Positions 1-64,000 of a stretch of 64,000 nucleotides of DNA are shown here, piece by piece. Position numbers and translations under genes: made by a program. The stretch's first letter is position 1. The number at the start of each line of letters is the position of its first letter. The notes beneath the pieces are model-generated. The model had not been told where the DNA came from and searched no databases. It was given only the letters and a program-made list of their open reading frames with translations. The DNA is from Planococcus rifietoensis (lineage in GTDB: Bacteria > Bacillota > Bacilli > Bacillales_A > Planococcaceae). The stretch covers positions 1,320,501 to 1,384,500 of the forward strand of contig NZ_CP013659.2 of NCBI RefSeq assembly GCF_001465795.2, written 5' to 3'.

Positions 1-2325
1 CCATTCTTGGAAGAAGGCAGTTTTATCGGCGAAGTCATTCATCAATTGGAGAATGTCCCGGTTGCACAATGGTTCCCGAAAACCTTAAAGTTCATCAGCG
101 GCATTGCGAAATATAAAGAAATTCTGCAATGGTGGATGGGCAACGGAAAAGCAATTCTCGAACAGCTGCAGGATTTATTGCCGCATGAAATAGAAGAGCG
201 GCTGCCGGCTTATTGGGCAGCCGATTTGAGGGCGCATCTTGCTAGCAAGCAAGCGGGCGCGGTCATTTTTATTGATACATATGAAGCCCTATGGGAGAAA
301 TCGAGGCAGCAAGGGTCATTTTACGATAAAGACGCGTGGGTGCAGGAATTGGTGCTGCAATTGCCTGAAGTGCTATGGGTCATCTGTGGACGCGAAAAGA
401 TACAATGGGCCAAAACAAATCCGGCCTGGGACGATGAACTGTATTTGGAACAGCATTTGATCGGTGCCTTGTCGCCAATGGATTCCGACAAGTTCCTGCA
501 ATCTTGCGGCATCCATTCCGAAGAAATCCGTAAGGTAATCATTGAAGCGAGCCACGGCCTTCCATATTACCTTGATCTCATGGTCGATACGTATAATCTA
601 TTGGAGGAAACACATGAACCGCAACTGCATGAATTTTCGAGAACACCACAGAAAATCTTGGATCGTTTTCTCGTTTATTTAGAGCTGCCTGAAAAAGAGA
701 CCTTGAAAGTGTTGTCGTTTACGAGACATTGGACGATTGAGCTGTTCCGCCATTTGGTGACCGAATTCCATACCGGCTTCCCGCATACCGCGTACACCGA
801 GTTGTTCCGCTTTTCCTTCATTACAAAAGAAAACGAACAGCAATGGCAAATGCACGTGATGATGCGCACCAGTCTGCAAGAACAAGTTCACGAGCAAGAT
901 GCCGATCTATGCCAACAAGTGCATGCCGTGCTCTTTGCCTATTATGATGAGAAACTAACTAAAACAAGTGGCCACTACAAACAACTGTATTTTGAAGAGG
1001 CGTTTTACCATGGCAAACTCGCACTTACGACAGATGATTTTTTGTCCTGGTTCCTCGCAATAGGGAAGCAATTAAAAAATAGCGGCCATTTCCAGTGGCT
1101 GTCTGCCCATTACGGGAAATTGCAAATGGCTTTAACAACAGATGCCGATGAAAAATTGCAGGGAGCCATTCATCAGCTATTCGGTGAAACGTATTTGCTC
1201 CAAGGCAATTACGAGCAAGGGGTCTCCCAATACGAGGCCGCCCTCGACAAATATAAAAAGGTGCAAGCGAACCCGGACAACGCCAAATCGCTCGCCCGTT
1301 GCTCTATCGACTTAGCTGAAATCAACATACAGCTGAGCCAATACGATGCAGCTTATAGCCTGTTAAACGAAGGGCAGAACTATGCAGCGGATTTTCACGG
1401 CAATAAAGACGAAGCATATTATACAGTAGTAATGATGCAATCGGTGCGGCTCGGAAAATTGAATGTCCGTTTCGCTCGTTATGAGGAAGCAATGGAAAAC
1501 TACCGGCACGCTATTCAAGCGAGCGAACAGGCGGCAGATAAACTCGGCGGCGTTTCCAGTATCGATGCGTTGACGGCGCTGGCATATGAAAAACTAGGTG
1601 AGCTCACTCAACTTTTTGGTGATTCCAGTGCTGTAGACTGCTACCTGAAAGCGATTGAATATTACGAGCGGGCACTCCGTTCAGAAGACATTCAAGACAG
1701 TATCCGCATCACAGCTAATATGGGACTCGCCCATAAACGCCTTGCCGAGCAGTATTCAGCAGTAGACGAACCAGCAAAAAAAATTCAAAGTTTTGTTCGT
1801 GCACTGGCTATTTATGATGCAGTACTTGAACAATCACCTTATTTTGTCGATGCGTTGGAGAAAAAAGGCCATGCAGCAGTCGATTATATGAATCTTCAAA
1901 TCGAATTGAACTTATACCCCGAAGCCCACTTATCATTCCATATAGCCGTCGAAGCATTCGAAAAAGCCATCGAGCTGTCGCCAAAACAAGGCGGTTCGCG
2001 CAATCGACTTGCTTCGGCCTATCGCGAAAGGGGCAAGCTCTATATGAAGCAAGGCCATGTGGAAGAAGCGATCGCAAGCCTTAGTGAATCATTAATGCTA
2101 AGTGCTGAAGTGATTGAAAAAACACCGGACTATATTTATTCGCATAACAGCATCGGCAAGACCCACGAACAATTAGCGGATGTCTATGCCGTTTCAGTCC
2201 AAGTGGATCTTGCAGAAGAGCATTACAATAAGGCGCTGGCCAATTACAAACAAATGCTTGAACGCGCACCAGGATTAAAAGAGGCGGCTGAGCGAACGCA
2301 GATACTGGAGAAAAAACTAAAATGA
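1..2325 (+). CDS. TPR-repeat ATPase/STAND-like protein, N-terminus outside window
   Basis: The reading frame is open to the left edge, so the start and any Walker A motif lie outside the window. Counting from the first Leu/Met codon at base 7, residues 84-95 (GAVIFIDTYEAL) look like a Walker B strand and 122-134 (VLWVICGREKIQW) like the following sensor strand, as in AAA/STAND ATPases. From about residue 375 to the end the protein is helical with repeating TPR-like patterns (for example LFGETYLLQGNYEQGVSQYEAAL). STAND proteins use such repeats to sense a ligand or partner and an ATPase to switch. No effector domain is visible in this part. The SDR gene follows after 25 bases. Partner and function are unknown. 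Confidence 0.75.
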   Translation, partial: PFLEEGSFIGEVIHQLENVPVAQWFPKTLKFISGIAKYKEILQWWMGNGKAILEQLQDLLPHEIEERLPAYWAADLRAHLASKQAGAVIFIDTYEALWEKSRQQGSFYDKDAWVQELVLQLPEVLWVICGREKIQWAKTNPAWDDELYLEQHLIGALSPMDSDKFLQSCGIHSEEIRKVIIEASHGLPYYLDLMVDTYNLLEETHEPQLHEFSRTPQKILDRFLVYLELPEKETLKVLSFTRHWTIELFRHLVTEFHTGFPHTAYTELFRFSFITKENEQQWQMHVMMRTSLQEQVHEQDADLCQQVHAVLFAYYDEKLTKTSGHYKQLYFEEAFYHGKLALTTDDFLSWFLAIGKQLKNSGHFQWLSAHYGKLQMALTTDADEKLQGAIHQLFGETYLLQGNYEQGVSQYEAALDKYKKVQANPDNAKSLARCSIDLAEINIQLSQYDAAYSLLNEGQNYAADFHGNKDEAYYTVVMMQSVRLGKLNVRFARYEEAMENYRHAIQASEQAADKLGGVSSIDALTALAYEKLGELTQLFGDSSAVDCYLKAIEYYERALRSEDIQDSIRITANMGLAHKRLAEQYSAVDEPAKKIQSFVRALAIYDAVLEQSPYFVDALEKKGHAAVDYMNLQIELNLYPEAHLSFHIAVEAFEKAIELSPKQGGSRNRLASAYRERGKLYMKQGHVEEAIASLSESLMLSAEVIEKTPDYIYSHNSIGKTHEQLADVYAVSVQVDLAEEHYNKALANYKQMLERAPGLKEAAERTQILEKKLK

Positions 2326-2350
2326 GTAGAGACAATAAAGGAGGACCATT

Positions 2351-3007
2351 ATGAACGCATTAGTGATTGGTGCAACAGGAGCGACAGGAAAAGATCTTGT
2401 AGAGCAATTGATGAAAGATGATTCATTTGAAAAAGTCGATGTATTCGTAAGGCGTCCACTGGATAATCAGCATGATAAATTAACAGACCATGTCATCGAT
2501 TTTGACCAGCCGGATACATGGCGCGACTTGGTCAAAGGGGATGTGTTGTTTTCCTGCTTGGGCACGACAATTAAAGCCGCAGGAAGCAAAGAGGCACAAT
2601 GGAAAGTTGATTATGGCTATCAATATGAATTTGCGAAAGCCGCAAGAGAAAATGGAGTCGAGCGGTATGTATTGGTATCTGCTGAGTTTGCATCGCCAAA
2701 AGCCCGCAGCTTTTATTCGAAAATGAAGGGGCAGTTGGAGGAAGCGGTTAAAGAGTTAGGCTTTCCAAAGTTAACCATCATCAAGCCGCCGATCTTGATG
2801 AGGAAGGGAAGCGACCGCACCTTCGAAGTGCTGGGCTTAAAAGCCATTCAATTCATGAATAAAGCAGGATTGTTTCGTTCCCAACAGCCGCTTCCCACTG
2901 AAGATTTGGCTATGGCGATGATCAACTCGGCGAAACGAACACAAGATGAAAATGAGCCATTGATAGGGACAGCCATTCGCAAACGCGCGTCTTTAAAATT
3001 TAATTGA
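2351..3007 (+). CDS. NAD(P)-binding atypical SDR oxidoreductase
   Basis: A 218-residue Rossmann-fold protein. The dinucleotide-binding loop is GATGATG at residues 7-13, after the first beta strand, and a YxxxK pair (Y122, K126) sits where SDR enzymes carry their catalytic Tyr and Lys. Length and motif spacing fit the atypical SDR group related to HTATIP2/YwnB-type NAD(P)H-binding proteins. A strong ribosome site (AAAGGAGG) lies 8 bases before the ATG. Substrate cannot be told from sequence. It is co-directional with the upstream TPR ATPase and the two may share a transcript. Confidence 0.8.
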   Translation: MNALVIGATGATGKDLVEQLMKDDSFEKVDVFVRRPLDNQHDKLTDHVIDFDQPDTWRDLVKGDVLFSCLGTTIKAAGSKEAQWKVDYGYQYEFAKAARENGVERYVLVSAEFASPKARSFYSKMKGQLEEAVKELGFPKLTIIKPPILMRKGSDRTFEVLGLKAIQFMNKAGLFRSQQPLPTEDLAMAMINSAKRTQDENEPLIGTAIRKRASLKFN

Positions 3008-3093
3008 ATAGAACCATTCAAAAAAGGGAGGTGTTAGATATCGCAAAATGAATATAATTATTCAATTTCTTGTTGAGTGAAGGAGGTGTGCTA

Positions 3094-4475
3094 GTGAAAA
3101 GGAAAATCAGGTTCCTAGCTTTTCTGTTTTTCATTGCAGTTTTCATTTATTTGGTTATTCAATATTATTCAGAGGAACGAGTGAGCAGACGGGGAATGCC
3201 AGCATTCCACAAAGCAACACTAGCTACAACATTGACCTCGATATGAAAGAAGCAGGAGTTTTTCAGGTTTCTGCAGACATCCTAATTACAAACGACTCAC
3301 AGGAAAGTTGGGCAGACATCGCCTTCCACCTTGTCCCCAACGCTATAAATAAAGAAATAACTAACGATTATTCAGGTGAATCAGCAAACTTACAAGTGAA
3401 TTCAATCACTTCGAGTGAAGATGAATTGCGATATGAATTGAATGGCGGTAGTTTATTCATCGAACTGGAATCGGATTTAACACCAGGCGAGCAACAAGCT
3501 GTCACGATTGAATACACACTCACCTTACCTGAAAACGGCATTCGCTTGGCGCAGGTGGAAAACAATTATTACTTAGCCCATTGGTATCCGATGCTTGCTG
3601 AATATGACGGGGGCTGGCAAGTCAATGACTATGATCCCAAAGGAGAATCCTATGAAACGGGGTACGGCGATTATACGGTCACTTATCAATTGCCAGAGGA
3701 TTACCTGATCGCCACTTCTGCACCAGACGGTCCGGCAGAGGCCAGTTCATCTGGAACCTTAACTGGAGAAGCAATCAAGGATTTTTATGCGGCGTTTTTG
3801 GATCCAGCCGATTGGCAAGTCGCAGAACGCACATCTGGAAATACGGAGTTGCGTGTGTTTGTGCCGGCTGAGTCGGAAATCCTGGAGGAGACGGCTGAAC
3901 TGTCAGTCGAAGCATTTGCTTATTTCGAAGAAAACATCGGCGATTATCCGTTTGCTGAACTGGATTTGATTGCGAATGACGGCTATATGGAATATCCGAA
4001 CATTGTGGAAGTGCCGATGGACGAAGAATTACTTGATTCGATCTTGGTACACGAAATTGCCCATCAATGGTTTTATTATTTGGTCGCTAATGATCCATAC
4101 GAAAACGCTTGGCTTGATGAGAGTTTGACCGAGTTCAGTACCGGCTTGTTCCTTAGCGACTATTACGGTGATGAGGACAGCGGTTTTCAAAATGCAAAAG
4201 CCTATGAAGAATCTTACGAAACGGAAACCTATGCTGATTTGGCGCTTGACGAATTTGACACCCCGGCCTATTATGCGACTGTCTATGGCAAAGTTCCTTT
4301 ATTGGTGAAAGGCTTTTTCGACGAGCGCGGTGGAAACGAGGCTGCACTGGAATTTCTGGCGGTTTATTATGGAGAGTTTCAATTTCAGCGGGTGACAAAA
4401 CAACAATTCAGGGAGTTCTTTGAGACATATTTTGAAGGGGACCAGCAGGCATTTTTGGATAGTTGGCTTCAATAA
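3094..4475 (+). pseudogene. M1-family zinc metallopeptidase, frameshifted near its N-terminus
   Basis: A strong ribosome site (AAGGAGGTG) precedes a GTG at 3094 that encodes a membrane anchor (KRKIRFLAFLFFIAVFIYLV) in frame 1. The peptidase domain continues in another frame, readable from about 3171 as SEQTGNASIPQSNTSYNIDL and then the long open frame from the internal ATG at 3243. Losing one base (or gaining two) near 3165-3190 explains this. The domain has the gluzincin motif HEIAH followed by Glu 18 residues later (LDESLTEF) and a YMEYP segment in place of the usual GxMEN-type exopeptidase loop. It would be a membrane-anchored, outward-facing aminopeptidase-like enzyme. It may be a real lesion, a sequencing error, or translated only from the internal start. 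Confidence 0.75.
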
Positions 4476-4695
4476 AACAATAAGCATTTTTAGGCGGGGG
4501 ACTTAGCTGAAATTGAACGGGTTCTCCGTCTTTTGTTTATGCCGCAGCCGTTTAATAAAACAGGAGCGGAGGATGTGAGGGACACATGAAGTAATCGTCC
4601 ATTATTCAAAAGCAAGACAACCAATCCAATGATGCCCTCGAAGGCGTCGAGCGTTCGGAGCTTTGAAGCTTTCAATAAATGAATGCAGTTGCTGC

Positions 4696-4730
4696 AAATC
4701 TCGCTTTCGAACAGGAGAGCGGGATTTTTT
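4696..4730 (+). terminator. Rho-independent terminator upstream of the LysR gene
   Basis: The arms AAATCTCGCT and AGCGGGATTT pair with one G-U over a 12-base loop and are followed by a T run. It ends transcription from the left before the LysR promoter. The roughly 300 bases between the peptidase and LysR genes (4476-4778) otherwise hold no coherent coding or RNA signal that I can see. Confidence 0.7.
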
Positions 4731-4778
4731 ATGGTATGATGAATTGAGAATTATTATCAATTAAAAGGGGTGAATGCC

Positions 4779-5660
4779 GTGCTGGGGAAATTACATACCT
4801 TTCAAGTGCTGGCTGAATGTGGATCCTATACCGAGGCGGCGAAACAGCTGTATTGCTCGCAGCCTTCCGTCAGCCAGCACATCCGCTATTTGGAAGAATA
4901 CTACGGCGTGAAACTCATCATCCGCAAAAAGCAGCACATTGAGCTGACAGAGCGCGGCATTCTCTTACAAAAACAAGCCAGGCAGCTGCTCGACTTGTTT
5001 GAGGCGACGCAGCAACTCATGGCCACGCCTGCCGCCCAAAAGCCAGTTGCCATTTATATGAGCAACCACATTGCCGAAAATTATTACGAAGAATTATTCG
5101 ATGTCCACGCGGCTTGCTGCAAGGCCTGCCCTTTTGAAATCAACGGCCGATGCTATACGGAATTGCGCGGGCAGTTAATGGCCAAGAAAGCCAAGTTCGC
5201 TGTCATGCCGATTTATCCTGCAGATGCGAAATTACACCAATCGTATGACATTCAAGGCTTGTTTGAGGAAGAATTCCAGTTGGTCTTCTCCGCGAGCCAT
5301 CCTTTGGCGACCCGAAAAGTGATCTATGCCAAAGACCTCAAACATGCAGCGGTGTTGCAGACACAAAGCAGGCATATGCAAACACTCATCCAGCAGGCGC
5401 TCGAAGCGAAAGGCGTCGAGGCTTTCTATATGCAGATGACCGATTTCAAGATCATCAAAAAAGCGCTGAGGCAAAGTGATTCGGTTTCCTTTCTTCCGCT
5501 AAAAGCGCTCGATTCAACGGACGCTTCCTTGGTTTACCGTTCCGTCAAAGGGCTGCGCATTGTCCGGCAAAACGGGCTCGTCATTGATACGGAACAAAAA
5601 TTAACCGAAGCAGAACAAGCCTATTGCGATCACATTTCGGAAAAGCTCTCTTCATTTTAA
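4779..5660 (+). CDS. LysR-family transcriptional regulator with a cysteine cluster
   Basis: An N-terminal winged helix-turn-helix (FQVLAECGSYTEAAKQLYCS, then QPSVSQHIRYLEEYYGVKL) is followed by a linker helix and a periplasmic-binding-protein-like effector domain, about 293 residues, the usual LysR size. Start GTG at 4779 is preferred because AAAGGGGTGA lies six bases before it; an in-frame GTG nine bases upstream overlaps that site. The first part of the effector domain contains CCKACPFEINGRC (Cys at about 113, 114, 117 and 125), which is not a usual LysR feature and could bind a metal or sense redox state. The gene stands alone, so its targets are unknown. Confidence 0.88.
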   Translation: MLGKLHTFQVLAECGSYTEAAKQLYCSQPSVSQHIRYLEEYYGVKLIIRKKQHIELTERGILLQKQARQLLDLFEATQQLMATPAAQKPVAIYMSNHIAENYYEELFDVHAACCKACPFEINGRCYTELRGQLMAKKAKFAVMPIYPADAKLHQSYDIQGLFEEEFQLVFSASHPLATRKVIYAKDLKHAAVLQTQSRHMQTLIQQALEAKGVEAFYMQMTDFKIIKKALRQSDSVSFLPLKALDSTDASLVYRSVKGLRIVRQNGLVIDTEQKLTEAEQAYCDHISEKLSSF

Positions 5661-5674
5661 TGAGGGGAGTTTTT
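5644..5674 (+). terminator. Terminator overlapping the LysR stop codon
   Basis: AGCTCTCTTCAT pairs with ATGAGGGGAGTT using a few G-U pairs, with a TTTT tail. The TAA stop is inside the hairpin. Confidence 0.6.
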
Positions 5675-5827
5675 CTATTATAAGAAATGTTTATGGTGCC
5701 ATCACGAACAATAATGCAGCTAGCCGCAGCATACGGTCGGAAAGGGGAAAATCAGTTATGACTATCAATCACCTAGTTGATAACAATTCTCAGTGGTGGT
5801 AGATTGAAGTGGCACATCAATAGAGAA

Positions 5828-5852
5828 ACCTTGGCTTATGCCAGGGTCTTTT
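5828..5852 (+). terminator. Attenuator-like hairpin in the leader of the small secreted-protein gene
   Basis: ACCTTGGC and GCCAGGGT form an 8-bp stem with a four-base loop (TTAT) followed by CTTTT. It lies about 40 bases before the next start codon and downstream of about 150 bases of non-coding sequence after the LysR terminator, so it may be an attenuator. I found no match to a riboswitch class I know. Confidence 0.4.
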
Positions 5853-5891
5853 AAAAGGTGCTGAGTTCCACTGGAGAAATGGGGCGAGCAG

Positions 5892-6212
5892 ATGAAAAAA
5901 TTCCTCTTCTTGTTGATCGTTGGCTTGTCGCTTTCCAGTACAGCCGCTGCTGAAATGCTGCAGGATACAAGGATTGAAATTGAAAGCCCTGAAACTGCGC
6001 AGAACCCTGGTGAACCAGCGGACCTGCTGGAGTGGCTCTTTACTTCAAGTGATTTGAAGTCTGCGAATACCGGGCAAGAGGCGAACGTTCTTATCAAAGA
6101 AGAAATTGATGAACAAGCAGGAAAGGTAAATAAGACGACGCTTGCCGTTATGGCCGCCGCTGCTGTATTCGCCTATTGGCTGAACAAAAAGAAAAAGCAG
6201 GAATTTGATTGA
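5892..6212 (+). CDS. Small exported or membrane protein, function unknown
   Basis: A 106-residue protein with an N-terminal signal or anchor (KKFLFLLIVGLSLSSTAAA), an acidic middle, and a C-terminal membrane helix (TTLAVMAAAAVFAYWL) ending in NKKKKQEFD. The layout suggests an exposed domain held at the membrane by its C-terminal helix, with a lysine-rich cytoplasmic stop. The ribosome site is GGGGCGAG before the ATG. I do not recognise the family. It is transcribed with or just before the FmdE-like gene. Confidence 0.6.
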   Translation: MKKFLFLLIVGLSLSSTAAAEMLQDTRIEIESPETAQNPGEPADLLEWLFTSSDLKSANTGQEANVLIKEEIDEQAGKVNKTTLAVMAAAAVFAYWLNKKKKQEFD

Positions 6213-6274
6213 GCTAGAATAAGGAATTCAGAAAAGTCTTATATACACATCATTCATTGCAGGAGGTATTGGAA

Positions 6275-6790
6275 ATGACAGCTATTCATATCTACGATGA
6301 ACAGGAATTGGTCCACATCGCTTTTGATGATATCCGCAAATACCACGGAGCCAAGGAAATGGCGTCGGTCGGCGTCGCTTACCGCATGGCTGAAGCCGCA
6401 TTCGAGGCGCTCTACGGCATGGATGTGCCCGAGCGGCAAGAACTATCCATCCAAGCAGGACAGGGATGCGCGGGATTCCGAGATGCTTTCGAATTCATCA
6501 CAAGAGCCGAAACGCGCGGAAAATACTTCGTAGATCCAGACTATCCCGCTGCCAGGTTCGATCCTTACACGAAAAGTTCCTATGCATTCATCTTTTCGCG
6601 TGCTACAGGAGAAGAAGTGGAAGTCAGCTTGAAAAAAGATTTCCTGCCTGCTGTGTTTTACGACTTGGTGAAGAAAGAAAGGGACTGCCTGCTCACACAG
6701 GAGGAAGCAGAAACCTTGGAAACGCTCAAGAAAGACTTATGCCTTCGCGCCTTGGAACTGCCTTTAGACGAAGTGGTGGAAGTGCGCTGA
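6275..6790 (+). CDS. FmdE-like protein
   Basis: A 171-residue protein. The segment YHGAKEMASVGVAYRMAEAA and the following GQGCAGFRDAFEFITRAETRG resemble the conserved core of FmdE proteins (formylmethanofuran dehydrogenase subunit E family), where a His-Gly loop and a Cys-containing DA helix come in this order. The usual HGHxCPG motif is altered: the second His and the Pro are missing here. The start is the ATG after AGGAGG (8-base spacing); an upstream in-frame TTG overlaps the ribosome site. No zinc-ribbon tail is present. Outside methanogens these proteins are often molybdenum- or redox-associated, but nothing nearby confirms that. Confidence 0.5.
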   Translation: MTAIHIYDEQELVHIAFDDIRKYHGAKEMASVGVAYRMAEAAFEALYGMDVPERQELSIQAGQGCAGFRDAFEFITRAETRGKYFVDPDYPAARFDPYTKSSYAFIFSRATGEEVEVSLKKDFLPAVFYDLVKKERDCLLTQEEAETLETLKKDLCLRALELPLDEVVEVR

Positions 6791-6864
6791 ACAATTCTGA
6801 TCGCTATAAAGCACAACTCATGAATCAGGATGGCAAATAAAAACCTCGAAAAGTGCTCACATTC

Positions 6865-6903
6865 AAGAGGGAACGCTGAGATATTCAGTGTTTCCTCTTT
6901 TTG
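6865..6903 (+). terminator. Rho-independent terminator after the FmdE-like gene
   Basis: AAGAGGGAACGCTGA pairs with TCAGTGTTTCCTCTT (one internal mismatch), ending in a T run. Confidence 0.85.
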
Positions 6904-7061
6904 CTTTTTAAAAAGAAGACGGGTTCGGCTCGTATATGTCTTTTATCCTGCCGGAAGCTGTTTTGGTTAAATCCAATATTTTCCTTAGTGTAAAAGGATA
7001 GAGGCTCTCCGAAAATTGCTAGGTAGTATTTTTCAAATATACAAAATAATCTGTAATCTTA

Positions 7062-7090
7062 TTGCTTGTCTAAATTTACTTCGGTATACT
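7062..7090 (+). promoter_or_regulatory. SigA-type promoter of the neutral protease gene
   Basis: TTGCTT, a 17-base spacer and TATACT lie about 30 bases before the start codon. Confidence 0.75.
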
Positions 7091-7120
7091 AAATTTTATT
7101 AACGTCGAGGAGGAAAAAAT

Positions 7121-8761
7121 TTGAAGAAAAAATATATTGTACCTGTCATTTTATCATCAGCTCTCGTCGCAAGTTCGTTTACAGCCAGCACCACATTGGC
7201 AAATGGCCAACAAGGAAATGGAGCGCCAGATAAAACGTGGAATGAAAATGCCAATGTCCCTGTATTCGTCAAAGAGAAAATTGCCGAGAAGCGGGCATCC
7301 AGCAATGCGTCAAATGCGCTTGATTATCTAGCGGAAAACGAGAACAAGACCGGTCTGAAAAATCCCAAGAAAAACTTAAAGCAAAAAGAAATTGAAAAAG
7401 ATTCACTCGGCATGACACACGTCCGCTTTAACCAGGCCGTCAACGGTGTACCAGTGGAGGGAGCGGAAGTGGTCGTTCACTACAACGCGCAAGATGAATT
7501 GGTTTCCGTCAACGGCAGCCATTTCCCTGAAGCGTCCGCCAGCAACGTCGACACGACGCCGGCTGTCAGTGTCTTGACGGCCGTTCAAACAGCTAAGGGT
7601 GCAGTCGATGCACCGGAAGAGCTTGAGTATGCGCCCGAATCGGAAGTGGTCGTCTATCCGTTTGACGGTGAAAACTATCTGGCTTATAAGGTCAACGTCA
7701 ACTTCCTCGGAGACGAGCCCGGCAACTGGTTTGTCTTTGTCGATGCGAAAAACGGTAAAGTAATCGATCAGTACAACGCGATTATGCATGCAGAAGACAT
7801 CCATCAATCCGTCGGGACCGGTGTACTTGGCGAGCAGCGCAAAATCCACACGACAAAGAGTAAAGAAGCCAAGGGAGGCACAACTTTCAGTCTGTCGGAT
7901 GAGTCGCACGAAGGCTTGGAAGGCATCTATACGTTTGATGCCAACGACGGCGAAATTGTCACGAACTACAGCGCTTCGTGGAAAGATGAATACTTGCGCC
8001 CAGCTGTCGACGCGCATTATAACTCGGAGCAAGTGTATGAATATTTCCATGATGAACACGACCGCAACTCGCTCGACGACAACGACATGGCGATCATTTC
8101 CTATGTGCATTACGGCGAAAACTATAACAACGCATTCTGGAATGGCCGCCATATGACTTACGGCGATGGCGATGGCTCGTTCATGGTGCCATTGTCAGCC
8201 GGCTTGGACGTCGCAGCACACGAAATGACGCACGGCGTGATCTCCAATTCCGCGAATCTCCAGTACCGTTTTGAATCCGGCGCGTTGAATGAATCCTTTG
8301 CAGATATTTTCGGCGCCTTGGTTGATGAAGACGATTGGGAAGTCGGGGAAGACATCATGGGTCCTGACGCTATAGAAGACGGAAGGGTGTCGCTGCGCAG
8401 CTTAAGCGACCCAAGCAAATATCCAGTTAACGCGGCTTACGTTGAGTACGGCGACGGTGAAGGTAACTATCCTTCCCATATGGATGAATTCTATGACTTG
8501 CCGAGAAGTTTGGATAATGGCGGCGTCCATATTAATTCATCCATTACCAACCACGCAGCTTACTTGATCGGCGAAGAAATCGGCAAGGAAAAACTCGGCC
8601 AGATTTTCTACCGTGCCTTGACGGTCTACTTGACACCAACTTCCAACTTTAGCGAAGCCCGCAAACTCATTGTCCAGTCAGCAGCCGACATTTATGGAGA
8701 AGGAAGTGCGGAAGAAAAAGCCACGGCTAAAGGATTTGACGATGTAGGCATTACCGAATAA
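7121..8761 (+). CDS. Neutral protease (bacillolysin/thermolysin family, M4)
   Basis: A 546-residue secreted zinc endopeptidase precursor. Residues 1-27 are a signal peptide (KKKYIVPVILSSALVASSFTA). Residues about 30-235 form the FTP/PepSY propeptide that acts as chaperone and inhibitor, and the catalytic domain follows. Zinc ligands are in HEMTH (367-371) and the downstream Glu of NESFAD (E391), in the M4 HExxH-x19-E arrangement. The C-terminal half carries the conserved GGVHINSSITNHAAYL segment with the catalytic His. Start is TTG after GAGGAGG. It has its own promoter and terminator, so it is monocistronic. Confidence 0.95.
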   Translation: MKKKYIVPVILSSALVASSFTASTTLANGQQGNGAPDKTWNENANVPVFVKEKIAEKRASSNASNALDYLAENENKTGLKNPKKNLKQKEIEKDSLGMTHVRFNQAVNGVPVEGAEVVVHYNAQDELVSVNGSHFPEASASNVDTTPAVSVLTAVQTAKGAVDAPEELEYAPESEVVVYPFDGENYLAYKVNVNFLGDEPGNWFVFVDAKNGKVIDQYNAIMHAEDIHQSVGTGVLGEQRKIHTTKSKEAKGGTTFSLSDESHEGLEGIYTFDANDGEIVTNYSASWKDEYLRPAVDAHYNSEQVYEYFHDEHDRNSLDDNDMAIISYVHYGENYNNAFWNGRHMTYGDGDGSFMVPLSAGLDVAAHEMTHGVISNSANLQYRFESGALNESFADIFGALVDEDDWEVGEDIMGPDAIEDGRVSLRSLSDPSKYPVNAAYVEYGDGEGNYPSHMDEFYDLPRSLDNGGVHINSSITNHAAYLIGEEIGKEKLGQIFYRALTVYLTPTSNFSEARKLIVQSAADIYGEGSAEEKATAKGFDDVGITE

Positions 8762-8768
8762 GGATTCT

Positions 8769-8816
8769 AAAACCCGCTAGCCGCTTGTCTCCTGGGACAG
8801 GCGGCTAGCGGGTTTT
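8769..8816 (+). terminator. Strong terminator of the neutral protease gene
   Basis: An approximately 20-bp GC-rich stem (AAACCCGCTAGCCGC with GCGGCTAGCGGGTTT, extended by TGTC/GACA) with a TTTT tail. Confidence 0.9.
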
Positions 8817-9012
8817 GATTTGGAGTGGAAGATGGCACTCGAGCGATTGAATGTGTACAAAATACCGGGTTTAGTTAAAGGTGAATGCGATCGGTAATTA
8901 AAACTTTGTTAGTTTGAAGAAAAATAAATTCAGGCTTGGAACTTTGTGCGGAACCCAAATTAAAAAAAAGCGTCTTCATATTGTCCGTCTATTACGTTTA
9001 AAAGGAGCAATT

Positions 9013-9837
9013 ATGGAGATCATCGAAATATTGAAAGCGCTGGTGCTCGGGATAGTGGAAGGCCTAACCGAATTTGCGCCCATCTCATCAACAGGGCATA
9101 TGATCATCTTTGATGATTTATGGCTTAACACGGAAGGGTTTTTAGGGGCTCCATCAGCCAATACCTTCAAAATCGTCATTCAGCTTGGATCCATACTCGC
9201 AGTCGTTTTCGTCTTCTGGAAACGCATGTTGAGCCTTGTCGGTTTATACAAAATCGAGCAAGATACGCCCGCAAAATTTAATATCCTGCACGTCGTAATA
9301 GGCATTATTCCAGCGGGGGTTTTCGGCTTGCTGTTTGAAGACTTTATTGATGAGAACCTTTTCAGCATCGAAACAGTTCTGGTCGGTTTGGTCGTCGGCG
9401 CATTCTTTATGATCATTGCCGACAAATTCGGGCCCAAAAAGCCATCCATCAATTCACTGGATGAAATTAGCTACCTCAAGGCATTAAGTGTGGGGGCGGT
9501 TCAGTGCTTCTCGCTGTGGCCAGGCTTTTCCCGTTCTGGTTCGACCATTTCAGGAGGCGTACTCCTTGGGCTGGACCATCGAACCGCAGCTGATTTCACT
9601 TTCATCATGGCTGTCCCGATTATGCTTGGAGCTTCGATCGTTTCCCTCGTAAAAAATTGGGAAGCCATTTCGTTCGATCATCTCAGCTTTTATGCCGCAG
9701 GATTTGTCACGGCATTTATCTTTGCGTTGATTTCCATCAAGTTTTTCCTGAAATTGATTTCACGCATCAAACTTGTGCCTTTTGCTATTTACCGCATCGT
9801 GCTCGCGAGCGTTTTGGCGTTCATTGTGTTTCTTTAA
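9013..9837 (+). CDS. uppP: Undecaprenyl-diphosphatase UppP (BacA)
   Basis: A 274-residue polytopic membrane enzyme that dephosphorylates undecaprenyl diphosphate so that the lipid carrier can be reused for peptidoglycan and teichoic acid synthesis; it also gives some bacitracin resistance. The two family signatures are present: EFAPISSTGH (residues 20-29; Glu and Ser/His of the active site) and PGFSRSGST (170-178; active-site Arg and Ser). The ATG after AAAGGAGC is the start; the frame is open upstream, but that part looks non-coding. Flanked by terminators, it is a single-gene unit. Confidence 0.95.
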   Translation: MEIIEILKALVLGIVEGLTEFAPISSTGHMIIFDDLWLNTEGFLGAPSANTFKIVIQLGSILAVVFVFWKRMLSLVGLYKIEQDTPAKFNILHVVIGIIPAGVFGLLFEDFIDENLFSIETVLVGLVVGAFFMIIADKFGPKKPSINSLDEISYLKALSVGAVQCFSLWPGFSRSGSTISGGVLLGLDHRTAADFTFIMAVPIMLGASIVSLVKNWEAISFDHLSFYAAGFVTAFIFALISIKFFLKLISRIKLVPFAIYRIVLASVLAFIVFL

Positions 9838-9867
9838 AAATCGATTACTTTCATAAAGAGTGAAGTA

Positions 9868-9905
9868 AAACAGCGGTGCGAATTCAATATTCGCACCGCT
9901 GTTTT
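9868..9905 (+). terminator. Terminator of uppP
   Basis: AACAGCGGTGCGAA pairs with TTCGCACCGCTGTT around a short AT loop, followed by TTT. Confidence 0.9.
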
Positions 9906-10075
9906 TGATGGTAAACAATAACGACTGAGTTGGCATATAGAACAACGCACAAAAACAAGCATAATTATATAGTAGAAAGTTTGCTGCAAGCCATCCAAAC
10001 ACATGAACAATATAAGATTCCAGCAAAGCAAAAATTTTATTTGGCAAAATAATTAAAATATTCTTTCAACGGCTA

Positions 10076-10104
10076 TTGATTTATTTTGTAAGCGCTTTTA
10101 TAAT
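10076..10104 (+). promoter_or_regulatory. PTS operon promoter with overlapping cre-like site
   Basis: TTGATT (10076-10081), a 17-base spacer and a perfect TATAAT (10099-10104). A cre-like palindrome TGTAAGCGCTTTTA (10087-10100) overlaps the spacer and matches TGWNANCGNTNWCA at all but one fixed position, so CcpA repression by preferred sugars is likely. The frame of the next gene is open through here, but a promoter in this place argues that translation starts further down. Confidence 0.7.
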
Positions 10105-10114
10105 GTTTTTAATA

Positions 10115-10141
10115 ACATTTGTGCTGGTTAAGAACAAATGT
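10115..10141 (+). promoter_or_regulatory. Operator-like inverted repeat, copy 1 (PTS operon)
   Basis: ACATTTGT, 11 bases, ACAAATGT: a perfect 8-bp inverted repeat starting 11 bases after the -10 box, followed by AAAAAA. The same arms with the same 11-base spacing occur at the E1alpha promoter (14441-14467). The likely binder is the SorC regulator encoded at the end of the cluster. Confidence 0.65.
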
Positions 10142-10165
10142 AAAAAAGAGTGGAGGGGATTTGTT

Positions 10166-10552
10166 TTGTGGGGATGGTTTATCGCTTTGTTTGCAGGGAT
10201 ATGGATCCTTCAAATTTTGATGACAAAAGTCCAATTGAAAAATTACCAAGCTACATTAAAGAAAATGAGCAACCGGCCTTCAGGATATTTAGGGGTAGGC
10301 ATACAGAAACAAAAAATGGGGATAGGCGTAATCGCTATCGTGGTAACCAATGAAGAAGGCTCATTGATCGAGAGCCAACTCATGAAAGGCGTGACGGTGT
10401 TCAGCCGGTTTGAAGCCTTCCCTAAATACAATGGGTTGGATATAGAATCGTTAAAAGAAAAACTGGACGAAGATACCGACGGCCAGGCTTTTAAAATGGC
10501 AATTGAAAAAATTGAAGCGCAAATGAGCAAAAAGACAAATCTAGCAGTATAA
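10166..10552 (+). CDS. gutM: Glucitol operon activator-like protein GutM
   Basis: A membrane-anchored accessory protein found in glucitol-type PTS operons. The N-terminal helix (WGWFIALFAGIWILQILMTK) is followed by a soluble domain with the family pattern NRPSGYLGVGIQKQKMGIGVI and a C-terminal helix. Start TTG at 10166 is chosen because GGAGGGG lies seven bases upstream and because promoter and operator signals occupy 10076-10141; an in-frame TTG at 10076 has no ribosome site. First gene of a five-gene operon with short gaps. GutM is an activator in enterobacteria; its role in Firmicutes is less clear. Confidence 0.8.
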   Translation: MWGWFIALFAGIWILQILMTKVQLKNYQATLKKMSNRPSGYLGVGIQKQKMGIGVIAIVVTNEEGSLIESQLMKGVTVFSRFEAFPKYNGLDIESLKEKLDEDTDGQAFKMAIEKIEAQMSKKTNLAV

Positions 10553-10564
10553 GGAGGAATAAGG

Positions 10565-11092
10565 ATGGATTTTTTAGTATCGCTCGCTGAAGGCTTTATC
10601 GGCATGTTCCAAGCAGGTGCAGATACATTTACAGGGCTTGTGACAGGGATTATTCCATTACTGATCGTCTTGATCACAGCAATCAATGCATTGATCCGGT
10701 TGATCGGTGAAGAGCGCATCAATCGTTTGGCCGCAAGAAGCACCAAAAATATTATTTTGCGCTATACGATCTTCCCGGTTCTAGCAGTCTTCTTTTTAAC
10801 AAACCCAATGGCTTATACATTCGGTAAGTTTTTGCCGGAAAAACAAAAGCCGGCTTTCTATGATTCCGCTGTATCATTTGTGCATCCGATCACCGGACTA
10901 TTCCCGCACGCAAACCCTGCCGAGCTGTTCGTCTATCTTGGAATCGCAGCAGGTATCACGGAATTGGGGCTATCGTTGGGGCCTTTGGCGATCCGTTTCT
11001 TCTTAGTGGGCGTCATTGTCATCCTGATTCGTGGAATCGTCACGGAATTCATTACGATCCGCATGATGAAATCTAAAGGCATGGAAGTCTAA
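10565..11092 (+). CDS. srlA: PTS glucitol/sorbitol-type transporter EIIC component
   Basis: A 175-residue membrane subunit with several helices and the family N-terminal pattern (LAEGFIGMFQAGADTFTGLV) and TGLFPHANPAELFVYLGIA. Together with the EIIBC protein it forms the channel that imports a polyol while phosphorylating it. The ribosome site AAGGAGG and a 12-base gap after gutM show tight coupling. The gut family is named for glucitol but also takes other linear polyols; the gene context here (no sorbitol-6-phosphate dehydrogenase) points to another substrate. Confidence 0.92.
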   Translation: MDFLVSLAEGFIGMFQAGADTFTGLVTGIIPLLIVLITAINALIRLIGEERINRLAARSTKNIILRYTIFPVLAVFFLTNPMAYTFGKFLPEKQKPAFYDSAVSFVHPITGLFPHANPAELFVYLGIAAGITELGLSLGPLAIRFFLVGVIVILIRGIVTEFITIRMMKSKGMEV

Positions 11093-11132
11093 TAGGTTAT
11101 AGAGGCGCTTATTTGAAAAGGGGGCAAGAAAA

Positions 11133-12188
11133 ATGGCAGACAATCAATCACCATTAAACTTCAAAGCGATTTCCGTGACCAAAGGCCGCGGAGGATGGGG
11201 AGGGCCGCTGACGATCCGGCCGAATGAAACACAGCGCTATATCGTATCGGTTACAGGCGGCGGGATTCACCCTGTGGCGGCGGAAATAGCGCGTTTGACG
11301 GGTGCTGAAGCGGTAGATGGATTCAAAGGTTCGTATCCGAAAGAAACGATGGCTTGCGTCATCATCGATTGCGGCGGAACAGCCCGCTGCGGCGTCTACC
11401 CGAAGATGAACATCCTCACGATCAACGTAAATCCGACATCACCATCGGGCCCATTGATGAAATTTATCAATGAAGAAAATTTCGTCTCTGGGGTAACGGT
11501 TTCAGATATTAGCACCGAAGCGGCACCATATGAGGACCAAAATGAAGTGAAAGATGCAGTCGATGAAACCATCGCGCCCGCTGTCCGCAAAACACCGCAG
11601 GAATTGAAAGAAGAAGCGAGAAGAAAAGTGGCCGCAAACAGCAGCGGCGAACCGCCTAAAAAGATGAATATCGTCGAACGGGTCGGACGCGGCGCAGGAA
11701 AAGTGGTCGGGGTTCTTTACCAGGCAGGACGCGAAACGATCGATCAGGTAATCAAAAATATTTTGCCTTTCATGGCGTTTGTCAGTATGTTAATCGGAAT
11801 CATAACCTTTACAGGCATCGGGGATTTGATCGCCAACTTCGTAACGCCGCTTGCCGGGAACTTGGTCGGCCTCCTTATTCTGTCCGTCATTTGTTCCTTG
11901 CCAATTCTATCGCCATTGCTCGGGCCAGGTGCAGTCATTGCCCAAGTCGTCGGTGTTCTGGTCGGTGTGGAAATCGGGCGCGGCAATATTCCGCCTGAAC
12001 TGGCACTTCCGGCATTGTTCGCCATCAACCCTCAAGTAGGCGCCGATTTTGTTCCAGTCGGTTTGACACTTGGAGAAGCAGAACCGGAAACGATCGAAGT
12101 CGGGGTTCCTGCAGTATTGATTTCCCGATTGATTACGGGGCCATTGGCTGTCGTCATCGCCTATTTACTGAGCTTTGGGATGTATTAA
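11133..12188 (+). CDS. srlE: PTS glucitol/sorbitol-type transporter EIIBC component
   Basis: 351 residues. The N-terminal EIIB domain has the motif [12 protein letters not shown] (Cys80 and Cys86), which holds the phosphocysteine of the gut family. A charged linker (residues about 150-190) leads to the membrane C-terminal domain with several helices ([17 protein letters not shown] onward). It takes the phosphoryl group from EIIA and transfers it to the incoming polyol. Normal length, no lesion. It follows the EIIC gene after 40 bases. Confidence 0.93.
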
Positions 12189-12212
12189 AAAAGAGATTGG
12201 GTGGAATAGCTT

Positions 12213-12578
12213 ATGATTACAAAATATGAAGCAAAAATTACGGAAATTGGCGAAGAAGTGGAATTATTCGCAGAAGAAAACATGATGGTCATTTTCAATA
12301 ACACCGTTCCGGAAGAACTGCGCTCATTCGCCGTCATCCATGAACAAGCGGATTTGCTTGAAGGGGTCGAAGCGGGCGATTTTTTAGAGATCAACGGGGA
12401 GCGGTTCGAGATTCTTTTCGTTGGCAGTAAAGTGAACGAAACGCTGCGGGACATTGGCCATTGCACAATCGCCTTTACAGGAGATTGCAATGCCGATTTA
12501 CCTGGCACGATGTGTGTAGAAAAGACGCCACTGCCGGAATTAGCGCTCGGAGCCGAAATACGGATATTAAAAGCCTGA
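12213..12578 (+). CDS. srlB: PTS glucitol/sorbitol-type transporter EIIA component
   Basis: A 121-residue soluble protein that carries phosphate from HPr to EIIB. Full family length, with the pattern MVIFNNTVPEELRSFAVIHEQ and NETLRDIGHCTIAFTGD; one of the two conserved His residues is the phosphorylation site. It follows the EIIBC gene after 24 bases and precedes the oxidoreductase gene after 19 bases, so the whole transporter and the enzyme are one transcript. Confidence 0.93.
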   Translation: MITKYEAKITEIGEEVELFAEENMMVIFNNTVPEELRSFAVIHEQADLLEGVEAGDFLEINGERFEILFVGSKVNETLRDIGHCTIAFTGDCNADLPGTMCVEKTPLPELALGAEIRILKA

Positions 12579-12597
12579 CTTATGAGGAGAGTGGACC

Positions 12598-13899
12598 ATG
12601 CTTGGCATCAATAGAAAGCTAGAAGAATTAGAGAAAGCAGGAACAATCATCAATGTGGGGCTTGTCGGTGCAGGCCAAATGGGCAGAGGGATGGTTTCTC
12701 AAATCGAAAACATGGCGGGCATGAGGGTCGTCCTCACGGCGGACATTCAACTGGATAATGTCGTCCATGCTTATGTAAAAGCTGGCGTGGCGGATGTGGA
12801 CATTGTCCAAACCAATTCGGCCGAAGAGGCAGCTGAAGCGATCCGTTCAGGAAAAGTGGCAGCCACGACTGACGCGCGCTTGGTGACATCTTCAACAGAA
12901 GTGGATGTCGTCGTCGATGCAACGGGGGTGCCAGACATCGGCGCGAAAATTGCCTGGGATGCCATTCTGAACAAAAAGCATATCGTCATGCTCAATGTGG
13001 AGGCTGACGTCACAATCGGTCCTTTGTTGATGAAAATGGCGGATGCCAGCGGCGTTGTCTATACAGGGACCGCAGGCGACGAACCCGGTGCCATTATGGA
13101 ATTATATGATTTTGCGGACGCCCTTGGCTTTGAAGTGGTAGCGCTCGGAAAAGGAAAAAACAACCCGCTGAACTTAGCGGCGAATCCCGATACCGCAGCA
13201 GAGGAAGCGGCACGAAAAGGTGCCAGTGCGAAAATGCTGGCATCGTTCCAGGACGGCACGAAAACCATGGTTGAAATGACGGCTGTCGCCAACGCCACAG
13301 GATTCCTACCCGATACGCCGGGAATGCACGGATTTGTCAGTGACGTGAAAGGGCTACCGGAAATCTTTAAATTGAAAGAAGACGGCGGGCAAGTCAGCAA
13401 CAAGAAAATCGTGGAATACATCAACGGCGTAGCACCAGGCGTATTTGCGATCATTGCCTCGGAAAAAGAAGAAGTCAATCACGAAATGCAATACTTGAGC
13501 ATGGGAGCAGGGCCGAATTACGTGCTCTATCGCCCGTATCATTTGACCAGCTTGGAGACGCCGATTTCCATTGCCCGCGCGTATATTTACAATGAAGCGA
13601 CGATTGCCCCATGGAAAGGGCTTCAAGCAGAAACGGTCACGATTGCCAAAACCGACTTGGAAGAAGGACAGTTCTTAGATAGCATCGGCGGGTTTACGGT
13701 TTATGGCCGTATTCTCTCAGCCGCGGATGCAAAGGAAAAGGATGCCTTGCCTTTGGGCTTGGTCGACCGCCATGTCCAATTAAAGCGTTCCATTCAAAAA
13801 GGTGAAATCATTTCCTATAGCGATGTAGTGCAAACCAAGGAGTCGACCATTTGGCGCTTGCGGCGCATGCAGGATGAAACCTTCGGAGGAAATCTTTAA
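12598..13899 (+). CDS. COG4091 oxidoreductase with SAF domain, DRL (DXR-II)-like
   Basis: 433 residues. An N-terminal Rossmann fold (GLVGAGQMG, 21-29) is followed by a catalytic domain and a C-terminal SAF-like domain (about 345-420). Segments such as HIVMLNVEADVTIGP, AGDEPGAIMELYDFADALG, GKGKNNPLN, KTMVEMTAVANATG and YRPYHLTSLE agree with what I remember of the Brucella DXP-reductoisomerase-like protein DRL, which makes methylerythritol phosphate from deoxyxylulose phosphate. Many annotations call this family homoserine dehydrogenase-like. As the last gene of a PTS operon it should act on the phosphorylated polyol, probably oxidising and isomerising it. Reaction direction and substrate are inferred. 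Confidence 0.8.
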   Translation: MLGINRKLEELEKAGTIINVGLVGAGQMGRGMVSQIENMAGMRVVLTADIQLDNVVHAYVKAGVADVDIVQTNSAEEAAEAIRSGKVAATTDARLVTSSTEVDVVVDATGVPDIGAKIAWDAILNKKHIVMLNVEADVTIGPLLMKMADASGVVYTGTAGDEPGAIMELYDFADALGFEVVALGKGKNNPLNLAANPDTAAEEAARKGASAKMLASFQDGTKTMVEMTAVANATGFLPDTPGMHGFVSDVKGLPEIFKLKEDGGQVSNKKIVEYINGVAPGVFAIIASEKEEVNHEMQYLSMGAGPNYVLYRPYHLTSLETPISIARAYIYNEATIAPWKGLQAETVTIAKTDLEEGQFLDSIGGFTVYGRILSAADAKEKDALPLGLVDRHVQLKRSIQKGEIISYSDVVQTKESTIWRLRRMQDETFGGNL

Positions 13900-14010
13900 C
13901 TAAGCATTTAGTGGAGATGTGCCGCTCAGTTTATTGCTTCGACGCTACTAGACAAATGTTCCAATCATCGTGGAGACATGGTAACTATCTTAACGAGAAG
14001 GTGTTCTAGT

Positions 14011-14349
14011 ATGAAAGTGAAAAAGATGGAAGCTGGTCTATACTGTGTCCATTGCAAAGAAGACGTAAATCACGAAATCACCTATATTAACGACGACATT
14101 AAAAGAATTCGCTGCACGGAATGCAACCGTACAATAGAAATGAACATGGACCTCAAAAAAGAGTTCTACAAGGAATTGTACGAACGCATTTCCACGAAGC
14201 CAACACGCGTCACAAATGAATACCGGGAAGATCTCAGCCACCTATTGCTATCGATTCCTTTTCGCGCCATCAAAAAGCCGTATCGTGTGCTGAAAGAAGT
14301 TCATTCTTCCCGACGAGTCATCAATACGTACAAGCCAAAGAAAAAATAA
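14011..14349 (+). CDS. Small zinc-ribbon-like protein, function unknown
   Basis: 112 residues. The N-terminal half has two CxxC pairs (YCVHCKEDV and RCTECNRTI, about 25 residues apart), as in a zinc ribbon, followed by a basic helical C-terminus ending in KPKKK. The ATG at 14011 has GAGAAGGTG eight bases before it; an in-frame ATG at 13978 has no ribosome site. It sits between the PTS operon and the dehydrogenase operon and ends in its own terminator. A half operator (ACAAATGT, 13952-13959) lies upstream, but the other arm is missing. Role in the pathway, if any, is unknown. Confidence 0.7.
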   Translation: MKVKKMEAGLYCVHCKEDVNHEITYINDDIKRIRCTECNRTIEMNMDLKKEFYKELYERISTKPTRVTNEYREDLSHLLLSIPFRAIKKPYRVLKEVHSSRRVINTYKPKKK

Positions 14350-14361
14350 CGCGCCAGGGAC

Positions 14362-14403
14362 AAAGGGTCAAACTTCTGAAACACAGGGAAGTCTGGCCCT
14401 TTT
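14362..14403 (+). terminator. Terminator after the zinc-ribbon gene
   Basis: AAAGGGTCAAACTTC pairs imperfectly with GAAGTCTGGCCCTTT and ends in TTT, just before the next promoter. Confidence 0.75.
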
Positions 14404-14407
14404 GTTC

Positions 14408-14436
14408 TTGACGAATAGTCAGAAAAGACTTATAAT
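14408..14436 (+). promoter_or_regulatory. SigA-type promoter of the acetoin-dehydrogenase-like operon
   Basis: TTGACG, a 17-base spacer and TATAAT: one of the best promoter matches in the window, 52 bases before the E1alpha start. Confidence 0.85.
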
Positions 14437-14440
14437 TTTT

Positions 14441-14467
14441 ACATATGTTACGAGTAAGTACAAATGT
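14441..14467 (+). promoter_or_regulatory. Operator-like inverted repeat, copy 2 (dehydrogenase operon)
   Basis: ACATATGT, 11 bases, ACAAATGT, followed by AAAAAA. One base in the left arm differs from copy 1; the right arm, the spacing and the A-rich flank are the same. It covers the expected transcription start, which fits repression by a SorC-type regulator until its sugar-phosphate ligand appears. Confidence 0.65.
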
Positions 14468-14487
14468 AAAAAATAGGAGGAATACAA

Positions 14488-15471
14488 ATGACATCACTGA
14501 TCAATTTGCCAGCGCATCTAAAAAGAGATGATTTAACGGATTTGCTGAAACAAATGTGGCAGATTCGATTTTTTGAAGAGAAAGTCGATGAATTCTTCGC
14601 CAAAGGCATGATCCACGGTACGACGCATTTAGCGGTAGGACAAGAAGCTTCCGCGGTAGGTTCGATCGCCGTTTTAGAAGAACGCGACAAGATTACGAGT
14701 ACGCACCGTGGCCATGGGCACTGCATTGCCAAAGGAGCGGAAGTGAACCGAATGATGGCTGAACTGTTTGGGCGCACGACAGGATATTGCAAAGGCAAGG
14801 GGGGCTCCATGCACATTGCCGATGTCGAAAAAGGCAACCTGGGTGCCAATGGAATTGTCGGAGGCGGGTTTGCGATTGCGGCTGGCGCGGCTTTGACATC
14901 CCAAATGAAAAATGAAGGATATGTCGTACTATGTTTCTTTGGCGATGGAGCCTCCAACGAAGGCAGTTTCCATGAAGCGCTGAACTTGGCATCCATTTGG
15001 AAGTTACCGGTTGTCTTCGTTTGTGAAAACAACCAGTATGGCATGTCCGGCCCTGCTAAAGAAATGATGAACATTGAAGACGTGGCAGCGCGTGCCGAGT
15101 CCTATGGAATTCCAGGGAAAGTTGTAGACGGCAATGATGTGTTCGATGTCATGAATGGCGTTAGCGAAGCAGTGGACCGCGCACGAACTGGACAAGGCCC
15201 ATCGATTGTCGAAGCAAAAACCTATCGCTGGAAAGGGCATTCAAAGAGCGATGCCAAAAAATACCGGACGCGTGAAGAAGAACAGAAGTGGCGGGCAAAA
15301 GATCCGATTGCACGTCTCCGGGATGCATTGATTCAGGAAGGATTACTGACAGAGGAAGGTGCGACTGAAATCAAAGCTGCAGCGAAAAAAGAAATTGAGG
15401 ATTCGGTCGAGTTTTCAAAACAAAGCCCAATGCCGACAATCGATGATTTGATGGAAGACATTTATGCATAA
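14488..15471 (+). CDS. acoA: TPP-dependent dehydrogenase E1 alpha subunit (acetoin dehydrogenase type)
   Basis: 327 residues. The TPP-binding motif runs from GDGASNEG (152-159) to ENN (180-182). THRGHGHCI (72-80) and GGSMHIAD are the conserved phosphosubstrate and TPP loops of the AcoA/PdhA group. The length and the ALNLASIWKLPVVFV stretch are closest to acetoin dehydrogenase E1alpha. In the known reaction acetoin plus CoA gives acetyl-CoA and acetaldehyde. Here the operator shared with a PTS/DRL operon suggests a phosphorylated acetoin-like ketose instead; the symbol is by similarity only. Ribosome site AGGAGG; short spacing to the beta-subunit gene. Confidence 0.9.
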   Translation: MTSLINLPAHLKRDDLTDLLKQMWQIRFFEEKVDEFFAKGMIHGTTHLAVGQEASAVGSIAVLEERDKITSTHRGHGHCIAKGAEVNRMMAELFGRTTGYCKGKGGSMHIADVEKGNLGANGIVGGGFAIAAGAALTSQMKNEGYVVLCFFGDGASNEGSFHEALNLASIWKLPVVFVCENNQYGMSGPAKEMMNIEDVAARAESYGIPGKVVDGNDVFDVMNGVSEAVDRARTGQGPSIVEAKTYRWKGHSKSDAKKYRTREEEQKWRAKDPIARLRDALIQEGLLTEEGATEIKAAAKKEIEDSVEFSKQSPMPTIDDLMEDIYA

Positions 15472-15495
15472 AGAGCAGCAAAGGAGCGGAAGACT

Positions 15496-16479
15496 ATGAG
15501 GGAACTGACTTATTTGGAAGCCGTTAGAGAAGCGATGAGCCAAGAGATGCGGCAAAACGAAGACGTGTTTATTCTGGGAGAGGATATCGGTGTTTACGGC
15601 GGGGCGTTTGGCGTCACTCGCGGAATGATTGAAGAGTTTGGCCCAGAGCGTATCCGCAATACCCCGATTTCTGAAGCGGCCATCTCGGGCACAGCGGTAG
15701 GAGCCGCGTTGACGGGCATGCGCCCGATCTTGGAGCTTCAATTTTCCGATTTCATGACCATCGCGATGGACAATATGGTCAACCAAGCAGCCAAAATCCG
15801 CTATATGTACGGCGGGAAAGGAAAAGTACCGATGGTTTTGCGCACACCGGCAGGATCTGGCACCGGCGCAGCGGCCCAGCATTCTCAAAGCCTGGAAGCG
15901 TGGATGGCCCATGTTCCTGGCTTGAAAGTCGTCCAGCCATCCACCGCATACGACGCCAAAGGGCTCCTGAAAGCGGCAATTGATGAAGACAACCCGGTCA
16001 TTTTCTACGAACATAAACTATGCTATAAAACAAAATCGGATGTACCCGAAGAATTGTATTCCATTCCCCTGGGCCAAGCAGATATTAAACGGCAAGGCAG
16101 CGATGTAACGATAGTCGCTACAGCGATCATGGTCCATAAATCATTGGAGGCGGCTTTAGAGCTCGAAAAAGAAGGAATCAGTGTCGAAGTGATCGATCCG
16201 CGCACGCTCGTGCCATTGGATACCGACACCATCATCGAGTCTGTCAAGAAGACAAGCCGCTTGGTGGTCGTGCATGAAGCGGTCAAGCGCGGCGGTTTTG
16301 GAGGAGAGATTGCCAGTGTGATCGCCGAAAGCGAAGCATTCGATTATTTGGATGCCCCGATTAAGCGCCTAGGCGGCAAGGCCGTCCCGATTCCGTACAA
16401 TCCTGAACTTGAAAAATCCGCCATCCCTAGTGTCGAGGATATCGTGGCAGCTGTTAAAGAAACATTAAACCACCGGTAA
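15496..16479 (+). CDS. acoB: TPP-dependent dehydrogenase E1 beta subunit (acetoin dehydrogenase type)
   Basis: 327 residues with the beta-subunit signatures [54 protein letters not shown] (catalytic His) and [16 protein letters not shown]. It pairs with the alpha subunit to form the alpha2beta2 E1 that cleaves the substrate and transfers the two-carbon unit to lipoate on E2. The ATG follows AAAGGAGCGG. Length is typical and no catalytic residue appears missing. Confidence 0.92.
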
Positions 16480-16496
16480 GAAGGAGGAGCGGGCTG

Positions 16497-17870
16497 ATGG
16501 CCAAAGAAATATTCATGCCAAAACTGAGCAGCACGATGCAGGTAGGAACACTTTTGCAATGGTATAAAAACGAAGGCGATTCCGTTGATGTCGGAGAGCC
16601 GTTATTTGAAATCATGACGGACAAAATCAATATCGAGGTCGAATCCTACGAAGAAGGCATCCTTCTGAAAAAGTATTTTGAAGAAGACGACGAAGTGCCT
16701 ATTAATCACGTGGTCGGCTATATCGGTGAAGCTGGCGAAAAAGTACCGGATTCACCGCCTGGGGAATCGGGTGCTGCCAAAGAGCAAGAGGATGTAAGTG
16801 ATTCACGGGAAGCTCAAGTAGAAGATTTAACGGAGCAGGGCATCAGCGAAACGGTTACTGAACATATTAGCGATGATTCACATGGAGAAAATGCTGCTGC
16901 TGAAAAACCTCGCGCGACACCTGCAGCTAGAAGAGTGGCGAGAGAAGAAAACATCGCATTATCGGATGTGTCAGGTTCTGGGCCGAACGGGCGAATTCAT
17001 CAAAACGATGTAATGGAGTTTGCTGCATCCAAAACTTCCTTTAAAGCGACACCGCTTGCACAAAAAGTAGCAACTGCTGAAGGCGTCGACTTACAAGCAA
17101 TAAAAGGCTCAGGCACAAACGGTAAAATTTATCGCGCCGATGTGGAAAATGCCAAACAAGCATCGCCTGCTGCTGGAACAGGCGGCAAACGAATTAAAAT
17201 GGAAGGCATTCGAAAAGTCGTGGCGCAGCGCACATTGCAAAGTAAAACGACTGCTCCCCATGTGACATTGACAACCGAAGTGGATATGTCCGAGGCCATC
17301 AACCTGCGCAAACAATTGCTTGGAATGATTGAACAGCAGACTGGATTCCGCATTTCGTATACGGAAATCATTATGAAAGCTGTGGCATTTTCTTTGAAAC
17401 AGCATCCGAATGTCAATGTATCGTTAGAAGGCAATGAAATTGTCTATAAAGAAGACATCAATCTGGGGCTTGCAGTAGCCGCCGATAATGGCCTGGTGGT
17501 ACCTGTGGTTAAACATGTCGATCAAAAAGGCTTGTCTTCTCTAACAGCTGAATGCAAACGCCTCGGCAAGGCAGCTCGTGACAATCAGGTCAAACCGGAT
17601 GAAATGTCGGGCGGGACATTTACCGTCAGCAATCTGGGAATGTATGCCATCGATGCTTTCACGCCGGTCATCAATCAGCCGGAATCAGCTATTCTTGGCG
17701 TCGGACGCATCAATGAAAAACCAGTAGGCGTTGACGGTGCCATCGAACTACGGCCAATGATGGTCCTGAGTTTGTCGTTTGATCACCGAGTGATCGATGG
17801 CGCCCCTGCCGCAGCCTTTTTGACGGAATTGAAAGAAGCGCTCGAACAACCGGTTATATTATTGGTGTAA
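16497..17870 (+). CDS. acoC: Dihydrolipoamide acyltransferase E2 with two E3-binding domains
   Basis: 457 residues. Lipoyl domain 1-78 with the lipoylated Lys in TDKINIE (K43). An acidic linker (about 85-135) leads to two peripheral subunit-binding domains in tandem (RATPAARRVAREENI, 139-175; KATPLAQKVATAEGV, 183-219), then the catalytic acyltransferase core with FDHRVIDGAPAAAF (His430, Asp434). It accepts the acetyl group from E1 and gives it to CoA. One lipoyl domain and a doubled E3-binding domain is an unusual but known arrangement in acetoin-type E2. AAGGAGGAG precedes the ATG. Confidence 0.92.
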   Translation: MAKEIFMPKLSSTMQVGTLLQWYKNEGDSVDVGEPLFEIMTDKINIEVESYEEGILLKKYFEEDDEVPINHVVGYIGEAGEKVPDSPPGESGAAKEQEDVSDSREAQVEDLTEQGISETVTEHISDDSHGENAAAEKPRATPAARRVAREENIALSDVSGSGPNGRIHQNDVMEFAASKTSFKATPLAQKVATAEGVDLQAIKGSGTNGKIYRADVENAKQASPAAGTGGKRIKMEGIRKVVAQRTLQSKTTAPHVTLTTEVDMSEAINLRKQLLGMIEQQTGFRISYTEIIMKAVAFSLKQHPNVNVSLEGNEIVYKEDINLGLAVAADNGLVVPVVKHVDQKGLSSLTAECKRLGKAARDNQVKPDEMSGGTFTVSNLGMYAIDAFTPVINQPESAILGVGRINEKPVGVDGAIELRPMMVLSLSFDHRVIDGAPAAAFLTELKEALEQPVILLV

Positions 17871-17883
17871 GGAGTAGATGCTA

Positions 17884-19266
17884 GTGAATAGTTACGAAGT
17901 GGTGGTACTTGGCGGAGGGCCGGGAGGTTATGTGGCGGCGATACGCGCGGCGAAACTCGGAAAAACAGTGGCGCTGATCGAAGTACGCGAACTCGGCGGC
18001 ACGTGTTTGAATCGAGGCTGCATCCCATCTAAAACTTTATTGAGGCATGCGGAAGTGATTGAAACAATCGAAAAAGCCAAAAGCTGGGGCATTGAAACCG
18101 GGGACATGACTTTTTCTCTTTCTAAAATGCTCGCCCGCAAAGACGCGGTCATTAAGCAATTGAGAACTGGCATTGACCATCTATTGAAGCAAGGAAAAAT
18201 CGATGTCTATAATGGCGTCGGGAAAGTTCAAGCGGCCGGGAAAATCACGGTTCAGCTGGCTGACAAAGAGGAAGTCCTCCAAGGAGAAAAAATTATCCTG
18301 GCAACCGGTTCACGTCCGCTCGTTCCGCCAATCGATGGCATTGAAGAAGCGGCATATTTCACGAGTGATACTATATTCGACATCGAGAAAATTCCGAAAT
18401 CGATGGTGATTATAGGCGGCGGCATCATCGGAGTGGAACTCGCATGCATTTTTGCCAGCTTGAACGTGCCGGTAAGCATCGTGGAAATGAACGACCGGAT
18501 TGTGCCGAGCGAAGAACCGGAAGCCTCTAAAGCGCTTGCGAGATCTTTGAAAAAGAAAAAGATTAGCATCATGACGAATACCAAAGTGACCAAAATTGAA
18601 CAGCAAGGTGCCCGTCAGCTCATTCATATAGAAACCGCTCAAGGAAAAGCAGAAACATTGGATACCGAAGCGATTTTGATGGCTGTCGGCAGAGCGCCCA
18701 ATACTTCGGCCTTTGCGGAATTGAAGCTCGAGATGGATGGTCCTTTTGTGAAAGTGGATAGCGCCATGCAAACGAGCGACCCTACCATTTATGCGGTTGG
18801 TGACGTGACGGGTGGCTGGCAGCTTGCCCATGTCGCGAGTGCGGAAGGGGTCGTAGCAGCTGCCAATGCAGCGGGTGGAAAACAGACCGTTGATTACCGG
18901 ATGGTTCCGCGCTGTGTCTACACCAGTCCGGAAATTGCCAGTGTCGGTTTAACAGAAGCCGAGGCGAAGCAGCAAGGAATCGACTACAAGGTCGTGCGAG
19001 TTGACCATGCAGGAAACGGCAGGGCGTTAGCGCAGGATGAGAAGGAAGGGTTCACGAAGCTGATTGCTGGAACACAATATGGAGAAATTCTAGGTGTTCT
19101 CATGGTCGGTCCGCATGTAACGGAAATAATCGCGGAACCTTCTGCGTTTATTCATTTGGAAGGAACGGTGGACGAACTGGCTTCGATGATTCATGCCCAC
19201 CCGACTATTACCGAAAGCTTATACGAAGCCGCCGCGTCTTGGATTGGAAAAGGCGTTCACCATTAA
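17884..19266 (+). CDS. acoL: Dihydrolipoyl dehydrogenase E3
   Basis: A flavoprotein of about 460 residues that reoxidises E2 dihydrolipoamide with NAD. FAD site VVLGGGPGGYVAAIRAA, redox disulfide GGTCLNRGCIPSK, NAD site IGGGIIGVELACIF, second FAD motif YAVGDVTGGWQLAHVA and C-terminal HAHPTITES with the catalytic His-Glu pair. There is no N-terminal lipoyl domain. The GTG at 17884, nine bases after AAGGAG, is preferred over an in-frame ATG only three bases from it. Being in the operon, it probably serves this complex. Confidence 0.93.
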   Translation: MNSYEVVVLGGGPGGYVAAIRAAKLGKTVALIEVRELGGTCLNRGCIPSKTLLRHAEVIETIEKAKSWGIETGDMTFSLSKMLARKDAVIKQLRTGIDHLLKQGKIDVYNGVGKVQAAGKITVQLADKEEVLQGEKIILATGSRPLVPPIDGIEEAAYFTSDTIFDIEKIPKSMVIIGGGIIGVELACIFASLNVPVSIVEMNDRIVPSEEPEASKALARSLKKKKISIMTNTKVTKIEQQGARQLIHIETAQGKAETLDTEAILMAVGRAPNTSAFAELKLEMDGPFVKVDSAMQTSDPTIYAVGDVTGGWQLAHVASAEGVVAAANAAGGKQTVDYRMVPRCVYTSPEIASVGLTEAEAKQQGIDYKVVRVDHAGNGRALAQDEKEGFTKLIAGTQYGEILGVLMVGPHVTEIIAEPSAFIHLEGTVDELASMIHAHPTITESLYEAAASWIGKGVHH

Positions 19267-19294
19267 GTGCGAGGCAGTCGAAAGAAATGGAAAT

Positions 19295-19318
19295 CATTTG
19301 TCATTCAGCCGACAAATG
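19295..19318 (+). promoter_or_regulatory. Inverted repeat upstream of the SorC gene, possible autoregulatory site
   Basis: CATTTGTC, 8 bases, GACAAATG, a perfect inverted repeat. It shares the CATTTGT/ACAAATG arms of the two operators above, with 10 bases rather than 11 between them, so it may be a weaker site for the same regulator. A second small hairpin (AAAGCGGTT/AACCGCCTTT, 19391-19413) lies between it and the start codon. Confidence 0.45.
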
Positions 19319-19444
19319 GGTGGACACATATAGTATAGTTGTTCAGAAGAGTGAAAACTGGCAAATACAATCAGTTGCCACAAACAAATGAAAGCGGTTT
19401 ACTAACCGCCTTTAAGTTTATTTAAAAGAGAAGGTGCAGTGACA

Positions 19445-20380
19445 ATGAATTGGGACGAGCGCAGGCAAATCGTGAAAGTAGCGACATTGTATTATTTTGA
19501 AGGGCTCACGCAGGCAGAAATCGCCAAAAAAGTGGGTGTGTCCCGTCCGTTAATCTCCAAACTGCTGAACAAGGCACGGGAAAATGGGATTGTCGAAATT
19601 TACATTAGAGATGAAAATGCGCACACCGTAGAACTGGAAAACCGTCTTGAAAAGAAGTACGGATTGAAAGAAGCCATTGTCGTGCCGGCAGCTGGGCGGG
19701 ATGCTGAAATGGTCAAGCAGTCACTAGGGAAAGCCGCTTCATTCTACGTCTCGAAAAATATGAAAGGCGTCAAGAAACTGGGGATCTCGTGGGGGCTTAC
19801 CTTGGCGAAATTTGTGCAGGAATATCCGTATGAGCAGCACCAGCAGTTGAAAATCATTCCACTGGTCGGCGGCATGGGGACCAAGCTCGTGGAGATCCAT
19901 TCCAATTTGCTGGCGTATCAATTGGCGCAAAAGATGAATACGACCTGTTCATATTTATACGCTCCGGCGATGGTAGAGAACGCGGAATTGAAAAAGCGCT
20001 TGATCGAGTCGGAAGATATTGCCCTGGTCCTTGAAGAAGGACGCAATGTGGATATGGCAGTAGTCGGAATCGGAAACCCGTTTGAACAATCCACGATGAC
20101 CACCATGGATTATTTGAAAGCCGAAAGTTTGGTCTCCTTAAAGAAAGCTGGAGCGGTCGGGGATATCGGTTCACGTTTTTACAACCAGGCCGGAAACCAG
20201 ATCGACCACCCCTTGAATGACTTGGTCATCGGGCTTGATATCGACGAATACAAACGCATACCCGAAGTAATCGGGATTGTAGAAGGCACCCATAAAGCGG
20301 AAAGCATTAAAGCCGCTTTAAGAGGCGGATATTTTGATGTACTAGTCATCGATGATACGACCGCAGCCTTAATCTTATAA
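19445..20380 (+). CDS. SorC-family (DeoR-like) sugar-responsive regulator
   Basis: About 312 residues. The N-terminal helix-turn-helix (LYYFEGLTQAEIAKKVGVSR, PLISKLLNKARENGIVEI) is followed by a SorC sugar-phosphate-binding domain (KKLGISWGLTLAKFV, IPLVGGMGT, VGIGNPF, VIGLDIDEYKRIPEVIGIVEG, KAESIKAALRGGYFDVLVID). Members bind phosphorylated sugars and usually control the neighbouring catabolic operon. Being last in the cluster, with ACATTTGT-type sites upstream of the PTS and E1 operons, it is the best candidate to control both. The ATG at 19445 gives a better distance to GAGAAGG than the GTG at 19439. Confidence 0.88.
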   Translation: MNWDERRQIVKVATLYYFEGLTQAEIAKKVGVSRPLISKLLNKARENGIVEIYIRDENAHTVELENRLEKKYGLKEAIVVPAAGRDAEMVKQSLGKAASFYVSKNMKGVKKLGISWGLTLAKFVQEYPYEQHQQLKIIPLVGGMGTKLVEIHSNLLAYQLAQKMNTTCSYLYAPAMVENAELKKRLIESEDIALVLEEGRNVDMAVVGIGNPFEQSTMTTMDYLKAESLVSLKKAGAVGDIGSRFYNQAGNQIDHPLNDLVIGLDIDEYKRIPEVIGIVEGTHKAESIKAALRGGYFDVLVIDDTTAALIL

Positions 20381-20383
20381 GCG

Positions 20384-20430
20384 AAAAGCTGTCGAAGCAG
20401 GAGAACGTGGGCTGCTTCGACAGCTTTTTT
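20384..20430 (+). terminator. Terminator of the SorC gene
   Basis: AAAAGCTGTCGAAGCAG and CTGCTTCGACAGCTTTT form a perfect 17-bp stem followed by T residues; it closes the cluster. Confidence 0.92.
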
Positions 20431-20548
20431 GTGTTTAATTATCAGCAAGCGAAAAATTGAAAAATTAGACCTATGAATGAATTTAAATTGAAAATTCTAG
20501 GATATACTAATTTTAACTATATAACCGAAAATAGGAAGGATGAAGAAT

Positions 20549-21373
20549 ATGAATAAGTTTATTTGCAATACGTGTGGCGTCCAAACCGAGAGCGCTGAGT
20601 CAGCACCAGAGCATTGTTCAATCTGTACAGAAAAACGGCAATACGTCAGCGTTAAAGGACAAAGTTGGACGACTTTGGAAGAGATGGTTCAATCCGCTGC
20701 TTATCAGAATGAGATTACGTCAGAAGAACAAGGGCTCTTAAGTATCACGACGGTGCCAAGTTTTGCGATTGGTCAAACAGCGTATTTGGTTCAGGGGGAG
20801 AACTTCAATATCCTGTGGGATTGTCTAACATATCTCGACGCTCCAACTATTGAAAAAATAAAAGCTCTGGGAGGAATCGATGCCATTGCCTTGTCCCATC
20901 CCCATTATTATTCGACTCAAGTGGAATGGGCTGAAACCTTCGATGCGGCAATCTATATTCACGAAGACGATAAGCAATGGGTAACCCGGCCAAGCGATCG
21001 CATTATCTTTTGGTCAGGCGAAACGCTCAAAGTTGCGGAAGGGTTCACGCTGCATCGGATCGGTGGTCATTTCAAAGGTGCAGCCATTCTGGAATGGAAA
21101 AATGGAGATGACGGCAAAGGCGTATTACTGACAGGCGATATTGTCCGCGTCGTTGCAGACCGCGAGTGGGTCAGTTTTATGTATAGCTATCCGAACTTCA
21201 TTCCACTTCCTGCGTCCACTGTCGAAAGAATGGCGGAACAGTTAGATGAAATCCGTTTTGATCGCGTGTATGATGCGTTTCATCGAATCGTGTTGACGGA
21301 CGCGGGAGCAGCCGTGCAAAGATCAGCTAAACGGTATGTGGATGCGTTGAATGGTGTGCTGTTCAAGACCTGA
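20549..21373 (+). CDS. MBL-fold hydrolase-like protein with N-terminal zinc ribbon
   Basis: 274 residues. It starts with a rubredoxin-like ribbon (ICNTCGVQ ... HCSICTEKRQYV), then a metallo-beta-lactamase fold: NILWDCLTYLD, AIALSHPHYYST, HRIGGHFKGAAILEW, VLLTGDIVRV and a final DAFHRIVL. The metal motif HxHxDH is reduced to SHPHYYST, so it may bind one metal or a different set. The ATG nine bases after GGAAGG is preferred over the one adjoining it. Monocistronic, just outside the PTS/dehydrogenase cluster; a link to it is not indicated. Confidence 0.75.
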   Translation: MNKFICNTCGVQTESAESAPEHCSICTEKRQYVSVKGQSWTTLEEMVQSAAYQNEITSEEQGLLSITTVPSFAIGQTAYLVQGENFNILWDCLTYLDAPTIEKIKALGGIDAIALSHPHYYSTQVEWAETFDAAIYIHEDDKQWVTRPSDRIIFWSGETLKVAEGFTLHRIGGHFKGAAILEWKNGDDGKGVLLTGDIVRVVADREWVSFMYSYPNFIPLPASTVERMAEQLDEIRFDRVYDAFHRIVLTDAGAAVQRSAKRYVDALNGVLFKT

Positions 21374-21445
21374 TGTCCGGACTTTTGTTTTTTGTAACAT
21401 AATAAACCGTATACTAGAAGAAACCAAATATAAAAGGAGCAAAAA

Positions 21446-21910
21446 ATGCATCAATCATTCTATCTTAAGAAACCAAGTACTTTTACATTCGATAAGAGCT
21501 ATAAAGTGTTTATTAAAGAAGGGAAGATTTTCTTCTTTAAAATTGACTATAAATTCGATGAAGACAATGACGTTTGGTTTTCCTATTCGGGTTTGATTTA
21601 CATGTTGCGTGATATGATTTTTTAAAAAACAGCTGAGCATAGCGAAAACAAGATTGACCAGGCATTTCAAAACGATCAACTAGAACTACTAAAGCATAAA
21701 AATAATTTTCAACTCAATGTCGTTGATATCAAGAGCATCGAAATAAATGAAAAACCCACTTCTCATTCATTTTTGCAGGACAACGGGACATTGTTGTTTA
21801 TTTTAGATGACAATAAGCGTTATCGGTTTATTATGCCTTCGAGTATATCGAGAGAACTTATCATGAATTTACTGGAAGAGGCAGGGGTTTCACTCGATGT
21901 CCAAAAATAA
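21446..21910 (+). pseudogene. Hypothetical protein gene interrupted by one in-frame TAA
   Basis: A ribosome site (AAAGGAGC) precedes an ATG encoding MHQSFYLKKPSTFTFDK and 59 residues in all, ending at a TAA (21623-21625) inside the tract TTTTTTAAAAAA. The same frame then continues without a new start for 94 codons (KTAEHSENKIDQAFQ ... FILDDNKRYRFIMPSSISREL, ending EEAGVSLDVQK). Both parts look like one small mixed alpha/beta protein of about 155 residues, so a point nonsense change is the simplest reading. Family not recognised. The T/A tract might allow slippage, but both sides are already in one frame, so slippage would not restore it. Confidence 0.65.
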
Positions 21911-21999
21911 TCTAATAAATAGACGACCATAAAATTTAAAATATCGAATGTAGCAATATACAGTTGGATATATGTAATAGTGAAAGAGGTGGGATTAAA

Positions 22000-22359
22000 A
22001 TAGATAATAAGAAATTGACGGAATTTACTTTAATAGATATTATTGAGCGGCATATAAAATTCACTAAAGTGAATACCCTATATGATAAAGAAGAATACGA
22101 TGGAGCTTATGATAAAGGTCAATTGTCAGCATTCGCTGAGCTTTTAATAGACGCTAAAGAGATGAGAGAAATTGAGTTTGTTGATAAGTATAGAGTGAAA
22201 ATAACTACACTCGGCAACCATTTTGATCAACTAACTATCGATGATAAATCTTCCACCGATGATAAAACAGAAATTGAAAGATTATCAGGTTATAACAACG
22301 CAATCGTCGCGATTTTAACGTGTATTGATCCTTTACATGAATTTGATTTGGAAAGTTAA
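22000..22359 (+). CDS. Hypothetical protein, possible ATA start codon
   Basis: About 119 residues, acidic and charged (DNKKLTEFTLIDIIERHI, VKITTLGNHFDQLTIDD). A good ribosome site, AAGAGGTG, lies eight bases before an ATA codon that begins a natural N-terminus; no ATG, GTG or TTG is at a suitable distance. The next in-frame start is TTG at 21964, upstream of the ribosome site. Either it uses a rare ATA start or the start was lost by mutation. Family unknown. It is followed by a strong terminator and is monocistronic. Confidence 0.5.
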   Translation: MDNKKLTEFTLIDIIERHIKFTKVNTLYDKEEYDGAYDKGQLSAFAELLIDAKEMREIEFVDKYRVKITTLGNHFDQLTIDDKSSTDDKTEIERLSGYNNAIVAILTCIDPLHEFDLES

Positions 22360-22453
22360 GAGCAGATAGTTTGTTGGGTTTTTAAGCGATTTAGATTTGA
22401 TTTAAATTTTTATAGTTAAATAATAAGTCGATAAAAGTATTAACTAGGCTGAG

Positions 22454-22494
22454 CCTTGAGAGTTAGAGTGAAAATCTAACTCTCAAGGTTTTTT
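22454..22494 (+). terminator. Terminator after the hypothetical gene
   Basis: CCTTGAGAGTTAGA and TCTAACTCTCAAGG form a perfect 14-bp stem with a T6 tail. The remaining bases to the next gene (22495-22714) are AT-rich and show no further signal. Confidence 0.92.
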
Positions 22495-22714
22495 AATTTT
22501 TATTCGCTAGGAGCAATTTTCAATATTAATAAAGTAAGGAGCACTACTTCAGAAAGTGTAATATTCCCAAGTTTAGCTAGCTTACAATTTATTCGAACAG
22601 TATATTTAAAGAGTGGAGTATAGGAGATATTTAGCGTCTAGTTATCAAAATACCTTAGGAATTACTCATCTAACTTTCAAAGCTTAGCTAAAAATCTAAT
22701 GAGGAGGATTTTAA

Positions 22715-23359
22715 ATGATTGGTTCCTCGGAAATCAATAAAATGATTAGAAAGAAATTGACGCCTGTGTTGAAAGGAAGTGGATTTACTAAAGTAAATAC
22801 TCGGCATAACTTTTCTTGGCTTGATGATTGTATATGGGTACTGGATATCACTGCTGTTGGTAAATACTTTTCAGACGTTACGGGCTGGCCAGCTATGTCT
22901 ATACACGTGAATTTGGGTATTTATTATAACTTTATCCCATCGATTGATGACTCTATAGAGGTTGAAGAGAATGGAAAATTTTCTCCTAAGTCACACCAAT
23001 GTCATTTGCAACTCGAATTACTTTCCACACTCGATCAAGATAGATATATTTCCAGTTTGTCCAATGCTGCAGAGCAAAAGCGGAAAGATCTTTGGTGGAT
23101 TGAGCCGGATGGTTCGAATCTGGAAGAAGTGATTGAAAATGTAAGGCAATCGTTTTTGACCGAGGGGATCGATTGGCTTATCAAGAACACAGATATAGCT
23201 CAGGCTTTCAGAGAGATTGAAAAAGAGCATAATTGTTTGGACAAGTACTTCAAGGCGCAACATATGGCAGCGTATTTGAATCTGAACTCAAAGTTTGCAG
23301 GTTACGAAGACCTTTATGCAAGAGAGAAAAAAAGATTACATGGCAACTTGAACTCGTAA
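22715..23359 (+). CDS. DUF4304-like protein
   Basis: 214 residues with the DUF4304 pattern: an N-terminal helix and LKGSGFTKVNTRHNFSW, then a beta-rich core with an aromatic CIWVLDITAVGKY and a C-terminal helical tail. The family is widespread in Firmicutes and Bacteroidetes, often near SMI1/KNR4 and other immunity-like genes, and has no established activity. The ATG follows GAGGAGG. Its neighbours fit such a small-gene accessory region. Confidence 0.6.
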   Translation: MIGSSEINKMIRKKLTPVLKGSGFTKVNTRHNFSWLDDCIWVLDITAVGKYFSDVTGWPAMSIHVNLGIYYNFIPSIDDSIEVEENGKFSPKSHQCHLQLELLSTLDQDRYISSLSNAAEQKRKDLWWIEPDGSNLEEVIENVRQSFLTEGIDWLIKNTDIAQAFREIEKEHNCLDKYFKAQHMAAYLNLNSKFAGYEDLYAREKKRLHGNLNS

Positions 23360-23436
23360 GAACTTATGACGGTACTATAAACACAGTTAAATTCCATGCA
23401 AGTCCAAAGGGATCCTACTCAAAAAGGAGGGATCAG

Positions 23437-23718
23437 ATGCCAAGAACCATAATGGGTAAATTGTCTTTAGTTATGCTGCTGATTCTCGTCATTCAAATCA
23501 TCTCAATCGTAATCATGTTGTTCGTTAATGGCTTAGCAGCGTTAACAATTATTTTGTATGCATTTGTTAGCGCACCTTTAGGGATACTATTTGGCATAGC
23601 AGGGATTATAAAAGAATCAGGCAGCATCGTGATCGTACATTGGGTAACAACAATTATTAGCGTCACTTTACTTATCTTGTTTTTCATTACTCTTTTTGGT
23701 TTTTCGTTCGGCGGTTAG
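23437..23718 (+). CDS. Small integral membrane protein
   Basis: 93 residues with three predicted membrane helices (LVMLLILVIQIISIVIMLFV, LTIILYAFVSAPLGILFGIAG, VHWVTTIISVTLLILFFITL). The ATG after AAAAAGGAGG is the real start; the frame is open upstream, but that part overlaps the DUF4304 gene in another frame. Function unknown; probably co-transcribed with the DUF4304 gene (77-base gap). Confidence 0.65.
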   Translation: MPRTIMGKLSLVMLLILVIQIISIVIMLFVNGLAALTIILYAFVSAPLGILFGIAGIIKESGSIVIVHWVTTIISVTLLILFFITLFGFSFGG

Positions 23719-23943
23719 ATATTTAAGATTATTTTTTGGTTTTCTATATCAATAATCGTTTTAAAAGATAGAATATCAGGAATCGCTGATCAATTACGTC
23801 CGCTAATTAAGTTCCTTGTGACTAGTATTGGAATATTTTCTAATTAATATTTACTTTCCAAATTCTAGTGGTAATCTAATGATAGATTGAATATTACAAT
23901 TTTTATTAGGGTCATTTTTCAAAAACTGAAATAGTTAGCTGCA

Positions 23944-23988
23944 AACTCATTCCATTAGATTTCTATCACTGAGGAAGTGAGTTTTTTT
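23944..23988 (+). terminator. Terminator between the membrane protein and SMI1 genes
   Basis: AACTCATTCC pairs with GGAAGTGAGTT (one bulge) and is followed by seven T residues. Bases 23719-23943 show no other signal. Confidence 0.7.
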
Positions 23989-24062
23989 GAGATTATTTGC
24001 CGGTCTTGATTTAAATAATTGAATGAATAAGGAACAGATAAGCAGTTTACGGGAGGTAGGGA

Positions 24063-24848
24063 ATGGAATTCTGGTTAGAGAGGGATGTCACTGAATTCAA
24101 AGAAACCGCTGGAATTACTCGAGAAGAGTTAACGGCAATTGAGCAGGAGATAGGCAAAATTATACCCGCTTCGTATAAAGAAGTACTTTTGCAACGAAAT
24201 GGGGGGCCCTTGCAATATCGTTGGGTTAGAGTAGCTGAACCAGCCGCTGAAGTAGAGCTATTAGAAATTGATCACCTTCTCGGCCTTGAAACAGATGGCA
24301 ATCTGAGCTCTGATTACTTAATAGAAGAATGGGGATTACGTGGTGATATCCTTGTGATAAGCGGCGACGGCAATGGCTTCTTTGTATTGGATTACGGCGA
24401 GGACGCCCAAAATCCGCCAGTCATTTATTTGGAAGTGGACTCTAGAGCGAAAGTGCGGGTAGCCAATAACTTTGATGACTTTTTGAGCCAGCTTATTGCT
24501 GAAACACCAGCTGTTGATTCAGATGATGAGAATTGGGGAGGTGTTACCCAGGAAGAAGCAGAACGAGTTTTCTATGGAACGGATGTCGCGGCGATCGAAG
24601 AAATGCTGTTGAATCTTATGTGGCCAGAAGACCATGAATGGTATTTCACCAATCTTTTAAAATTGAGTCGCCATGACGATGTATTCGTTAGACAAACAGT
24701 GTCAAATATTTTAGATAATAATATGAAGATTTATAAAATAGATGCTGACAAAAAGTGGCACCCACTGCTACATAAAACGATTATCAATTTACTACAGGAT
24801 GCTGATCCAGATATCCGCGAAATGGCAAAAAGCATTACTAATCAGTGA
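24063..24848 (+). CDS. SMI1/KNR4 (SUKH) family protein with C-terminal helical extension
   Basis: 261 residues. Residues about 10-145 match the SUKH fold: ITREELTAIEQEIGKIIPASYKEVLLQRNGG, then GDILVISGDGNGFFVLDYG and DSRAKVRVANNFDDFLSQL. SUKH proteins are immunity proteins for polymorphic toxins or general binding modules. The C-terminal 110 residues look like helical HEAT-type repeats (LSRHDDVFVRQTVSNIL, LLQDADPDIREMAKSI), an uncommon addition. No toxin gene is adjacent. Confidence 0.75.
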   Translation: MEFWLERDVTEFKETAGITREELTAIEQEIGKIIPASYKEVLLQRNGGPLQYRWVRVAEPAAEVELLEIDHLLGLETDGNLSSDYLIEEWGLRGDILVISGDGNGFFVLDYGEDAQNPPVIYLEVDSRAKVRVANNFDDFLSQLIAETPAVDSDDENWGGVTQEEAERVFYGTDVAAIEEMLLNLMWPEDHEWYFTNLLKLSRHDDVFVRQTVSNILDNNMKIYKIDADKKWHPLLHKTIINLLQDADPDIREMAKSITNQ

Positions 24849-24935
24849 ATGCAAAGATTAGTTAGTCGATGCATTCGGTGTTGGAGTCAAATTTCTCGTG
24901 TGATTGCTTAAATCAAGTGTAGGGAGAGGGCGAAG

Positions 24936-25310
24936 TTGAAAAAAGCATTAGTCATTTTAGTAACCACAACACTTTTATCCGCGTGTAGTTCCACGACTTC
25001 AACGCTCAGTTTTAGTGAAATGGAAATGGTCCAGCAAGAACTGCAGAACGTGATTGATCCCACGGCCCCTCTCCAGCTTATTAACGAAGGAGAAGATATC
25101 GCTTATATTGTTTATCAGTTTGAAGCTATTGTTGCTGCCGATATTGAAGAAGATGGAGAAACGATAAAAGTGAATTTGAATGTGGCTGAAGAAGGGAATG
25201 ATGTATCTGAGCAAACCATCTACAAATTAACACTCAATGAAGATCACGAAATCATTGAGGTTTTTGTAGATGGCGAAGCTACGCCGATTGATGTGGTTTC
25301 TAGAATTTAA
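24936..25310 (+). CDS. Small lipoprotein, function unknown
   Basis: 124 residues with a lipoprotein signal (KKALVILVTTTLLSAC; lipobox LLSAC, Cys17), so it is expected to be diacylated and held at the outer face of the membrane. The mature part is acidic with alternating beta patterns (YIVYQFEAIVAADIEEDG). TTG start after GGGAGAGGG. First of three adjacent co-directional envelope genes. Family not recognised. Confidence 0.7.
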   Translation: MKKALVILVTTTLLSACSSTTSTLSFSEMEMVQQELQNVIDPTAPLQLINEGEDIAYIVYQFEAIVAADIEEDGETIKVNLNVAEEGNDVSEQTIYKLTLNEDHEIIEVFVDGEATPIDVVSRI

Positions 25311-25385
25311 CACCATCCACATCATCATGTTATCGCAAAAGTGGAACTGTTTTGGAAGCCGTATTGGGGAAGGGTTAAAACGTAA

Positions 25386-26126
25386 ATGATGAAACCATTC
25401 GTATCTGTTATGTCGATAATGATAAGCATCTTCCTATGCAGTGGCTGTTCTAGTGCTCCGGACGGATTAGAAGAAGTAGAGGGCACTGGTCTAACCTATA
25501 GCGAAAATTTCAATGCCTATGACGGGTTGAATGAGAGAGAACATGTGGAGTTTTTTAAACCTGCAGAAGCACAACCATTGCCTACGTCGATTTTAAGTGA
25601 ACATCACCTGCTCGAAAAGGGAATCGATCTTGATTTACTGCCTTTTGAAGTAGATGGAGAAAATGCGTATGTGGTCACTTCCGAAGACCGAACCGGAAAA
25701 GTTACTCATCAAGTCCAGTTAAGCTATCTTGGGAAATCGGAAGAGGGCAATCTAGATGAATTTTTCATCGTCTCGGTAACTGAAATGGACGAAAATCCGG
25801 TCGAGAATTATGAAGTTGCAGCAGCAACCGATTCGGTCGGAAATCGATTTGAAAAACAAGAGCTGAGCGGAGATGATTTTATTTTCCAGCAAGTGCTGAC
25901 AACAAATAGTGCTTTATTGTACCGATATTATGAGTATGATGAAGCAGAAGAAAAGTTGAATGTGGTCGGAACCGCCGCTAACGAGTTCTATTCCTATCAC
26001 AATGGATTCGTTTACCATGTTGGTTATTTAATTGATCGACAAAAGAATACTGAGAAGGTACAAGACAATATGCCCAACTTGACACGTAATATTATTCTAG
26101 GAAAAGATATATCGAAAGGAAGATGA
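25386..26126 (+). CDS. Lipoprotein, function unknown
   Basis: 246 residues with a lipoprotein signal (SVMSIMISIFLCSGCSS; lipobox LCSGC). The mature protein is acidic and beta-rich (YVVTSEDRTGKVTHQVQLSYL, NEFYSYHNGFVYHVGYLID). It lies 75 bases after the previous lipoprotein gene and 25 bases before a membrane protein gene, so the three may act together at the cell surface. No known family is evident. Confidence 0.7.
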   Translation: MMKPFVSVMSIMISIFLCSGCSSAPDGLEEVEGTGLTYSENFNAYDGLNEREHVEFFKPAEAQPLPTSILSEHHLLEKGIDLDLLPFEVDGENAYVVTSEDRTGKVTHQVQLSYLGKSEEGNLDEFFIVSVTEMDENPVENYEVAAATDSVGNRFEKQELSGDDFIFQQVLTTNSALLYRYYEYDEAEEKLNVVGTAANEFYSYHNGFVYHVGYLIDRQKNTEKVQDNMPNLTRNIILGKDISKGR

Positions 26127-26151
26127 GCACGTCTAAAAGAGAGGAAAAACC

Positions 26152-26805
26152 ATGATTAAAAATAAAACGGCATTCGTGGGTTCGTTTATTGTGTTCGCCA
26201 TTTGCATGTACTTATTTTTTCCGTTTCCAAATACAGCGATGAAAGAGGCTCAATTTGTCTTTATGTCGTTTCCGATTCAAGATCAAGAAGGATACAAATT
26301 GTTGGGAATCATTGGATCTATCATGTTTATTGGTGCTATCATTTTGTTGTTCCGTAGCCTGGAAAAATACCGATTTCGGATAGTGTTCGCAGTCGTCATT
26401 GTCTATATGTTTTTACCGAATCTATTGATTGCGACGTACCAGGAAACTCTAGCAAATGGCATTTCAGCTATCTCTTATGACGGAAATGGCCAGTGCAACT
26501 TTGTCACGTTGGATGATTCCATGGATGCCGAATGCAATCTGGTATTACATAATCGCAGTGATGAGGCTGTGACAGTGGAATTGGAATTTATCGATTCGTT
26601 GTTTACGGAAGAAGAAGACATGCGGATAGAGTCGCTGATGAATTTAGCTGGCCCTTATTCCGTTACACTAGCAGCCAATAGCAAAAAGCACATTCATTTA
26701 AAAGAATTAATCGACTTATCAGGTGTTCCCGATCATATCGACTCTGGAACTTCATTCGGTATAAATCTAAAAATCAAAGCCGGAAATAAAACGAGGATTT
26801 TATAG
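26152..26805 (+). CDS. Membrane protein with extracytoplasmic beta domain
   Basis: 217 residues: three hydrophobic segments in the first 100 residues (FVGSFIVFAICMYLFFPF, LLGIIGSIMFIGAIILLF, IVFAVVIVYMFLPNLLIATY), then a beta-rich domain (CNLVLHNRSDEAVTVELEFID ... KKHIHLKELIDLSGV). Ribosome site GAGAGGAA before ATG. Probably co-transcribed with the upstream lipoprotein gene. Function unknown. Confidence 0.65.
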   Translation: MIKNKTAFVGSFIVFAICMYLFFPFPNTAMKEAQFVFMSFPIQDQEGYKLLGIIGSIMFIGAIILLFRSLEKYRFRIVFAVVIVYMFLPNLLIATYQETLANGISAISYDGNGQCNFVTLDDSMDAECNLVLHNRSDEAVTVELEFIDSLFTEEEDMRIESLMNLAGPYSVTLAANSKKHIHLKELIDLSGVPDHIDSGTSFGINLKIKAGNKTRIL

Positions 26806-26849
26806 AACGTACATAAAGAAACGGTAGGATCTATCGAGAGGAGTTATGT

Positions 26850-27398
26850 ATGGAACTTAACGAAAAGGTTTCAATAAAGCAGTTAAAGAAGGAATTGATC
26901 CCTGTTGTAAATCAAGCAAATGAGCCTTTTTCCATTATCGGCAACATTCTCCCGAGCTTTTCGAATGGAAAATGGTCATACAAAGAACGATTATACGACA
27001 ACCCATCGGAAACGTGTTTTCCTGATGACCAGCTCAATTGGGAAGAATATATCGACAGTGAGAAGAAAGTGGTGTTCCTGGCGATGCAGGGGGAGAAATG
27101 CGTCGGGCAGATTCGCTTGGTGAAGGACTGGAACCGCTTTGCATATATTGAGAATATTGCCGTCTGCAAAAGTTTCCGAAAAAAAGGTGTCAGTCAGCTC
27201 CTGTTAGAAGCTGCACAAAAATGGGCAAAGGGACAATCATTGATTGGCCTATCTCTTGAAGCACAGAACGATAACGTAATCGCATGTCGTTTCTATGCAA
27301 ATCAAGGATTTGTATTGGGTGGTGCTGATACCTTAAAGCAAAAAGCGAATCCCAATATCGATATTACTTTGTACTGGTACAAGGTGTTTGAGTTTTAA
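26850..27398 (+). CDS. GNAT N-acetyltransferase, streptothricin acetyltransferase (SatA/YyaR)-like
   Basis: 182 residues. The N-terminal pattern FSIIGNILPSFSNGKWSYKE and the end DITLYWYKVFEF resemble B. subtilis SatA (YyaR), which acetylates the beta-lysine of streptothricin. The acetyl-CoA loop is RKKGVSQLLLEAAQKWA, after the strand YIENIAVCKSF. Full length. Ribosome site GAGAGGAG before the ATG. Resistance activity is possible from family membership, but the substrate is not proven. Confidence 0.75.
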   Translation: MELNEKVSIKQLKKELIPVVNQANEPFSIIGNILPSFSNGKWSYKERLYDNPSETCFPDDQLNWEEYIDSEKKVVFLAMQGEKCVGQIRLVKDWNRFAYIENIAVCKSFRKKGVSQLLLEAAQKWAKGQSLIGLSLEAQNDNVIACRFYANQGFVLGGADTLKQKANPNIDITLYWYKVFEF

Positions 27399-27500
27399 GA
27401 AGCAGTGTGGACAAAAATGTTTTGGCTAACAATCTGAGCTTGTAAAATCCAGGGTTTAAGTGAAATGCTTCAACGAAGTGAACAGTACGGTTTATTCATA

Positions 27501-27550
27501 AAAAAGGGGGAGAAACTGCGCTAATATAAATGCGCATCTTCTCCCTCTTC
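27501..27550 (-). terminator. Terminator of the small minus-strand membrane protein gene
   Basis: An imperfect hairpin (GAGGGAGAA/TTCTCCCCC arms with an inner GCGC pair) followed on the minus strand by a T-rich tail. Confidence 0.7.
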
Positions 27551-27570
27551 ATTTCCGTAAAATTCTGTTT

Positions 27571-27843
27571 TCACGAGTGCCCGGGGTTGGCCGTATATCC
27601 AATATATAAAAAGACGAACCCAGTGATACACGTAGCGGCTCCAAATAACAACCCAGCAGCAGCGGAACCCATTCCAGCTCCTGTTAAAATGCCTAGAATG
27701 TTAAGAAGGAGAAAGAAGACGACCAATGGCAAGACAAAAGCAGTAAGAAACCCGGCATTGATCCACTTCTCCCTGTTTTTTCCTGCAAATTTATGGACTG
27801 CAAAACTTAATAAGGCAATATAGGCAGCGAGTATGAGAATCAT
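27571..27843 (-). CDS. Small membrane protein (YesK-like?)
   Basis: 90 residues with three hydrophobic segments (ILILAAYIALLSFAVHKF, GFLTAFVLPLVVFFLLLNIL, AAGLLFGAATCITGFVFLYIG). The start follows AGGAGG on the minus strand; the longer frame upstream is unlikely. Size and layout resemble YesK-type small membrane proteins, but the match is weak. Monocistronic, opposite to its neighbours. Confidence 0.6.
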   Translation of the reverse strand: MILILAAYIALLSFAVHKFAGKNREKWINAGFLTAFVLPLVVFFLLLNILGILTGAGMGSAAAGLLFGAATCITGFVFLYIGYTANPGHS

Positions 27844-28038
27844 TTGATTCCTCCTAATCAGCAGTATGGAAAATCTACTCATATTCTTTATCCAATAATA
27901 TACAAAGTATAACATTTCCATAAATTAGGTGAAAGGAGAAGCGGGATATAAAACCATTCTTTTTGCTATATTCAGTTCTTTTTAAAACTCTTTTGGTAAA
28001 ATATAGATATACAAGCTATCTGGTTACGAGGTGAAAAG

Positions 28039-28113
28039 ATGAATATTTTTAGAAATTCCATTTTAATTGTTCTATCACTGCTGTTGTCCCAAGTTTTGAT
28101 GTATTACATGTGA
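28039..28113 (+). CDS. 24-residue hydrophobic ORF directly before the VanZ gene
   Basis: Starts at an ATG with a good ribosome site (ACGAGGTG) and encodes NIFRNSILIVLSLLLSQVLM plus YYM, ending in ATGTGATG, where its TGA overlaps the ATG of the next frame. The VanZ gene itself has no ribosome site. Either this is a translationally coupled leader peptide or it is the true N-terminus (a first membrane helix) split off by a frameshift. Confidence 0.45.
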   Translation: MNIFRNSILIVLSLLLSQVLMYYM

Positions 28114-28634
28114 TGTTCGCTGTGTCCCCAGTGCCCTATATACTCGGCAGATTCCTGTTGGCTTTCTTCATTTTTATGAGTTTTAAGTTGTTATTGAAAG
28201 AATATGAAGTCGATCCGATCTATATAGATTTGGCGTTGGTCCTTTACTTAATCTTTTTGTTCTCTGCGACTTTTTATAGAGGAGATGGAAAAACAAGTGA
28301 TTATAATTTGATGCCTTTTGACTTTTTAAACTATATCTCTGAAGTGAATCTATCAACGTTTATTGCGGCCTTGCTGATTAGTGTGATGCTCTTTGTACCT
28401 GGAGGAGCTTATTTATACATAAAGAGAATCAAATTTGCTTATTCGTGGCAGATTCTTCTCTCTAGCAGTCTGGTGATAGAACTGCTGCAGTTCTTCACTA
28501 AGCGCGGATCGTTTGATATAGATGATTTACTATTAAATACAGCTGGTGGTTGTTTAGGCTTCCTGTTGGCAAAGGTTGTCCATAAACGAATCACACATGA
28601 AAAACAAACAACAACTACAAAGCTGTCTCATTGA
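28113..28634 (+). CDS. VanZ-family membrane protein
   Basis: 173 residues. The VanZ core is clear: helix YIDLALVLYLIFLFSATFY, then the conserved NLMPFDF motif, then VPGGAYLYIKRI and SSSLVIELLQFF ... GSFDIDDLLLNTAGGCLGF with the family's Asp-Asp-N pattern. VanZ proteins are membrane proteins linked to teicoplanin or lipoglycopeptide resistance and envelope functions, mechanism unknown. Start is the ATG overlapping the TGA of the upstream small ORF; an earlier overlapping GTG is also possible. A frameshift joining the two frames would give a longer protein. Confidence 0.8.
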   Translation: MFAVSPVPYILGRFLLAFFIFMSFKLLLKEYEVDPIYIDLALVLYLIFLFSATFYRGDGKTSDYNLMPFDFLNYISEVNLSTFIAALLISVMLFVPGGAYLYIKRIKFAYSWQILLSSSLVIELLQFFTKRGSFDIDDLLLNTAGGCLGFLLAKVVHKRITHEKQTTTTKLSH

Positions 28635-28660
28635 AACAAATAAAAGTCCGAATTCGAATA

Positions 28661-28704
28661 AAAGAAGGGTCAATTATCAACAGATAATTGACCCTTCTTT
28701 ATTG
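28661..28704. terminator. Bidirectional terminator between vanZ-like and nucleotidase genes
   Basis: AAAGAAGGGTCAATTATC and GATAATTGACCCTTCTTT form a perfect 18-bp stem with a four-base loop; A/T runs on both sides serve both converging genes. Confidence 0.92.
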
Positions 28705-28721
28705 TTCCTGCAGTGGCTGTC

Positions 28722-30128
28722 TCACAAGGGAGGAGAACCGAGTTCTGCATGTTCAGCTTGTCTTTCCGTTCGCATTTTAAAAGCCTGCTCAAGGAACTTG
28801 GGCTGGTTCGCATAAATTTGAATGACATCTTTAATTTCTTCGGCCATATAGACCTGGTTTCGATTTTCGGCCAAGTCCGGATAGCCGGATCCGCGCTGCA
28901 GGTAATCGGAACTGGCGACTTTGTACCACTGCTCGTCCTGTATTAATTCACCATCAATCAGGATGTCTTGAACACGTTTGCCATCATGGATGATCGAAGC
29001 TCCTGAAAAGTGCAACCGGCCGACAAATTTCCCGCGGAATCCAGGTCCACGACCATCCGCCAGGCACGCTTGTGCATCCAAAGATTGCGTGAATGCTTTT
29101 TTTAGCTGCTTGCCTTGAACTTCAAAAGAAGTCGGATTTAGTGGAGATGGACAAACTTCAATCAGTTTTTGACGGGAAATATTGTGAAACAGGCCTGCGT
29201 TGGCGATGCCGCTATTGATCAATCCGATATCGCATTGCATCATGTCCCGCAAGCCGTCCGCGATCAAATTGGTCAATGGATTTTCTTCAATGACGTCGTG
29301 CCAAAGCGGCTCCGGTAAATCGTATAGGGACTTCCCTAAAGAAGCGAGCGCTTTCACTTTATTATCTTTCAAAATATCCATTACCACAGAATCCGGCGCA
29401 GCATCTATTGTTGAGTATGTGGCTGAATGAAGAAGCTCAACCTTGCCGTTCGCCACTTCAAGCTCGATCACACCGATGTGTTCAGCGTAATTTCCTGCGC
29501 TGTTCATGATCGTCTCGTTCACCAGTTTGGCTTCTGAATACAGCTGGTGATCGTGTGCCGAAATCACGACATCAATTTCAGGAATCGCTAGAGCCAGTTC
29601 TTCATCGGCAGCTGTGCCCACATGACTCAACAAGATGCAAATATCATACGAACCGGCGCGGCTTGAGATTTCTTGTTGTGTCATAGTGACGTAATCCGAA
29701 ACACTGATTCCAAGCCCGTCATTGAAAACATCCATGTCGGGGGAAGCGCCGGTAACTAATATACGCAAGCCATTTTTATGTAAAATCGCGCTTTTGACAA
29801 CGCCCTGAATTTCACTTCCATCTTTTTTTCGGAGATTGTTGCTAATGAAAGGGAGTGGGCTGGTTGTAGCCATATGCTCCAATGTCTCTATGCTATTGAA
29901 CATCTCGTTATTCCCAATTGTCAAAGCGTCATAGCCGGTCGATTGAAGCAATTCAAGCGCTGCGACACCGCGTGTTCCTTGCAATTCAATGCTTTTGAAA
30001 TCGGCGAAATCGCCGCCATCAAGGATGAGCGTATTTTCGTCTTTTAATTCCTTAATCATGCTTGCTGCTCGCGCAAAGTTTTCATAATTACTGTGAACAT
30101 CGTTCGTATGGATGATTTTCAGTTTCAT
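28722..30128 (-). CDS. yunD: 5'-nucleotidase/bifunctional metallophosphatase, YunD-like
   Basis: 468 residues, no signal peptide, so cytoplasmic. The calcineurin-like metal motifs are present: IIHTNDVHSN (7-14), LDGGDFAD, TIGNNEMF, LLSHVG and ISAHDHQLY. The C-terminal 5'-nucleotidase domain binds the base (NPTSFEVQGKQLKKAF, SDYLQRGSGYPDL). This two-domain layout is that of UshA-type enzymes and of B. subtilis YunD. Likely action is hydrolysis of nucleotides or nucleotide sugars. The gene has its own minus-strand ribosome site (AGGAGG). Confidence 0.85.
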   Translation of the reverse strand: MKLKIIHTNDVHSNYENFARAASMIKELKDENTLILDGGDFADFKSIELQGTRGVAALELLQSTGYDALTIGNNEMFNSIETLEHMATTSPLPFISNNLRKKDGSEIQGVVKSAILHKNGLRILVTGASPDMDVFNDGLGISVSDYVTMTQQEISSRAGSYDICILLSHVGTAADEELALAIPEIDVVISAHDHQLYSEAKLVNETIMNSAGNYAEHIGVIELEVANGKVELLHSATYSTIDAAPDSVVMDILKDNKVKALASLGKSLYDLPEPLWHDVIEENPLTNLIADGLRDMMQCDIGLINSGIANAGLFHNISRQKLIEVCPSPLNPTSFEVQGKQLKKAFTQSLDAQACLADGRGPGFRGKFVGRLHFSGASIIHDGKRVQDILIDGELIQDEQWYKVASSDYLQRGSGYPDLAENRNQVYMAEEIKDVIQIYANQPKFLEQAFKMRTERQAEHAELGSPPL

Positions 30129-30343
30129 AAGAACCTCCTGTTAGTTATTTCCTTTTAAAGTAAGACCAATAGTCTACCACTATGGTTTCAAAAAATCCTT
30201 ATCAATTTTCTGACTACTTGAAAAATTTGTAAGAAAAATTATTTTAATCAAAACAATCATACAATATATTTAGAGAATTACAGTTATTGTAAAAAATATT
30301 CTGATACAATAAATGAAAACTGAGTTAAAAAGGAGCGTTTGCT

Positions 30344-31378
30344 TTGAAAGTGAAGTATCCTAGGTCATTGAAAACGGGAGATACAATTGGGGTGACGGCT
30401 CCATCAAGCGGGGCACAGGAGCCACTGCATATTTTATTGTCCAAAGCAAAAGAAAATGTAGAAGCACGCGGATATAGGGTAGTTACAGGAGAAACGGCCT
30501 GGACTCAACAAAAAGGAAGAAGTGCATCTAAAGAAAAGCGGGCAGAAGAATTGATGTCATTTCTGCTAGATGAAAATATAACGGCGATTATTCCCCCTTG
30601 GGGAGGCAGTTTCGCTATGGAGATCCTTCCCTTAATTGACTGGGAGAAATTGAAGTCTGCTCCGCCAAAGTGGCTGCTTGGGTATTCTGATATTAGTACC
30701 TTTCTTTTTGCTTATTCCACTATTACAGGAAACGCCTCAGCTCATGGAATTAATTTCGCGGAACTTTCTTCACCTCAATGGGACTCAACAAGCTCTAGGT
30801 GGACAGATGTACTAGGGTGTTGTGAGAACGGGGAAGTAGCCCAATACTCTTCTGATCACTATCAATCAAACTGGCAAAAAGTCTACGACAATCCAGCAAC
30901 AGGCTTCTACTTTGATTCAAAAACGGAATGGAAACATCTAAGTGGATTATCAGAAGCAGAGTTCTCAGGAAGACTACTTGGAGGATGTATCAGCACCCTT
31001 CGCACATTAATTGGGACGCCGTTCGATCAAGTTAAAGACTATGTGTCTAACTACGCAGCTGAAGAAGGAATGGTGTGGTACTTAGAAAGCGTTGGTCTTG
31101 ATGCAATTAATATCTACCGAAGTTTATGGCAAATGAAACAAGCAGGATGGTTCAATAATACGAACGGGATTTTAATCGGACGACCATCGCGTTATAAAGC
31201 AAATCAAGAATTTGAATTAGTGGATGCATTAAGTGATATCTTTGCTGAAGACAATATTCCGGTGATCTACGATGTAGACATTGGCCACTCGCCACCTCAA
31301 AATATTCTAGTGAACGGCGCTTTTGCAAAAATAACTTACAAAAATATACAAGGCACTATCCATATGAAGTATCAATAA
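30344..31378 (+). CDS. S66 family peptidase (LD-carboxypeptidase/MccF-like)
   Basis: 344 residues. The Ser nucleophile is in LLGYSDISTF (Ser115), after the strand ITAIIPPWGGSF. The Glu of WYLESVGLD and the His of DIGHSPPQNILVNGA complete the S66 Ser-Glu-His triad. The family includes murein LD-carboxypeptidase LdcA and MccF, which cleaves microcin C and related aminoacyl nucleotides. The N-terminus (GDTIGVTAPSSG) and the insertion in the middle look closer to the MccF group, so a detoxifying role is possible. TTG start after AAGGAG. Confidence 0.85.
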   Translation: MKVKYPRSLKTGDTIGVTAPSSGAQEPLHILLSKAKENVEARGYRVVTGETAWTQQKGRSASKEKRAEELMSFLLDENITAIIPPWGGSFAMEILPLIDWEKLKSAPPKWLLGYSDISTFLFAYSTITGNASAHGINFAELSSPQWDSTSSRWTDVLGCCENGEVAQYSSDHYQSNWQKVYDNPATGFYFDSKTEWKHLSGLSEAEFSGRLLGGCISTLRTLIGTPFDQVKDYVSNYAAEEGMVWYLESVGLDAINIYRSLWQMKQAGWFNNTNGILIGRPSRYKANQEFELVDALSDIFAEDNIPVIYDVDIGHSPPQNILVNGAFAKITYKNIQGTIHMKYQ

Positions 31379-31424
31379 GATGATAGCTGGTTAATAGTAT
31401 AGATATAAGAGGAGGTGGCGGGAT

Positions 31425-32099
31425 TTGAGTTCTATCTCAACGATATTATTTGACTTAGATGACACGCTGCTTGATAGAGAGCAGGCAATAGAAAAGCTAT
31501 TTTTGGTTCTTTTAGAAAAATTCTATGAAAATATAAAACATACGAATAAAAACGAAATGTTGAGAAGGTTTAAAGAATACGACAAGAAAAATTATGGGAT
31601 TAATGATAAAACAAGAGTCTTAGAGCCGTTTTTTAATGAATTCCCAACTAAACGTATAGTTTCTCAATATGACATGCAGGATTTTTGGAATACAAATCTG
31701 CCCCTCTGTTTTTCTGTTGATGAAACTATACTCGATTTTTTAAGTTCTCTTAAAGAACAGTATCAATTAGCTATTATTACCAATGGATCAACCGAGAGGC
31801 AATATGCGAAAATATCGAATACTAATTTAAACAACTATTTTGAAGAAGTCTTTATTTCTGAAGAAGTTGGGTTTACTAAACCAGATAGACGTATATTTGA
31901 AGTTGCCCTGAATAAATTAAATATCCAACCAGAACACGTATTGTTTATTGGGGATGACTTAGAGAAAGATATCGAAGGATGCCAAAATGCGAATATCAAA
32001 GGCATATGGTTTAATTCGCTTTCACTGGAGAATCATACTGATATAAAGCCATATGCTGAAATTAAGTCACTTAAAGAGCTATTAAATTACCTTTCGTAA
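31425..32099 (+). CDS. HAD-superfamily phosphatase, YjjG-like
   Basis: 224 residues with all four HAD motifs: DLDDTLLD (10-17), IITNGST, Lys of EVGFTKPDRRIF, and FIGDDLEKDIEG. A helical cap between motifs I and II and the YjjG-type spacing suggest a nucleotidase for non-canonical pyrimidine nucleotides, though HAD substrate assignment from sequence is weak. TTG start after GAGGTGGCGGG. It ends immediately before a gene remnant. Confidence 0.85.
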   Translation: MSSISTILFDLDDTLLDREQAIEKLFLVLLEKFYENIKHTNKNEMLRRFKEYDKKNYGINDKTRVLEPFFNEFPTKRIVSQYDMQDFWNTNLPLCFSVDETILDFLSSLKEQYQLAIITNGSTERQYAKISNTNLNNYFEEVFISEEVGFTKPDRRIFEVALNKLNIQPEHVLFIGDDLEKDIEGCQNANIKGIWFNSLSLENHTDIKPYAEIKSLKELLNYLS

Positions 32100-32109
32100 A
32101 AGGTCATAG

Positions 32110-32274
32110 CTAGCGGCTCCTCATGGAATTCAAGATTTGATCAGTTTGGATGCTAAGCCCACACCATATTTTTTAGAAAACGAGGAACGTTTAAAAATAT
32201 ATGAAGAGCGGGTTTCCAAGAAGAATTGGCCATCAATTTGGAATCAGTTGAAAGTACATTATGGTAAATCTTAA
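32110..32274 (+). pseudogene. C-terminal remnant of a nucleotidyltransferase-like gene
   Basis: Directly after a stop codon the frame reads about 54 codons, including APHGIQDLISLDAKPTPYF and YEERVSKKNWPSIWNQLKV, then TAA. This resembles the C-terminal end of DUF925-type nucleotidyltransferases, which share the order GxxDL-xxRPTP ... YxxRxxxKxWxxxWPxL. There is no start codon or ribosome site, and the N-terminal catalytic part is absent. It appears to be the leftover of a deleted gene. Confidence 0.5.
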
Positions 32275-32332
32275 ATTTTGAAATTGGTTTGTGCAAAGTT
32301 AAATTATGGACAAAACTGAGGAGGGAAACAGG

Positions 32333-32842
32333 ATGGAGTTGTGGGATTTAGTAGACGCTTCAAGAAAACCACTAAACAAATTACATACACGCGGAGAGGA
32401 ACTTCAACCGAATGAATTTCATGTGGTTGTGGAGGTCTATACAATTAATGCAGACGGGTGCATGTTAATGACTCAAAGAGATGCCACTAAGCCTTTCCCA
32501 TTGCTTTGGGAAAGCACAGGAGGTTCAGTACATGCAGGGGAAAGCAGCGTAGAAGGTGCTGTCAGAGAACTTGCTGAAGAAACGGAGATTGCCGTGGCAG
32601 CAGCGGATCTTCAATACTTAGGCGAGAGGTCGAAGGGCAAATCATTTCTGGACAGCTATTTGTACGTAAGCAAGAGAACTATTGAAATCAATGAACTAAC
32701 TCTGCAGCCTGGGGAAGTCTGTGATGCCAAATGGGTCCGAGTTGAAGAATTGAAGGAAATGAATCGAACAGGCCAGGTAGTGCCGCCGGTTTGGGAAAGG
32801 TATCAACTGTACTGGGAAGAATTGAAATCCTTATTTAGATAA
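32333..32842 (+). CDS. NUDIX hydrolase
   Basis: 169 residues. The NUDIX box is complete: GGSVHAGESSVEGAVRELAE then ETEI, matching Gx5Ex7REUxEExGU. The N-terminal half (WDLVDASRKPLNKLHTRGEE) is typical of the YfcD/IDI-like group that cleaves nucleoside diphosphate derivatives. The ATG seven bases after GAGGAGGG is the start; an earlier in-frame ATG lies before that ribosome site. Monocistronic. Confidence 0.85.
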   Translation: MELWDLVDASRKPLNKLHTRGEELQPNEFHVVVEVYTINADGCMLMTQRDATKPFPLLWESTGGSVHAGESSVEGAVRELAEETEIAVAAADLQYLGERSKGKSFLDSYLYVSKRTIEINELTLQPGEVCDAKWVRVEELKEMNRTGQVVPPVWERYQLYWEELKSLFR

Positions 32843-32912
32843 AAGATGTGAGCAGATAATTTTAGAAGTAGTGGTAATAATGGACGATATATATTGCTGG
32901 GGAGTGTAAATA

Positions 32913-33380
32913 ATGAAAATAGAAATGCAGCCAATGTCAGAAGAAGAATTCGATCAGTTTATGGCGTTCTTGATCCCTGATTATGCGAAAGACTTATCGG
33001 AAAACTACATGATTCCAGAGGATGCAGCGATGGAAGAATCAAGAGCTTTAATGGCAAAACTGTTTTTAAACAAACAAAATACAGAGGGGCAGTCAGTTTG
33101 TCATGTTGTCTCAATGGAAGAAGATAAAGTAGTTGGCTCCCTTTGGTACAATATCGAGCCCAGTACGAATAAAGCTTACATCTATCATATTTTAATTGGA
33201 GAAGAGTATAGAAAACAGGGGATGGCTACAGCGGTATTGCAGAAACTAGAGGAAGATATGCGAAATCGCGGCGTAACTTCCATGGGGTTAAATGTGTTCG
33301 GGACCAATCCCCATGCTTATGAACTTTATGAAAAGATGGGTTACCGAGTGCAGTCAACATCCATGGGAAAAAGAATATGA
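32913..33380 (+). CDS. GNAT N-acetyltransferase
   Basis: 155 residues. The acetyl-CoA loop is EYRKQGMATAVLQKLEED, followed by SMGLNVFGTNPHAYELYEKMGY, the usual GNAT C-terminal half. The N-terminal part (EEEFDQFMAFLIPDYAKDL) is a helical substrate cap. Substrate unknown. Start ATG follows GGGGAGTG. One of seven GNAT genes in this window. Confidence 0.85.
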   Translation: MKIEMQPMSEEEFDQFMAFLIPDYAKDLSENYMIPEDAAMEESRALMAKLFLNKQNTEGQSVCHVVSMEEDKVVGSLWYNIEPSTNKAYIYHILIGEEYRKQGMATAVLQKLEEDMRNRGVTSMGLNVFGTNPHAYELYEKMGYRVQSTSMGKRI

Positions 33381-33444
33381 ATCGAAAAACTTTAGTCTAA
33401 CCAAATGGCACAAAGGTTTCCACGTGAACAAAAATACACATACG

Positions 33445-33486
33445 AAAAGACAAGAAATTCTGTAATGAATTTCTTGTCTTTTTAAT
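33445..33486. terminator. Bidirectional terminator between GNAT and YjaZ-like genes
   Basis: AAAAGACAAGAAATTC and GAATTTCTTGTCTTTT form a perfect 16-bp stem with a six-base loop, T-rich on the right and A-rich on the left. Confidence 0.9.
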
Positions 33487-33530
33487 TTGGATCATCCTCA
33501 TCTCTAGAACTGGTTATTTCATTTCGAAAA

Positions 33531-34304
33531 CTAAACTATAAAACTATTGCTAGGCAGTGACGTCATATCTTCTATCGTATTACCTTCATTTTTTTCTAAA
33601 TACCATTTCACCAAATAGTAGCCAATGGCATAACCGGCCCAAAAAGGTATATTTTCTTCTTTGCTGCCAAACATATAGACATCTGTTTTTTCGCCCACTT
33701 CATTGTGATTGGAGTGATAAGTGGTCTCCCACAGAACTCGGGCTTGCTTTTCCGTGAGTGCATCTTTATAAGGGCCTAAATAGTCATTGCCCAACCTGAT
33801 TTTTACAAAATGTTCTGCTAGGCCTTCCAATATTAACCGGTCTAACAAAGTTTGGTTTTGCTCTGTTATAGCCAAGGCGTGTATGCGCCAGTGATGATGG
33901 TACTCATGCGTAATGACTGACTTTAGTGTGGAACGAACTTGAGCATCGGGCAACACCGCGAAAAAAAGTCTGCCATTCCAATCGGTATATGCTGAGACGC
34001 CGCCGAGTTTTTCTCGCACGAAGTGATCTTGGTCGTCTAGAATGAACAATTCAAACTCTAACGCTTTTGATACTGAAAACTCCAATTGCAGAAGGGTTAG
34101 TTCGTCTTTGATGAACTTTTCATAAGCAAGACAGTGCATTTCTTGGAGTTGTTTCTCGAGAGTTTCAATCTTCTTTTCAAGATTGAATATACCGAAAAAC
34201 GCCATCGTTTCAAATTCCTGATTCAATACCTTGAATGTATCCAGGAATAAGTCTTTTCTATTGGCCTGTGGATTTGAGGCTATTGTTTCAAGAAAAGTTT
34301 CCAT
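33531..34304 (-). CDS. yjaZ: DUF2268 zinc protease-like protein (YjaZ-like)
   Basis: 257 residues. The gluzincin motif HEYHHHW (133-139) is followed by ILEGLAEHF (Glu160), as expected for the DUF2268 putative Zn-dependent protease family; B. subtilis YjaZ has the same length. The N-terminal third is helical and the C-terminal part has the conserved YAIGYYLVKWYLEK. No signal peptide, so it is cytoplasmic. Target unknown. Confidence 0.8.
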   Translation of the reverse strand: METFLETIASNPQANRKDLFLDTFKVLNQEFETMAFFGIFNLEKKIETLEKQLQEMHCLAYEKFIKDELTLLQLEFSVSKALEFELFILDDQDHFVREKLGGVSAYTDWNGRLFFAVLPDAQVRSTLKSVITHEYHHHWRIHALAITEQNQTLLDRLILEGLAEHFVKIRLGNDYLGPYKDALTEKQARVLWETTYHSNHNEVGEKTDVYMFGSKEENIPFWAGYAIGYYLVKWYLEKNEGNTIEDMTSLPSNSFIV

Positions 34305-34515
34305 CTGTTTAAGCCTTGGGATTACGTTAATTGCCGTCTTTTCAATACTGATGATGGCTCACTCCTTTCAACGCATCCTTTAAAAAATGCTGGGAATTTC
34401 TTTATATTTACAAAATAGTAATTAAATATATCAAAAAGAAGCGCGGTATTAGTATAATGTAAAAAGTGTGAAAATTCAAAGCGGCTAGTGGGTAGCTGTC
34501 AGAAGGAGTGTCTGG

Positions 34516-35259
34516 ATGAAAACGATTAAAAGAGTGTTGATCAAGCTCAGTGGTGGGGCATTGGCAAGCGAAAGTGGAGATAGCTTTGACCATCAAAAGC
34601 TTGACCATATTGCTAATGAGATTCTTTCCATTAGCGATATGGACATCGAGGTGGCAGTTGTTATTGGCGGCGGCAATATCTTCCGCGGTAGCTTGGCGGA
34701 GCAATGGAATATCGACCGGGTGGAAGCGGATAACATCGGAACACTTGGCACCATCATGAACAGCTTGATGTTAAGAGGCGTTTTAAAAAGCAAGTCCGGA
34801 AAAGATGTCAGGGTGATGACTTCGATACCTGTACCGTCTGTAGCAGAACCGTATATTCAGCTACGAGCCAAGAGGCATTTGGAGAAAGGTTCCATTGTCA
34901 TCTTCGGCGGAGGCAACGGGCAGCCGTTCGTGACGACTGACTACCCAAGCGTCCAGCGGGCAATCGAAACGAATTGTGATGCCATTTTCGTTGCCAAGCA
35001 AGGCGTGGACGGTGTATTCAATCTGGATCCAAATCAGCACAGTGAAGCGAAAATGTATCGGACATTGCATTTCGACGATATCTTAAAAGAAAACATCAAA
35101 GTCATGGACCAGTCTGCTCTTCTTCTGGCGAAAGACTTCAATATCTCCGTCAACATATTCAACTTCGATAAAAAAGGTGAAGTGAAGAGAATCGTCGAAG
35201 GAAAACAGACTGGAACCTTGGTTTCACAACAAGCTTCAGAGTTTTATGTGAAGAGCTAG
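34516..35259 (+). CDS. pyrH: UMP kinase, additional PyrH-type paralogue
   Basis: 247 residues of the amino-acid-kinase fold: VLIKLSGGALASES, VVIGGGNIFRG, ADNIGTLGTIMNSLMLRG, FGGGNGQPFVTTDYPSVQRA and KQGVDGVFNLDP are the UMP kinase signatures. It should make UDP from UMP using ATP. The usual pyrH lies in the rpsB-tsf-pyrH-frr cluster; this copy stands alone in an accessory region, so a second pyrH elsewhere is expected. The loop DSFDHQKLDHIANEI and the C-terminal extension (VSQQASEFYVKS) may mark the paralogue. Confidence 0.85.
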   Translation: MKTIKRVLIKLSGGALASESGDSFDHQKLDHIANEILSISDMDIEVAVVIGGGNIFRGSLAEQWNIDRVEADNIGTLGTIMNSLMLRGVLKSKSGKDVRVMTSIPVPSVAEPYIQLRAKRHLEKGSIVIFGGGNGQPFVTTDYPSVQRAIETNCDAIFVAKQGVDGVFNLDPNQHSEAKMYRTLHFDDILKENIKVMDQSALLLAKDFNISVNIFNFDKKGEVKRIVEGKQTGTLVSQQASEFYVKS

Positions 35260-35316
35260 TCAGCACAAACTCATAGGATGTGAGCATAAGTGGATGTAGC
35301 GGAAGTGAGTAAAAAA

Positions 35317-35760
35317 ATGAAGATACAACAAATTACGGGGCCTTTCAAAAACGAAGCGAGGGCAGTCGTTTTAAAAGGCTTGGAGGAGCGATTCGGATTT
35401 ATCGATCCTTCCTACAATCCTGATTTAAAAGACATAGTGAGCAGTTACAGCCGGGAGAAGACGATGTTTTTTGTTTGTGTCTTTGATAATGCAGTAATTT
35501 CTACTGGAGCGGTTTCGTATGAAGCCACTGGTATTGGCAGAATAGAACGCATGTCGGTTCTCAAAAAATACAGAAGGAGCGGCATAGCCAAAATAATGCT
35601 CCAACATTTAGAATCGTGGGCACAGCAACAGGGTTACGAAAAACTGGTTCTGGAAACGAATAAAAGCTGGACGAGTGCGATTGAATTTTATAAGAAGCAG
35701 CATTATGAAATCTACTTGAACGAAGGGGAACGCATCCACTTTTCCAAGTGCTTGGTTTAA
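35317..35760 (+). CDS. GNAT N-acetyltransferase
   Basis: 147 residues. Acetyl-CoA loop KKYRRSGIAKIMLQHLESWA, then KLVLETNKSWTSAIEFYKKQ, typical of GNAT. The ATG is seven bases after GGAAGTGAG; the in-frame GTG at 35290 has no good ribosome site. It follows the pyrH paralogue with a 57-base gap and could share its transcript. Substrate unknown. Confidence 0.85.
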   Translation: MKIQQITGPFKNEARAVVLKGLEERFGFIDPSYNPDLKDIVSSYSREKTMFFVCVFDNAVISTGAVSYEATGIGRIERMSVLKKYRRSGIAKIMLQHLESWAQQQGYEKLVLETNKSWTSAIEFYKKQHYEIYLNEGERIHFSKCLV

Positions 35761-35850
35761 TACAGTTAATAACCTTTAAACAGATGGATTTTAAATCTGC
35801 TAGTTTCTTTAGGGAAATACAGACCAGTACAAAAAGAAAGGACTGCTTGG

Positions 35851-36600
35851 ATGAAGCACATATACGCTTTTGAAGAAACAAGTGAATACGATAAGTTTCA
35901 AACGATTATTCAAGACTTTACTAAGAAACTGCAGAACTACGAGCAATTCTTGGAAGATAAGTATGAATTGATAGAAAAGCCAAAAGGAATAGTGTGGACG
36001 TCTTTTGATGAGGCTACCACTATTTTCTCGGATCTTCCGATTCCTGCTTTTACGAATAAAGACACTATCTACATAACACCTGATTTAAATGCTTGGAGAA
36101 ATATGTTTCTAGAACAATTGGATGGAAAAAGTCTTCCTTCTATCCAAGCTTTCTATGAGCATCTATCCGAGAAACATCTACTGACGATATTGGGACATGA
36201 ATTAACGCACCACTCAGATTTGTTCTTAGATGAATTTGAAGATGCACGGGAAGATAATACCTGGTTCGAAGAAGGCATGTGTGAGTATCTTCCAAGAAAA
36301 TTCTTTCTAACTGATAGTGAGTTTGAGGAAATCGCAGTAATCGAAACCGAACTGGTCAACTCATTCACGTCTGAATATGGAAGCCGTTCTCTAAGCGCTT
36401 TTGGAAGCAATTCCTATCAGGCAAGGCTATCCAGTATCATGTTTGATTACTGGCGAAGTTTTCTTGCTGTAAAATACCTAGTGGAAGAACGCTTTAATCA
36501 CAATATACAAGCCGTTTTTGAGAAATACCATGAATGGGATACAGAAGGGCGCAAGAGGACACTACTGGAGCATTTCGAATTGGACCATGTTTTTTCGTAG
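35851..36600 (+). CDS. HExxH zinc peptidase-like protein
   Basis: 249 residues. GHELTHHSDLF (HELTH at 116-120) is followed 20 residues later by WFEEGMCEYLPRKF, the Glu-containing helix that provides the third zinc ligand of gluzincins. The rest is helical with no signal peptide. It looks like a distant relative of the DUF2268/YjaZ type found 1.6 kb upstream on the other strand, but I cannot name the family. Good ribosome site (AAAGAAAGGA). Confidence 0.65.
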   Translation: MKHIYAFEETSEYDKFQTIIQDFTKKLQNYEQFLEDKYELIEKPKGIVWTSFDEATTIFSDLPIPAFTNKDTIYITPDLNAWRNMFLEQLDGKSLPSIQAFYEHLSEKHLLTILGHELTHHSDLFLDEFEDAREDNTWFEEGMCEYLPRKFFLTDSEFEEIAVIETELVNSFTSEYGSRSLSAFGSNSYQARLSSIMFDYWRSFLAVKYLVEERFNHNIQAVFEKYHEWDTEGRKRTLLEHFELDHVFS

Positions 36601-36744
36601 AACGTTTCAGCTAAAGCTTTAGTTTTTGTTTTGAATATGAAGAAATCTAAAAGAAATAGAGGAAATAGGAGAACAAGTAATCAAGTTTCACCAATATGCA
36701 CTGCACAAAACTTAAAAACTGTCTGATCGGAGAGGATTCGAATA

Positions 36745-37287
36745 ATGACGCGTTCAAAGAAGGAAAAAAATGAACTGTGGGAATGGGGAAAAGCGATTTT
36801 CATTGCTTTTGTTGTAGTAGGGATCGTTCGCTTTTTTCTTTTTGCCCCCATTGTTGTCGATGGCGAGTCGATGATGCCGACTTTGGAAAACGGAGATCGA
36901 ATGATTGTAAATAAAATCGGATATTTGATTGGAGAGCCTGATCGATACGACATAATAGTGTTTCATGCTACAGAAGATAAAGACTTTATTAAAAGAGTGA
37001 TCGGACTACCAGGGGATCATGTGGCATACGAGGATGGCCAACTGTTAATAAACGGAGAAGCACAAAAAGAACCTTATGATGGTGACATAGAAACATTCAC
37101 TGAAGATTTCTCGCTTGAAAAAGTAACAGAATTTGAAACGATTCCAGAAGGCTATGTCTTCGTATTGGGTGATAACCGAAAAAACAGCACGGATAGCCGT
37201 ATCATTGGGCTGATACCGATTAAAGAAATAGTGGGCAGCACAAATTATGTTTTCTGGCCATTCGACGATGTAGGCTTTGTTGAGTGA
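36745..37287 (+). CDS. lepB: Type I signal peptidase
   Basis: 180 residues. One N-terminal membrane helix (AIFIAFVVVGIVRFFLFAPIV), then the catalytic Ser in VVDGESMMPTL (Ser42) and the Lys in FIKRVIGLPGD (Lys83), and the box E motif GDNRKNSTDSR. It removes signal peptides of exported proteins at the outer membrane face. Firmicutes usually carry several sip genes. The ATG follows GGAGAGG with somewhat long spacing. Confidence 0.93.
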   Translation: MTRSKKEKNELWEWGKAIFIAFVVVGIVRFFLFAPIVVDGESMMPTLENGDRMIVNKIGYLIGEPDRYDIIVFHATEDKDFIKRVIGLPGDHVAYEDGQLLINGEAQKEPYDGDIETFTEDFSLEKVTEFETIPEGYVFVLGDNRKNSTDSRIIGLIPIKEIVGSTNYVFWPFDDVGFVE

Positions 37288-37405
37288 AAAAGTTACCGTT
37301 AGATTGTGTTCAAAGTGAATGTAAATACGAAGATTTTATCTATAGCCGCATCGCATCCATCATCCAATATGATGAATTAACATTATAGAAGGTGGGTGTT
37401 TTAAT

Positions 37406-37462
37406 TTGAAAGCACTTTTAGTTATTGATGTGCAAAATGGTTTAGTGGAAAAAGGGGAATCC
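37406..37462 (+). pseudogene. Truncated isochorismatase-family gene start
   Basis: A good ribosome site (AAGGTGGG) and a TTG start lead into KALLVIDVQNGLVEKG, the typical N-terminus of isochorismatase/nicotinamidase-like hydrolases including the catalytic Asp. After about 19 codons the sequence passes into a perfect hairpin (37463-37504) and the remaining 170 or so expected residues are missing. It is a 5' remnant. Confidence 0.7.
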
Positions 37463-37504
37463 CAAAGAGAGGAGATACTGGTGGCTCAGTATCTCCTCTC
37501 TTTG
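37463..37504. terminator. Perfect 18-bp hairpin, probable bidirectional terminator
   Basis: CAAAGAGAGGAGATACTG and CAGTATCTCCTCTCTTTG are exact inverse complements with a six-base loop. It lies between converging genes and exactly at the breakpoint of the isochorismatase remnant. Confidence 0.75.
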
Positions 37505-37554
37505 TTCATTGAATTAACAAGCACAGTAAAAAAACGGATATAAATACGAATCCC

Positions 37555-38199
37555 TTATGGTTCTTGAATTAATGAACTCATCTTCTCAAGCCTTTCATAG
37601 GCTTCCGCATAGACCTCGGCTCTTTCCTGTTCGGTTTTGATGTCATCGAAGTTCAAAAGGATGTTTTCTGTCTCGATCAACCATTGTTCTAAGGGTTCGA
37701 AGTCATTCAGGTCTTTGATTTGCTGGAGCCTCGAAAGTGGAGCAGCGACTTGTCCGTCTGCATTTCCGCCCACTCTGTTCTCAGGAGAAGGTATCCCAGA
37801 AGCATCTTGAAGCCAACCCATAATGACACCCGTTTTTTGGCCTTCCGTTGGTTCGGTGGGGCCAGATTCCGAATGAATTCGGGCCACCATGGCTTTAGTG
37901 TCTTGATCAAAGGTATAGCCATTTTCGTATTCAACCGCATTCACAAATTCACTGTCCGCCAAACGACCTTCCTCAGGCAGTTCGTAACTGTCGAAATGCT
38001 CCTTGATCTCTTGATAAGGAGATTCCAATTGTGGATCTTCTTGTTCAGGCGTCTCTTCCTCAGCCGTGGCTTCAGGTGTGTATTCCTCAGCCACTGTTTC
38101 ACTTTCATTAACAGCAATATCAGCCGTTTCTTCAGAAGCACTGCATCCTGCCATCAGCAAGGCGGACAAGATTCCTAATCCTATAGCAAATTTCTTCAT
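37555..38199 (-). CDS. Acidic lipoprotein, function unknown
   Basis: 214 residues with a lipoprotein signal (KKFAIGLGILSALLMAGCSA; lipobox LMAGC, Cys19), then a Glu-rich low-complexity linker (residues about 22-60) and a folded helical domain (PYQEIKEHFDSYELPEEGRL ... LEQWLIETENILLNF). The linker suggests a domain held away from the membrane through the cell wall. Ribosome site GGAGGAGA on the minus strand. Family not recognised. Confidence 0.7.
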   Translation of the reverse strand: MKKFAIGLGILSALLMAGCSASEETADIAVNESETVAEEYTPEATAEEETPEQEDPQLESPYQEIKEHFDSYELPEEGRLADSEFVNAVEYENGYTFDQDTKAMVARIHSESGPTEPTEGQKTGVIMGWLQDASGIPSPENRVGGNADGQVAAPLSRLQQIKDLNDFEPLEQWLIETENILLNFDDIKTEQERAEVYAEAYERLEKMSSLIQEP

Positions 38200-38353
38200 T
38201 GTATCTCCTCCAATTAATCGCTAATGTATAGTATAAAGAACATTCTTTTTTTATCCAAATAAGTTATTTTGCGCCATATGAATTTCAGTCAAAAATCAAG
38301 ATGACTATAATCGCGGAACAAGTATAGCCCCACTAATGGAGATGACACCAAAT

Positions 38354-38794
38354 ATGAACATTCGAAAAGCGGATCACAGCGACTTGAACGCCATCTTATC
38401 CTTATCACCGCAAGCTATTTTCGATGGAACTTTAGGTGAAGTGATGCCTTCAAGTGAAAAAGTCGAAAGCTTGGTTCAGCCTTTATTGGATAAAGGCGGG
38501 TTTTATTTTATCGCAGAAGCGAAAGATGAAATCCTTGGTTGGGTTCTAGTAGGAACCACAAAAGATCAGTTTACTGAAAAGCAGATTGGATTCATTTACG
38601 AACTGTATATCCGACAACAACACCGTGGCAAAGGACATTCAAAACGGTTGATGAATGCGGCCATTGAGCATTTTCAAAAAGAAGGGTACGCAGAAGTACG
38701 GTTAAGCGCAAAAGCAGAAAATCCAGCTGTGCATATGTACGAGAATATGGGATTTACGACAAGGAGCGTCACCATGTGCCTGAATCTCGAATAA
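38354..38794 (+). CDS. GNAT N-acetyltransferase
   Basis: 146 residues. QHRGKGHSKRLMNAAIEHFQ is the acetyl-CoA loop and RLSAKAENPAVHMYENMGF the conserved C-terminal part. The start is uncertain among in-frame ATGs at 38336, 38342 and 38354; the last has GGAG twelve bases upstream and begins with MNIRKADHSDL, the usual GNAT beginning. Substrate unknown. Confidence 0.8.
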   Translation: MNIRKADHSDLNAILSLSPQAIFDGTLGEVMPSSEKVESLVQPLLDKGGFYFIAEAKDEILGWVLVGTTKDQFTEKQIGFIYELYIRQQHRGKGHSKRLMNAAIEHFQKEGYAEVRLSAKAENPAVHMYENMGFTTRSVTMCLNLE

Positions 38795-38841
38795 AGTGAA
38801 GACGCATTATCTAACCATTAAAGCTAAAAAGGGGGATTTCA

Positions 38842-39024
38842 ATGTCATCTGATCCACTGATTATTTGGGTTATGCTTTCGGTTATTTGGGTTGTGTTGGC
38901 CTTATATGGAATAGACCGCATGCAAAAATCCAAGGGAAAGCGTGAGTCTGATATGGAAAAAAGAGTTCGCCAACTAGAAGAAGAAAATAAAAGGCTAAAA
39001 GAAAAAGAGGAGGATGAATTATAA
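38842..39024 (+). CDS. Small membrane protein with coiled-coil tail
   Basis: 60 residues: one membrane helix (IIWVMLSVIWVVLALYGI) followed by a highly charged coiled coil (MEKRVRQLEEENKRLKEKEE). Excellent ribosome site (AAAAAGGGGG). Short single-helix proteins of this form are common in Bacillales; function unknown. Confidence 0.6.
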   Translation: MSSDPLIIWVMLSVIWVVLALYGIDRMQKSKGKRESDMEKRVRQLEEENKRLKEKEEDEL

Positions 39025-39077
39025 AATTTATCCCAGAAGAAGTTAAAAAATCTCATTTACTTGAAAAGAGGTTCACT

Positions 39078-39665
39078 ATGAAAATTGAAAATCACTTAAA
39101 AGACATGCCGACATTTGAAACGGAACGACTGCTGCTAAGAAAAGTGACACGGTACGATTTGGATGATGTGTTTGAATTCTCTTCCGATCCCGAAGTAGCG
39201 CAACGTATGACCTGGGAGAAGAACGATTCAAAAGAAGAAACCTTATCCAACTTCCTGCAGCCGACTGTGGACGGATATAAAGATGGCCAAAGCGGTGTAT
39301 GGGCGATTGTGTATAAAGAAAGCGAGAAAGTCATCGGAACTTGCTCGCTGGTCGAGTGGTCGAATGAACATCAAAAAGCAGAAATAGGTTACGTGTTAAA
39401 TCGCAAATTTTGGGGAGCGGGAATCGCTACAGAAGCGCTAAGGGAAGTCCTGAGTTACAGTTTTGGCGTACTTCAATTGAACCGGATCGAAGGCGGCTGC
39501 GATTTAGACAATATCGGGTCTGAAAAAGTCATGTTGAAAGCCGGCATGACCTTTGAAGGCGTTTTGAGAAAGAATGAACGTATCAAAGGAGAATTTAGAG
39601 ACACAAAAATCTTTTCGATCTTAAAAAGTGAATTCGATTCTGTGTCTATACATAGTTCAAAATAA
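39078..39665 (+). CDS. GNAT acetyltransferase, RimJ/RimL type
   Basis: 195 residues with the RimJ-type start FETERLLLRKVTRYDLDDVFEF, then IGYVLNRKFWGAGIATEALR (acetyl-CoA loop) and GGCDLDNIGSEKVMLKAGM. This group acetylates N-termini of ribosomal proteins or small molecules. Ribosome site AAAGAGG before ATG. It follows the small coiled-coil gene with a 53-base gap. Confidence 0.85.
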   Translation: MKIENHLKDMPTFETERLLLRKVTRYDLDDVFEFSSDPEVAQRMTWEKNDSKEETLSNFLQPTVDGYKDGQSGVWAIVYKESEKVIGTCSLVEWSNEHQKAEIGYVLNRKFWGAGIATEALREVLSYSFGVLQLNRIEGGCDLDNIGSEKVMLKAGMTFEGVLRKNERIKGEFRDTKIFSILKSEFDSVSIHSSK

Positions 39666-39724
39666 ATTCGCTGTTTCCACTACAGACTTCAATTAAAAAA
39701 AACATTGTAGCAAGGCGTGATGTG

Positions 39725-40132
39725 ATGAAAGATTTTACAACAAGATTTGTCAGTGTTCTGCTTGCGATTCCAAGCATGCTGCTGATCAATTTGATCATTG
39801 AATATTTAAGTGGGGGCCTTGCTCCTTATACAGGTGAGGGAGTGGACTACAGTGGCCCAGTTTGGTTGGGATTGCTTGTAGTGGGCTTGTATTCTTTCCC
39901 TGTCTACCTCATTCTGGGCATTCCCGTTTCGTATCTAGTGGATTTTCTTTCCGTTAACACGCGCGGATACAGCTATTTGGATAAGTTAATTATGTATATG
40001 CTAGTCTGTATCATCTTAATTTATTTACTAGACGATATGGAAAATATATTCAGCTTAGCGCCGGTAATGTTGGTTATTGTGCCCGTCATGAGTTATTTCC
40101 ATGTTCTTTATTTTTTGAAAAACCGCAAATAA
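39725..40132 (+). CDS. Integral membrane protein, function unknown
   Basis: About 135 residues with four hydrophobic segments (VSVLLAIPSMLLINLII, VWLGLLVVGLYSFPVYLI, IMYMLVCIILIYLL, MLVIVPVMSYFHVLYFL). No family recognised. The ATG or the overlapping GTG three bases before it may start translation. Followed by a terminator. Confidence 0.65.
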   Translation: MKDFTTRFVSVLLAIPSMLLINLIIEYLSGGLAPYTGEGVDYSGPVWLGLLVVGLYSFPVYLILGIPVSYLVDFLSVNTRGYSYLDKLIMYMLVCIILIYLLDDMENIFSLAPVMLVIVPVMSYFHVLYFLKNRK

Positions 40133-40212
40133 GCAGGGCTTAGAAAACCAGGTGTTCAATTGAATGTACATAATCCAGTATATAGAGATTTTTTTGTAAA
40201 GTACCTGTGATG

Positions 40213-40248
40213 AAAGAAGCTCAGAAATGAGTTTCTTCTTTTTTTTAC
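40213..40248 (+). terminator. Terminator before the ECF sigma gene
   Basis: GAAAGAAGCTC pairs with GAGTTTCTTC and is followed by eight T residues. Its AAGAAGCTC/GAGTTTCTTC arms recur in the repeat family seen at 55-60 kb. Confidence 0.85.
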
Positions 40249-40317
40249 TTATTTTTGGTGATTCGGTGTAACGAAAAGAGATTTTTTCAGATATATAGGG
40301 TGAAAGGAGGTAGAAGA

Positions 40318-40800
40318 GTGGATGGCCTTACGGAAATATATGAGAAACACGCAGAACAGGTTTTCAAATACATAATTACCTTATGTCGAAATGCAGATGT
40401 AGCAGAGGAATTAACTCAAGAAACTTTTTATGAAGCGATCCGGTCGATCGACAACTACAACGGCCAATGCAAAATGTCGGTCTGGTTATGTCAAATCGGC
40501 AAGCATACTTACTACAAATATGTCGATAAACAAGTGAAGCAAGCGGATCAAATACAGTCTACTGAATACGTGAACTCCATTGAAGATGACATTATTGCTT
40601 CTGAAAATAAGATAGCAATATTCCGGATGGTCCATTTGCTTGATGAGCCATACAAAGAAATAGTTTTGTTGCGTCTATTAGGTGGTTTAAGTTTTAAGGA
40701 AATTGGAGAAGTTCATCAACGAAATGAAAATTGGGCCAGAGTATCATTTTACAGAGCTAAATTAAAGTTAAGAGAGGGAGTGACTTCAGTTGAGAAATGA
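40318..40800 (+). CDS. ECF-type RNA polymerase sigma factor
   Basis: 160 residues. Region 2 (LTEIYEKHAEQVFKYIITLC ... VAEELTQETFYEAIRSIDNY) and region 4 (LLDEPYKEIVLLRLLGGLSF, KEIGEVHQRNENWARVSFYR) are clear, with no extension. GTG start eight bases after AAAGGAGG; the longer upstream frame is unlikely. The anti-sigma gene overlaps its end by 11 bases, so the pair is translationally coupled. The controlled regulon is unknown; ECF pairs of this layout usually answer to cell-envelope stress. Confidence 0.92.
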   Translation: MDGLTEIYEKHAEQVFKYIITLCRNADVAEELTQETFYEAIRSIDNYNGQCKMSVWLCQIGKHTYYKYVDKQVKQADQIQSTEYVNSIEDDIIASENKIAIFRMVHLLDEPYKEIVLLRLLGGLSFKEIGEVHQRNENWARVSFYRAKLKLREGVTSVEK

Positions 40801-41629
40801 ATGCTACATCGTACGTGATTTATTGCCTTCCTACATAGATCAATTGTGCAGCGAGCAAAGCAGAATTTTTGTTGAAAAGCATATAACGCAGTGTGAATCA
40901 TGTGCTCAAATTTTACAACATATGAAAGTCGAGTTTGATGATGCTGAAGACGTGGAAATACCTGTACGTCTTGAACAGAAAAAGCCATTTGAAAAAGTGT
41001 CTCAATTGATAAAGGCACAAGGAAAGTTCTCAAATATATTAGGGTTCTCTTTTTGGTCCGGGATAGTTATTACAGTAATACTTTTAGTGTTTTCTTTGAA
41101 CCACTTAGTTTTGTGGCAGAATGATCAAGAAGAAGTTCAACGTGTAGCGCAAGAACAGCAAGATATTATGGATAAAGTCTTCGCTGTATTAATGGAACCA
41201 GAAACTCCTAATGAGCAGTCATTGCAAATCGTTTTTCAGCAATATAAGGAACAATTACAGCATATTGCAGTATTTCCCTCTGGAGCAGTAGAAGATACCA
41301 TTCTCGATTTGCAAACCCCAAGCACTACATACCCTGTTGAATACGAACGAGCTTCCATTGTCATTGGTGAATACGGAGAAATCACAGAACCAATTGTTCC
41401 AATTGATTACGATATCGGTACAATGGCTATGGCGAACGAAGAATGGGTCGTCCAATTCGAATATAAAGAGTCCTACTTAGCAACAGTGGAAAATGCTCAT
41501 CAAATTAAACACTATGCACCTAGTAGTTGGGAATTATTTTTAATGCCTATTATTTTTAGTGTGATAAGCTTCTTTATATTTTTGATTTGGGTATATCACA
41601 AGCGAATCATGAAACCAATGGAAGTTTGA
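40790..41629 (+). CDS. Zinc-finger membrane anti-sigma factor
   Basis: 279 residues. The N-terminal ZAS domain is CYIVRDLLPSYIDQLCSEQS followed by KHITQCESCAQI (His-x3-Cys-x2-Cys), which binds the ECF factor. A membrane helix (FWSGIVITVILLVFSL) at about residues 80-97 leads to an outer domain, and a second helix (LMPIIFSVISFFIFLIWVY) sits near the C-terminus. Starts with TTG inside the sigma gene. It holds the sigma factor at the membrane until an outside signal releases it. Confidence 0.88.
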   Translation: MRNECYIVRDLLPSYIDQLCSEQSRIFVEKHITQCESCAQILQHMKVEFDDAEDVEIPVRLEQKKPFEKVSQLIKAQGKFSNILGFSFWSGIVITVILLVFSLNHLVLWQNDQEEVQRVAQEQQDIMDKVFAVLMEPETPNEQSLQIVFQQYKEQLQHIAVFPSGAVEDTILDLQTPSTTYPVEYERASIVIGEYGEITEPIVPIDYDIGTMAMANEEWVVQFEYKESYLATVENAHQIKHYAPSSWELFLMPIIFSVISFFIFLIWVYHKRIMKPMEV

Positions 41630-41718
41630 GTAAGTTGTTGCTATAGGGGAGAGGAAAATGAACTCTTGTGGTAAAATAAGTAAAAAATAATTGTCTTATT
41701 AAAGGGAGGTAGGCAATA

Positions 41719-41973
41719 ATGAACTCAGGCACAATCTCGGTCGCAGCGTTTTTGATTTCTTTGGCTGTTTATACAATTTGGTTTTTTAATGAAAATCTAT
41801 TCTCTAATATAGCAATGATTGTAGCTGTTGCTCTGCCGCTTATCGGAATCGTGGCAGCACTTTTTGCCAAGAACAGATCGCTCAGAGTAGTGGGCTTAGT
41901 TGGAAATTCTTTGGTTCTTCTTTTAGCGGTTGTCCTCCCGTTTATCTCTACGCTATTTTGGAAAACTCCTTAG
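41719..41973 (+). CDS. Small membrane protein, paralogue of the one at 55487
   Basis: 84 residues with three hydrophobic segments. It is closely similar along its whole length to the product at 55487-55744: both have SGxISxAAFLISLxVYTxWF and end FxSTLFWxTP. Ribosome site GGGAGGTAGG; an upstream TGGTAAAATAAGTA stretch is an extended -10 promoter element shared with that paralogue. Function unknown. Confidence 0.75.
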   Translation: MNSGTISVAAFLISLAVYTIWFFNENLFSNIAMIVAVALPLIGIVAALFAKNRSLRVVGLVGNSLVLLLAVVLPFISTLFWKTP

Positions 41974-42084
41974 GTTGCTGATTGTGACACTGTATTTTCA
42001 TTAAGGTCATGTTGATTCTGGAAAACTAATGTCTACTTTCTATTAAAGAATCACCATGAGATAAGGCAAAGGAGTTGAAGCTGT

Positions 42085-42495
42085 ATGAGAAGATTTCTTT
42101 TATTGCTTGCTGCATGTCTTCCGATCATGATAATGATGGGATGTTCTGAAGAGGAAATAGTTCGTGTAGGCACTCCTTTTAACGATGAAGGCACGACAGG
42201 GGCGGAGTTCAATACAGGTTTCACGGACTCAGAAACGATATCTGAGTTGCAGGTGATTATTGAAATGGAAGAGAAAATAGAACCACCCAAAGAGTTAGCT
42301 CCAGTCGCAGATCTTGTTCTTACCTTGGATAAACCGGAAGAAAATGTTTCTGAACTTTGGCGGTACATATAGTATATGGATGATGGCAGTGCCGTTTTGT
42401 GCAATAGAGAAAGCGCAGTGGTACGAGAAGACGAGCAAGAGTTCTATACTCTAGATGAAGAACAAACAATGGAGTTAAAAAGCATACTAGAATAA
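42085..42495 (+). pseudogene. Lipoprotein gene interrupted by one in-frame TAG
   Basis: Starts after AAAGGAG with a lipoprotein signal (RRFLLLLAACLPIMIMMGCS; lipobox MMGC). It reads 95 codons to ELWRYI and then TAG (42370-42372). The same frame continues YMDDGSAVLCNRESAVVRED ... EFYTLDEEQTMELKSILE to TAA, which looks like the natural end of the protein. A Trp TGG to TAG change would explain it. The N-terminal 95 residues may still be made and lipidated. Confidence 0.65.
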
Positions 42496-42513
42496 ATGGA
42501 ATATAGGGGACGT

Positions 42514-42547
42514 AAAAGAAGCTGATGATGAGAAGCTTCTTTTTTTG
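42514..42547 (+). terminator. Terminator after the interrupted lipoprotein gene
   Basis: AAAAGAAGCT pairs with AGCTTCTTTT, with a T7 run through the right arm and beyond. Confidence 0.85.
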
Positions 42548-42646
42548 TGCGTTTAATAATGTTTGGATTTGTTTAATGATTGTGATTTTAGTACTGTATT
42601 TAAAAACATCAAATGGTAAAATAAGTATGTATAAAAGAAGCATCTT

Positions 42647-43483
42647 ATGAAAAAGGAAATTATTAAATTTGAAGATGGATTACAGGTAGGCATGCGTTCA
42701 TGGGGAAACATGAACCACACAACGCTTCTTTTTCTTCACGGCCTTGGAAGTTCGTCAGCCAGCTTTACTGAACTGGCTAACTTACTTTCCCAAAAGTACA
42801 GGATCATCGCATTAGATTTGCCAGGTCATGGTTCATCTACAGCTGAACAAGCAGAAGAATCCTTTTCAGTAGCATCGGTGGCTAGGTGGGCAAAGGAAGC
42901 AATGGAACAACTTGATATTAAAGATCTTCATGTAATCGGACATTCTATAGGCGGAAATATAGCATTGGCATTTGCTGAAATTTTCTCTGTTCAATCGGTC
43001 GTTCTCTTAGACGGCGGTTATATACGCTCAAGCAGTATTCCTGGTAGTTTAATCACTGAAGAAGTTCGCTTCGCAAAAGAGCATTGTGATAATTATGCCT
43101 TTGCATCCTGGACGCAGTTTGAAGCAAAGATGGCAAAAGAAGGCTTGACGGAACGATTGATTGAAATGGCGAAACCGAGCATGAAAGTAAAACGTGATGC
43201 TATTAAGTTGATTTTAACGAGTGAACATGCCGGATATTATGTGAAGCAACATTTCAATGAGCCGAGTATAGATACTTTAAGTGAGGTCGATGTACCGGTC
43301 TTGCTGCTTAGAAGCACTTTGCCGAAGGCGTTTAATTCCCATCGTGATAGTGAAACTGCGAGACTCAAGCAGTACTTGGCTCTCTCTGTGGAAGAAGTGA
43401 AAGATACTTCCCACGATATCTATTGGGAGAACCCGAAAATGGTGAGCAAAAAAATATCCCAGTGGATTAGCAGTAAAAAATAG
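42647..43483 (+). CDS. Alpha/beta hydrolase
   Basis: 278 residues. Oxyanion-hole strand LLFLHGLGSSSASF, nucleophile elbow GHSIGGN (Ser100), an acid after strand 6-7 (VPVLLLRSTLPKAFNS region) and the His in KDTSHDIYWENP. Mid-sized cytosolic hydrolase of the general esterase/haloperoxidase kind; substrate unknown. The ribosome site is weak (AAGAAG). A TGGTAAAATAAG extended -10 element lies just upstream. Confidence 0.85.
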   Translation: MKKEIIKFEDGLQVGMRSWGNMNHTTLLFLHGLGSSSASFTELANLLSQKYRIIALDLPGHGSSTAEQAEESFSVASVARWAKEAMEQLDIKDLHVIGHSIGGNIALAFAEIFSVQSVVLLDGGYIRSSSIPGSLITEEVRFAKEHCDNYAFASWTQFEAKMAKEGLTERLIEMAKPSMKVKRDAIKLILTSEHAGYYVKQHFNEPSIDTLSEVDVPVLLLRSTLPKAFNSHRDSETARLKQYLALSVEEVKDTSHDIYWENPKMVSKKISQWISSKK

Positions 43484-43532
43484 ACCTGATAGCTTAATAG
43501 TATCTCAACCATAATAAGCGGGGGATTCAAAG

Positions 43533-44078
43533 ATGAAAGCATGGGAAACGCTGTCCACAGAATATTTATACAAAAATTCGTTCGGAAATTTGAGGAAAGA
43601 GCAATGTAGGCTGCCAAACGGAATTATCATTGATAACTTTTACGTAAATGAGTATTCGGATTGGGTGAATGCCGTAGTCCTTACAGAGAGCATGCAACTC
43701 GTACTTGTAAAGCAATATAGGCATGGGACAAGAGGTTTTTATTTAGAAATTCCTGCTGGAAAGCTTGAAGAAAACGAAACAAGTGAGCAAGGAATTCTAA
43801 GGGAAGTTCTTGAAGAGACCGGATTCACTTCAAACAAAAATCCGATATTGCTAGGAGAACATATGGTGAATCCGGCCATTCAAAACAATAAAATTTCTAC
43901 ATACTTAATCACTGATGCATTCAAAACAAAAGATCAGCAATTGGATGATACGGAAGAGATCGATGTTAAACTGATCGGTTTCGAAGAGTTTGATGACTTG
44001 ATACTGAATCAGACTATCGAAACACAGTTGTTTACAGCGAGCGCTTATTATATGGCAAAGTCGTTTCTAAACAAATAA
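43533..44078 (+). CDS. NUDIX hydrolase, ADP-ribose pyrophosphatase type
   Basis: 181 residues. NUDIX box AGKLEENETSEQGILREVLE then ETGF is complete. The preceding VVLTESMQLVLVKQYRHGTR and LEIPAGKLE pattern is that of the ADP-ribose/nucleoside-diphosphate sugar group (NudF-like). It likely clears ADP-ribose or related compounds. ATG after GCGGGGGA. Independent of the other NUDIX gene in the window. Confidence 0.85.
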   Translation: MKAWETLSTEYLYKNSFGNLRKEQCRLPNGIIIDNFYVNEYSDWVNAVVLTESMQLVLVKQYRHGTRGFYLEIPAGKLEENETSEQGILREVLEETGFTSNKNPILLGEHMVNPAIQNNKISTYLITDAFKTKDQQLDDTEEIDVKLIGFEEFDDLILNQTIETQLFTASAYYMAKSFLNK

Positions 44079-44112
44079 GAGTGCAAGTGAAAATTGAAAG
44101 GAGACCGATTAA

Positions 44113-44268
44113 ATGAACAAGCAGAAAAAGAAGAACACGAATAAAAGTGATTTTTTCGATGTAGTCTTATTTTGGATCCCAGAACTGCTATTTCTACCCT
44201 TCAGAATCCTGTTTATGGCGGTAAGGGGAATCGTTAGGTTAATTGGAGGATTTTTTAATGTCATCTAA
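44113..44268 (+). CDS. Small basic membrane protein of 51 residues
   Basis: Begins MNKQKKKNTNKSDFFDVV and continues with a hydrophobic helix (LFWIPELLFLPFRILFMAV) ending RGIVRLIGGFFNVI. A good ribosome site (GAAAGGAGA) precedes the ATG. A Lys-rich start plus one amphipathic/hydrophobic segment suggests a peripheral or single-pass membrane peptide. It follows the NUDIX gene after 34 bases. Confidence 0.6.
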   Translation: MNKQKKKNTNKSDFFDVVLFWIPELLFLPFRILFMAVRGIVRLIGGFFNVI

Positions 44269-44330
44269 TTGCCTGCTTACATGGTTCTGATAAGCTCTTT
44301 ACGTATTTAGTAAAGTCGGGAAGTGATGAG

Positions 44331-44693
44331 ATGAACCGGTTGTGGAAAGTATTGCATAGGTGGATTTTCGAAAAATACGACCAGTTTGCCAATGAATTAG
44401 GCTACGCAGACTGGAAGATTACTTTAGAAAACACCTTTGGCATTTTTCAAATGGAGGGGGATGCGTTTTATCATGCCACACAGCTGCCTAATAGCGAATG
44501 GGCAGTATGGAATGATAGCTGGGGAGACCCGCCATATGCCTTTCAAGTATTTTCGACTTGGGCTGAAGCGATTAGCCATCTCCAAAAATTGTTTAAGGAA
44601 AGCCAATTGCCTGAAAGTTATTGGCGGCCAGAAGGATTTGATGTGGAAGAAGATGTTTTTTCAAAAGAGCCGAACCGAGAAAAAATGCTGTGA
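44331..44693 (+). CDS. Hypothetical protein
   Basis: 120 residues, rich in Trp and aromatic residues (LWKVLHRWIFEKYDQFANEL, WAVWNDSWGDPPYAFQVFST) with an acidic tail. No membrane segment or metal motif. No family recognised. Ribosome site GGGAAGTGATG is modest. It is followed after about 30 bases by the M50-like gene. Confidence 0.6.
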   Translation: MNRLWKVLHRWIFEKYDQFANELGYADWKITLENTFGIFQMEGDAFYHATQLPNSEWAVWNDSWGDPPYAFQVFSTWAEAISHLQKLFKESQLPESYWRPEGFDVEEDVFSKEPNREKML

Positions 44694-44723
44694 AAGCATA
44701 AATATAGAAACGGGGAATATAAT

Positions 44724-45227
44724 TTGATGTTGATTGAAATAATTATTGTCTTACTCGTTGTGAGCTGCTCTTTATTTATACATGAAATGGGACATGCAAT
44801 TGCAACAGTCACAGTGAGCAAAAATTCCAAAGCTGAAGTATTTCTGGGTTCATCCAGCAAAGCGAAAAAGCTAAGGCTGTCTTTTGGAAGAATTACCTGT
44901 TATCTGACCGTTGCCATATCGGGCTTCTGCGAGTACTCCATCCCTAAAGAGTCACCGCCGTTTACATATAAACAAAAACTCGTCTTCTACCTTGGCGGGC
45001 CAATCGCGTCATTGCTTTGTTTTGTGACATTATTCATCGCTTCTCATTTTGTTTCCGGAATAGCGGGAAATATCATTATCAATAGCGCAGGCGCAAACTT
45101 TTTTCTCTTCATCACATCATTGATTCCGTGGACTTATCCCCGCTTTTTAGGTGGCCTTCCGAGTGATGGCTTACAGATTTTGAATTTAGTGAAAGCGAAT
45201 AGAAAACAGCGAGAATTTAGTACTTAA
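44724..45227 (+). CDS. M50-type membrane metalloprotease-like protein
   Basis: 167 residues, four hydrophobic segments. The first contains the zinc motif SLFIHEMGHAIATV (HEMGH at 20-24) and the third/fourth region has GGLPSDGLQIL, where the DG pair matches the NPDG-like zinc ligand of site-2 proteases. YLGGPIASLLCFVTLF is the usual conserved GGP helix. It is shorter than typical site-2 proteases and has no PDZ domain. Possible role in regulated proteolysis or only in membrane housekeeping. Confidence 0.75.
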   Translation: MMLIEIIIVLLVVSCSLFIHEMGHAIATVTVSKNSKAEVFLGSSSKAKKLRLSFGRITCYLTVAISGFCEYSIPKESPPFTYKQKLVFYLGGPIASLLCFVTLFIASHFVSGIAGNIIINSAGANFFLFITSLIPWTYPRFLGGLPSDGLQILNLVKANRKQREFST

Positions 45228-45372
45228 TAAATTGGATGCTCATTAATTCTTAATATCATATTTTTTTATGATCCAGCAAGTGGAAGTGAATATATTCGCT
45301 AACTAGTCTTTAAAATGATACTTCTTCCTAAATAGGCTTGAAATAGTTCGCAATAGTGGCTGCAATTTGCCG

Positions 45373-45416
45373 AACGTTCGTAAAGTGTTTCTTTACATTT
45401 ACGAACGTTATTTTTG
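45373..45416 (+). terminator. Terminator hairpin and start of a repeat-rich spacer
   Basis: AACGTTCGTAAA and TTTACGAACGTT form a perfect 12-bp stem (13-base loop) with a T5 tail. Further on, GTTCGCAAAGGTGTAC and TTTTACGAACGG (45440-45467) repeat a motif also found at 55.3 and 55.9 kb. The spacer 45228-45607 holds nothing else that I can see. Confidence 0.75.
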
Positions 45417-45607
45417 TTCATTTTTTTGCTGTATTGCTGTGTTCGCAAAGGTGTACTTTTACGAACGGTTTGACGGAGTGAAATATAAGTATAAATAACT
45501 GAAAGTTTTGATTTTGACATAGTTTAAAATGGATGAAATTGGTATAGTTAAGCTAACTAATAGTTTTGGATTAAATTTTCTGATAATAATATGAGGGAGG
45601 GATATAT

Positions 45608-46057
45608 GTGAGTAAAACAGTAAAATTAATTATTAGCTTGGTAATTGTAGGACTTATATTTTTGGGAGGTTTTTTCGTAGGAAATATTAGTAAGGCAGAA
45701 ATTATGAAAGAAATAAAAATTGGTTATGAGGACGTTGAGAATTCAAGCAAAGTAATTTACGAAAAAGTTTTTACTGATGTAGAAAATTCAACTACTATCG
45801 ATAATTTCATCATGATTTATTTGAACGCCAAGGAGATTGAGAATCCAAATATAGACTTGGAAAATCCAGATATGTATATTGTGTTAAATAATCCAAATGC
45901 TTCTGTCGGTTTAATTGATTCAAAAGTATGGTTTGTCGATGATGGTGCGATTATTGGGAAACGAGCAGGTGAGAGCTGGGATCAGATTGATTTTTATAAA
46001 ACTGATGAAAGTGATGTTGAGTATATAAAAGAAACCGTTGAATACGAGGGAAAATAA
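45608..46057 (+). CDS. Membrane-anchored protein, function unknown
   Basis: 149 residues. An N-terminal helix (LIISLVIVGLIFLGGFFVG) is followed by an outside domain with charged and beta segments (DNFIMIYLNAKEIENPNIDL, ASVGLIDSKVWFVDDGAII). GTG start after GAGGGAGGG. No lipobox, so probably a single-pass anchor. Family not recognised. Confidence 0.65.
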   Translation: MSKTVKLIISLVIVGLIFLGGFFVGNISKAEIMKEIKIGYEDVENSSKVIYEKVFTDVENSTTIDNFIMIYLNAKEIENPNIDLENPDMYIVLNNPNASVGLIDSKVWFVDDGAIIGKRAGESWDQIDFYKTDESDVEYIKETVEYEGK

Positions 46058-46219
46058 TAAGCCCGTACGAGCTTACTAGAGATTTAGAAATCGAGAGTGA
46101 TACTATGCAAGGGTTTTGAGTTGCCTTTTTAGTATGTGCGAGTTTATATATACCTGAATTATCAGTAGTCCGCCAGAGTCAGATTTTGGGGATAAGTGGA
46201 ATGAGCTAAACTAGAAAAG

Positions 46220-46253
46220 TGAATGTAACTTAAGTGCAGATAAGTTACATTCA
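46220..46253. repeat. 34-bp palindromic repeat, copy 1
   Basis: TGAATGTAACTTA, 8 bases, TAAGTTACATTCA: a perfect 13-bp inverted repeat. Copies 2-4 have identical arms and the same 8-base loop length, with differing loop sequence. No T-run follows, so it is not a usual terminator. Confidence 0.9.
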
Positions 46254-46289
46254 ATTTAAGGAAAAACAGGAGCGATCAAAGGAGGAATA

Positions 46290-46817
46290 ATGATGTCTAA
46301 AATAAAAACTACTTTAGAAACATTAAAAAAAAGGCTGGATTCAAATAACCTTTTAGAAGTCCAACAAGAAGACGGCTATATCGAAAAAGTAGAGATGATT
46401 TTTAATCCTCCAGCAACTGAAGATGATTTGCAAAAGTTACCATTTAGTGTGCCAAAAGATTATGAAGAGTTTCTGCGACTTCATCACGGTGGACTTATTT
46501 TTAATAGTCCAGAAGGGGGAGGTGGTCTGAAACTCCTTACGGTAGATGAAATACTGGAATACCGAGCTATCCCTGGGTACGAGGACTACCCTGCTAACTG
46601 GTTTCCAGTTGCTTATGGGTATGATGGATGCTATTTGATTATTACGGATAAGAAGGTAGGAAGAGGTTATCTCTTTTGGATGGAGACAGGTAATGACTTT
46701 GAAGATGATATGTTTCTCGGTATGAACTTTGAAGATTTTCTTGAAAATATCATCATGGCTCAGGGATCAAAGTTTTGGGAATGGGGGTTCAGAATTCCAC
46801 CAACGTTTAATTTTTAA
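46290..46817 (+). CDS. SMI1/KNR4 (SUKH) family protein
   Basis: 175 residues. FNPPATEDDLQKLPFSVPKD and YEEFLRLHHGG followed by LLTVDEILEYRAIPGYEDYP, WFPVAYGYDGCYLIITDKK and a final DFLENII are the SUKH pattern. These proteins are often immunity proteins against polymorphic toxins. The gene lies alone between two copies of the 34-bp palindrome. Strong ribosome site (AAAGGAGG). Confidence 0.85.
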   Translation: MMSKIKTTLETLKKRLDSNNLLEVQQEDGYIEKVEMIFNPPATEDDLQKLPFSVPKDYEEFLRLHHGGLIFNSPEGGGGLKLLTVDEILEYRAIPGYEDYPANWFPVAYGYDGCYLIITDKKVGRGYLFWMETGNDFEDDMFLGMNFEDFLENIIMAQGSKFWEWGFRIPPTFNF

Positions 46818-46837
46818 GTTGACTACAGTTAATAAAC

Positions 46838-46871
46838 TGAATGTAACTTATTGTGAATTAAGTTACATTCA
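46838..46871. repeat. 34-bp palindromic repeat, copy 2
   Basis: Arms identical to copy 1 (13 bp each) with loop TTGTGAAT. It lies 20 bases after the SUKH stop codon. Confidence 0.9.
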
Positions 46872-46921
46872 AAAACTTCATTCTACTGAACTTTGAAGAG
46901 TACTAAGAGAAAGTGGATTTG

Positions 46922-47482
46922 CTAGTTTTCCAGATAGATTGTTTTTCCATTTACATCCACTGAAATTGCTTTCTCGTCAACTTTCAGATTCGAAAGGTCT
47001 TTAAAATCATCCGGTTCAATCGCTATGGTTGTCTGACCGATTCTTTTGTACACATGAGGTGTTAATTTCTGATACAAATAAACTTCTCTCGGATCTCCCA
47101 CATTGGGATGCAGTCCCTTCACGTGATTAACAATAAGTAAATGTTTTTCATTTTGATCATAGAGACTTATAGGGTGCCGACTTTGTTCATCTTGTAAGAT
47201 TACAGATAAAAACGAAACAACAATTGAAAATGGAATAAAAAATATCATAAGAGCAATCGAAATATATTTCATTGCAAGAACTTCTTTGAAATAGGCATAG
47301 AGGCTGAGAAAGAATAGGACAGTTAATGTTACATCGGTATAGGGCAGCAACAACTCTAAATTATGTGCATTGTAGACAAATGTATAACTTTTCTCGATTA
47401 AGGCGATTTTCATTAGAAGCCTAATCATGAAATAGAGAGAAGTAAAGATTAAAATAATGAGGCAAATCTTCCTTTTCTTCAT
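46922..47482 (-). CDS. Membrane protein with extracytoplasmic domain, function unknown
   Basis: 186 residues. Helices at the N-terminus (ICLIILIFTSLYFMIRLLM), then VTLTVLFFLSLYAYF and ISIALMIFFIPFSIVVSFLS, followed by a beta-rich domain (HLLIVNHVKGLHPNVGDPRE, KAISVDVNGKTIYLEN). Opposite in direction to the genes on either side and enclosed by palindrome copies 2 and 3. Minus-strand ribosome site AGGAGAAG. No family recognised. Confidence 0.65.
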   Translation of the reverse strand: MKKRKICLIILIFTSLYFMIRLLMKIALIEKSYTFVYNAHNLELLLPYTDVTLTVLFFLSLYAYFKEVLAMKYISIALMIFFIPFSIVVSFLSVILQDEQSRHPISLYDQNEKHLLIVNHVKGLHPNVGDPREVYLYQKLTPHVYKRIGQTTIAIEPDDFKDLSNLKVDEKAISVDVNGKTIYLEN

Positions 47483-47576
47483 GCAACTTCTCCTTTTTTC
47501 ATACGTAAGATTAGACGAAGTCTGAAAGCAGATAGTTTCTTATTTATCCCAAAAGAAGACTGCTTAAAATACTTGT

Positions 47577-47610
47577 TGAATGTAACTTAATAGCAATTAA
47601 GTTACATTCA
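47577..47610. repeat. 34-bp palindromic repeat, copy 3
   Basis: Arms identical to copies 1, 2 and 4, loop ATAGCAAT. It separates the minus-strand membrane gene from the HEAT gene. Confidence 0.9.
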
Positions 47611-47669
47611 AATTCAGACAAAAAGGTTAATCTCTTTGCCCGAAATATTGTAGGAGAACATCGAAGGAG

Positions 47670-48434
47670 ATGAAATGTTCCGTTATGAAATCCGAACAAA
47701 AAATAATGATTATCCAGGGATTTCTCGAGCAGGCTGGTCCGGATGCTATTGAGAACATTGCCACCTTTTTAGAAGACGAAGATCCTCACGTTATTTGGAT
47801 GGCCATCGAAGCTCTGGGAACATTACCGATCAGCGAAAAAATCCAATCCATCCTGCTGCCCCTGACCGAAAATCCGGATGAAGAAATCCGGTTTAAAACG
47901 CTCGAAGCGCTGTGGGGTTATACGGGAGACGCTGTTTTTAACGCCGTGGTCAACCGATTAAAAGATGACGATGAACTCGTGCGTATTTCAGCGGTGGAAG
48001 CCTTGGGTGAGATGCGGGATAGCAGAGCGAAACAGCATCTAATCGATGCCTTAACCGACGTGGAAGGGATTGTCCGTAGGGAGGCTGCAGAAGGGCTAGG
48101 CAAACTTGGAGATGCATCGGCAGTCCCTGTACTGCAAGCCTTTCTTCAGAACGAAACAAGCAGCACTGTGAAAGTCGGTTTCTATGCTGGTCTCTATCTT
48201 TTGGGTGCTGAATTCCGCCTGAAATCTCTTTTGAATCTTTTGAAAGACCCCTCCTATCAGGTGCGTTGTTCGGTTGCCAACTGCGTTTTGAACTTGGTGG
48301 ATGAAGAAAATAAAAAGCTGATTATAAAAGCGCTGGGCGCTGCACTCAGAAGGGAAACGACAGTTGCCGCCCGTTCCACTTTGCACAGTGCGCTAGAGGA
48401 ACTTAATTCCTCAAGTGATTTAACTATGAAGTGA
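47670..48434 (+). CDS. HEAT-repeat protein
   Basis: 254 residues made almost wholly of HEAT repeats of about 31 residues (DPHVIWMAIEALGTLPISEK, DEEIRFKTLEALWGYTGDAV, DELVRISAVEALGEMRDSRA, GIVRREAAEGLGKLGDASAV and others). Such phycocyanobilin-lyase-like repeat proteins are binding scaffolds. GC content is higher than in its neighbours. The start at 47670 adjoins its ribosome site, so a downstream Met (47685) is possible. It is bracketed by palindrome copies 3 and 4. Confidence 0.75.
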   Translation: MKCSVMKSEQKIMIIQGFLEQAGPDAIENIATFLEDEDPHVIWMAIEALGTLPISEKIQSILLPLTENPDEEIRFKTLEALWGYTGDAVFNAVVNRLKDDDELVRISAVEALGEMRDSRAKQHLIDALTDVEGIVRREAAEGLGKLGDASAVPVLQAFLQNETSSTVKVGFYAGLYLLGAEFRLKSLLNLLKDPSYQVRCSVANCVLNLVDEENKKLIIKALGAALRRETTVAARSTLHSALEELNSSSDLTMK

Positions 48435-48447
48435 TTATGTAAATATC

Positions 48448-48481
48448 TGAATGTAACTTATTAGTAATTAAGTTACATTCA
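48448..48481. repeat. 34-bp palindromic repeat, copy 4
   Basis: Arms identical to the other three, loop TTAGTAAT, 13 bases after the HEAT stop codon. A decayed right arm (TAAGATACATTCA, 48540-48552) lies about 60 bases further on. Confidence 0.9.
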
Positions 48482-48821
48482 ATCTTCCAGTTTCATGCGC
48501 TTGACTAGAAAATTCACCGAAACTGATTTTGAACGAAAATAAGATACATTCAAAATGCAATGACAGTAAGTTTGAAAACTCACTTTTTAAAAGGATTGTG
48601 GTTTACCTATCAAGCGTTATTAAAAGAAAAAAGATAATAAATCTAGCGTTGAAATTATTGAAGCCGTTATTAACTAGCTTAGTATTTGCAGCGAAATGAT
48701 CGCTGTATATAAGACAATTTCAGCAACAGCATCTAATTGGAGGTGAAAGGATGCTTATGAATACTGTAATCATCCAAATAGTATGAGATTATCTGAACGA
48801 AAAAGTGAGATTTTTCTTTTA

Positions 48822-48884
48822 GTGAACCGCACCCCAAATGGTAGACACTTTTTTAAAGTTTCTACCATTTGGGGTGCGGTTCAC
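48822..48884. mobile_element. Fused IS3/IS150-type terminal repeats (IS remnant or MITE)
   Basis: Two 24-bp perfect inverted arms, GTGAACCGCACCCCAAATGG plus TAGA and its complement, enclose only 15 bases. The TGAACCGCACCCCAAATGGT core resembles the ends of IS3-family IS150-group elements (TGxxCxGCACCCCAxxTxxT). No transposase remains between the ends. It interrupts a sigma-factor-like fragment on the minus strand. Confidence 0.6.
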
Positions 48885-49010
48885 ACAATATCTAATGCAT
48901 CTTCTTTGTTTTTTTCATAGACATAGGCCATGTGGTAAATGTCCAACTCATATTGTTGAAACAATGCAAAAAAAGGCTTCTTCTTTTCGTGTGATTTTTT
49001 AGGATTGGGA
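48885..49010 (-). pseudogene. N-terminal fragment of an ECF sigma factor
   Basis: On the minus strand the sequence reads HPNPKKSHEKKKPFFALF then QQYELDIYHMAYVYEKNKEDALDIV and stops where the inverted repeat begins. This is the beginning of ECF sigma region 2 (phexxYxxDIYRMAYVYxxNxxDALDxVQ). Everything after the repeat that would encode the rest of region 2 and region 4 is missing. It was probably cut by the insertion and later deletion. Confidence 0.5.
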
Positions 49011-49740
49011 TGGAAGATGCAATTCACCTACTTTTTTTGTGTCTACTTTTTAGACGAGATAGAATTAACTTTGGACGAAATATTTAGATGTTTAAAAACT
49101 TTGTTTTGCACAACTATGTAAAAAAATAAAACTACAGATGAAGTAAAAGCTTAAAATACTTTAACAACGAAGTATTAGGACCTATAAAAGGTTCTTCGTA
49201 AAAATTTCAAATTTAAAAAGTTATAGGAAGTTTTTTTCTTACAGTCTTCGGATAAATTAATCTCAAGAAAATACTGTATGGTAAAATAGTGGAAGTAATT
49301 AATTGGCTAATAGTAATTGCTACAAAAACATTTATAATTGCGCTCATCTATTAGCACTATATACTTTATAAAGTTCCGATAATATGTAAAGGGTTCTTAG
49401 AAAAGGCAAAGACGAAACTAATATGAAAAAAACATAATATGTAAGTTTTAATGAAGATAGTGAATAGACTTTATGTGGATAGAAATATTTTACATCACTT
49501 ATTGAAAAATTAATTTCTTTAAGGTTATAGACAAATGTCAGACCAATGTAGAAAAAAACAAGTAGTATTTGATATCTAGTAAAGTTGTAGCAATCAATAC
49601 CGGCAACTATAGTGGGTTCAATAGATGATTTTATAAACTGCAAAATAACAAATTAATCATTTATTTAGTTACATAAATTATATCCGATAATTTTAATCTC
49701 CTTATTCCTTTAAATATAGCAAAAATAGGAGGTGTGACAT
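49011..49740. other. AT-rich spacer without a convincing gene
   Basis: No ORF with a ribosome site and recognisable protein was found. A 99-codon minus-strand frame (49344-49643) encodes hydrophobic residues but lacks a ribosome site. An extended -10 element (TATGGTAAAATAG) occurs near 49275. The segment 48482-48821 on the other side of the IS remnant contains only a short frame with a good ribosome site (AGGTGAAAGG, ATG at 48750) that stops after 11 codons. Confidence 0.6.
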
Positions 49741-49968
49741 ATGAAGAGCTACATGCAGCGAAAAATCCAGCAAAAATACCGTAAGGCTAAAAAAGTAGAC
49801 AAAAAAGCAGAGATCTTAGAAGCAGCTATTGTAGTCATGATCCTAGTGCTTCTAGTAGTACTTAGTTTAAAAACTCAAACGGTTCCAGTGAAAGTGGAAG
49901 CACCTCCAAATGCAAACCTTATTTCAGTCTGGAAATCAATTTCAAATGAGATAATGATAATTAAGTGA
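49741..49968 (+). CDS. Small single-pass membrane protein
   Basis: 75 residues. A basic N-terminus (KSYMQRKIQQKYRKAKKVDK) precedes a helix (AAIVVMILVLLVVLSL) and a short outer tail. Strong ribosome site (AGGAGGTG) eight bases before the ATG supports expression. No family recognised. Confidence 0.6.
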   Translation: MKSYMQRKIQQKYRKAKKVDKKAEILEAAIVVMILVLLVVLSLKTQTVPVKVEAPPNANLISVWKSISNEIMIIK

Positions 49969-50137
49969 TACTATTCATTACTAAGCAATAATCTAAACAA
50001 TAGAAAGAGCAGCAATCAATTGAAAAGATTAGGTTATACAAAATATCTGTCTAGTCTTTTTGGATTTATAAAGATGTATTTTAAGACGAAGGTATTAAAA
50101 AAGCGATTGTCTGTCGCCCATCGCTTCAGACTTTAGA

Positions 50138-50177
50138 CAAAAGGCAAGGCAACTCGATTGAGTCGCCTTGCCTTTTG
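50138..50177. terminator. Terminator in the spacer between small membrane gene and minus-strand hypothetical
   Basis: CAAAAGGCAAGGCAACTC pairs with GAGTCGCCTTGCCTTTTG (one mismatch) around GATT. The rest of 49969-50360 shows no coding signal. Confidence 0.85.
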
Positions 50178-50360
50178 CATTTTATGAATGATAAGAGGTG
50201 AAATAACGTACTTTTAGCAGATTTTATGCTGTTTCTAGCTCGGACTACGGCCACAGTGCAATCCTTTTGAGGTTCATCGGAGTGTCGGTAAACATCACCT
50301 GAACGGACAATTTATTGAGTATCCTCAATATTGCCTATCACTTGTTTACGAACTACTGAT

Positions 50361-50765
50361 TCAATCCCAAAAATCTGCATTTTTCGATACGTCTTTATAA
50401 AGCATAGACTGTAAATAGAGCTCTGCTTTGTTATTCGCACCATCTACAAAACTTGAAATTCCTGAAAAATCCATTCGATAAACTCCACCTTCCCTGGGAA
50501 GGGTAAAGATATCAACCTGATCATCAAAAGAATTCCCATCATCTTCATTAAGTTCTAAACGATAGTTTGGTTGTAAGAAAGATTGTGAGGGAACGTCTAT
50601 GTATATTTTCACATTTCCTCCGCCGGAGTAAACAAGGAACGAGAATTTAGTGAAGCCATCATTACCTATCCACTCCCATTCTCCCGCCCCGTATTGAATA
50701 ACGTTATCTAACGTAGATAAAACATTTGCATCCGACTTTGGAGGACCAACTTTTATTATTTTCAC
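50361..50765 (-). CDS. Hypothetical protein, start unclear
   Basis: 134 residues from a GTG, beta-rich and acidic (VIQYGAGEWEWIGNDGFTKF, GGGNVKIYIDVPSQSFLQPN, GGVYRMDFSGISSFVDGANN). The frame is open about 35 codons further upstream (VNNKEINFHNSEKEGGNFQD) without any ATG or ribosome site. It may be the C-terminal part of a longer exported protein that lost its 5' end. Family unknown. Confidence 0.45.
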   Translation of the reverse strand: MKIIKVGPPKSDANVLSTLDNVIQYGAGEWEWIGNDGFTKFSFLVYSGGGNVKIYIDVPSQSFLQPNYRLELNEDDGNSFDDQVDIFTLPREGGVYRMDFSGISSFVDGANNKAELYLQSMLYKDVSKNADFWD

Positions 50766-50915
50766 CTCAACTTGTTCTTTATCATTTTTACCGTCTTGAA
50801 AATTTCCACCCTCTTTTTCTGAGTTGTGAAAATTAATTTCTTTATTATTTACATTTTTGATTTATCTTATACTTTCTAGATTGTTCCTTTAAGAAGTGGG
50901 GCATCAATAGAAAAA

Positions 50916-51590
50916 CTACTGCCTACTATAGTAAATGTATTTCAGATCCTCTGTCAGTGGTTGCAATTCGCCATTCGCAATATGATATACTTCGTCGCAC
51001 AATTCTTCAATATCTTCAAAATGATGGCTTGTGAGCAGGATAGTCCGCTCGTCAGCTTGAAGACTTTTAATAATTGCCTTAATATCATTATATGTTTTAT
51101 AATCCAGTGCATTGAATGGTTCATCCAGGATAAGGATATCCTGATTTTCCATGATTGCTTGAGCAATGGCTAATTTTTGTTGCATCCCTAGTGAATAATC
51201 TTTTACTTTCGTCTTATTATCCGGGTTCAACCCCACTAATGCCATGGTATCCTTGATCTGTTTATCGGAAATCTTATTATTGATGGCGGCTAAAAACTGC
51301 AGGTTCTTAAAGCCACTAAAAATTTCAATGTAACCGGGTGTATTGATCAGTACCCCAACATTTTCAGGGAAATCAATTTTTTTTCCGAGTGTTTCTTTCC
51401 GAATTTTTATAGTACCTTCAGCCGGTTTGATAAACCCACATATGAGCTTGAACAAAACGGACTTGCCACTGCCATTACTCCCCACAATTCCGATTGTTTT
51501 ACCTTTCTCGACTTTTAAATCCACATTTTTTAGAACAGGTTTCCCTGAAAAGATTTTTGACACATTGTGTACCTCAATAATAGTTTCCAT
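50916..51590 (-). CDS. ABC transporter ATP-binding protein
   Basis: 224 residues. Walker A GSNGSGKS (37-44), signature YSLGMQQKLAIAQA, Walker B ILILDEPFNALD and H-loop LLTSHHFEDIEELCDE. The SLGMQQKL signature and short length are typical of the bacitracin/lantibiotic-type or CcmA/NatA-type exporters. Its start overlaps the stop of the adjacent permease gene, and two permease genes precede it in the operon. Located right after an AgrC/LytTR two-component operon, it may be its target. Confidence 0.92.
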   Translation of the reverse strand: METIIEVHNVSKIFSGKPVLKNVDLKVEKGKTIGIVGSNGSGKSVLFKLICGFIKPAEGTIKIRKETLGKKIDFPENVGVLINTPGYIEIFSGFKNLQFLAAINNKISDKQIKDTMALVGLNPDNKTKVKDYSLGMQQKLAIAQAIMENQDILILDEPFNALDYKTYNDIKAIIKSLQADERTILLTSHHFEDIEELCDEVYHIANGELQPLTEDLKYIYYSRQ

Positions 51591-52138
51591 TATTCCATCT
51601 CCTTAATAAGAACTCTTTTTCCAAAAAAATGATGGAAAGTCTGCATTAGGAAGCTAAGAAAACTTAATCCTGCCAACATAAATAACACGGAAACGAATAT
51701 CGCACTTAGTGGTGTATCAAAATGCTTGGCATACTCGTTCAAAAGAATATTTGACGTAGTGTCCGAAACCATGAAGAGATTTTGCGAGCTCAAGCCTAAA
51801 CCAAGTAGGCAAATAACCAACACATGCACAGAAACAAAGAGACCTGTATTAAACAAAATAGCAAATGACCTCGTAAAGAAGTAGCTGGAAAAGGTTTTAA
51901 AACGAATGACTACATTTGGCAGTCCGGGTTCTAAATTTACATATATACTCAGTAAATACAGTGGAAGCATGAAAAACAAGAGGTAATATTGTTCAGACAC
52001 CATTCGCAGCAAAAACAGTTCATAACTATCCTCAGTCAATTGACGCTCAGAAAAAGTTAATAAAAAGATTCCGCCTATCGCCAGGAATAATGGCCAGGAA
52101 ATGAATCTCCGAATGTCAGTCCAAAAAATTATAGACAT
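51590..52138 (-). CDS. ABC transporter permease subunit, small
   Basis: 182 residues with four or five hydrophobic segments (WPLFLAIGGIFLLTF, QYYLLFFMLPLYLLSIYVNL, FNTGLFVSVHVLVICLLGLG, PLSAIFVSVLFMLAGLSFLSF). No transporter subfamily signature is visible, but it lies between the second permease gene (11-base gap) and the ATPase gene (overlap), so it belongs to the same complex. Substrate unknown. Confidence 0.75.
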   Translation of the reverse strand: MSIIFWTDIRRFISWPLFLAIGGIFLLTFSERQLTEDSYELFLLRMVSEQYYLLFFMLPLYLLSIYVNLEPGLPNVVIRFKTFSSYFFTRSFAILFNTGLFVSVHVLVICLLGLGLSSQNLFMVSDTTSNILLNEYAKHFDTPLSAIFVSVLFMLAGLSFLSFLMQTFHHFFGKRVLIKEME

Positions 52139-52149
52139 GTTATCACCAC

Positions 52150-52944
52150 CTAAACCCAGTCAGTAGTTTTTTTCACATAGCGCATATAGAGTATGAAGAG
52201 TGTCATTAGAAGAAGCGCGAGCAACGGTCCTGTAAGGAATGAAAAAACAGTGATTGCAGAAGTTGTCACACTAGTAGGTTCAAATGAAACTATAAAACGG
52301 TACGCTTCTAATCGAAGCATAGCCAAAATATAATTATCGAGCATAAGATAGACAAATGGTCCAGTTAAAATAATGAATAAGTTTTGGATATATAAACTGA
52401 AAATAAAACCCATTGTAGCTAAGAGGGCAGCCAAAATACCTTTCCAAAAACTCAAAAGAGCTGCATATACTAAGGGCTGGTTTACAAATAGAGAGCCTGC
52501 CAGATGATTGGCCTCGGTGGATGGAACAATGTTTACAGTGATTGGATCTATCAGGCCGTAGTGTACATCAATCGGGTTGTTTACAAATAAAACCACCAAT
52601 GCACTGACAAAAAAAATGGTGAAAACTAAAGTAAATGCACTGCCACTCATTACAATCCATTTGGCCAAGAGATATTGTTTTTTACTGGTCCTTGGCAATG
52701 TGTAATTTAAAAAGCCATTTTTCTTTTCATAATATAAAAGCCATCCGGTAGGAATAACAGCAATCAAAGGGAAAAGAAGATTAAAAATGGTGGTGCCTAC
52801 TTCCCATGCTTCCAGCTGTTCTTCCAACGCATAACTTTTGTATATAGAACTGCATAAATAAATCGATAAAACTGTGCAAAAGAATAGAACTGTTAGAACG
52901 GGAACTTTGACCTTTCGCCATTCCAGTAATAATAAGTTCTTCAT
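52150..52944 (-). CDS. ABC transporter permease subunit
   Basis: 264 residues with about six membrane helices (VLTVLFFCTVLSIYLCSSIY, LLFPLIAVIPTGWLLYYEKK, FTLVFTIFFVSALVVLFV and others) and the common ABC-2 segment KKNGFLNYTLPRTSKKQYLL. First gene of a three-gene transporter operon with a good promoter. Likely exports a peptide or lipid-linked substrate; not determinable here. Confidence 0.8.
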   Translation of the reverse strand: MKNLLLLEWRKVKVPVLTVLFFCTVLSIYLCSSIYKSYALEEQLEAWEVGTTIFNLLFPLIAVIPTGWLLYYEKKNGFLNYTLPRTSKKQYLLAKWIVMSGSAFTLVFTIFFVSALVVLFVNNPIDVHYGLIDPITVNIVPSTEANHLAGSLFVNQPLVYAALLSFWKGILAALLATMGFIFSLYIQNLFIILTGPFVYLMLDNYILAMLRLEAYRFIVSFEPTSVTTSAITVFSFLTGPLLALLLMTLFILYMRYVKKTTDWV

Positions 52945-52964
52945 ATAAGATCACCTCTACCCCC

Positions 52965-52993
52965 ACTATAATGAGCAAGATGTCTAATCGCAA
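52965..52993 (-). promoter_or_regulatory. SigA-type promoter of the ABC transporter operon
   Basis: On the minus strand TTGCGA, 17 bases, TATAGT, about 20 bases before the first permease ATG. Confidence 0.65.
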
Positions 52994-53014
52994 TACGATA
53001 GAAATAAATAAGGG

Positions 53015-53049
53015 TTTTAAAGGAACGAACAAATTACGTTCCCTTAAAA
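53015..53049. terminator. Hairpin between the two-component and ABC operons
   Basis: TTTTAAAGGAACG pairs with CGTTCCCTTAAAA (one mismatch) over a nine-base loop; likely ends the kinase transcript before the ABC promoter. Confidence 0.6.
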
Positions 53050-53063
53050 CTCCTGTTTATGCA

Positions 53064-54371
53064 TTAGAATTGTATTCCTAGTGTAATCATATTCACTTCC
53101 GGGCTTTCGTTTCGGGCAATGATCCGCGCATTGTAACGTGCGGCAATCTCTTTTACGTTGTAAAGGCCATATCCACGAGGTTCAGAAGAAGCCGACTTGG
53201 ATGAATACCCCATCTCGAACATGTTCATAAACTGTTCATTGCTCATATATCCCGCCGGATTACTGACGGTCAATTCCAGGTGGCCGGCTCTTTCTACCAT
53301 GGATAGATGGATCTTATCTCCTCTAACGCTCGCTTCCAAAGCATTATCTATTAAGATTCCCAACACTTCAATCAGATCTGCGTCTTCGCATTTAAATTGA
53401 TGAACGGGAATTGTCCGTTCAATGTGGAGCTCCCTTTTCAATTGTTCAACTCGTTTCATTTTTGTATAAAGGAAACCAGCCACTACTTTATGATCCATAT
53501 TCAATAGCTCATACTGGCCGTTAGACAGATTAACGCTTTCAACATATGAGTGCATCTTTTCGCGAGCCACTTCAATCGTATCCGCAGTTTCGACCAAGCT
53601 TGAGATGGCTAACAGCTTATTGGAGAATTCATGCTGCCGCGCTCGCACCTCCATCACCAAATCATCAATAATTGGAAGGTATTGTTCTGTCGCTTGGATC
53701 CGATTTTCTGTCATTTGAAATTTTCGTTGTACCAATAAAATCCAGCTCATAAAAGTGCCGACAAAAAACAAGAGAAGAAGGAGGATGACCCGATTTTCAA
53801 AAATCACGGCAGCTTCAAAATTAGCGGAAATGATTAACAGCAACAGGAGAGTAAACACGTTTGTCACCATAATTTTTGTGAATCCACTGGATTTATCCGA
53901 TAACATTCGGTTTATTTTTGATGACAATAACCAGTAACCAATAAGGATGAAACACATAGTGAGAATTCTGATGGAGGTAGTCCCGAGACCAGCAAAATCT
54001 ATGCTTGCAATGCTGAACATTCGAACCAGTGACCAAACGATAAACCCGAGGAATGTAGTAAAGATAACTTCCAAGTGATTCAATCTAAAAGCTACACTAT
54101 TCAGCAAAAGCAATACGCATACTAAGCCGATGATGCCGGCAAGGGAATTTACAGGGAGGATTTCGAAATTCCGAAAAGCGATTGTTGTCTTAATCCCCAT
54201 GTCTGTTGGGTCTATACTGACTCTGGATAAAAAGCAGAAAATGAACAGGAGAGCGCACCAAACAAAGGATTTTTTGTTGGCAGCCAGTTCTTCTTTACCA
54301 AAGCAAAACATTACTATGTAGATGCTTAGAACATCCAGGCTGATCTGTAAAAGTAATTGAGACATTGCCAT
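53064..54371 (-). CDS. AgrC-type sensor histidine kinase (GHKL)
   Basis: 435 residues. Six or seven membrane helices in the first 215 residues, then a dimerisation helix with the phospho-acceptor in RQHEFSNKLLAI (His247), N-box IDNALEASV and G-box EPRGYGLYNVKEIA. This is the layout of peptide-sensing AgrC/ComD-like (HPK10) kinases. Its ATG overlaps the response regulator stop (TAATG), so the two are coupled. No AgrB/AgrD-type peptide gene is visible nearby, so the signal is unknown. Confidence 0.9.
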   Translation of the reverse strand: MAMSQLLLQISLDVLSIYIVMFCFGKEELAANKKSFVWCALLFIFCFLSRVSIDPTDMGIKTTIAFRNFEILPVNSLAGIIGLVCVLLLLNSVAFRLNHLEVIFTTFLGFIVWSLVRMFSIASIDFAGLGTTSIRILTMCFILIGYWLLSSKINRMLSDKSSGFTKIMVTNVFTLLLLLIISANFEAAVIFENRVILLLLLFFVGTFMSWILLVQRKFQMTENRIQATEQYLPIIDDLVMEVRARQHEFSNKLLAISSLVETADTIEVAREKMHSYVESVNLSNGQYELLNMDHKVVAGFLYTKMKRVEQLKRELHIERTIPVHQFKCEDADLIEVLGILIDNALEASVRGDKIHLSMVERAGHLELTVSNPAGYMSNEQFMNMFEMGYSSKSASSEPRGYGLYNVKEIAARYNARIIARNESPEVNMITLGIQF

Positions 54372-55090
54372 TAACCTGCACCCATTACAGTGTCTCTGAA
54401 TTTATTGCCTATCGGAAGGTCTATGGAGAATCCTCTAAGATATAATTTGTTTTCAACCTTGGAAATGCGTTCAATTGAATCCGTGTTGATAATATAGCTT
54501 TTATGGCATTGCTGAAAAGGGCCATCCTTTAAAAGTTCGAATATTGATTTTAAAGAATATCCAGCAATATGTTCCTGGACCAAACCGCCCTCTGAGTTCT
54601 TCATGTGGAAAACCATTTTCTTTCCAAAAGATTCGATGTAAAGAATGTCTTGTAACCGGTATTCAAAAATAAATCCCTTCTGCTCCAACCGAATGGTGCG
54701 GGAATCGCCATGGACATTCTCCAAATAATCAAGTACACCGAAAATTGCTGTCTTAACCTCTTCTTTTGTGAATGGTTTTACAAGATAATCGTAGCATTTT
54801 ATTTCCCGGTAAGCCCGGAGTTCTTCGGTCGCAATGGCTGTGGCAAAAATCATAGGTGTGTATCTGTATTTTTGTAAATTTCTTAGTTTGTTCGCTAAGT
54901 CGGTTCCTTTATAATCGGTTAATTGTATATCAATAATAAAAAGCGAGATATTATATCGATTTGCAATATCTAGGGCTTGTTCTGCACTTGGGGAAATATG
55001 TATATGGAAATTTCGGTTCATTTCCAACAAGATAAACCGCAAAAATTGTTGGATTTGTTCATCGTCTTCGATGATTAAAATATGGTTCAT
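54371..55090 (-). CDS. LytTR-family response regulator
   Basis: 239 residues. Receiver domain with IIEDDEQ and the phospho-acceptor Asp in LFIIDIQLTD (Asp54), Lys in DYLVKPFTKEE; then a LytTR DNA-binding domain from about residue 135 (FEYRLQDILYIESFGKKMVF, QCHKSYIINTDSIERISKVE, LPIGNKFRDTV). AgrA-like. Such regulators bind pairs of short direct repeats upstream of target promoters, often an adjacent peptide exporter. First gene of the operon. Confidence 0.92.
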   Translation of the reverse strand: MNHILIIEDDEQIQQFLRFILLEMNRNFHIHISPSAEQALDIANRYNISLFIIDIQLTDYKGTDLANKLRNLQKYRYTPMIFATAIATEELRAYREIKCYDYLVKPFTKEEVKTAIFGVLDYLENVHGDSRTIRLEQKGFIFEYRLQDILYIESFGKKMVFHMKNSEGGLVQEHIAGYSLKSIFELLKDGPFQQCHKSYIINTDSIERISKVENKLYLRGFSIDLPIGNKFRDTVMGAG

Positions 55091-55232
55091 CCTTAGTATT
55101 CCTCACTTTCCGGATCATCTTGATACTCAATGAAAATATGAGAATCAATAAATGTCTAATATTGTAATCATTTTACTACAAATTAATAGTTCATGTATTT
55201 TCCGTTGAAAGGAGATAGTAAAACACTAAAAT

Positions 55233-55317
55233 TTCACATATGACCCCTTATCGGAAGAGAAGAAGCTAAGTATAAGCTTCTTCTTTTTTTGTACGCATAA
55301 GTGTATATTTACGAACG
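55233..55317 (+). repeat. Dispersed terminator-bearing repeat, copy A
   Basis: Order: TTCACATATGACCCCTTATC and GGAAGAGA, then hairpin GAAGAAGCT/AGCTTCTTC with T7, then GTACGCATAAGTGTATATTT and ACGAACG. Copies B (55810), C (57134) and D (59468) share the ACATATGA/CTTATCGGAAG head, and some share the tail; 42514 and 45440 carry single parts. Confidence 0.6.
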
Positions 55318-55486
55318 CTTTAAAACAGAAATTCATATACACATCTTCTTTAATAGAAAAAACGTTTAAAAATTATAGTGTTCTTCTATTCCATCCATAT
55401 TAGAGCATTAGAAATTGTTTTTTCTTTATATTTTGGTAAAATAAGTAAGGGTGCGATATAATTTTATTACTGAAAGGAAGATGAAT

Positions 55487-55744
55487 ATGCTAAAGTCTGG
55501 TGTCATATCTATTGCAGCTTTTTTAATTTCTTTAGGTGTATATACAACCTGGTTCTTTAACGAAGATTTATTTTCAAAGTCAGTAATGATCATAGCAATT
55601 GCGCTACCTATTATTGGAATTATTACAGCCTTACTTGCCAAGAAAAAATCGCTAAAGATAGTAGGACTAGTCGGAAATACATTTGTATTATTATGGGCGG
55701 TTGTAATTCCATTTGCATCTACTCTATTTTGGAACACTCCGTAA
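55487..55744 (+). CDS. Small membrane protein, paralogue of the one at 41719
   Basis: 85 residues, same three-helix layout and near-identical order of residues as the protein at 41719-41973 (for example KSLKIVGLVGNTFVLLWAVV against RSLRVVGLVGNSLVLLLAVV). The ATG six bases after AAAGGAAG is preferred over one adjoining it. The upstream TTTTGGTAAAATAAGTAAGG matches the other copy, so gene and promoter were duplicated together. Function unknown. Confidence 0.75.
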   Translation: MLKSGVISIAAFLISLGVYTTWFFNEDLFSKSVMIIAIALPIIGIITALLAKKKSLKIVGLVGNTFVLLWAVVIPFASTLFWNTP

Positions 55745-55809
55745 ACTACTAGATTTTCTGCAATAGTGGATAGCAACTACTATTCGCTTGTAATCTACTA
55801 GTCTTTGAG

Positions 55810-55920
55810 TTTACATATCAAAACTTATCGGAAGCTGTATAAATAGAAAGGGGGAGTAGATACATTTTTGTTCGCATATACTCTCCCTTTTGTTTGCAAA
55901 AATGAACTTTTATGAACGGT
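55810..55920 (+). repeat. Dispersed terminator-bearing repeat, copy B
   Basis: Head GTTTACATATCAAAACTTAT then CGGAAG, a different hairpin (AAAGGGGGAGTA with TACTCTCCCTTT) with TTTTG, and the tail TTTGCAAAAATGAAC ... TTTTATGAACGG. Within it GTTCGCATAT echoes the tail motif again. The rest of 55745-56185 holds no gene I can support. Confidence 0.5.
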
Positions 55921-56185
55921 CAATTTAACAAAGAATACGATTTATGAATACTTATGGAGAATTAAATATTTATAAAGAATTGAGACCTGATTGTGATATG
56001 GTATTTATATGGAAGTGAAATTACTGAAAATAGTAATAAAGAAAATTGGTTTTAGGTGATGAGGTATTGAAATATAGATTTTGGCGGTCCGTCAATTAGT
56101 TTTAGTGGTGTATCTTTAACTTCATTTAGCATTCAAGATAACACATACTATACAAATATTATGCTGATTTAGGGAGTGAGTAAAA

Positions 56186-56743
56186 TTGAAAAAGAAAAAT
56201 ATTTTATTTCTTATTACTGTCGTAGTATTCCTAACATTATTTATAGGTGTTAGCGGTTATGTGTATCCTTTTTCACCCATCGGCTACACAAAATCCGTCA
56301 CCGTTCAGCATGGTTTTACGGATAAATACGATAGCAAATTTGAAGAAATAGAAAGTATGCTCAATAATACAAATTCGAATGATATTTTTCTGGATCAAAT
56401 AGAGGTTACTCTAGAGACAGTAGATTTAAACTGGCTACGGTCAAATGAAATGCAAAAAGTGAATCTAAATCAATTGCAAAAAATGGAATTGGAAGCTCAA
56501 GATCAATACCAAGGAAATTTAGGATTATCGAGAGGGTATGAAAATATTGACGCGAAATCTTTGCAATACTTAAACGCATTAACAGATGGATTTAAGAAAG
56601 CGGAGGATGAACTACAAAGAATTATATACCCTGAATTAAGCTCACGATCCAACATCGAAGAGAAAGTGTCTCATTTACCGTCAATCTATTACGTTATCCT
56701 TGTTAACATTGAACGTTTAGTTGAAGAATACCAAAAAAATTAA
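56186..56743 (+). CDS. Exported or membrane-anchored protein, function unknown
   Basis: 185 residues: N-terminal helix (ILFLITVVVFLTLFIGVSGY) then an outside, mostly helical domain rich in Asn, Gln and Glu (YDSKFEEIESMLNNTNSNDI, LDGFKKAEDELQRIIYPELS-like stretches, YYVILVNIERLVEEYQKN). TTG start after GGGAGTGAG. No lipobox Cys. Family not recognised. Confidence 0.6.
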   Translation: MKKKNILFLITVVVFLTLFIGVSGYVYPFSPIGYTKSVTVQHGFTDKYDSKFEEIESMLNNTNSNDIFLDQIEVTLETVDLNWLRSNEMQKVNLNQLQKMELEAQDQYQGNLGLSRGYENIDAKSLQYLNALTDGFKKAEDELQRIIYPELSSRSNIEEKVSHLPSIYYVILVNIERLVEEYQKN

Positions 56744-56981
56744 AGGGCTTGTCATAACAACAATAAAGCTGCACTCAAATTAGGTGAAACCTAAAAAGTG
56801 CTCCCTCTTGGAACAAACCCAAAAAGTTAGAGAAAGAATTAAGCCATAGGTTCGGTATTCGTCCGGACTCATGGTTTTTAATGATTCTCCACTAACTATT
56901 GAGATGTTCGAACAGGATGAATGAAACTATATACAATAAAAGGATTTACTTATTTACATGTAATTCTTGACGGTCTCATTT

Positions 56982-57015
56982 GGAATTTAACTTAATATCA
57001 AGTAAGTTATATACC
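56982..57015. repeat. Decayed copy of the 34-bp palindrome
   Basis: GGAATTTAACTTA, 8 bases (ATATCAAG), TAAGTTATATACC. The inner seven bases of each arm and the 8-base loop length match copies 1-4; the outer bases have drifted. Confidence 0.55.
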
Positions 57016-57133
57016 AAAACTTAATTCAAGAAGCTTCGAAGCTCAAGAAAAGAAAGTAGATTAGCTAGAAAAAATCATATATTCAAAAGATCGCTCCATA
57101 AAGTTTTTAAGGTTGAATTCCAAAAGAATATAA

Positions 57134-57230
57134 GTTTACATATGATTCCTTATCGGAAGAGAACCAGCTCAAACATGGGTTTCTTCTTTTTCTTTATACC
57201 TGGGAAAATGTATTTTAAAGAACAATTTTA
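57134..57230 (+). repeat. Dispersed terminator-bearing repeat, copy C
   Basis: Head GTTTACATATGATTCCTTAT then CGGAAGAGA, a weaker hairpin (CCAGCTCAAACATGGG region) with TTCTTCTTTTTC. The preceding 56744-57133 contains a short coherent reading (KPKKLEKELSHRFGIRPDSW and FLMILH) without a start, perhaps a gene fragment. Confidence 0.5.
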
Positions 57231-57309
57231 TTTTAAGGTTAATTACTATGAAAGCTTTTTAAGATAAGTATTTACTAATTTGTTACAGTTGTAATAATAT
57301 TATGGAAAT

Positions 57310-57600
57310 TATTAAAAGCATTGAAGAGAGAAGTACCTAAGGATTGATGATTTAAAGAGAGCTCCGTTTTGCTGAAAAGGAGTAATGATCAACTTAGCGA
57401 AATAAAGTCTCTGAGCTTCTTGCCAAGCTAATCTTTTGGATTAGGGATAGCAAGACGGAATCCACCGTTATAAGGATAGGGTATGACTGTACCCAATAAG
57501 ATTGGCTGCAGCAATGCACCAATAAACTAAGGTGGTACCACGAAATGATAACTTTCGTCCTTAAGATTAAGTTCTTGGGGGTGAAGGTTTTTTATTTTGT
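57310..57600 (+). promoter_or_regulatory. T-box riboswitch leader upstream of a GNAT gene
   Basis: The T-box sequence AACTAAGGTGGTACCACG (57525-57542) is canonical. It is followed by a terminator in which ACTTTCGTCCTTAAG (57551-57565) pairs with CTTGGGGGTGAAGGT (57574-57588) and a T6 run. Upstream, AGAGA ... TCTCT, CTAAG ... CTTAG and TTGAT ... ATCAA form a plausible Stem I with an AGTA/GAA specifier loop and the CTCCGTTTTGCTGAAAAGGA distal region. The loop reads CGAAATAAAG; if the codon directly follows GAA it is ATA (Ile), but I cannot fix the register. It should let transcription continue when the matching tRNA is uncharged. Confidence 0.9.
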
Positions 57601-57649
57601 TTGAATGTAAGCTTGTTACTACTAAAAATTTGAAATGAGGAGAATGAGC

Positions 57650-58225
57650 ATGAATTCTATCTTATTAAATCTACCGTCTGAAGTAGAAGCCGCACGACTA
57701 ATTTTGAGAGCCCCTTCTTATTCTGGAGATGGAGAAGCAGTAAATAAAGCAATTAAAGATTCTATTCATGAACTGAGGCAATGGTTGCCGTTTGCACAAG
57801 AGATTCCAACTTTGGAAGAGACTGAAATTAGTCTCCGTGAGGCTCACATCAAATTTCTTGAAAGAGAGAGTTTTCGCTTTTTGATCTTCCACAAGGATTC
57901 TCAAAAGTTTATCGGAACAGCAAGTTTACAGAGCGTGGACTGGGAAGTTCGAAAATGTGAGATTGGCTACTGGATCCACACAAAATTTAGCAGCAATGGA
58001 TATATAACAGAAGCAGTAAAGACATTAATGGAATATGGGATTAATGAGCTAGGGTTTAACCGACTTGAAATTAGATGCGAATCTGCCAATTTGCCAAGTC
58101 GAGCGATACCTGAAAAATTAGGGTTCAAACTAGAAGGAATTCTCGCGAATGAGGATTTGTCAGCAGATGGAAAAAATCTGACGGACACATGTATATATGC
58201 AGTCACTCAAAAAAGAAGATTTTAA
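57650..58225 (+). CDS. GNAT acetyltransferase (RimJ/RimL type) under T-box control
   Basis: 191 residues. RimJ-like beginning (ARLILRAPSYSGDGEAVNKA), acetyl-CoA region IGYWIHTKFSSNGYITEAVK, and LEIRCESANLPSRAIPEKLG near the end. The ATG seven bases after GAGGAG is preferred over in-frame ATGs at 57635 and 57644. The T-box leader ends 50 bases upstream, so expression should rise when one amino acid is scarce. That is unusual for an acetyltransferase; it may act on an amino acid, an aminoacyl compound or an antibiotic that targets a tRNA synthetase. Confidence 0.85.
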   Translation: MNSILLNLPSEVEAARLILRAPSYSGDGEAVNKAIKDSIHELRQWLPFAQEIPTLEETEISLREAHIKFLERESFRFLIFHKDSQKFIGTASLQSVDWEVRKCEIGYWIHTKFSSNGYITEAVKTLMEYGINELGFNRLEIRCESANLPSRAIPEKLGFKLEGILANEDLSADGKNLTDTCIYAVTQKRRF

Positions 58226-58329
58226 CATCAAATCTTTAATGGATTTGTTCGAGTATCAGTATTTATCAAGACATCCAAAGGATTCCTTTAGAATATAATA
58301 AAGAAATAAGATTGAGGGAGTGAGTAATC

Positions 58330-58626
58330 ATCTTAATAAAAGTTGTTTTTCCTTTGATAATTTTAGGCACAGGGCTGGTCGTGGCTTATAAGTTGAGCAG
58401 ACATAAGTCAGAGAAAAAGAAGCAAATTATATTGGGGATCACTTTAATAGTGGTGGTTGCACCCTTTCTTTCTTGGCTTGTCGGAGGCTTGTATGCAACA
58501 TTTGGATCTATTGAAACTACAGGCTGGGCAGAAATCGTTTATCCTATGATTATTTTTCCTTTGATCGGCTTACTTGGAATTGGATGGTTGGTAAAAGGGG
58601 TTCTTAAGAAGAAGGAAGCCAATTAA
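58330..58626 (+). CDS. Small membrane protein, possible ATC start codon
   Basis: About 98 residues with three hydrophobic segments. GGGAG lies nine bases before an ATC that begins a natural start (LIKVVFPLIILGTGLVVAYK). There is an in-frame TGA just upstream and no ATG; the next usual start is TTG at 58354 inside the first helix, with no ribosome site. Either a rare ATC start or loss of the start by mutation. Function unknown. Confidence 0.5.
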   Translation: MLIKVVFPLIILGTGLVVAYKLSRHKSEKKKQIILGITLIVVVAPFLSWLVGGLYATFGSIETTGWAEIVYPMIIFPLIGLLGIGWLVKGVLKKKEAN

Positions 58627-58628
58627 GT

Positions 58629-58696
58629 TGGATGTAACTTATTGGGAATTATGCAAGCTTCAAAGAGCTGGTTGTGCCACTCTTTGAAGCTTGCAT
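58629..58696. repeat. Half copy of the 34-bp palindrome joined to a perfect hairpin
   Basis: TGGATGTAACTTA and an 8-base TTGGGAAT match the left arm and loop length of the 34-bp element, but the right arm is replaced by ATGCAAGCTTCAAAGA (58651-58666), which pairs perfectly with TCTTTGAAGCTTGCAT (58681-58696). The second hairpin may be a terminator, although its T tail is poor. Confidence 0.6.
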
Positions 58697-58771
58697 TGTG
58701 AAAAGCGCAATTTATATATTAAAAATATTAGTTATTATTCTTTTTAAAAAAATTTAAACGAGCTGCATTTA

Positions 58772-59368
58772 TTGATTTTAAAATATCAGTTAACAGTCGA
58801 AGATTTATTCGCGCTCTAAAATAATTATTTTCGCACTAGAAAGTACCACCTTAATAGGGGCAGACTAGCTTTGGTCGTCTTGTTATTGTTTTCATATCTT
58901 ACGTTTAACTCCTTATTGCTGATATTCTTGCCGGGAAATGTTTCACCTGATTTAATTGGTCCGATCTCGATAGGAGGGGGAATCCTTTCGGCTTTGATTC
59001 TGCTGCGGTTCGTCCAAGACTTGTACTTAAAAATACAGGTTTGGCGATTTAAAATAGCTTTTAAGCGATTAAAAAACAACGGTTGGCCAAAAGGGTGTCT
59101 CACCAAACTAACTCCTGAAGGTATCGAGCTGAACGTTCACAACAGCCAACTACACGGAAAGACTCAATTGAACTGGAATGCAGTTCAGAAGGTAGAAGAA
59201 GACGAGTACCGATTTTTTCTCTATCAAACGGATACGGATACTGTTGTTCTTCCAAAGCAAACAGACTCACCGAATGAAGAAATACATAAAGAACTGAAAA
59301 ATTTGCCCGCACAACATATCGGTCACTTGCTTAACAATAACTCGAAGAAAACAGCCAATATTTTATAG
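58772..59368 (+). pseudogene. YcxB-like membrane protein gene with in-frame TAA near the 5' end
   Basis: From a TTG the frame reads ILKYQLTVEDLFAL, then TAA (58817-58819), then NNYFRTRKYHLNRGRLALVV and two membrane helices, and a beta domain (LTPEGIELNVHNSQLHGKTQ, LNWNAVQKVEEDEYRFFLYQ). YQLTxEDxxAxNxYxxxxS followed by two helices and a GI-type C-terminal domain is the order of YcxB-like proteins, so the stop breaks the normal N-terminus. Translation might restart at TTG 58871, but that has no ribosome site and cuts into the helix. Confidence 0.6.
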
Positions 59369-59467
59369 ATGTGAATATCTCTTCTTATGTACTCGTAAAA
59401 CATAAGCAAGAACAGAGTTCACTGTATTCAGTTGATACAAAAGATCTGATAAATGCGCCACTTATTA

Positions 59468-59560
59468 GTTTACATATGACGCCGAACTTAAGCGAAGAAG
59501 CTCAAACATGAGTATCTTTTTTTTTTTTTTTTTTGAAAATTAACTTTCACAGATTATCAC
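59468..59560 (+). repeat. Dispersed terminator-bearing repeat, copy D, with 18-T run
   Basis: Head AGTTTACATATGACGCCGAA then CTTAAGCG, hairpin GAAGAAGCTC with GAGTATCTT, and a T run of 18 (59517-59534). The tail motif is not recognisable. Confidence 0.5.
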
Positions 59561-59590
59561 GTACAAAAGTAAACTAAGTAGCAATTGATA

Positions 59591-59640
59591 AGACCCTCAG
59601 GCAATAAAAACTTTTAAAGAGTTTCATTGCCTGAGGGTCT
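59591..59640. terminator. Terminator of the Lrp gene (bidirectional form)
   Basis: AGACCCTCAGGCAAT and ATTGCCTGAGGGTCT form a perfect 15-bp stem with a 20-base loop, 13 bases after the Lrp stop. Confidence 0.85.
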
Positions 59641-59653
59641 TAATTTGAGAATA

Positions 59654-60064
59654 TTATTTATTAATGATAATGGACAGTTTATAGTTTACATGCTCATTTA
59701 AAAGGACTAGAAATTCGTCCAATTTTTCGATGGATGGAAATCTGCATTCAAGAGTATAGCAGCTATCTCCACTGATCTTATAATTATGAATCACATATTG
59801 CTTTTGTGTCTCTAAGAAAGCGAGGTACGGCTGATGATAAGTGCTTTTCGTAAAGATATTAATCAAGGCATGGACATGGTAGCCCAGTTTTGCCTGATTT
59901 ATTTTAACTGTATAGCCCTGAATGACATCGTTGCTTTCTAGCTTTTCCACGCGTGCTGATGCCGCTGGACCGCTCAAGTGAATTCGTTCGCCTAATTCTT
60001 TCATCGAAATGCGGCTATTTCTGGAGAGCTCTTCTAAGATCTGAAAATCCGTGTGATCCAGCAT
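59654..60064 (-). CDS. Lrp/AsnC-family transcriptional regulator
   Basis: 136 residues. N-terminal helix-turn-helix (DFQILEELSRNSRISMKELG, ERIHLSGPAASARVEKLESN) and a C-terminal RAM ligand-binding domain (HALINIFTKSTYHQPYLAFL, CYTLECRFPSIEKLDEFLVL). Normal length. Divergent from the MFS gene across 450 bases, so it may control that transporter in response to an amino acid. Confidence 0.9.
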   Translation of the reverse strand: MLDHTDFQILEELSRNSRISMKELGERIHLSGPAASARVEKLESNDVIQGYTVKINQAKLGYHVHALINIFTKSTYHQPYLAFLETQKQYVIHNYKISGDSCYTLECRFPSIEKLDEFLVLLNEHVNYKLSIIINK

Positions 60065-60516
60065 GTGTCACAAATCCCTTCATTGATAAAGTAAAACGGC
60101 TAAAAGACTTAATTTATCCCGTGTATTTCTAAAGTGCTCTTATTATACACTTAACGATATCCAAACTAAAGGAGTTCAGAATCTGAACACACAGTAAAGT
60201 CAGACACGTTTTGTCTTCAAAATCGATGCTGTTAGAACCATTTTTACTGGGTGTTTTGAGCAAGGGATTGGGAAAATTTCAGGAAAACAGGAGAGTTATT
60301 GCAAAGCGGTTAAAGATCTTTTAATTTGGCTATTACCACCCAGGGCAGGAATTATCGCTGTTCGCTTAATGTTAGCTACCCATTGACAACTGTCGAAAGT
60401 ATCGATGAAAAAGTTGCACAGTTGAAATTGTTTCGTCGATCGAGTTTTCCGTCCAATTGTAGGGCCAACCCTTCCTTTTTTTAGATAAGCAGAAATTTGA
60501 GAGAGGAAGTTAATCA
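60065..60516. other. Divergent intergenic region between Lrp and MFS genes
   Basis: About 450 bases with no coherent ORF. It must contain both promoters; the AT-rich part at 60070-60170 is likely on the Lrp side. I could not identify an operator with confidence. Confidence 0.5.
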
Positions 60517-61719
60517 GTGAATCATTTACAGCAGAAATTATGGACTAAAGATTTCATTATTCTATCTTTGATCAATTTTTTCTTAATCTTTGTCTATCTT
60601 CTATTAAATGCCACAATCGCTCTATACGCGCTACAAGAATGGAATGCTACTACCGGACAAGCAGGACTGGTGGCGGGAATATTTATCATTGGCGCATTGG
60701 CGGGTCGGTTGCTAACTGGATCGATCATTGAAAAAGTCGGTTATAAATCCTTATTGATCGTTGGGCTTATCTTTTTTACGGCAACGATTCTCCTGTATTT
60801 TGTGAATTTCGGACTCGCGTTTTTCATGGTTAGCCGTTTTTTGAATGGTGTGACACTGGGGGTTGCGACTACTGTCATCGGCACGCTTGTGGTGCTTACG
60901 ATTCCGGAGTCGAAGAGAGGAGAAGGAATTGGCTATTTCTCCGTCAGTACTGCTATGGCTACAGGGCTTGGCCCATTTACGGGACTTTATATGACACAAC
61001 ATACCGAATTTGTGATGATTTTTCTCTTCTGCCTAGTACTGGGGATTGTGAGTACGCTGGTTGGCTTTTTCATCACTGTGCCTAAAATAGAGAAAACAGA
61101 AGTGGAACCAACTAGAAAAGGCTGCAAGCTTTCTGATCTTATTGAACCGAAAGCCATTCCCATCAGTTTTATTGTTCTGATCATGACTTTTTGTTTCTCA
61201 AGTGTTCTTTCTTTTATAAATTTATATGCGATTGAATTGAATTTGGTGGATACAGCTAGTTTTTTCTTTATTGTTTATACAATCAGCGTCTTGATATCAC
61301 GGCCATTTAGCGGGCGGTTGATGGATAGTATCGGTCCGAATTACGTGATCTACCCGGCTTTTTTCATGTTCGGAGTTGGAATGATTCTTCTCAGTACAGC
61401 AAACAGTTCTGGCACGTTGTTAGCCGCAGCTGCTCTAATAGGGCTTGGTTTTGGTAATATTTCGTCCATCAGCCAGACCATCGCAGTGACTGTCGCTGCG
61501 CCCCACCGGATGGGTCTTGCTACTGCAACGTTCTTCATCTTCTTTGATATTGGAAATGGATTTGGCCCTTCTCTTTTAGGGATTGTCATTCCGGTAATTG
61601 GCTTTCCTGCCACGTATGCAATATTGGGTTTTGCAGTTTTGGCGATGCCCTTCCTTTATTATGTATTGCATGGAAAGGAAGAGAAGAAAGCCCGCATGAA
61701 CTTGATAGATAATAAATAA
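60517..61719 (+). CDS. MFS transporter
   Basis: 400 residues with 12 membrane helices. The loop 2-3 motif is AGRLLTGSIIEKVGYKSLLI and its repeat in the second half is ISRPFSGRLMDSIGPNYVIY, the signature of 12-helix drug/metabolite exporters. The central loop lies at about residues 195-215 (PKIEKTEVEPTRKG). Start GTG after GAGAGGAAG. Probably an exporter; divergent from the Lrp regulator. Confidence 0.9.
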   Translation: MNHLQQKLWTKDFIILSLINFFLIFVYLLLNATIALYALQEWNATTGQAGLVAGIFIIGALAGRLLTGSIIEKVGYKSLLIVGLIFFTATILLYFVNFGLAFFMVSRFLNGVTLGVATTVIGTLVVLTIPESKRGEGIGYFSVSTAMATGLGPFTGLYMTQHTEFVMIFLFCLVLGIVSTLVGFFITVPKIEKTEVEPTRKGCKLSDLIEPKAIPISFIVLIMTFCFSSVLSFINLYAIELNLVDTASFFFIVYTISVLISRPFSGRLMDSIGPNYVIYPAFFMFGVGMILLSTANSSGTLLAAAALIGLGFGNISSISQTIAVTVAAPHRMGLATATFFIFFDIGNGFGPSLLGIVIPVIGFPATYAILGFAVLAMPFLYYVLHGKEEKKARMNLIDNK

Positions 61720-61768
61720 GCACAAGCAATAGGTACTGAAACAAATATAAAAAAAGGGATTGAATGAG

Positions 61769-62347
61769 ATGAATTTAAGAGTTGAATCGTTACTAGATAA
61801 TCGCAAGGACATCAAAAAGGTTAAGGAACTATACGAGGGTTCATTTCCTCAGAATGAACGGATGCCTATGAACCTATTGCTATGGAAAGCGAAAAAGAAT
61901 TTTGTGGATTTTCTAGTTATCTATGACAAGGAAGAATTTGTTGGATTTACCTATTTAATCACGCGTGAAGATTTGACGTATGTCCTGTATATAGCGATTG
62001 ACAGTACTGTGAGATCAAAAGGATATGGCAGCTTGGCACTTGCCCAAATTAATGAGAAGTTCCCAAACAATCGAATTATACTCAATATTGAAGTCGTCGA
62101 TGAGACCGCAGACAATTACGAGCAGCGGATTACAAGAAGAAAGTTCTACACCCGAAACGGTTATGAAGGTTCATCATTCCAATATAGAGACCGCTGGGGT
62201 TTATATGAAATTATGATCCGTGGAGACAAGATGAATACGGAAGAATTTTATGCTTTATTGAAAAAATTTGCGGGATCGTTGCTGTTCTCGATCTTCAAAC
62301 CACATATTACGGCATCTGTAAAAAATCCGAATTCTTCCTTTAAATAA
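61769..62347 (+). CDS. GNAT N-acetyltransferase
   Basis: 192 residues. YIAIDSTVRSKGYGSLALAQ is the acetyl-CoA region and TRRKFYTRNGYEGSSFQYRD the C-terminal part. The substrate part begins DIKKVKELYEGSFPQNERMP, as in other GNAT proteins of Firmicutes. A C-terminal extension of about 35 residues (MNTEEFYALLKKFAGSLLFS) follows the domain. ATG at 61769 chosen over an in-frame TTG nine bases upstream. Possibly co-transcribed with the MFS gene (49-base gap). Confidence 0.8.
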   Translation: MNLRVESLLDNRKDIKKVKELYEGSFPQNERMPMNLLLWKAKKNFVDFLVIYDKEEFVGFTYLITREDLTYVLYIAIDSTVRSKGYGSLALAQINEKFPNNRIILNIEVVDETADNYEQRITRRKFYTRNGYEGSSFQYRDRWGLYEIMIRGDKMNTEEFYALLKKFAGSLLFSIFKPHITASVKNPNSSFK

Positions 62348-62718
62348 CACAGTTTATGAATAACTTGAAATGTGGAGAGGTGAAGCCGATAAATCACATC
62401 TACTCTACATTTGTTTTTATTTGCAAAATTGCATTGAGACTACTTAAAATGAAAACCCTTAATTAAGTTATTAAAAGAAGCCCCACATTAAGGAAACAGA
62501 TCTTGAAAGTTTTCAAAACGCACCGTATCTTATACAGATTAAACGACTGAGATTTTGATTGTTGAAACGGTCTTTTTAACATAAAATTCTTTTATTTCCT
62601 TTTTATCATGCGAAAAAGTCAAATTGTTTTCTATTACCCTAAAATTATGATAACGTTATTTACAAATGTGTTTCATATGTTTCATTATGATATAAAAGTC
62701 TTAACCATTTTAGATGTT

Positions 62719-62740
62719 AAATTTCGGGAAACCGAAATTT
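62719..62740. promoter_or_regulatory. Perfect palindrome with GAAA centre upstream of the sugar dehydrogenase gene
   Basis: AAATTTCGG, GAAA, CCGAAATTT, directly followed by a TATATATT element that could be a -10 box. It may be an operator or an RNA hairpin with a GAAA tetraloop. The rest of 62348-62718 shows no gene. Confidence 0.5.
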
Positions 62741-62784
62741 GATATATATTCAGTCGAATATTCTAGAAATGGGGAGGAAAAACT

Positions 62785-64000
62785 ATGACAAAATTATCAT
62801 GGTCAAGATTAATGTCCCTCACAGTGCTAAGTTCTGTATTGGCTTTAGCAGCATGCGGCAATGACGATTCTTCAAACGAAGAGTCAACAACAGATGACTC
62901 AGATGCTGCAACAGAGGAGAGTACAGATGAGGGCACTACAACAGAAGAAGATGCAGATGAGGGCTCTAATGAAAGCGCAGAAACTGAACCCAAAGTCACT
63001 GAGTTTGAACCAGCATTTCCAGAACAAACTAGAGCACCTGCAGTAGAAACTGAAACAGAACTTAATGAGGAAGTTGTGGTTGAGGGTCTTGGCGTATCTT
63101 GGGGGATGGTAGAGTTTGAACCAAACCGCTTGCTTGTGACGCAAAGAGATGAAGCAGAACTTCTTATTGTAAACCTTGAAGATGGTTCTGTTTCAGATCC
63201 AATCGAAGGTACACCTGAAGTGAATAACTCAGGCCAAGGCGGGTTGCTTGATATAACCGTTGCACCTGATTTTGACGACTCAAGATTAGTATTTATGACG
63301 TTTTCACAAGACTTTGAAGACGGTACTGTCACTGCTGTTGGTAAAGGTGTTTTATCAGAAGATGAATCTTCGCTTGAAGATTTTGAAGTCATCTTCCAAG
63401 CGACTCCGGCATATGATGGCGACCTACACTATGGCGGTCGTATTATCTTTGATGAGGCTGGCAACCTATTCCTAACTACTGGAGAGCGTTCAGACGAGCC
63501 AATTCGTGAGCGTGCACAAGACTTGGATGCTTACTTAGGTAAAGTCATTCACATTACACAGGACGGGGAACCAGTAGATTCAAATCCTTTTGTCGAAGAT
63601 GAAGACGCACTGGACGGGATTTACAGCTACGGTCACCGTAATATTCAAGGTATCGACTACAATCCTGAAACAGGAGACTTATGGATCGTGGAATTCGGTC
63701 CACAAGCTGGGGATGAACTGAATATCATCGAACCAGCGAATAACTATGGATGGCCTATTGTTTCTTATGGTATCGAGTATACTGGTGAGTTAATCAATGA
63801 TGGTATCTCAGAACACGAGGCGCAAGGCTTTGTTGAACCAAGATATTATTGGGATCCAACAAGTGCGCCAAGTGGTATGTCATTCTATGATAATGACGCA
63901 ATTCCTGAATGGGAAAACAATTTGTTCATCGGTGGTTTAGCGCCGAACTATATTGTACGTGTCGTTATTGAAGATGACATCGTTGTTGGAGAAGAACGTC
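62785..64000 (+). CDS. Lipoprotein PQQ-dependent sugar dehydrogenase-like, 3' end outside window
   Basis: At least 405 residues, open at the right edge. Lipoprotein signal LMSLTVLSSVLALAACGN (lipobox LAAC), then an acidic Ser/Thr/Glu/Asp-rich linker (about residues 30-75), then a soluble glucose/aldose dehydrogenase beta-propeller: LHYGGRIIFDEAGNLFLTTG, IYSYGHRNIQGIDYNPETGD, EFGPQAGDELNIIEPANNYG. These match the PQQ-binding blades of the YliI/Gdh family. It would oxidise sugars at the cell surface. Strong GGGGAGG ribosome site. Many annotations call it PQQ-dependent sugar dehydrogenase or GDSL/Kelch-like by error. Confidence 0.85.
   Translation, partial: MTKLSWSRLMSLTVLSSVLALAACGNDDSSNEESTTDDSDAATEESTDEGTTTEEDADEGSNESAETEPKVTEFEPAFPEQTRAPAVETETELNEEVVVEGLGVSWGMVEFEPNRLLVTQRDEAELLIVNLEDGSVSDPIEGTPEVNNSGQGGLLDITVAPDFDDSRLVFMTFSQDFEDGTVTAVGKGVLSEDESSLEDFEVIFQATPAYDGDLHYGGRIIFDEAGNLFLTTGERSDEPIRERAQDLDAYLGKVIHITQDGEPVDSNPFVEDEDALDGIYSYGHRNIQGIDYNPETGDLWIVEFGPQAGDELNIIEPANNYGWPIVSYGIEYTGELINDGISEHEAQGFVEPRYYWDPTSAPSGMSFYDNDAIPEWENNLFIGGLAPNYIVRVVIEDDIVVGEER

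Follow-up and report, generated by a model that had tools for sequence, protein, structure and literature searches.

A Planococcus gene cluster joining a DXR-II-type reductoisomerase to a dehydrogenase complex, with a probable role in 2-C-methyl-D-erythritol catabolism

The cluster at positions 10076–20380 of the window, by which we mean the whole analysed stretch of 64,000 nt of Planococcus rifietoensis DNA (GCF_001465795.2, NZ_CP013659.2, positions 1,320,501–1,384,500, forward strand), comprises a glucitol (gut)-type PTS, a DRL homologue, the E1α, E1β, E2, and E3 components of a dehydrogenase complex, and a SorC regulator. We consider it likely that these genes serve inducible catabolism of 2-C-methyl-D-erythritol, leading from methylerythritol through methylerythritol 4-phosphate (MEP) and deoxyxylulose 5-phosphate (DXP) to acetyl-CoA and glyceraldehyde 3-phosphate. 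According to the proposed scheme, the gut PTS would be the phosphorylating partner that converts methylerythritol to MEP, DRL would convert MEP to DXP, i.e., the first committed step of the MEP pathway in reverse, and the E1-E2-E3 complex would split the C2–C3 bond of DXP by means of TPP and lipoate, yielding acetyl-CoA, NADH, and glyceraldehyde 3-phosphate. The DXR equilibrium favours MEP, which speaks against this scheme; the complex, being irreversible, would draw the reaction of DRL in its unfavourable direction. SorC may sense a phosphorylated intermediate, and SorC together with CcpA would control the operons. The sequence analysis below shows which genes are present and how they co-occur, the operator common to both operons, the conservation of residues in DRL, and the clades that set E1 and the PTS apart; we infer the substrate, the direction of the reaction, the cleavage of DXP, and the ligand of the regulator. 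A search limited to open-access papers found no methylerythritol catabolic pathway.

The earlier note, made from the sequence alone, had described a glucitol-type PTS, a COG4091 oxidoreductase resembling Brucella DRL, an acetoin-dehydrogenase-like complex, and a SorC regulator, and profile and motif checks found all the named genes in place, in the same direction (plus strand), and with intact motifs. All the glucitol PTS families were matched: GutM-like activator (10166–10552; PF06923, 82 bits), EIIC (10565–11092; PF03608, 269.8 bits), EIIBC (11133–12188; PF03612 and PF07663), and EIIA (12213–12578; PF03829, 123.4 bits). The GutM open reading frame was listed from 10076, and comparison with relatives revised its start to TTG 10166, which is the most likely one because 10076–10104 reads as a promoter. 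The regulator (19439–20380), of the SorC/DeoR type with an HTH and a sugar-binding domain, matches PF04198 with 272 bits. Between the DRL and E1α genes lies a small CxxC-CxxC zinc-ribbon protein (13978–14349, likely start ATG 14011), for which no Pfam family scored above its cut-off; its four cysteines are invariant in 14 aligned sequences, and it recurs in such clusters, with 68 homologous ORFs among the fetched loci (sequences, not independent genomes).

The PTS resembles that of sorbitol operons in part. It has the gut-type EIIA, EIIBC, and EIIC together with GutM, and it lacks both a sorbitol-type EIIC and the dehydrogenase partner: in the tree, the DRL-linked EIIC group branches, by topology, apart from the sorbitol-type EIIC of 14 loci without DRL, and neither the ORFs nor a profile search revealed a sorbitol-6-phosphate dehydrogenase within the cluster. 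DRL and E1 are retained with different phosphorylating partners, namely the gut PTS or, in three alphaproteobacterial loci, an ABC transporter with a PfkB-type kinase. The MFS and FGGY-kinase genes of Priestia/Metabacillus were also considered as a PTS replacement; gut-type PTS genes lie near them in L073 and L157, and a fragment in L076, and the FGGY kinase is an addition to the PTS with no swap.

The DRL gene (12598–13899) encodes a DXR-II-type NAD(P)-dependent reductoisomerase that scores 227.2 bits against DRL_cat PF21135 (cut-off 27), and phmmer matches it to the Brucella structures 3upl/3upy at E 7e-102 (7.2e-102 for 3upl), upholding the resemblance first noted. Its residues E168, F172, K185, K187, T223, R312, and Y314 correspond to Brucella E174, F178, K191, K193, T229, R320, and Y322, of which K191, K193, and T229 bind the substrate or fosmidomycin and E174, F178, R320, and Y322 lie at the interface (PMC3847144). 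K191, K193, and T229 (Brucella numbering) are retained in 131 of 131 non-DLO sequences (fetched sequences, not independent genomes). The window DRL is 78% identical to the B. halodurans protein named BH0774, which we take to be the B. halodurans entry listed under DXR-II in PMC3847144. In a tree with only three DLO-like sequences, two of which it did not separate, the Brucella DRL falls within the DRLs that Alphaproteobacteria encode in DRL-E1-E2 operons (support 1.0). We predict that the enzyme interconverts MEP and DXP and that it runs toward DXP here. Against this reading, four sites linked in PMC3847144 to functional divergence differ between the Brucella protein and the window DRL (205, D to T; 282, a gap; 310, I to M; 351, V to Q).

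The complex is encoded by genes for E1α (14488–15471, TPP motif), E1β (15496–16479, QHSQS motif), the E2 dihydrolipoyl acyltransferase (16497–17870, lipoyl Lys and HRVIDG), and the E3 dihydrolipoyl dehydrogenase (17878–19266; TIGR01350, 547.9 bits, cut-off 408.8; CxxxxC). In NCBIfam, E1α scores as a PDH-like protein (388.5 bits, cut-off 393.85); the description "acetoin-dehydrogenase-like" holds only in the wide sense. The E1α and E1β of DRL-linked loci are each monophyletic across two phyla, with members from Bacilli and Alphaproteobacteria (support 0.97 and 0.89, respectively), apart from the acoABCL-type operon L212 and from PDH/BKDH-type E1; L212, with its sigma-54 activator confirmed and with L187 and L188 beside it, served as the AcoAB reference, and the PDH/BKDH labels are based on similarity and gene order. 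The clade signature is H43-G-T45 in E1α and S84, T123, and G124 in E1β. Where the AcoA type (3 of 3) and human PDH have Phe, E1α has T45, and where the AcoB type has Phe and Arg/Asn, E1β has T123-G124; these substitutions may make room for a larger, polar substrate. The alignment showed no unique phosphate-binding Arg or Lys among the signature sites. An E1β arginine matching the DXS residues that bind glyceraldehyde 3-phosphate was also sought by hand alignment; what stands at the aligned positions is shared with E1 of the PDH and BKDH types, and nothing DXP-specific was found. There is published precedent for the chemistry: purified PDH makes 1-deoxy-D-xylulose, and aceE mutants yield DXP in vivo (PMC3424233), and the title of a 1986 paper cited there names acetoin dehydrogenase too. 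DXP is a candidate substrate of the window complex.

The two operons each have a promoter, TTGATT-17-TATAAT (10/12) at 10076–10104 before the PTS-DRL operon and TTGACG-17-TATAAT (11/12) at 14408–14436 before the E1-E2-E3 operon; it should be noted that the promoter scan as a whole gave no excess over shuffles (18 sites vs. 15.3). The first promoter overlaps a CcpA-like (cre) box, TGTAAGCGCTTTTA (10087–10100), and of the 65 GutM genes in the named loci, 49 have a cre-like core nearby (a raw count). A 33-bp operator, TTTACAAATGTAA-N7-GAACAAATGTAAA, is found before GutM (10112–10144, 20/26 motif positions) and before E1α (14438–14470, 23/26), and no separate site elsewhere in the 64-kb window scores above 18, in accordance with the shared operator proposed earlier. 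The motif was chosen by eye from the upstream stretches of relatives, and thus its position in these relatives is partly given by construction. In 2.74 Mb of fetched relatives, 229 sites reach at least 20, compared with 0 in one locally shuffled copy; 76 of them precede E1α and 72 precede GutM (fetched sequences, not independent genomes). Two pairs of unlinked operons also share the operator, L204/L149 in genome G110 and L205/L147 in genome G143 (23/26 positions each). In genome G014, the operator is present at the E1 operon, but the DRL operon scores 19 at best, which counts against the pathway.

Lack of co-occurrence of the PTS, the COG4091 enzyme, and the AcoABCL-like complex had been set beforehand as grounds for refuting the proposal, which withstood this check. 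In an even set of 398 Bacilli genomes, DRL was found in 39, EII-GUT in 55, the E1β clade (at least 72% identity) in 38, and all three in 35 (Fisher p = 1.6e-31 for DRL and PTS, 3.3e-42 for DRL and the E1 clade). Of 11 genomes from the window's own genus, 3 have all three and the other 8 have none of them. The PTS-DRL and E1 operons lie far apart in some of the 35 genomes. Within about 9 kb of the 39 sampled DRL loci besides the window, the PTS was found in 34 and the E1 pair in 25, which are lower bounds because some fetched stretches end at contig ends (e.g., L126, L128, L137, L138, L144). In hand-picked alphaproteobacterial plasmid loci, DRL, E1α, E1β, and E2 are consecutive in 9 of 9. Some observations weaken the pathway reading. 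Neither partner occurs in four of the DRL genomes, three of which have divergent (31–41%) DRLs. Members of the E1 clade are also found where DRL is absent, in G066 and G160 (with SDR, VOC, and MFS-type genes) and in G073 (beside a galactitol-type PTS), and adding sequences extends the clade to G386 and, for E1α, to a Lactobacillales E1.

The neighbours of related clusters bear on the identity of the substrate. The named loci are the best 80 of 236 matches to the window DRL and are therefore biased to close kin; some genomes, such as the one that contains L065, L140, and L207, occur both among them and in the 398-genome sample, and counts of sites and sequences therefore refer to fetched sequences, not independent genomes. 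A GlpD-like and Zn-ADH module in 12 of these 80 loci, and a HAD phosphatase with a glycerol-1-phosphate dehydrogenase in L103, would fit another triose phosphate, such as might arise if the substrate were another 2-C-methyl-tetritol (e.g., 2-C-methylthreitol or the L form) or a mixture, converted to a stereoisomeric 1-deoxypentulose 5-phosphate and cleaved by the complex. The conservation of DRL would fit MEP or a stereoisomer alike. A ribulose-phosphate 3-epimerase gene adjoining E1 in four Treponema loci points the same way; however, its genome has no other canonical Rpe, or none that ranks higher, so that it is probably a housekeeping gene that we set aside as a chemical clue, and its adjacency may be chance. 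Since the characterised Brucella DRL acts on D-series DXP/MEP (PMC3847144), we regard a different methyl-tetritol as unlikely, though it is the best of the alternatives. A large ORF beside SorC in L103 proved to be a CoA-enzyme activase (DUF2229), probably unrelated.

Operons with E1 of the same clade adjoin a galactitol-type PTS in L204–L207 and L221, with MDR and SDR dehydrogenases in L206 and L207, and E1 of this clade may thus act on other 1-deoxyketose phosphates. This arrangement offers a simpler route to an acyloin phosphate and favours a reading in which DRL is a plain polyol-phosphate dehydrogenase that oxidizes a 1-deoxypentitol phosphate to the 1-deoxyketose phosphate without rearrangement, after which the complex splits this product. 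Against it, every named DXP/fosmidomycin-binding residue of Brucella DRL is conserved, and complementation has shown 11 DRLs from the DXR-II clade to be functional (PMC3847144). We consider this reading still less probable than the preceding one.

It is very improbable that DRL is a second biosynthetic DXR and the complex an ordinary acetoin or pyruvate dehydrogenase placed nearby by chance. PMC3847144 does propose that strains with DXR-I have DXR-II for gene dosage or to tolerate fosmidomycin, and DXR-I was not found in two of the 39 DRL genomes searched, G004 and G371, where DRL may also serve biosynthesis. However, the other 37 have DXR-I, as does the window's own genome, so that biosynthesis is not a likely role of DRL; the PTS, the catabolite-type promoter, the SorC gene, the shared operator, and the near-perfect co-occurrence also argue against it, as does genome G014, which holds both AcoAB and the distinct DRL-type E1. 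Equally slight is the chance that DRL acts on a hydroxymethyl analogue and turns apiitol phosphate into xylulose 5-phosphate, which belongs to the pentose-phosphate pathway. In its favour, the fetched stretch of Ligilactobacillus L158 combines DRL and a gut-PTS with genes for transketolase and fructose-6-phosphate aldolase and contains no E1, and the EIIC of this PTS groups next to the sorbitol-type set. Against it, xylulose 5-phosphate would make a complex that forms acyl-CoA superfluous, yet in Bacilli the E1 clade goes along with DRL, and an E1β of 60–66% identity occurs in 6 of 7 anaerobe genomes; this reading could be confined to the Lactobacillales branch.

A broader form of the methylerythritol proposal, for and against which the case is evenly balanced, is that DXR-II was catabolic at its root, with the pathway present in Bacilli, Alphaproteobacteria, Clostridia, and Spirochaetes, that E1-E2-E3 is a new DXP dehydrogenase, and that biosynthetic lineages recruited DXR-II from this pathway. 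Finegoldia magna has proven DXR-II activity, yet neither the MEP nor the MVA pathway (PMC3847144), as expected of a catabolic enzyme. That 2013 study left the patchy distribution of DXR-II and its activity in species without an isoprenoid pathway unexplained, and in 2026 DXR-II still had no defining pattern except overrepresentation in certain pathogens (PMC13001223). If true, a catabolic role would settle this puzzle, as recruitment would explain the patchiness; central metabolism would gain a direct cleavage of a sugar phosphate to acetyl-CoA, and many genes annotated as sorbitol PTS, homoserine dehydrogenase, or pyruvate dehydrogenase would be named correctly. Methylerythritol is made by plants, and 2-methyltetrols arise from isoprene aerosol; the pathway would be a sink for both.

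Taken together, the cluster resembles four known systems, each in part. With DXR-II/DRL of Brucella abortus (3UPL/3UPY), it shares full-length homology, PF21135, and the seven binding and interface residues; the known role of that enzyme is biosynthetic, whereas the window gene lies among PTS and dehydrogenase-complex genes in a genome that also has DXR-I. The order E1α, E1β, E2, E3 is that of AcoABCL, whose acyloin-cleaving chemistry we propose for the window complex, but the window E1 forms a separate clade with HGT where AcoABCL has PGF, and SorC takes the place of the adjoining sigma-54 activator AcoR (as in L212). GutM, EIIC, EIIBC, and EIIA are as in the glucitol/sorbitol operon (gutM-srlA-srlE-srlB), which differs in its sorbitol-6-phosphate dehydrogenase and in the branching of EIIC. 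Finally, polyol and tetritol catabolism through a kinase and a dehydrogenase is known, e.g., for erythritol, and has phosphorylation, oxidation, and entry as triose phosphate in common with the proposed route, but it uses a dehydrogenase and an isomerase or aldolase where the window has a reductoisomerase and a complex of the alpha-keto-acid dehydrogenase type.

The genes concerned lie within 10076–20380 of the window, in a 3.5-Mb genome assembled as a single contig, and form two operons of the same direction: a PTS-DRL operon (GutM, EIIC, EIIBC, EIIA, DRL and a small zinc-ribbon gene) and an operon for the TPP/lipoate dehydrogenase complex (E1alpha, E1beta, E2, E3 and the regulator SorC). The co-directional set of gut-type PTS, DXR-II-type reductoisomerase homologue (DRL), complex and SorC described in the earlier note is thereby found entire, and all four complex subunits keep their catalytic motifs intact. 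The genome holds one DRL, whose nearest named relatives are from Planococcus (97% identity), and one ordinary DXP reductoisomerase (DXR-I). No second complex of the DRL-linked kind was found in it, since the closest E1beta paralogues are just 47% and 44% identical and are of the PDH/BKDH type by gene order. The zinc-ribbon product (13978–14349), a small protein bearing two CxxC pairs, is found repeatedly in such clusters and also accompanies unlinked E1 operons (loci L204–L206). Directly after SorC (20540–21373) stands an MBL-fold protein with N-terminal CxxC pairs and no sign of pathway membership.

One even draw of 398 Bacilli genomes was used alike for DRL (PF21135; 39 genomes), gut EIIC (PF03608; 55) and E1beta at 72% identity or more (38; below that, one genome at 66% and 30 at 55–59%). 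All three occur together in 35 genomes, so that the co-occurrence of PTS, COG4091 and AcoABCL-like genes, for which a survey had been proposed, exceeds chance (Fisher p = 1.6e-31 for DRL with PTS, 3.3e-42 for DRL with E1). Of 11 genomes in the window's genus, 3 carry the complete trio and the other 8 carry no member of it. DRL stands without partners in G138, G180, G262 and G346, with three of these DRLs just 31–41% identical and G180 having DRL alone; E1 without DRL is seen in G066, G160 and G073. Linkage is close: within about 9 kb of the 39 sampled DRL genes there are at least 34 with EIIC, at least 25 with the E1 pair and at least 25 with both, and among the best 80 of 236 DRL matches (the named loci) the fetched stretches hold EIIC in at least 67 and the E1 pair in at least 56. 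Seven Bacilli with DRL have no complete E1 pair nearby; six of them carry E1beta at 82–90%, and in the seventh, a 1.4-Mb assembly, the best is only 52%.

A promoter-like site precedes each operon in the window (10/12 positions matched for PTS-DRL, 11/12 for E1), the scan overall giving 18 sites against 15.3 in shuffles. Directly after each lies the operator TTTACAAATGTAA-N7-GAACAAATGTAAA (10112 and 14438), a motif derived by reading the relatives' sequences. Of the 229 sites that it gives at 20 or more of 26 positions across 2.74 Mb of fetched loci, 76 precede E1alpha and 72 precede GutM; one locally shuffled copy gives 0. In genomes G110 and G143 the E1 and PTS-DRL operons are far apart, yet the operator is found at both with 23/26 (L204/L149 and L205/L147), so the shared operator noticed earlier holds for unlinked operons as well. 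A weaker copy (20) precedes a galactitol-type PTS gene in L204, L205 and L206. The best score at the DRL operon of G014 (L122) is only 19, and none of 20 or more was seen in L127, L156, L168, L112 and L102. In the window, the promoter of the PTS operon and a CcpA-like box overlap; of 65 GutM genes in the named loci, 49 have a cre-like core close by.

Outside the Bacilli, 111 plasmid records matched DRL and 13 were fetched, including nine hand-chosen alphaproteobacterial ones, in all nine of which DRL, E1alpha, E1beta and E2 are consecutive (unannotated L163 included). Some alphaproteobacterial loci carry a gut-type PTS with a PEP-protein phosphotransferase; L161, L165 and L166 have an ABC transporter with a PfkB-type or 'sugar' kinase, PTS being absent from the fetched stretch. 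In Priestia, Metabacillus and Ectobacillus the neighbours of DRL include an FGGY kinase gene and one for an MFS protein, with gut-type PTS genes remaining near such clusters in L073 and L157, and an FGGY kinase and ABC transporter lie upstream of DRL in Treponema L107. These variants agree with DRL acting on a phosphorylated polyol. A lipoyl synthase gene stands beside the alphaproteobacterial complexes of L161 and L166 (and L203).

Among seven anaerobes with DRL and no nearby E1, six have an unlinked E1beta at 60–66% identity, and G401 has none such; their E1alpha shows the clade signature H43/T45 in 6/6. Support for a joint clade with the anaerobes is 0.873 for E1alpha and a poor 0.273 for E1beta. 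In larger trees the E1 clade also holds G386, G066 and G160, joined in the E1alpha tree by a Lactobacillales sequence (L184/L215); no DRL was found for any of these. A ribulose-phosphate 3-epimerase gene adjoins the E1 operon in four Treponema genomes (L241–L244), in each of which it is the best canonical Rpe or the only one.

The EIIC tree (midpoint root, without support values) sets DRL-linked transporters apart from the transporters at 14 loci lacking DRL, of which the one checked, L236, adjoins a short-chain dehydrogenase. Two loci depart from this split: Ligilactobacillus L158 lies next to the sorbitol-type branch, and L234, the end of a contig from a genome with DRL, groups with the DRL type. 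The L. salivarius plasmid locus (L158:7004-14578) holds DRL, gut-PTS, fructose-6-phosphate aldolase and transketolase without E1, and in Priestia endophytica (L073:13549-21282) a similar aldolase-transketolase-PTS set stands beside the DRL-kinase cluster; the aldolase could cleave DXP, or xylulose 5-phosphate may be the product. In Alkalibacter (L103:11398-13440; L102 alike by gene sizes) a HAD phosphatase gene and one resembling glycerol-1-phosphate dehydrogenase come after DRL. In 12 of the 80 named loci (L049–L055, L060, L061, L063, L066, L099; Pfam basis for L049 only) genes for a FAD dehydrogenase of GlpD-like type and for a Zn-alcohol dehydrogenase lie upstream of GutM, transcribed divergently to the PTS operon and with SorC genes on either side.

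A catabolic role for DRL is the likelier one, given that DXR-I is present in 37 of 39 DRL genomes; G004 and G371 lack it. Finegoldia magna, which has neither the MEP nor the MVA pathway, is reported to have DXR-II activity in a paper that leaves the patchy DXR-II distribution unexplained (PMC3847144); a 2026 text states that no defining pattern has emerged (PMC13001223). According to PMC3424233, pyruvate and glyceraldehyde are converted to 1-deoxy-D-xylulose by purified PDH, and DXP rises about 20-fold in aceE mutants; among its references is a 1986 title on how pyruvate and acetoin dehydrogenases form 1-deoxyketoses. A term search of PMC12052390 and PMC7657509 found nothing relevant here. The proposed E1 step would be this acyloin chemistry of PDH and acetoin dehydrogenase run in the cleaving direction. 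As far as sequence can tell, the proposed route from methylerythritol through MEP and DXP to acetyl-CoA and glyceraldehyde 3-phosphate survives the genome survey and is probably correct; the operators, the clades and the conserved residues back it independently.

The window DRL keeps all seven residues named for Brucella DRL in PMC3847144. Lys191, Lys193 and Thr229 are kept in 131/131 sequences outside the DLO classes and partly lost in three DLO-like sequences; Listeria-type DRLs vary at 174 in 2/15 and have Phe at 322 in 10/15. In the tree, the E1-linked group of alphaproteobacterial DRLs includes the Brucella sequence (support 1.0). The window DRL differs from Brucella DRL at several 'functional divergence' sites, which counts against full equivalence.

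DRL-linked E1alpha (46) and E1beta (47) of both phyla group together (support 0.97 and 0.89), separate from AcoAB-type and PDH/BKDH-type sequences. The label 'acetoin-dehydrogenase-like complex' fits the four subunits in a broad sense only, and the trees place this E1 apart from that of ordinary acetoin dehydrogenase. Some clusters have extra modules, and the E1 clade is also found in one or more other polyol-type clusters, so this E1 family may have a range wider than DXP. A galactitol-type PTS (EIIC-GAT) accompanies the E1-E2-E3-SorC operon in the E1 loci L204, L205, L206, L207 and L221, with L065, L067 and L140 belonging to the same observation (L065, L140 and L207 being one genome), which suggests a second polyol feeding the complex; L206 and L207 add MDR and SDR dehydrogenases. 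L219 and L220 (G066, G160) show a related variant, E1-E2 with SDR and VOC-family genes, DRL and PTS being absent from the stretch; L219 also holds E3 and an MFS transporter (Pfam), and L220 is assigned by a like order of gene sizes. The variant on a Fuscovulum plasmid (L199) has SDR and VOC genes and a fused E1alpha-beta, with no DRL or PTS in the stretch.

No specific phosphate-binding residue was found among the clade-marking E1 sites; the changes would agree with a larger, polar substrate. Where DRL-linked E1alpha has H43 and T45, human PDH has Arg and Phe, the latter lining the active site, and the AcoA type (L212, L187, L188) has Pro and Phe. The residues of the AcoB type at the sites of E1beta S84, T123 and G124 are Asn, Phe and either Arg or Asn. 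Besides a complex of the DRL-linked kind, G014 carries a second, acoABCL-like operon that includes a sigma-54 activator.
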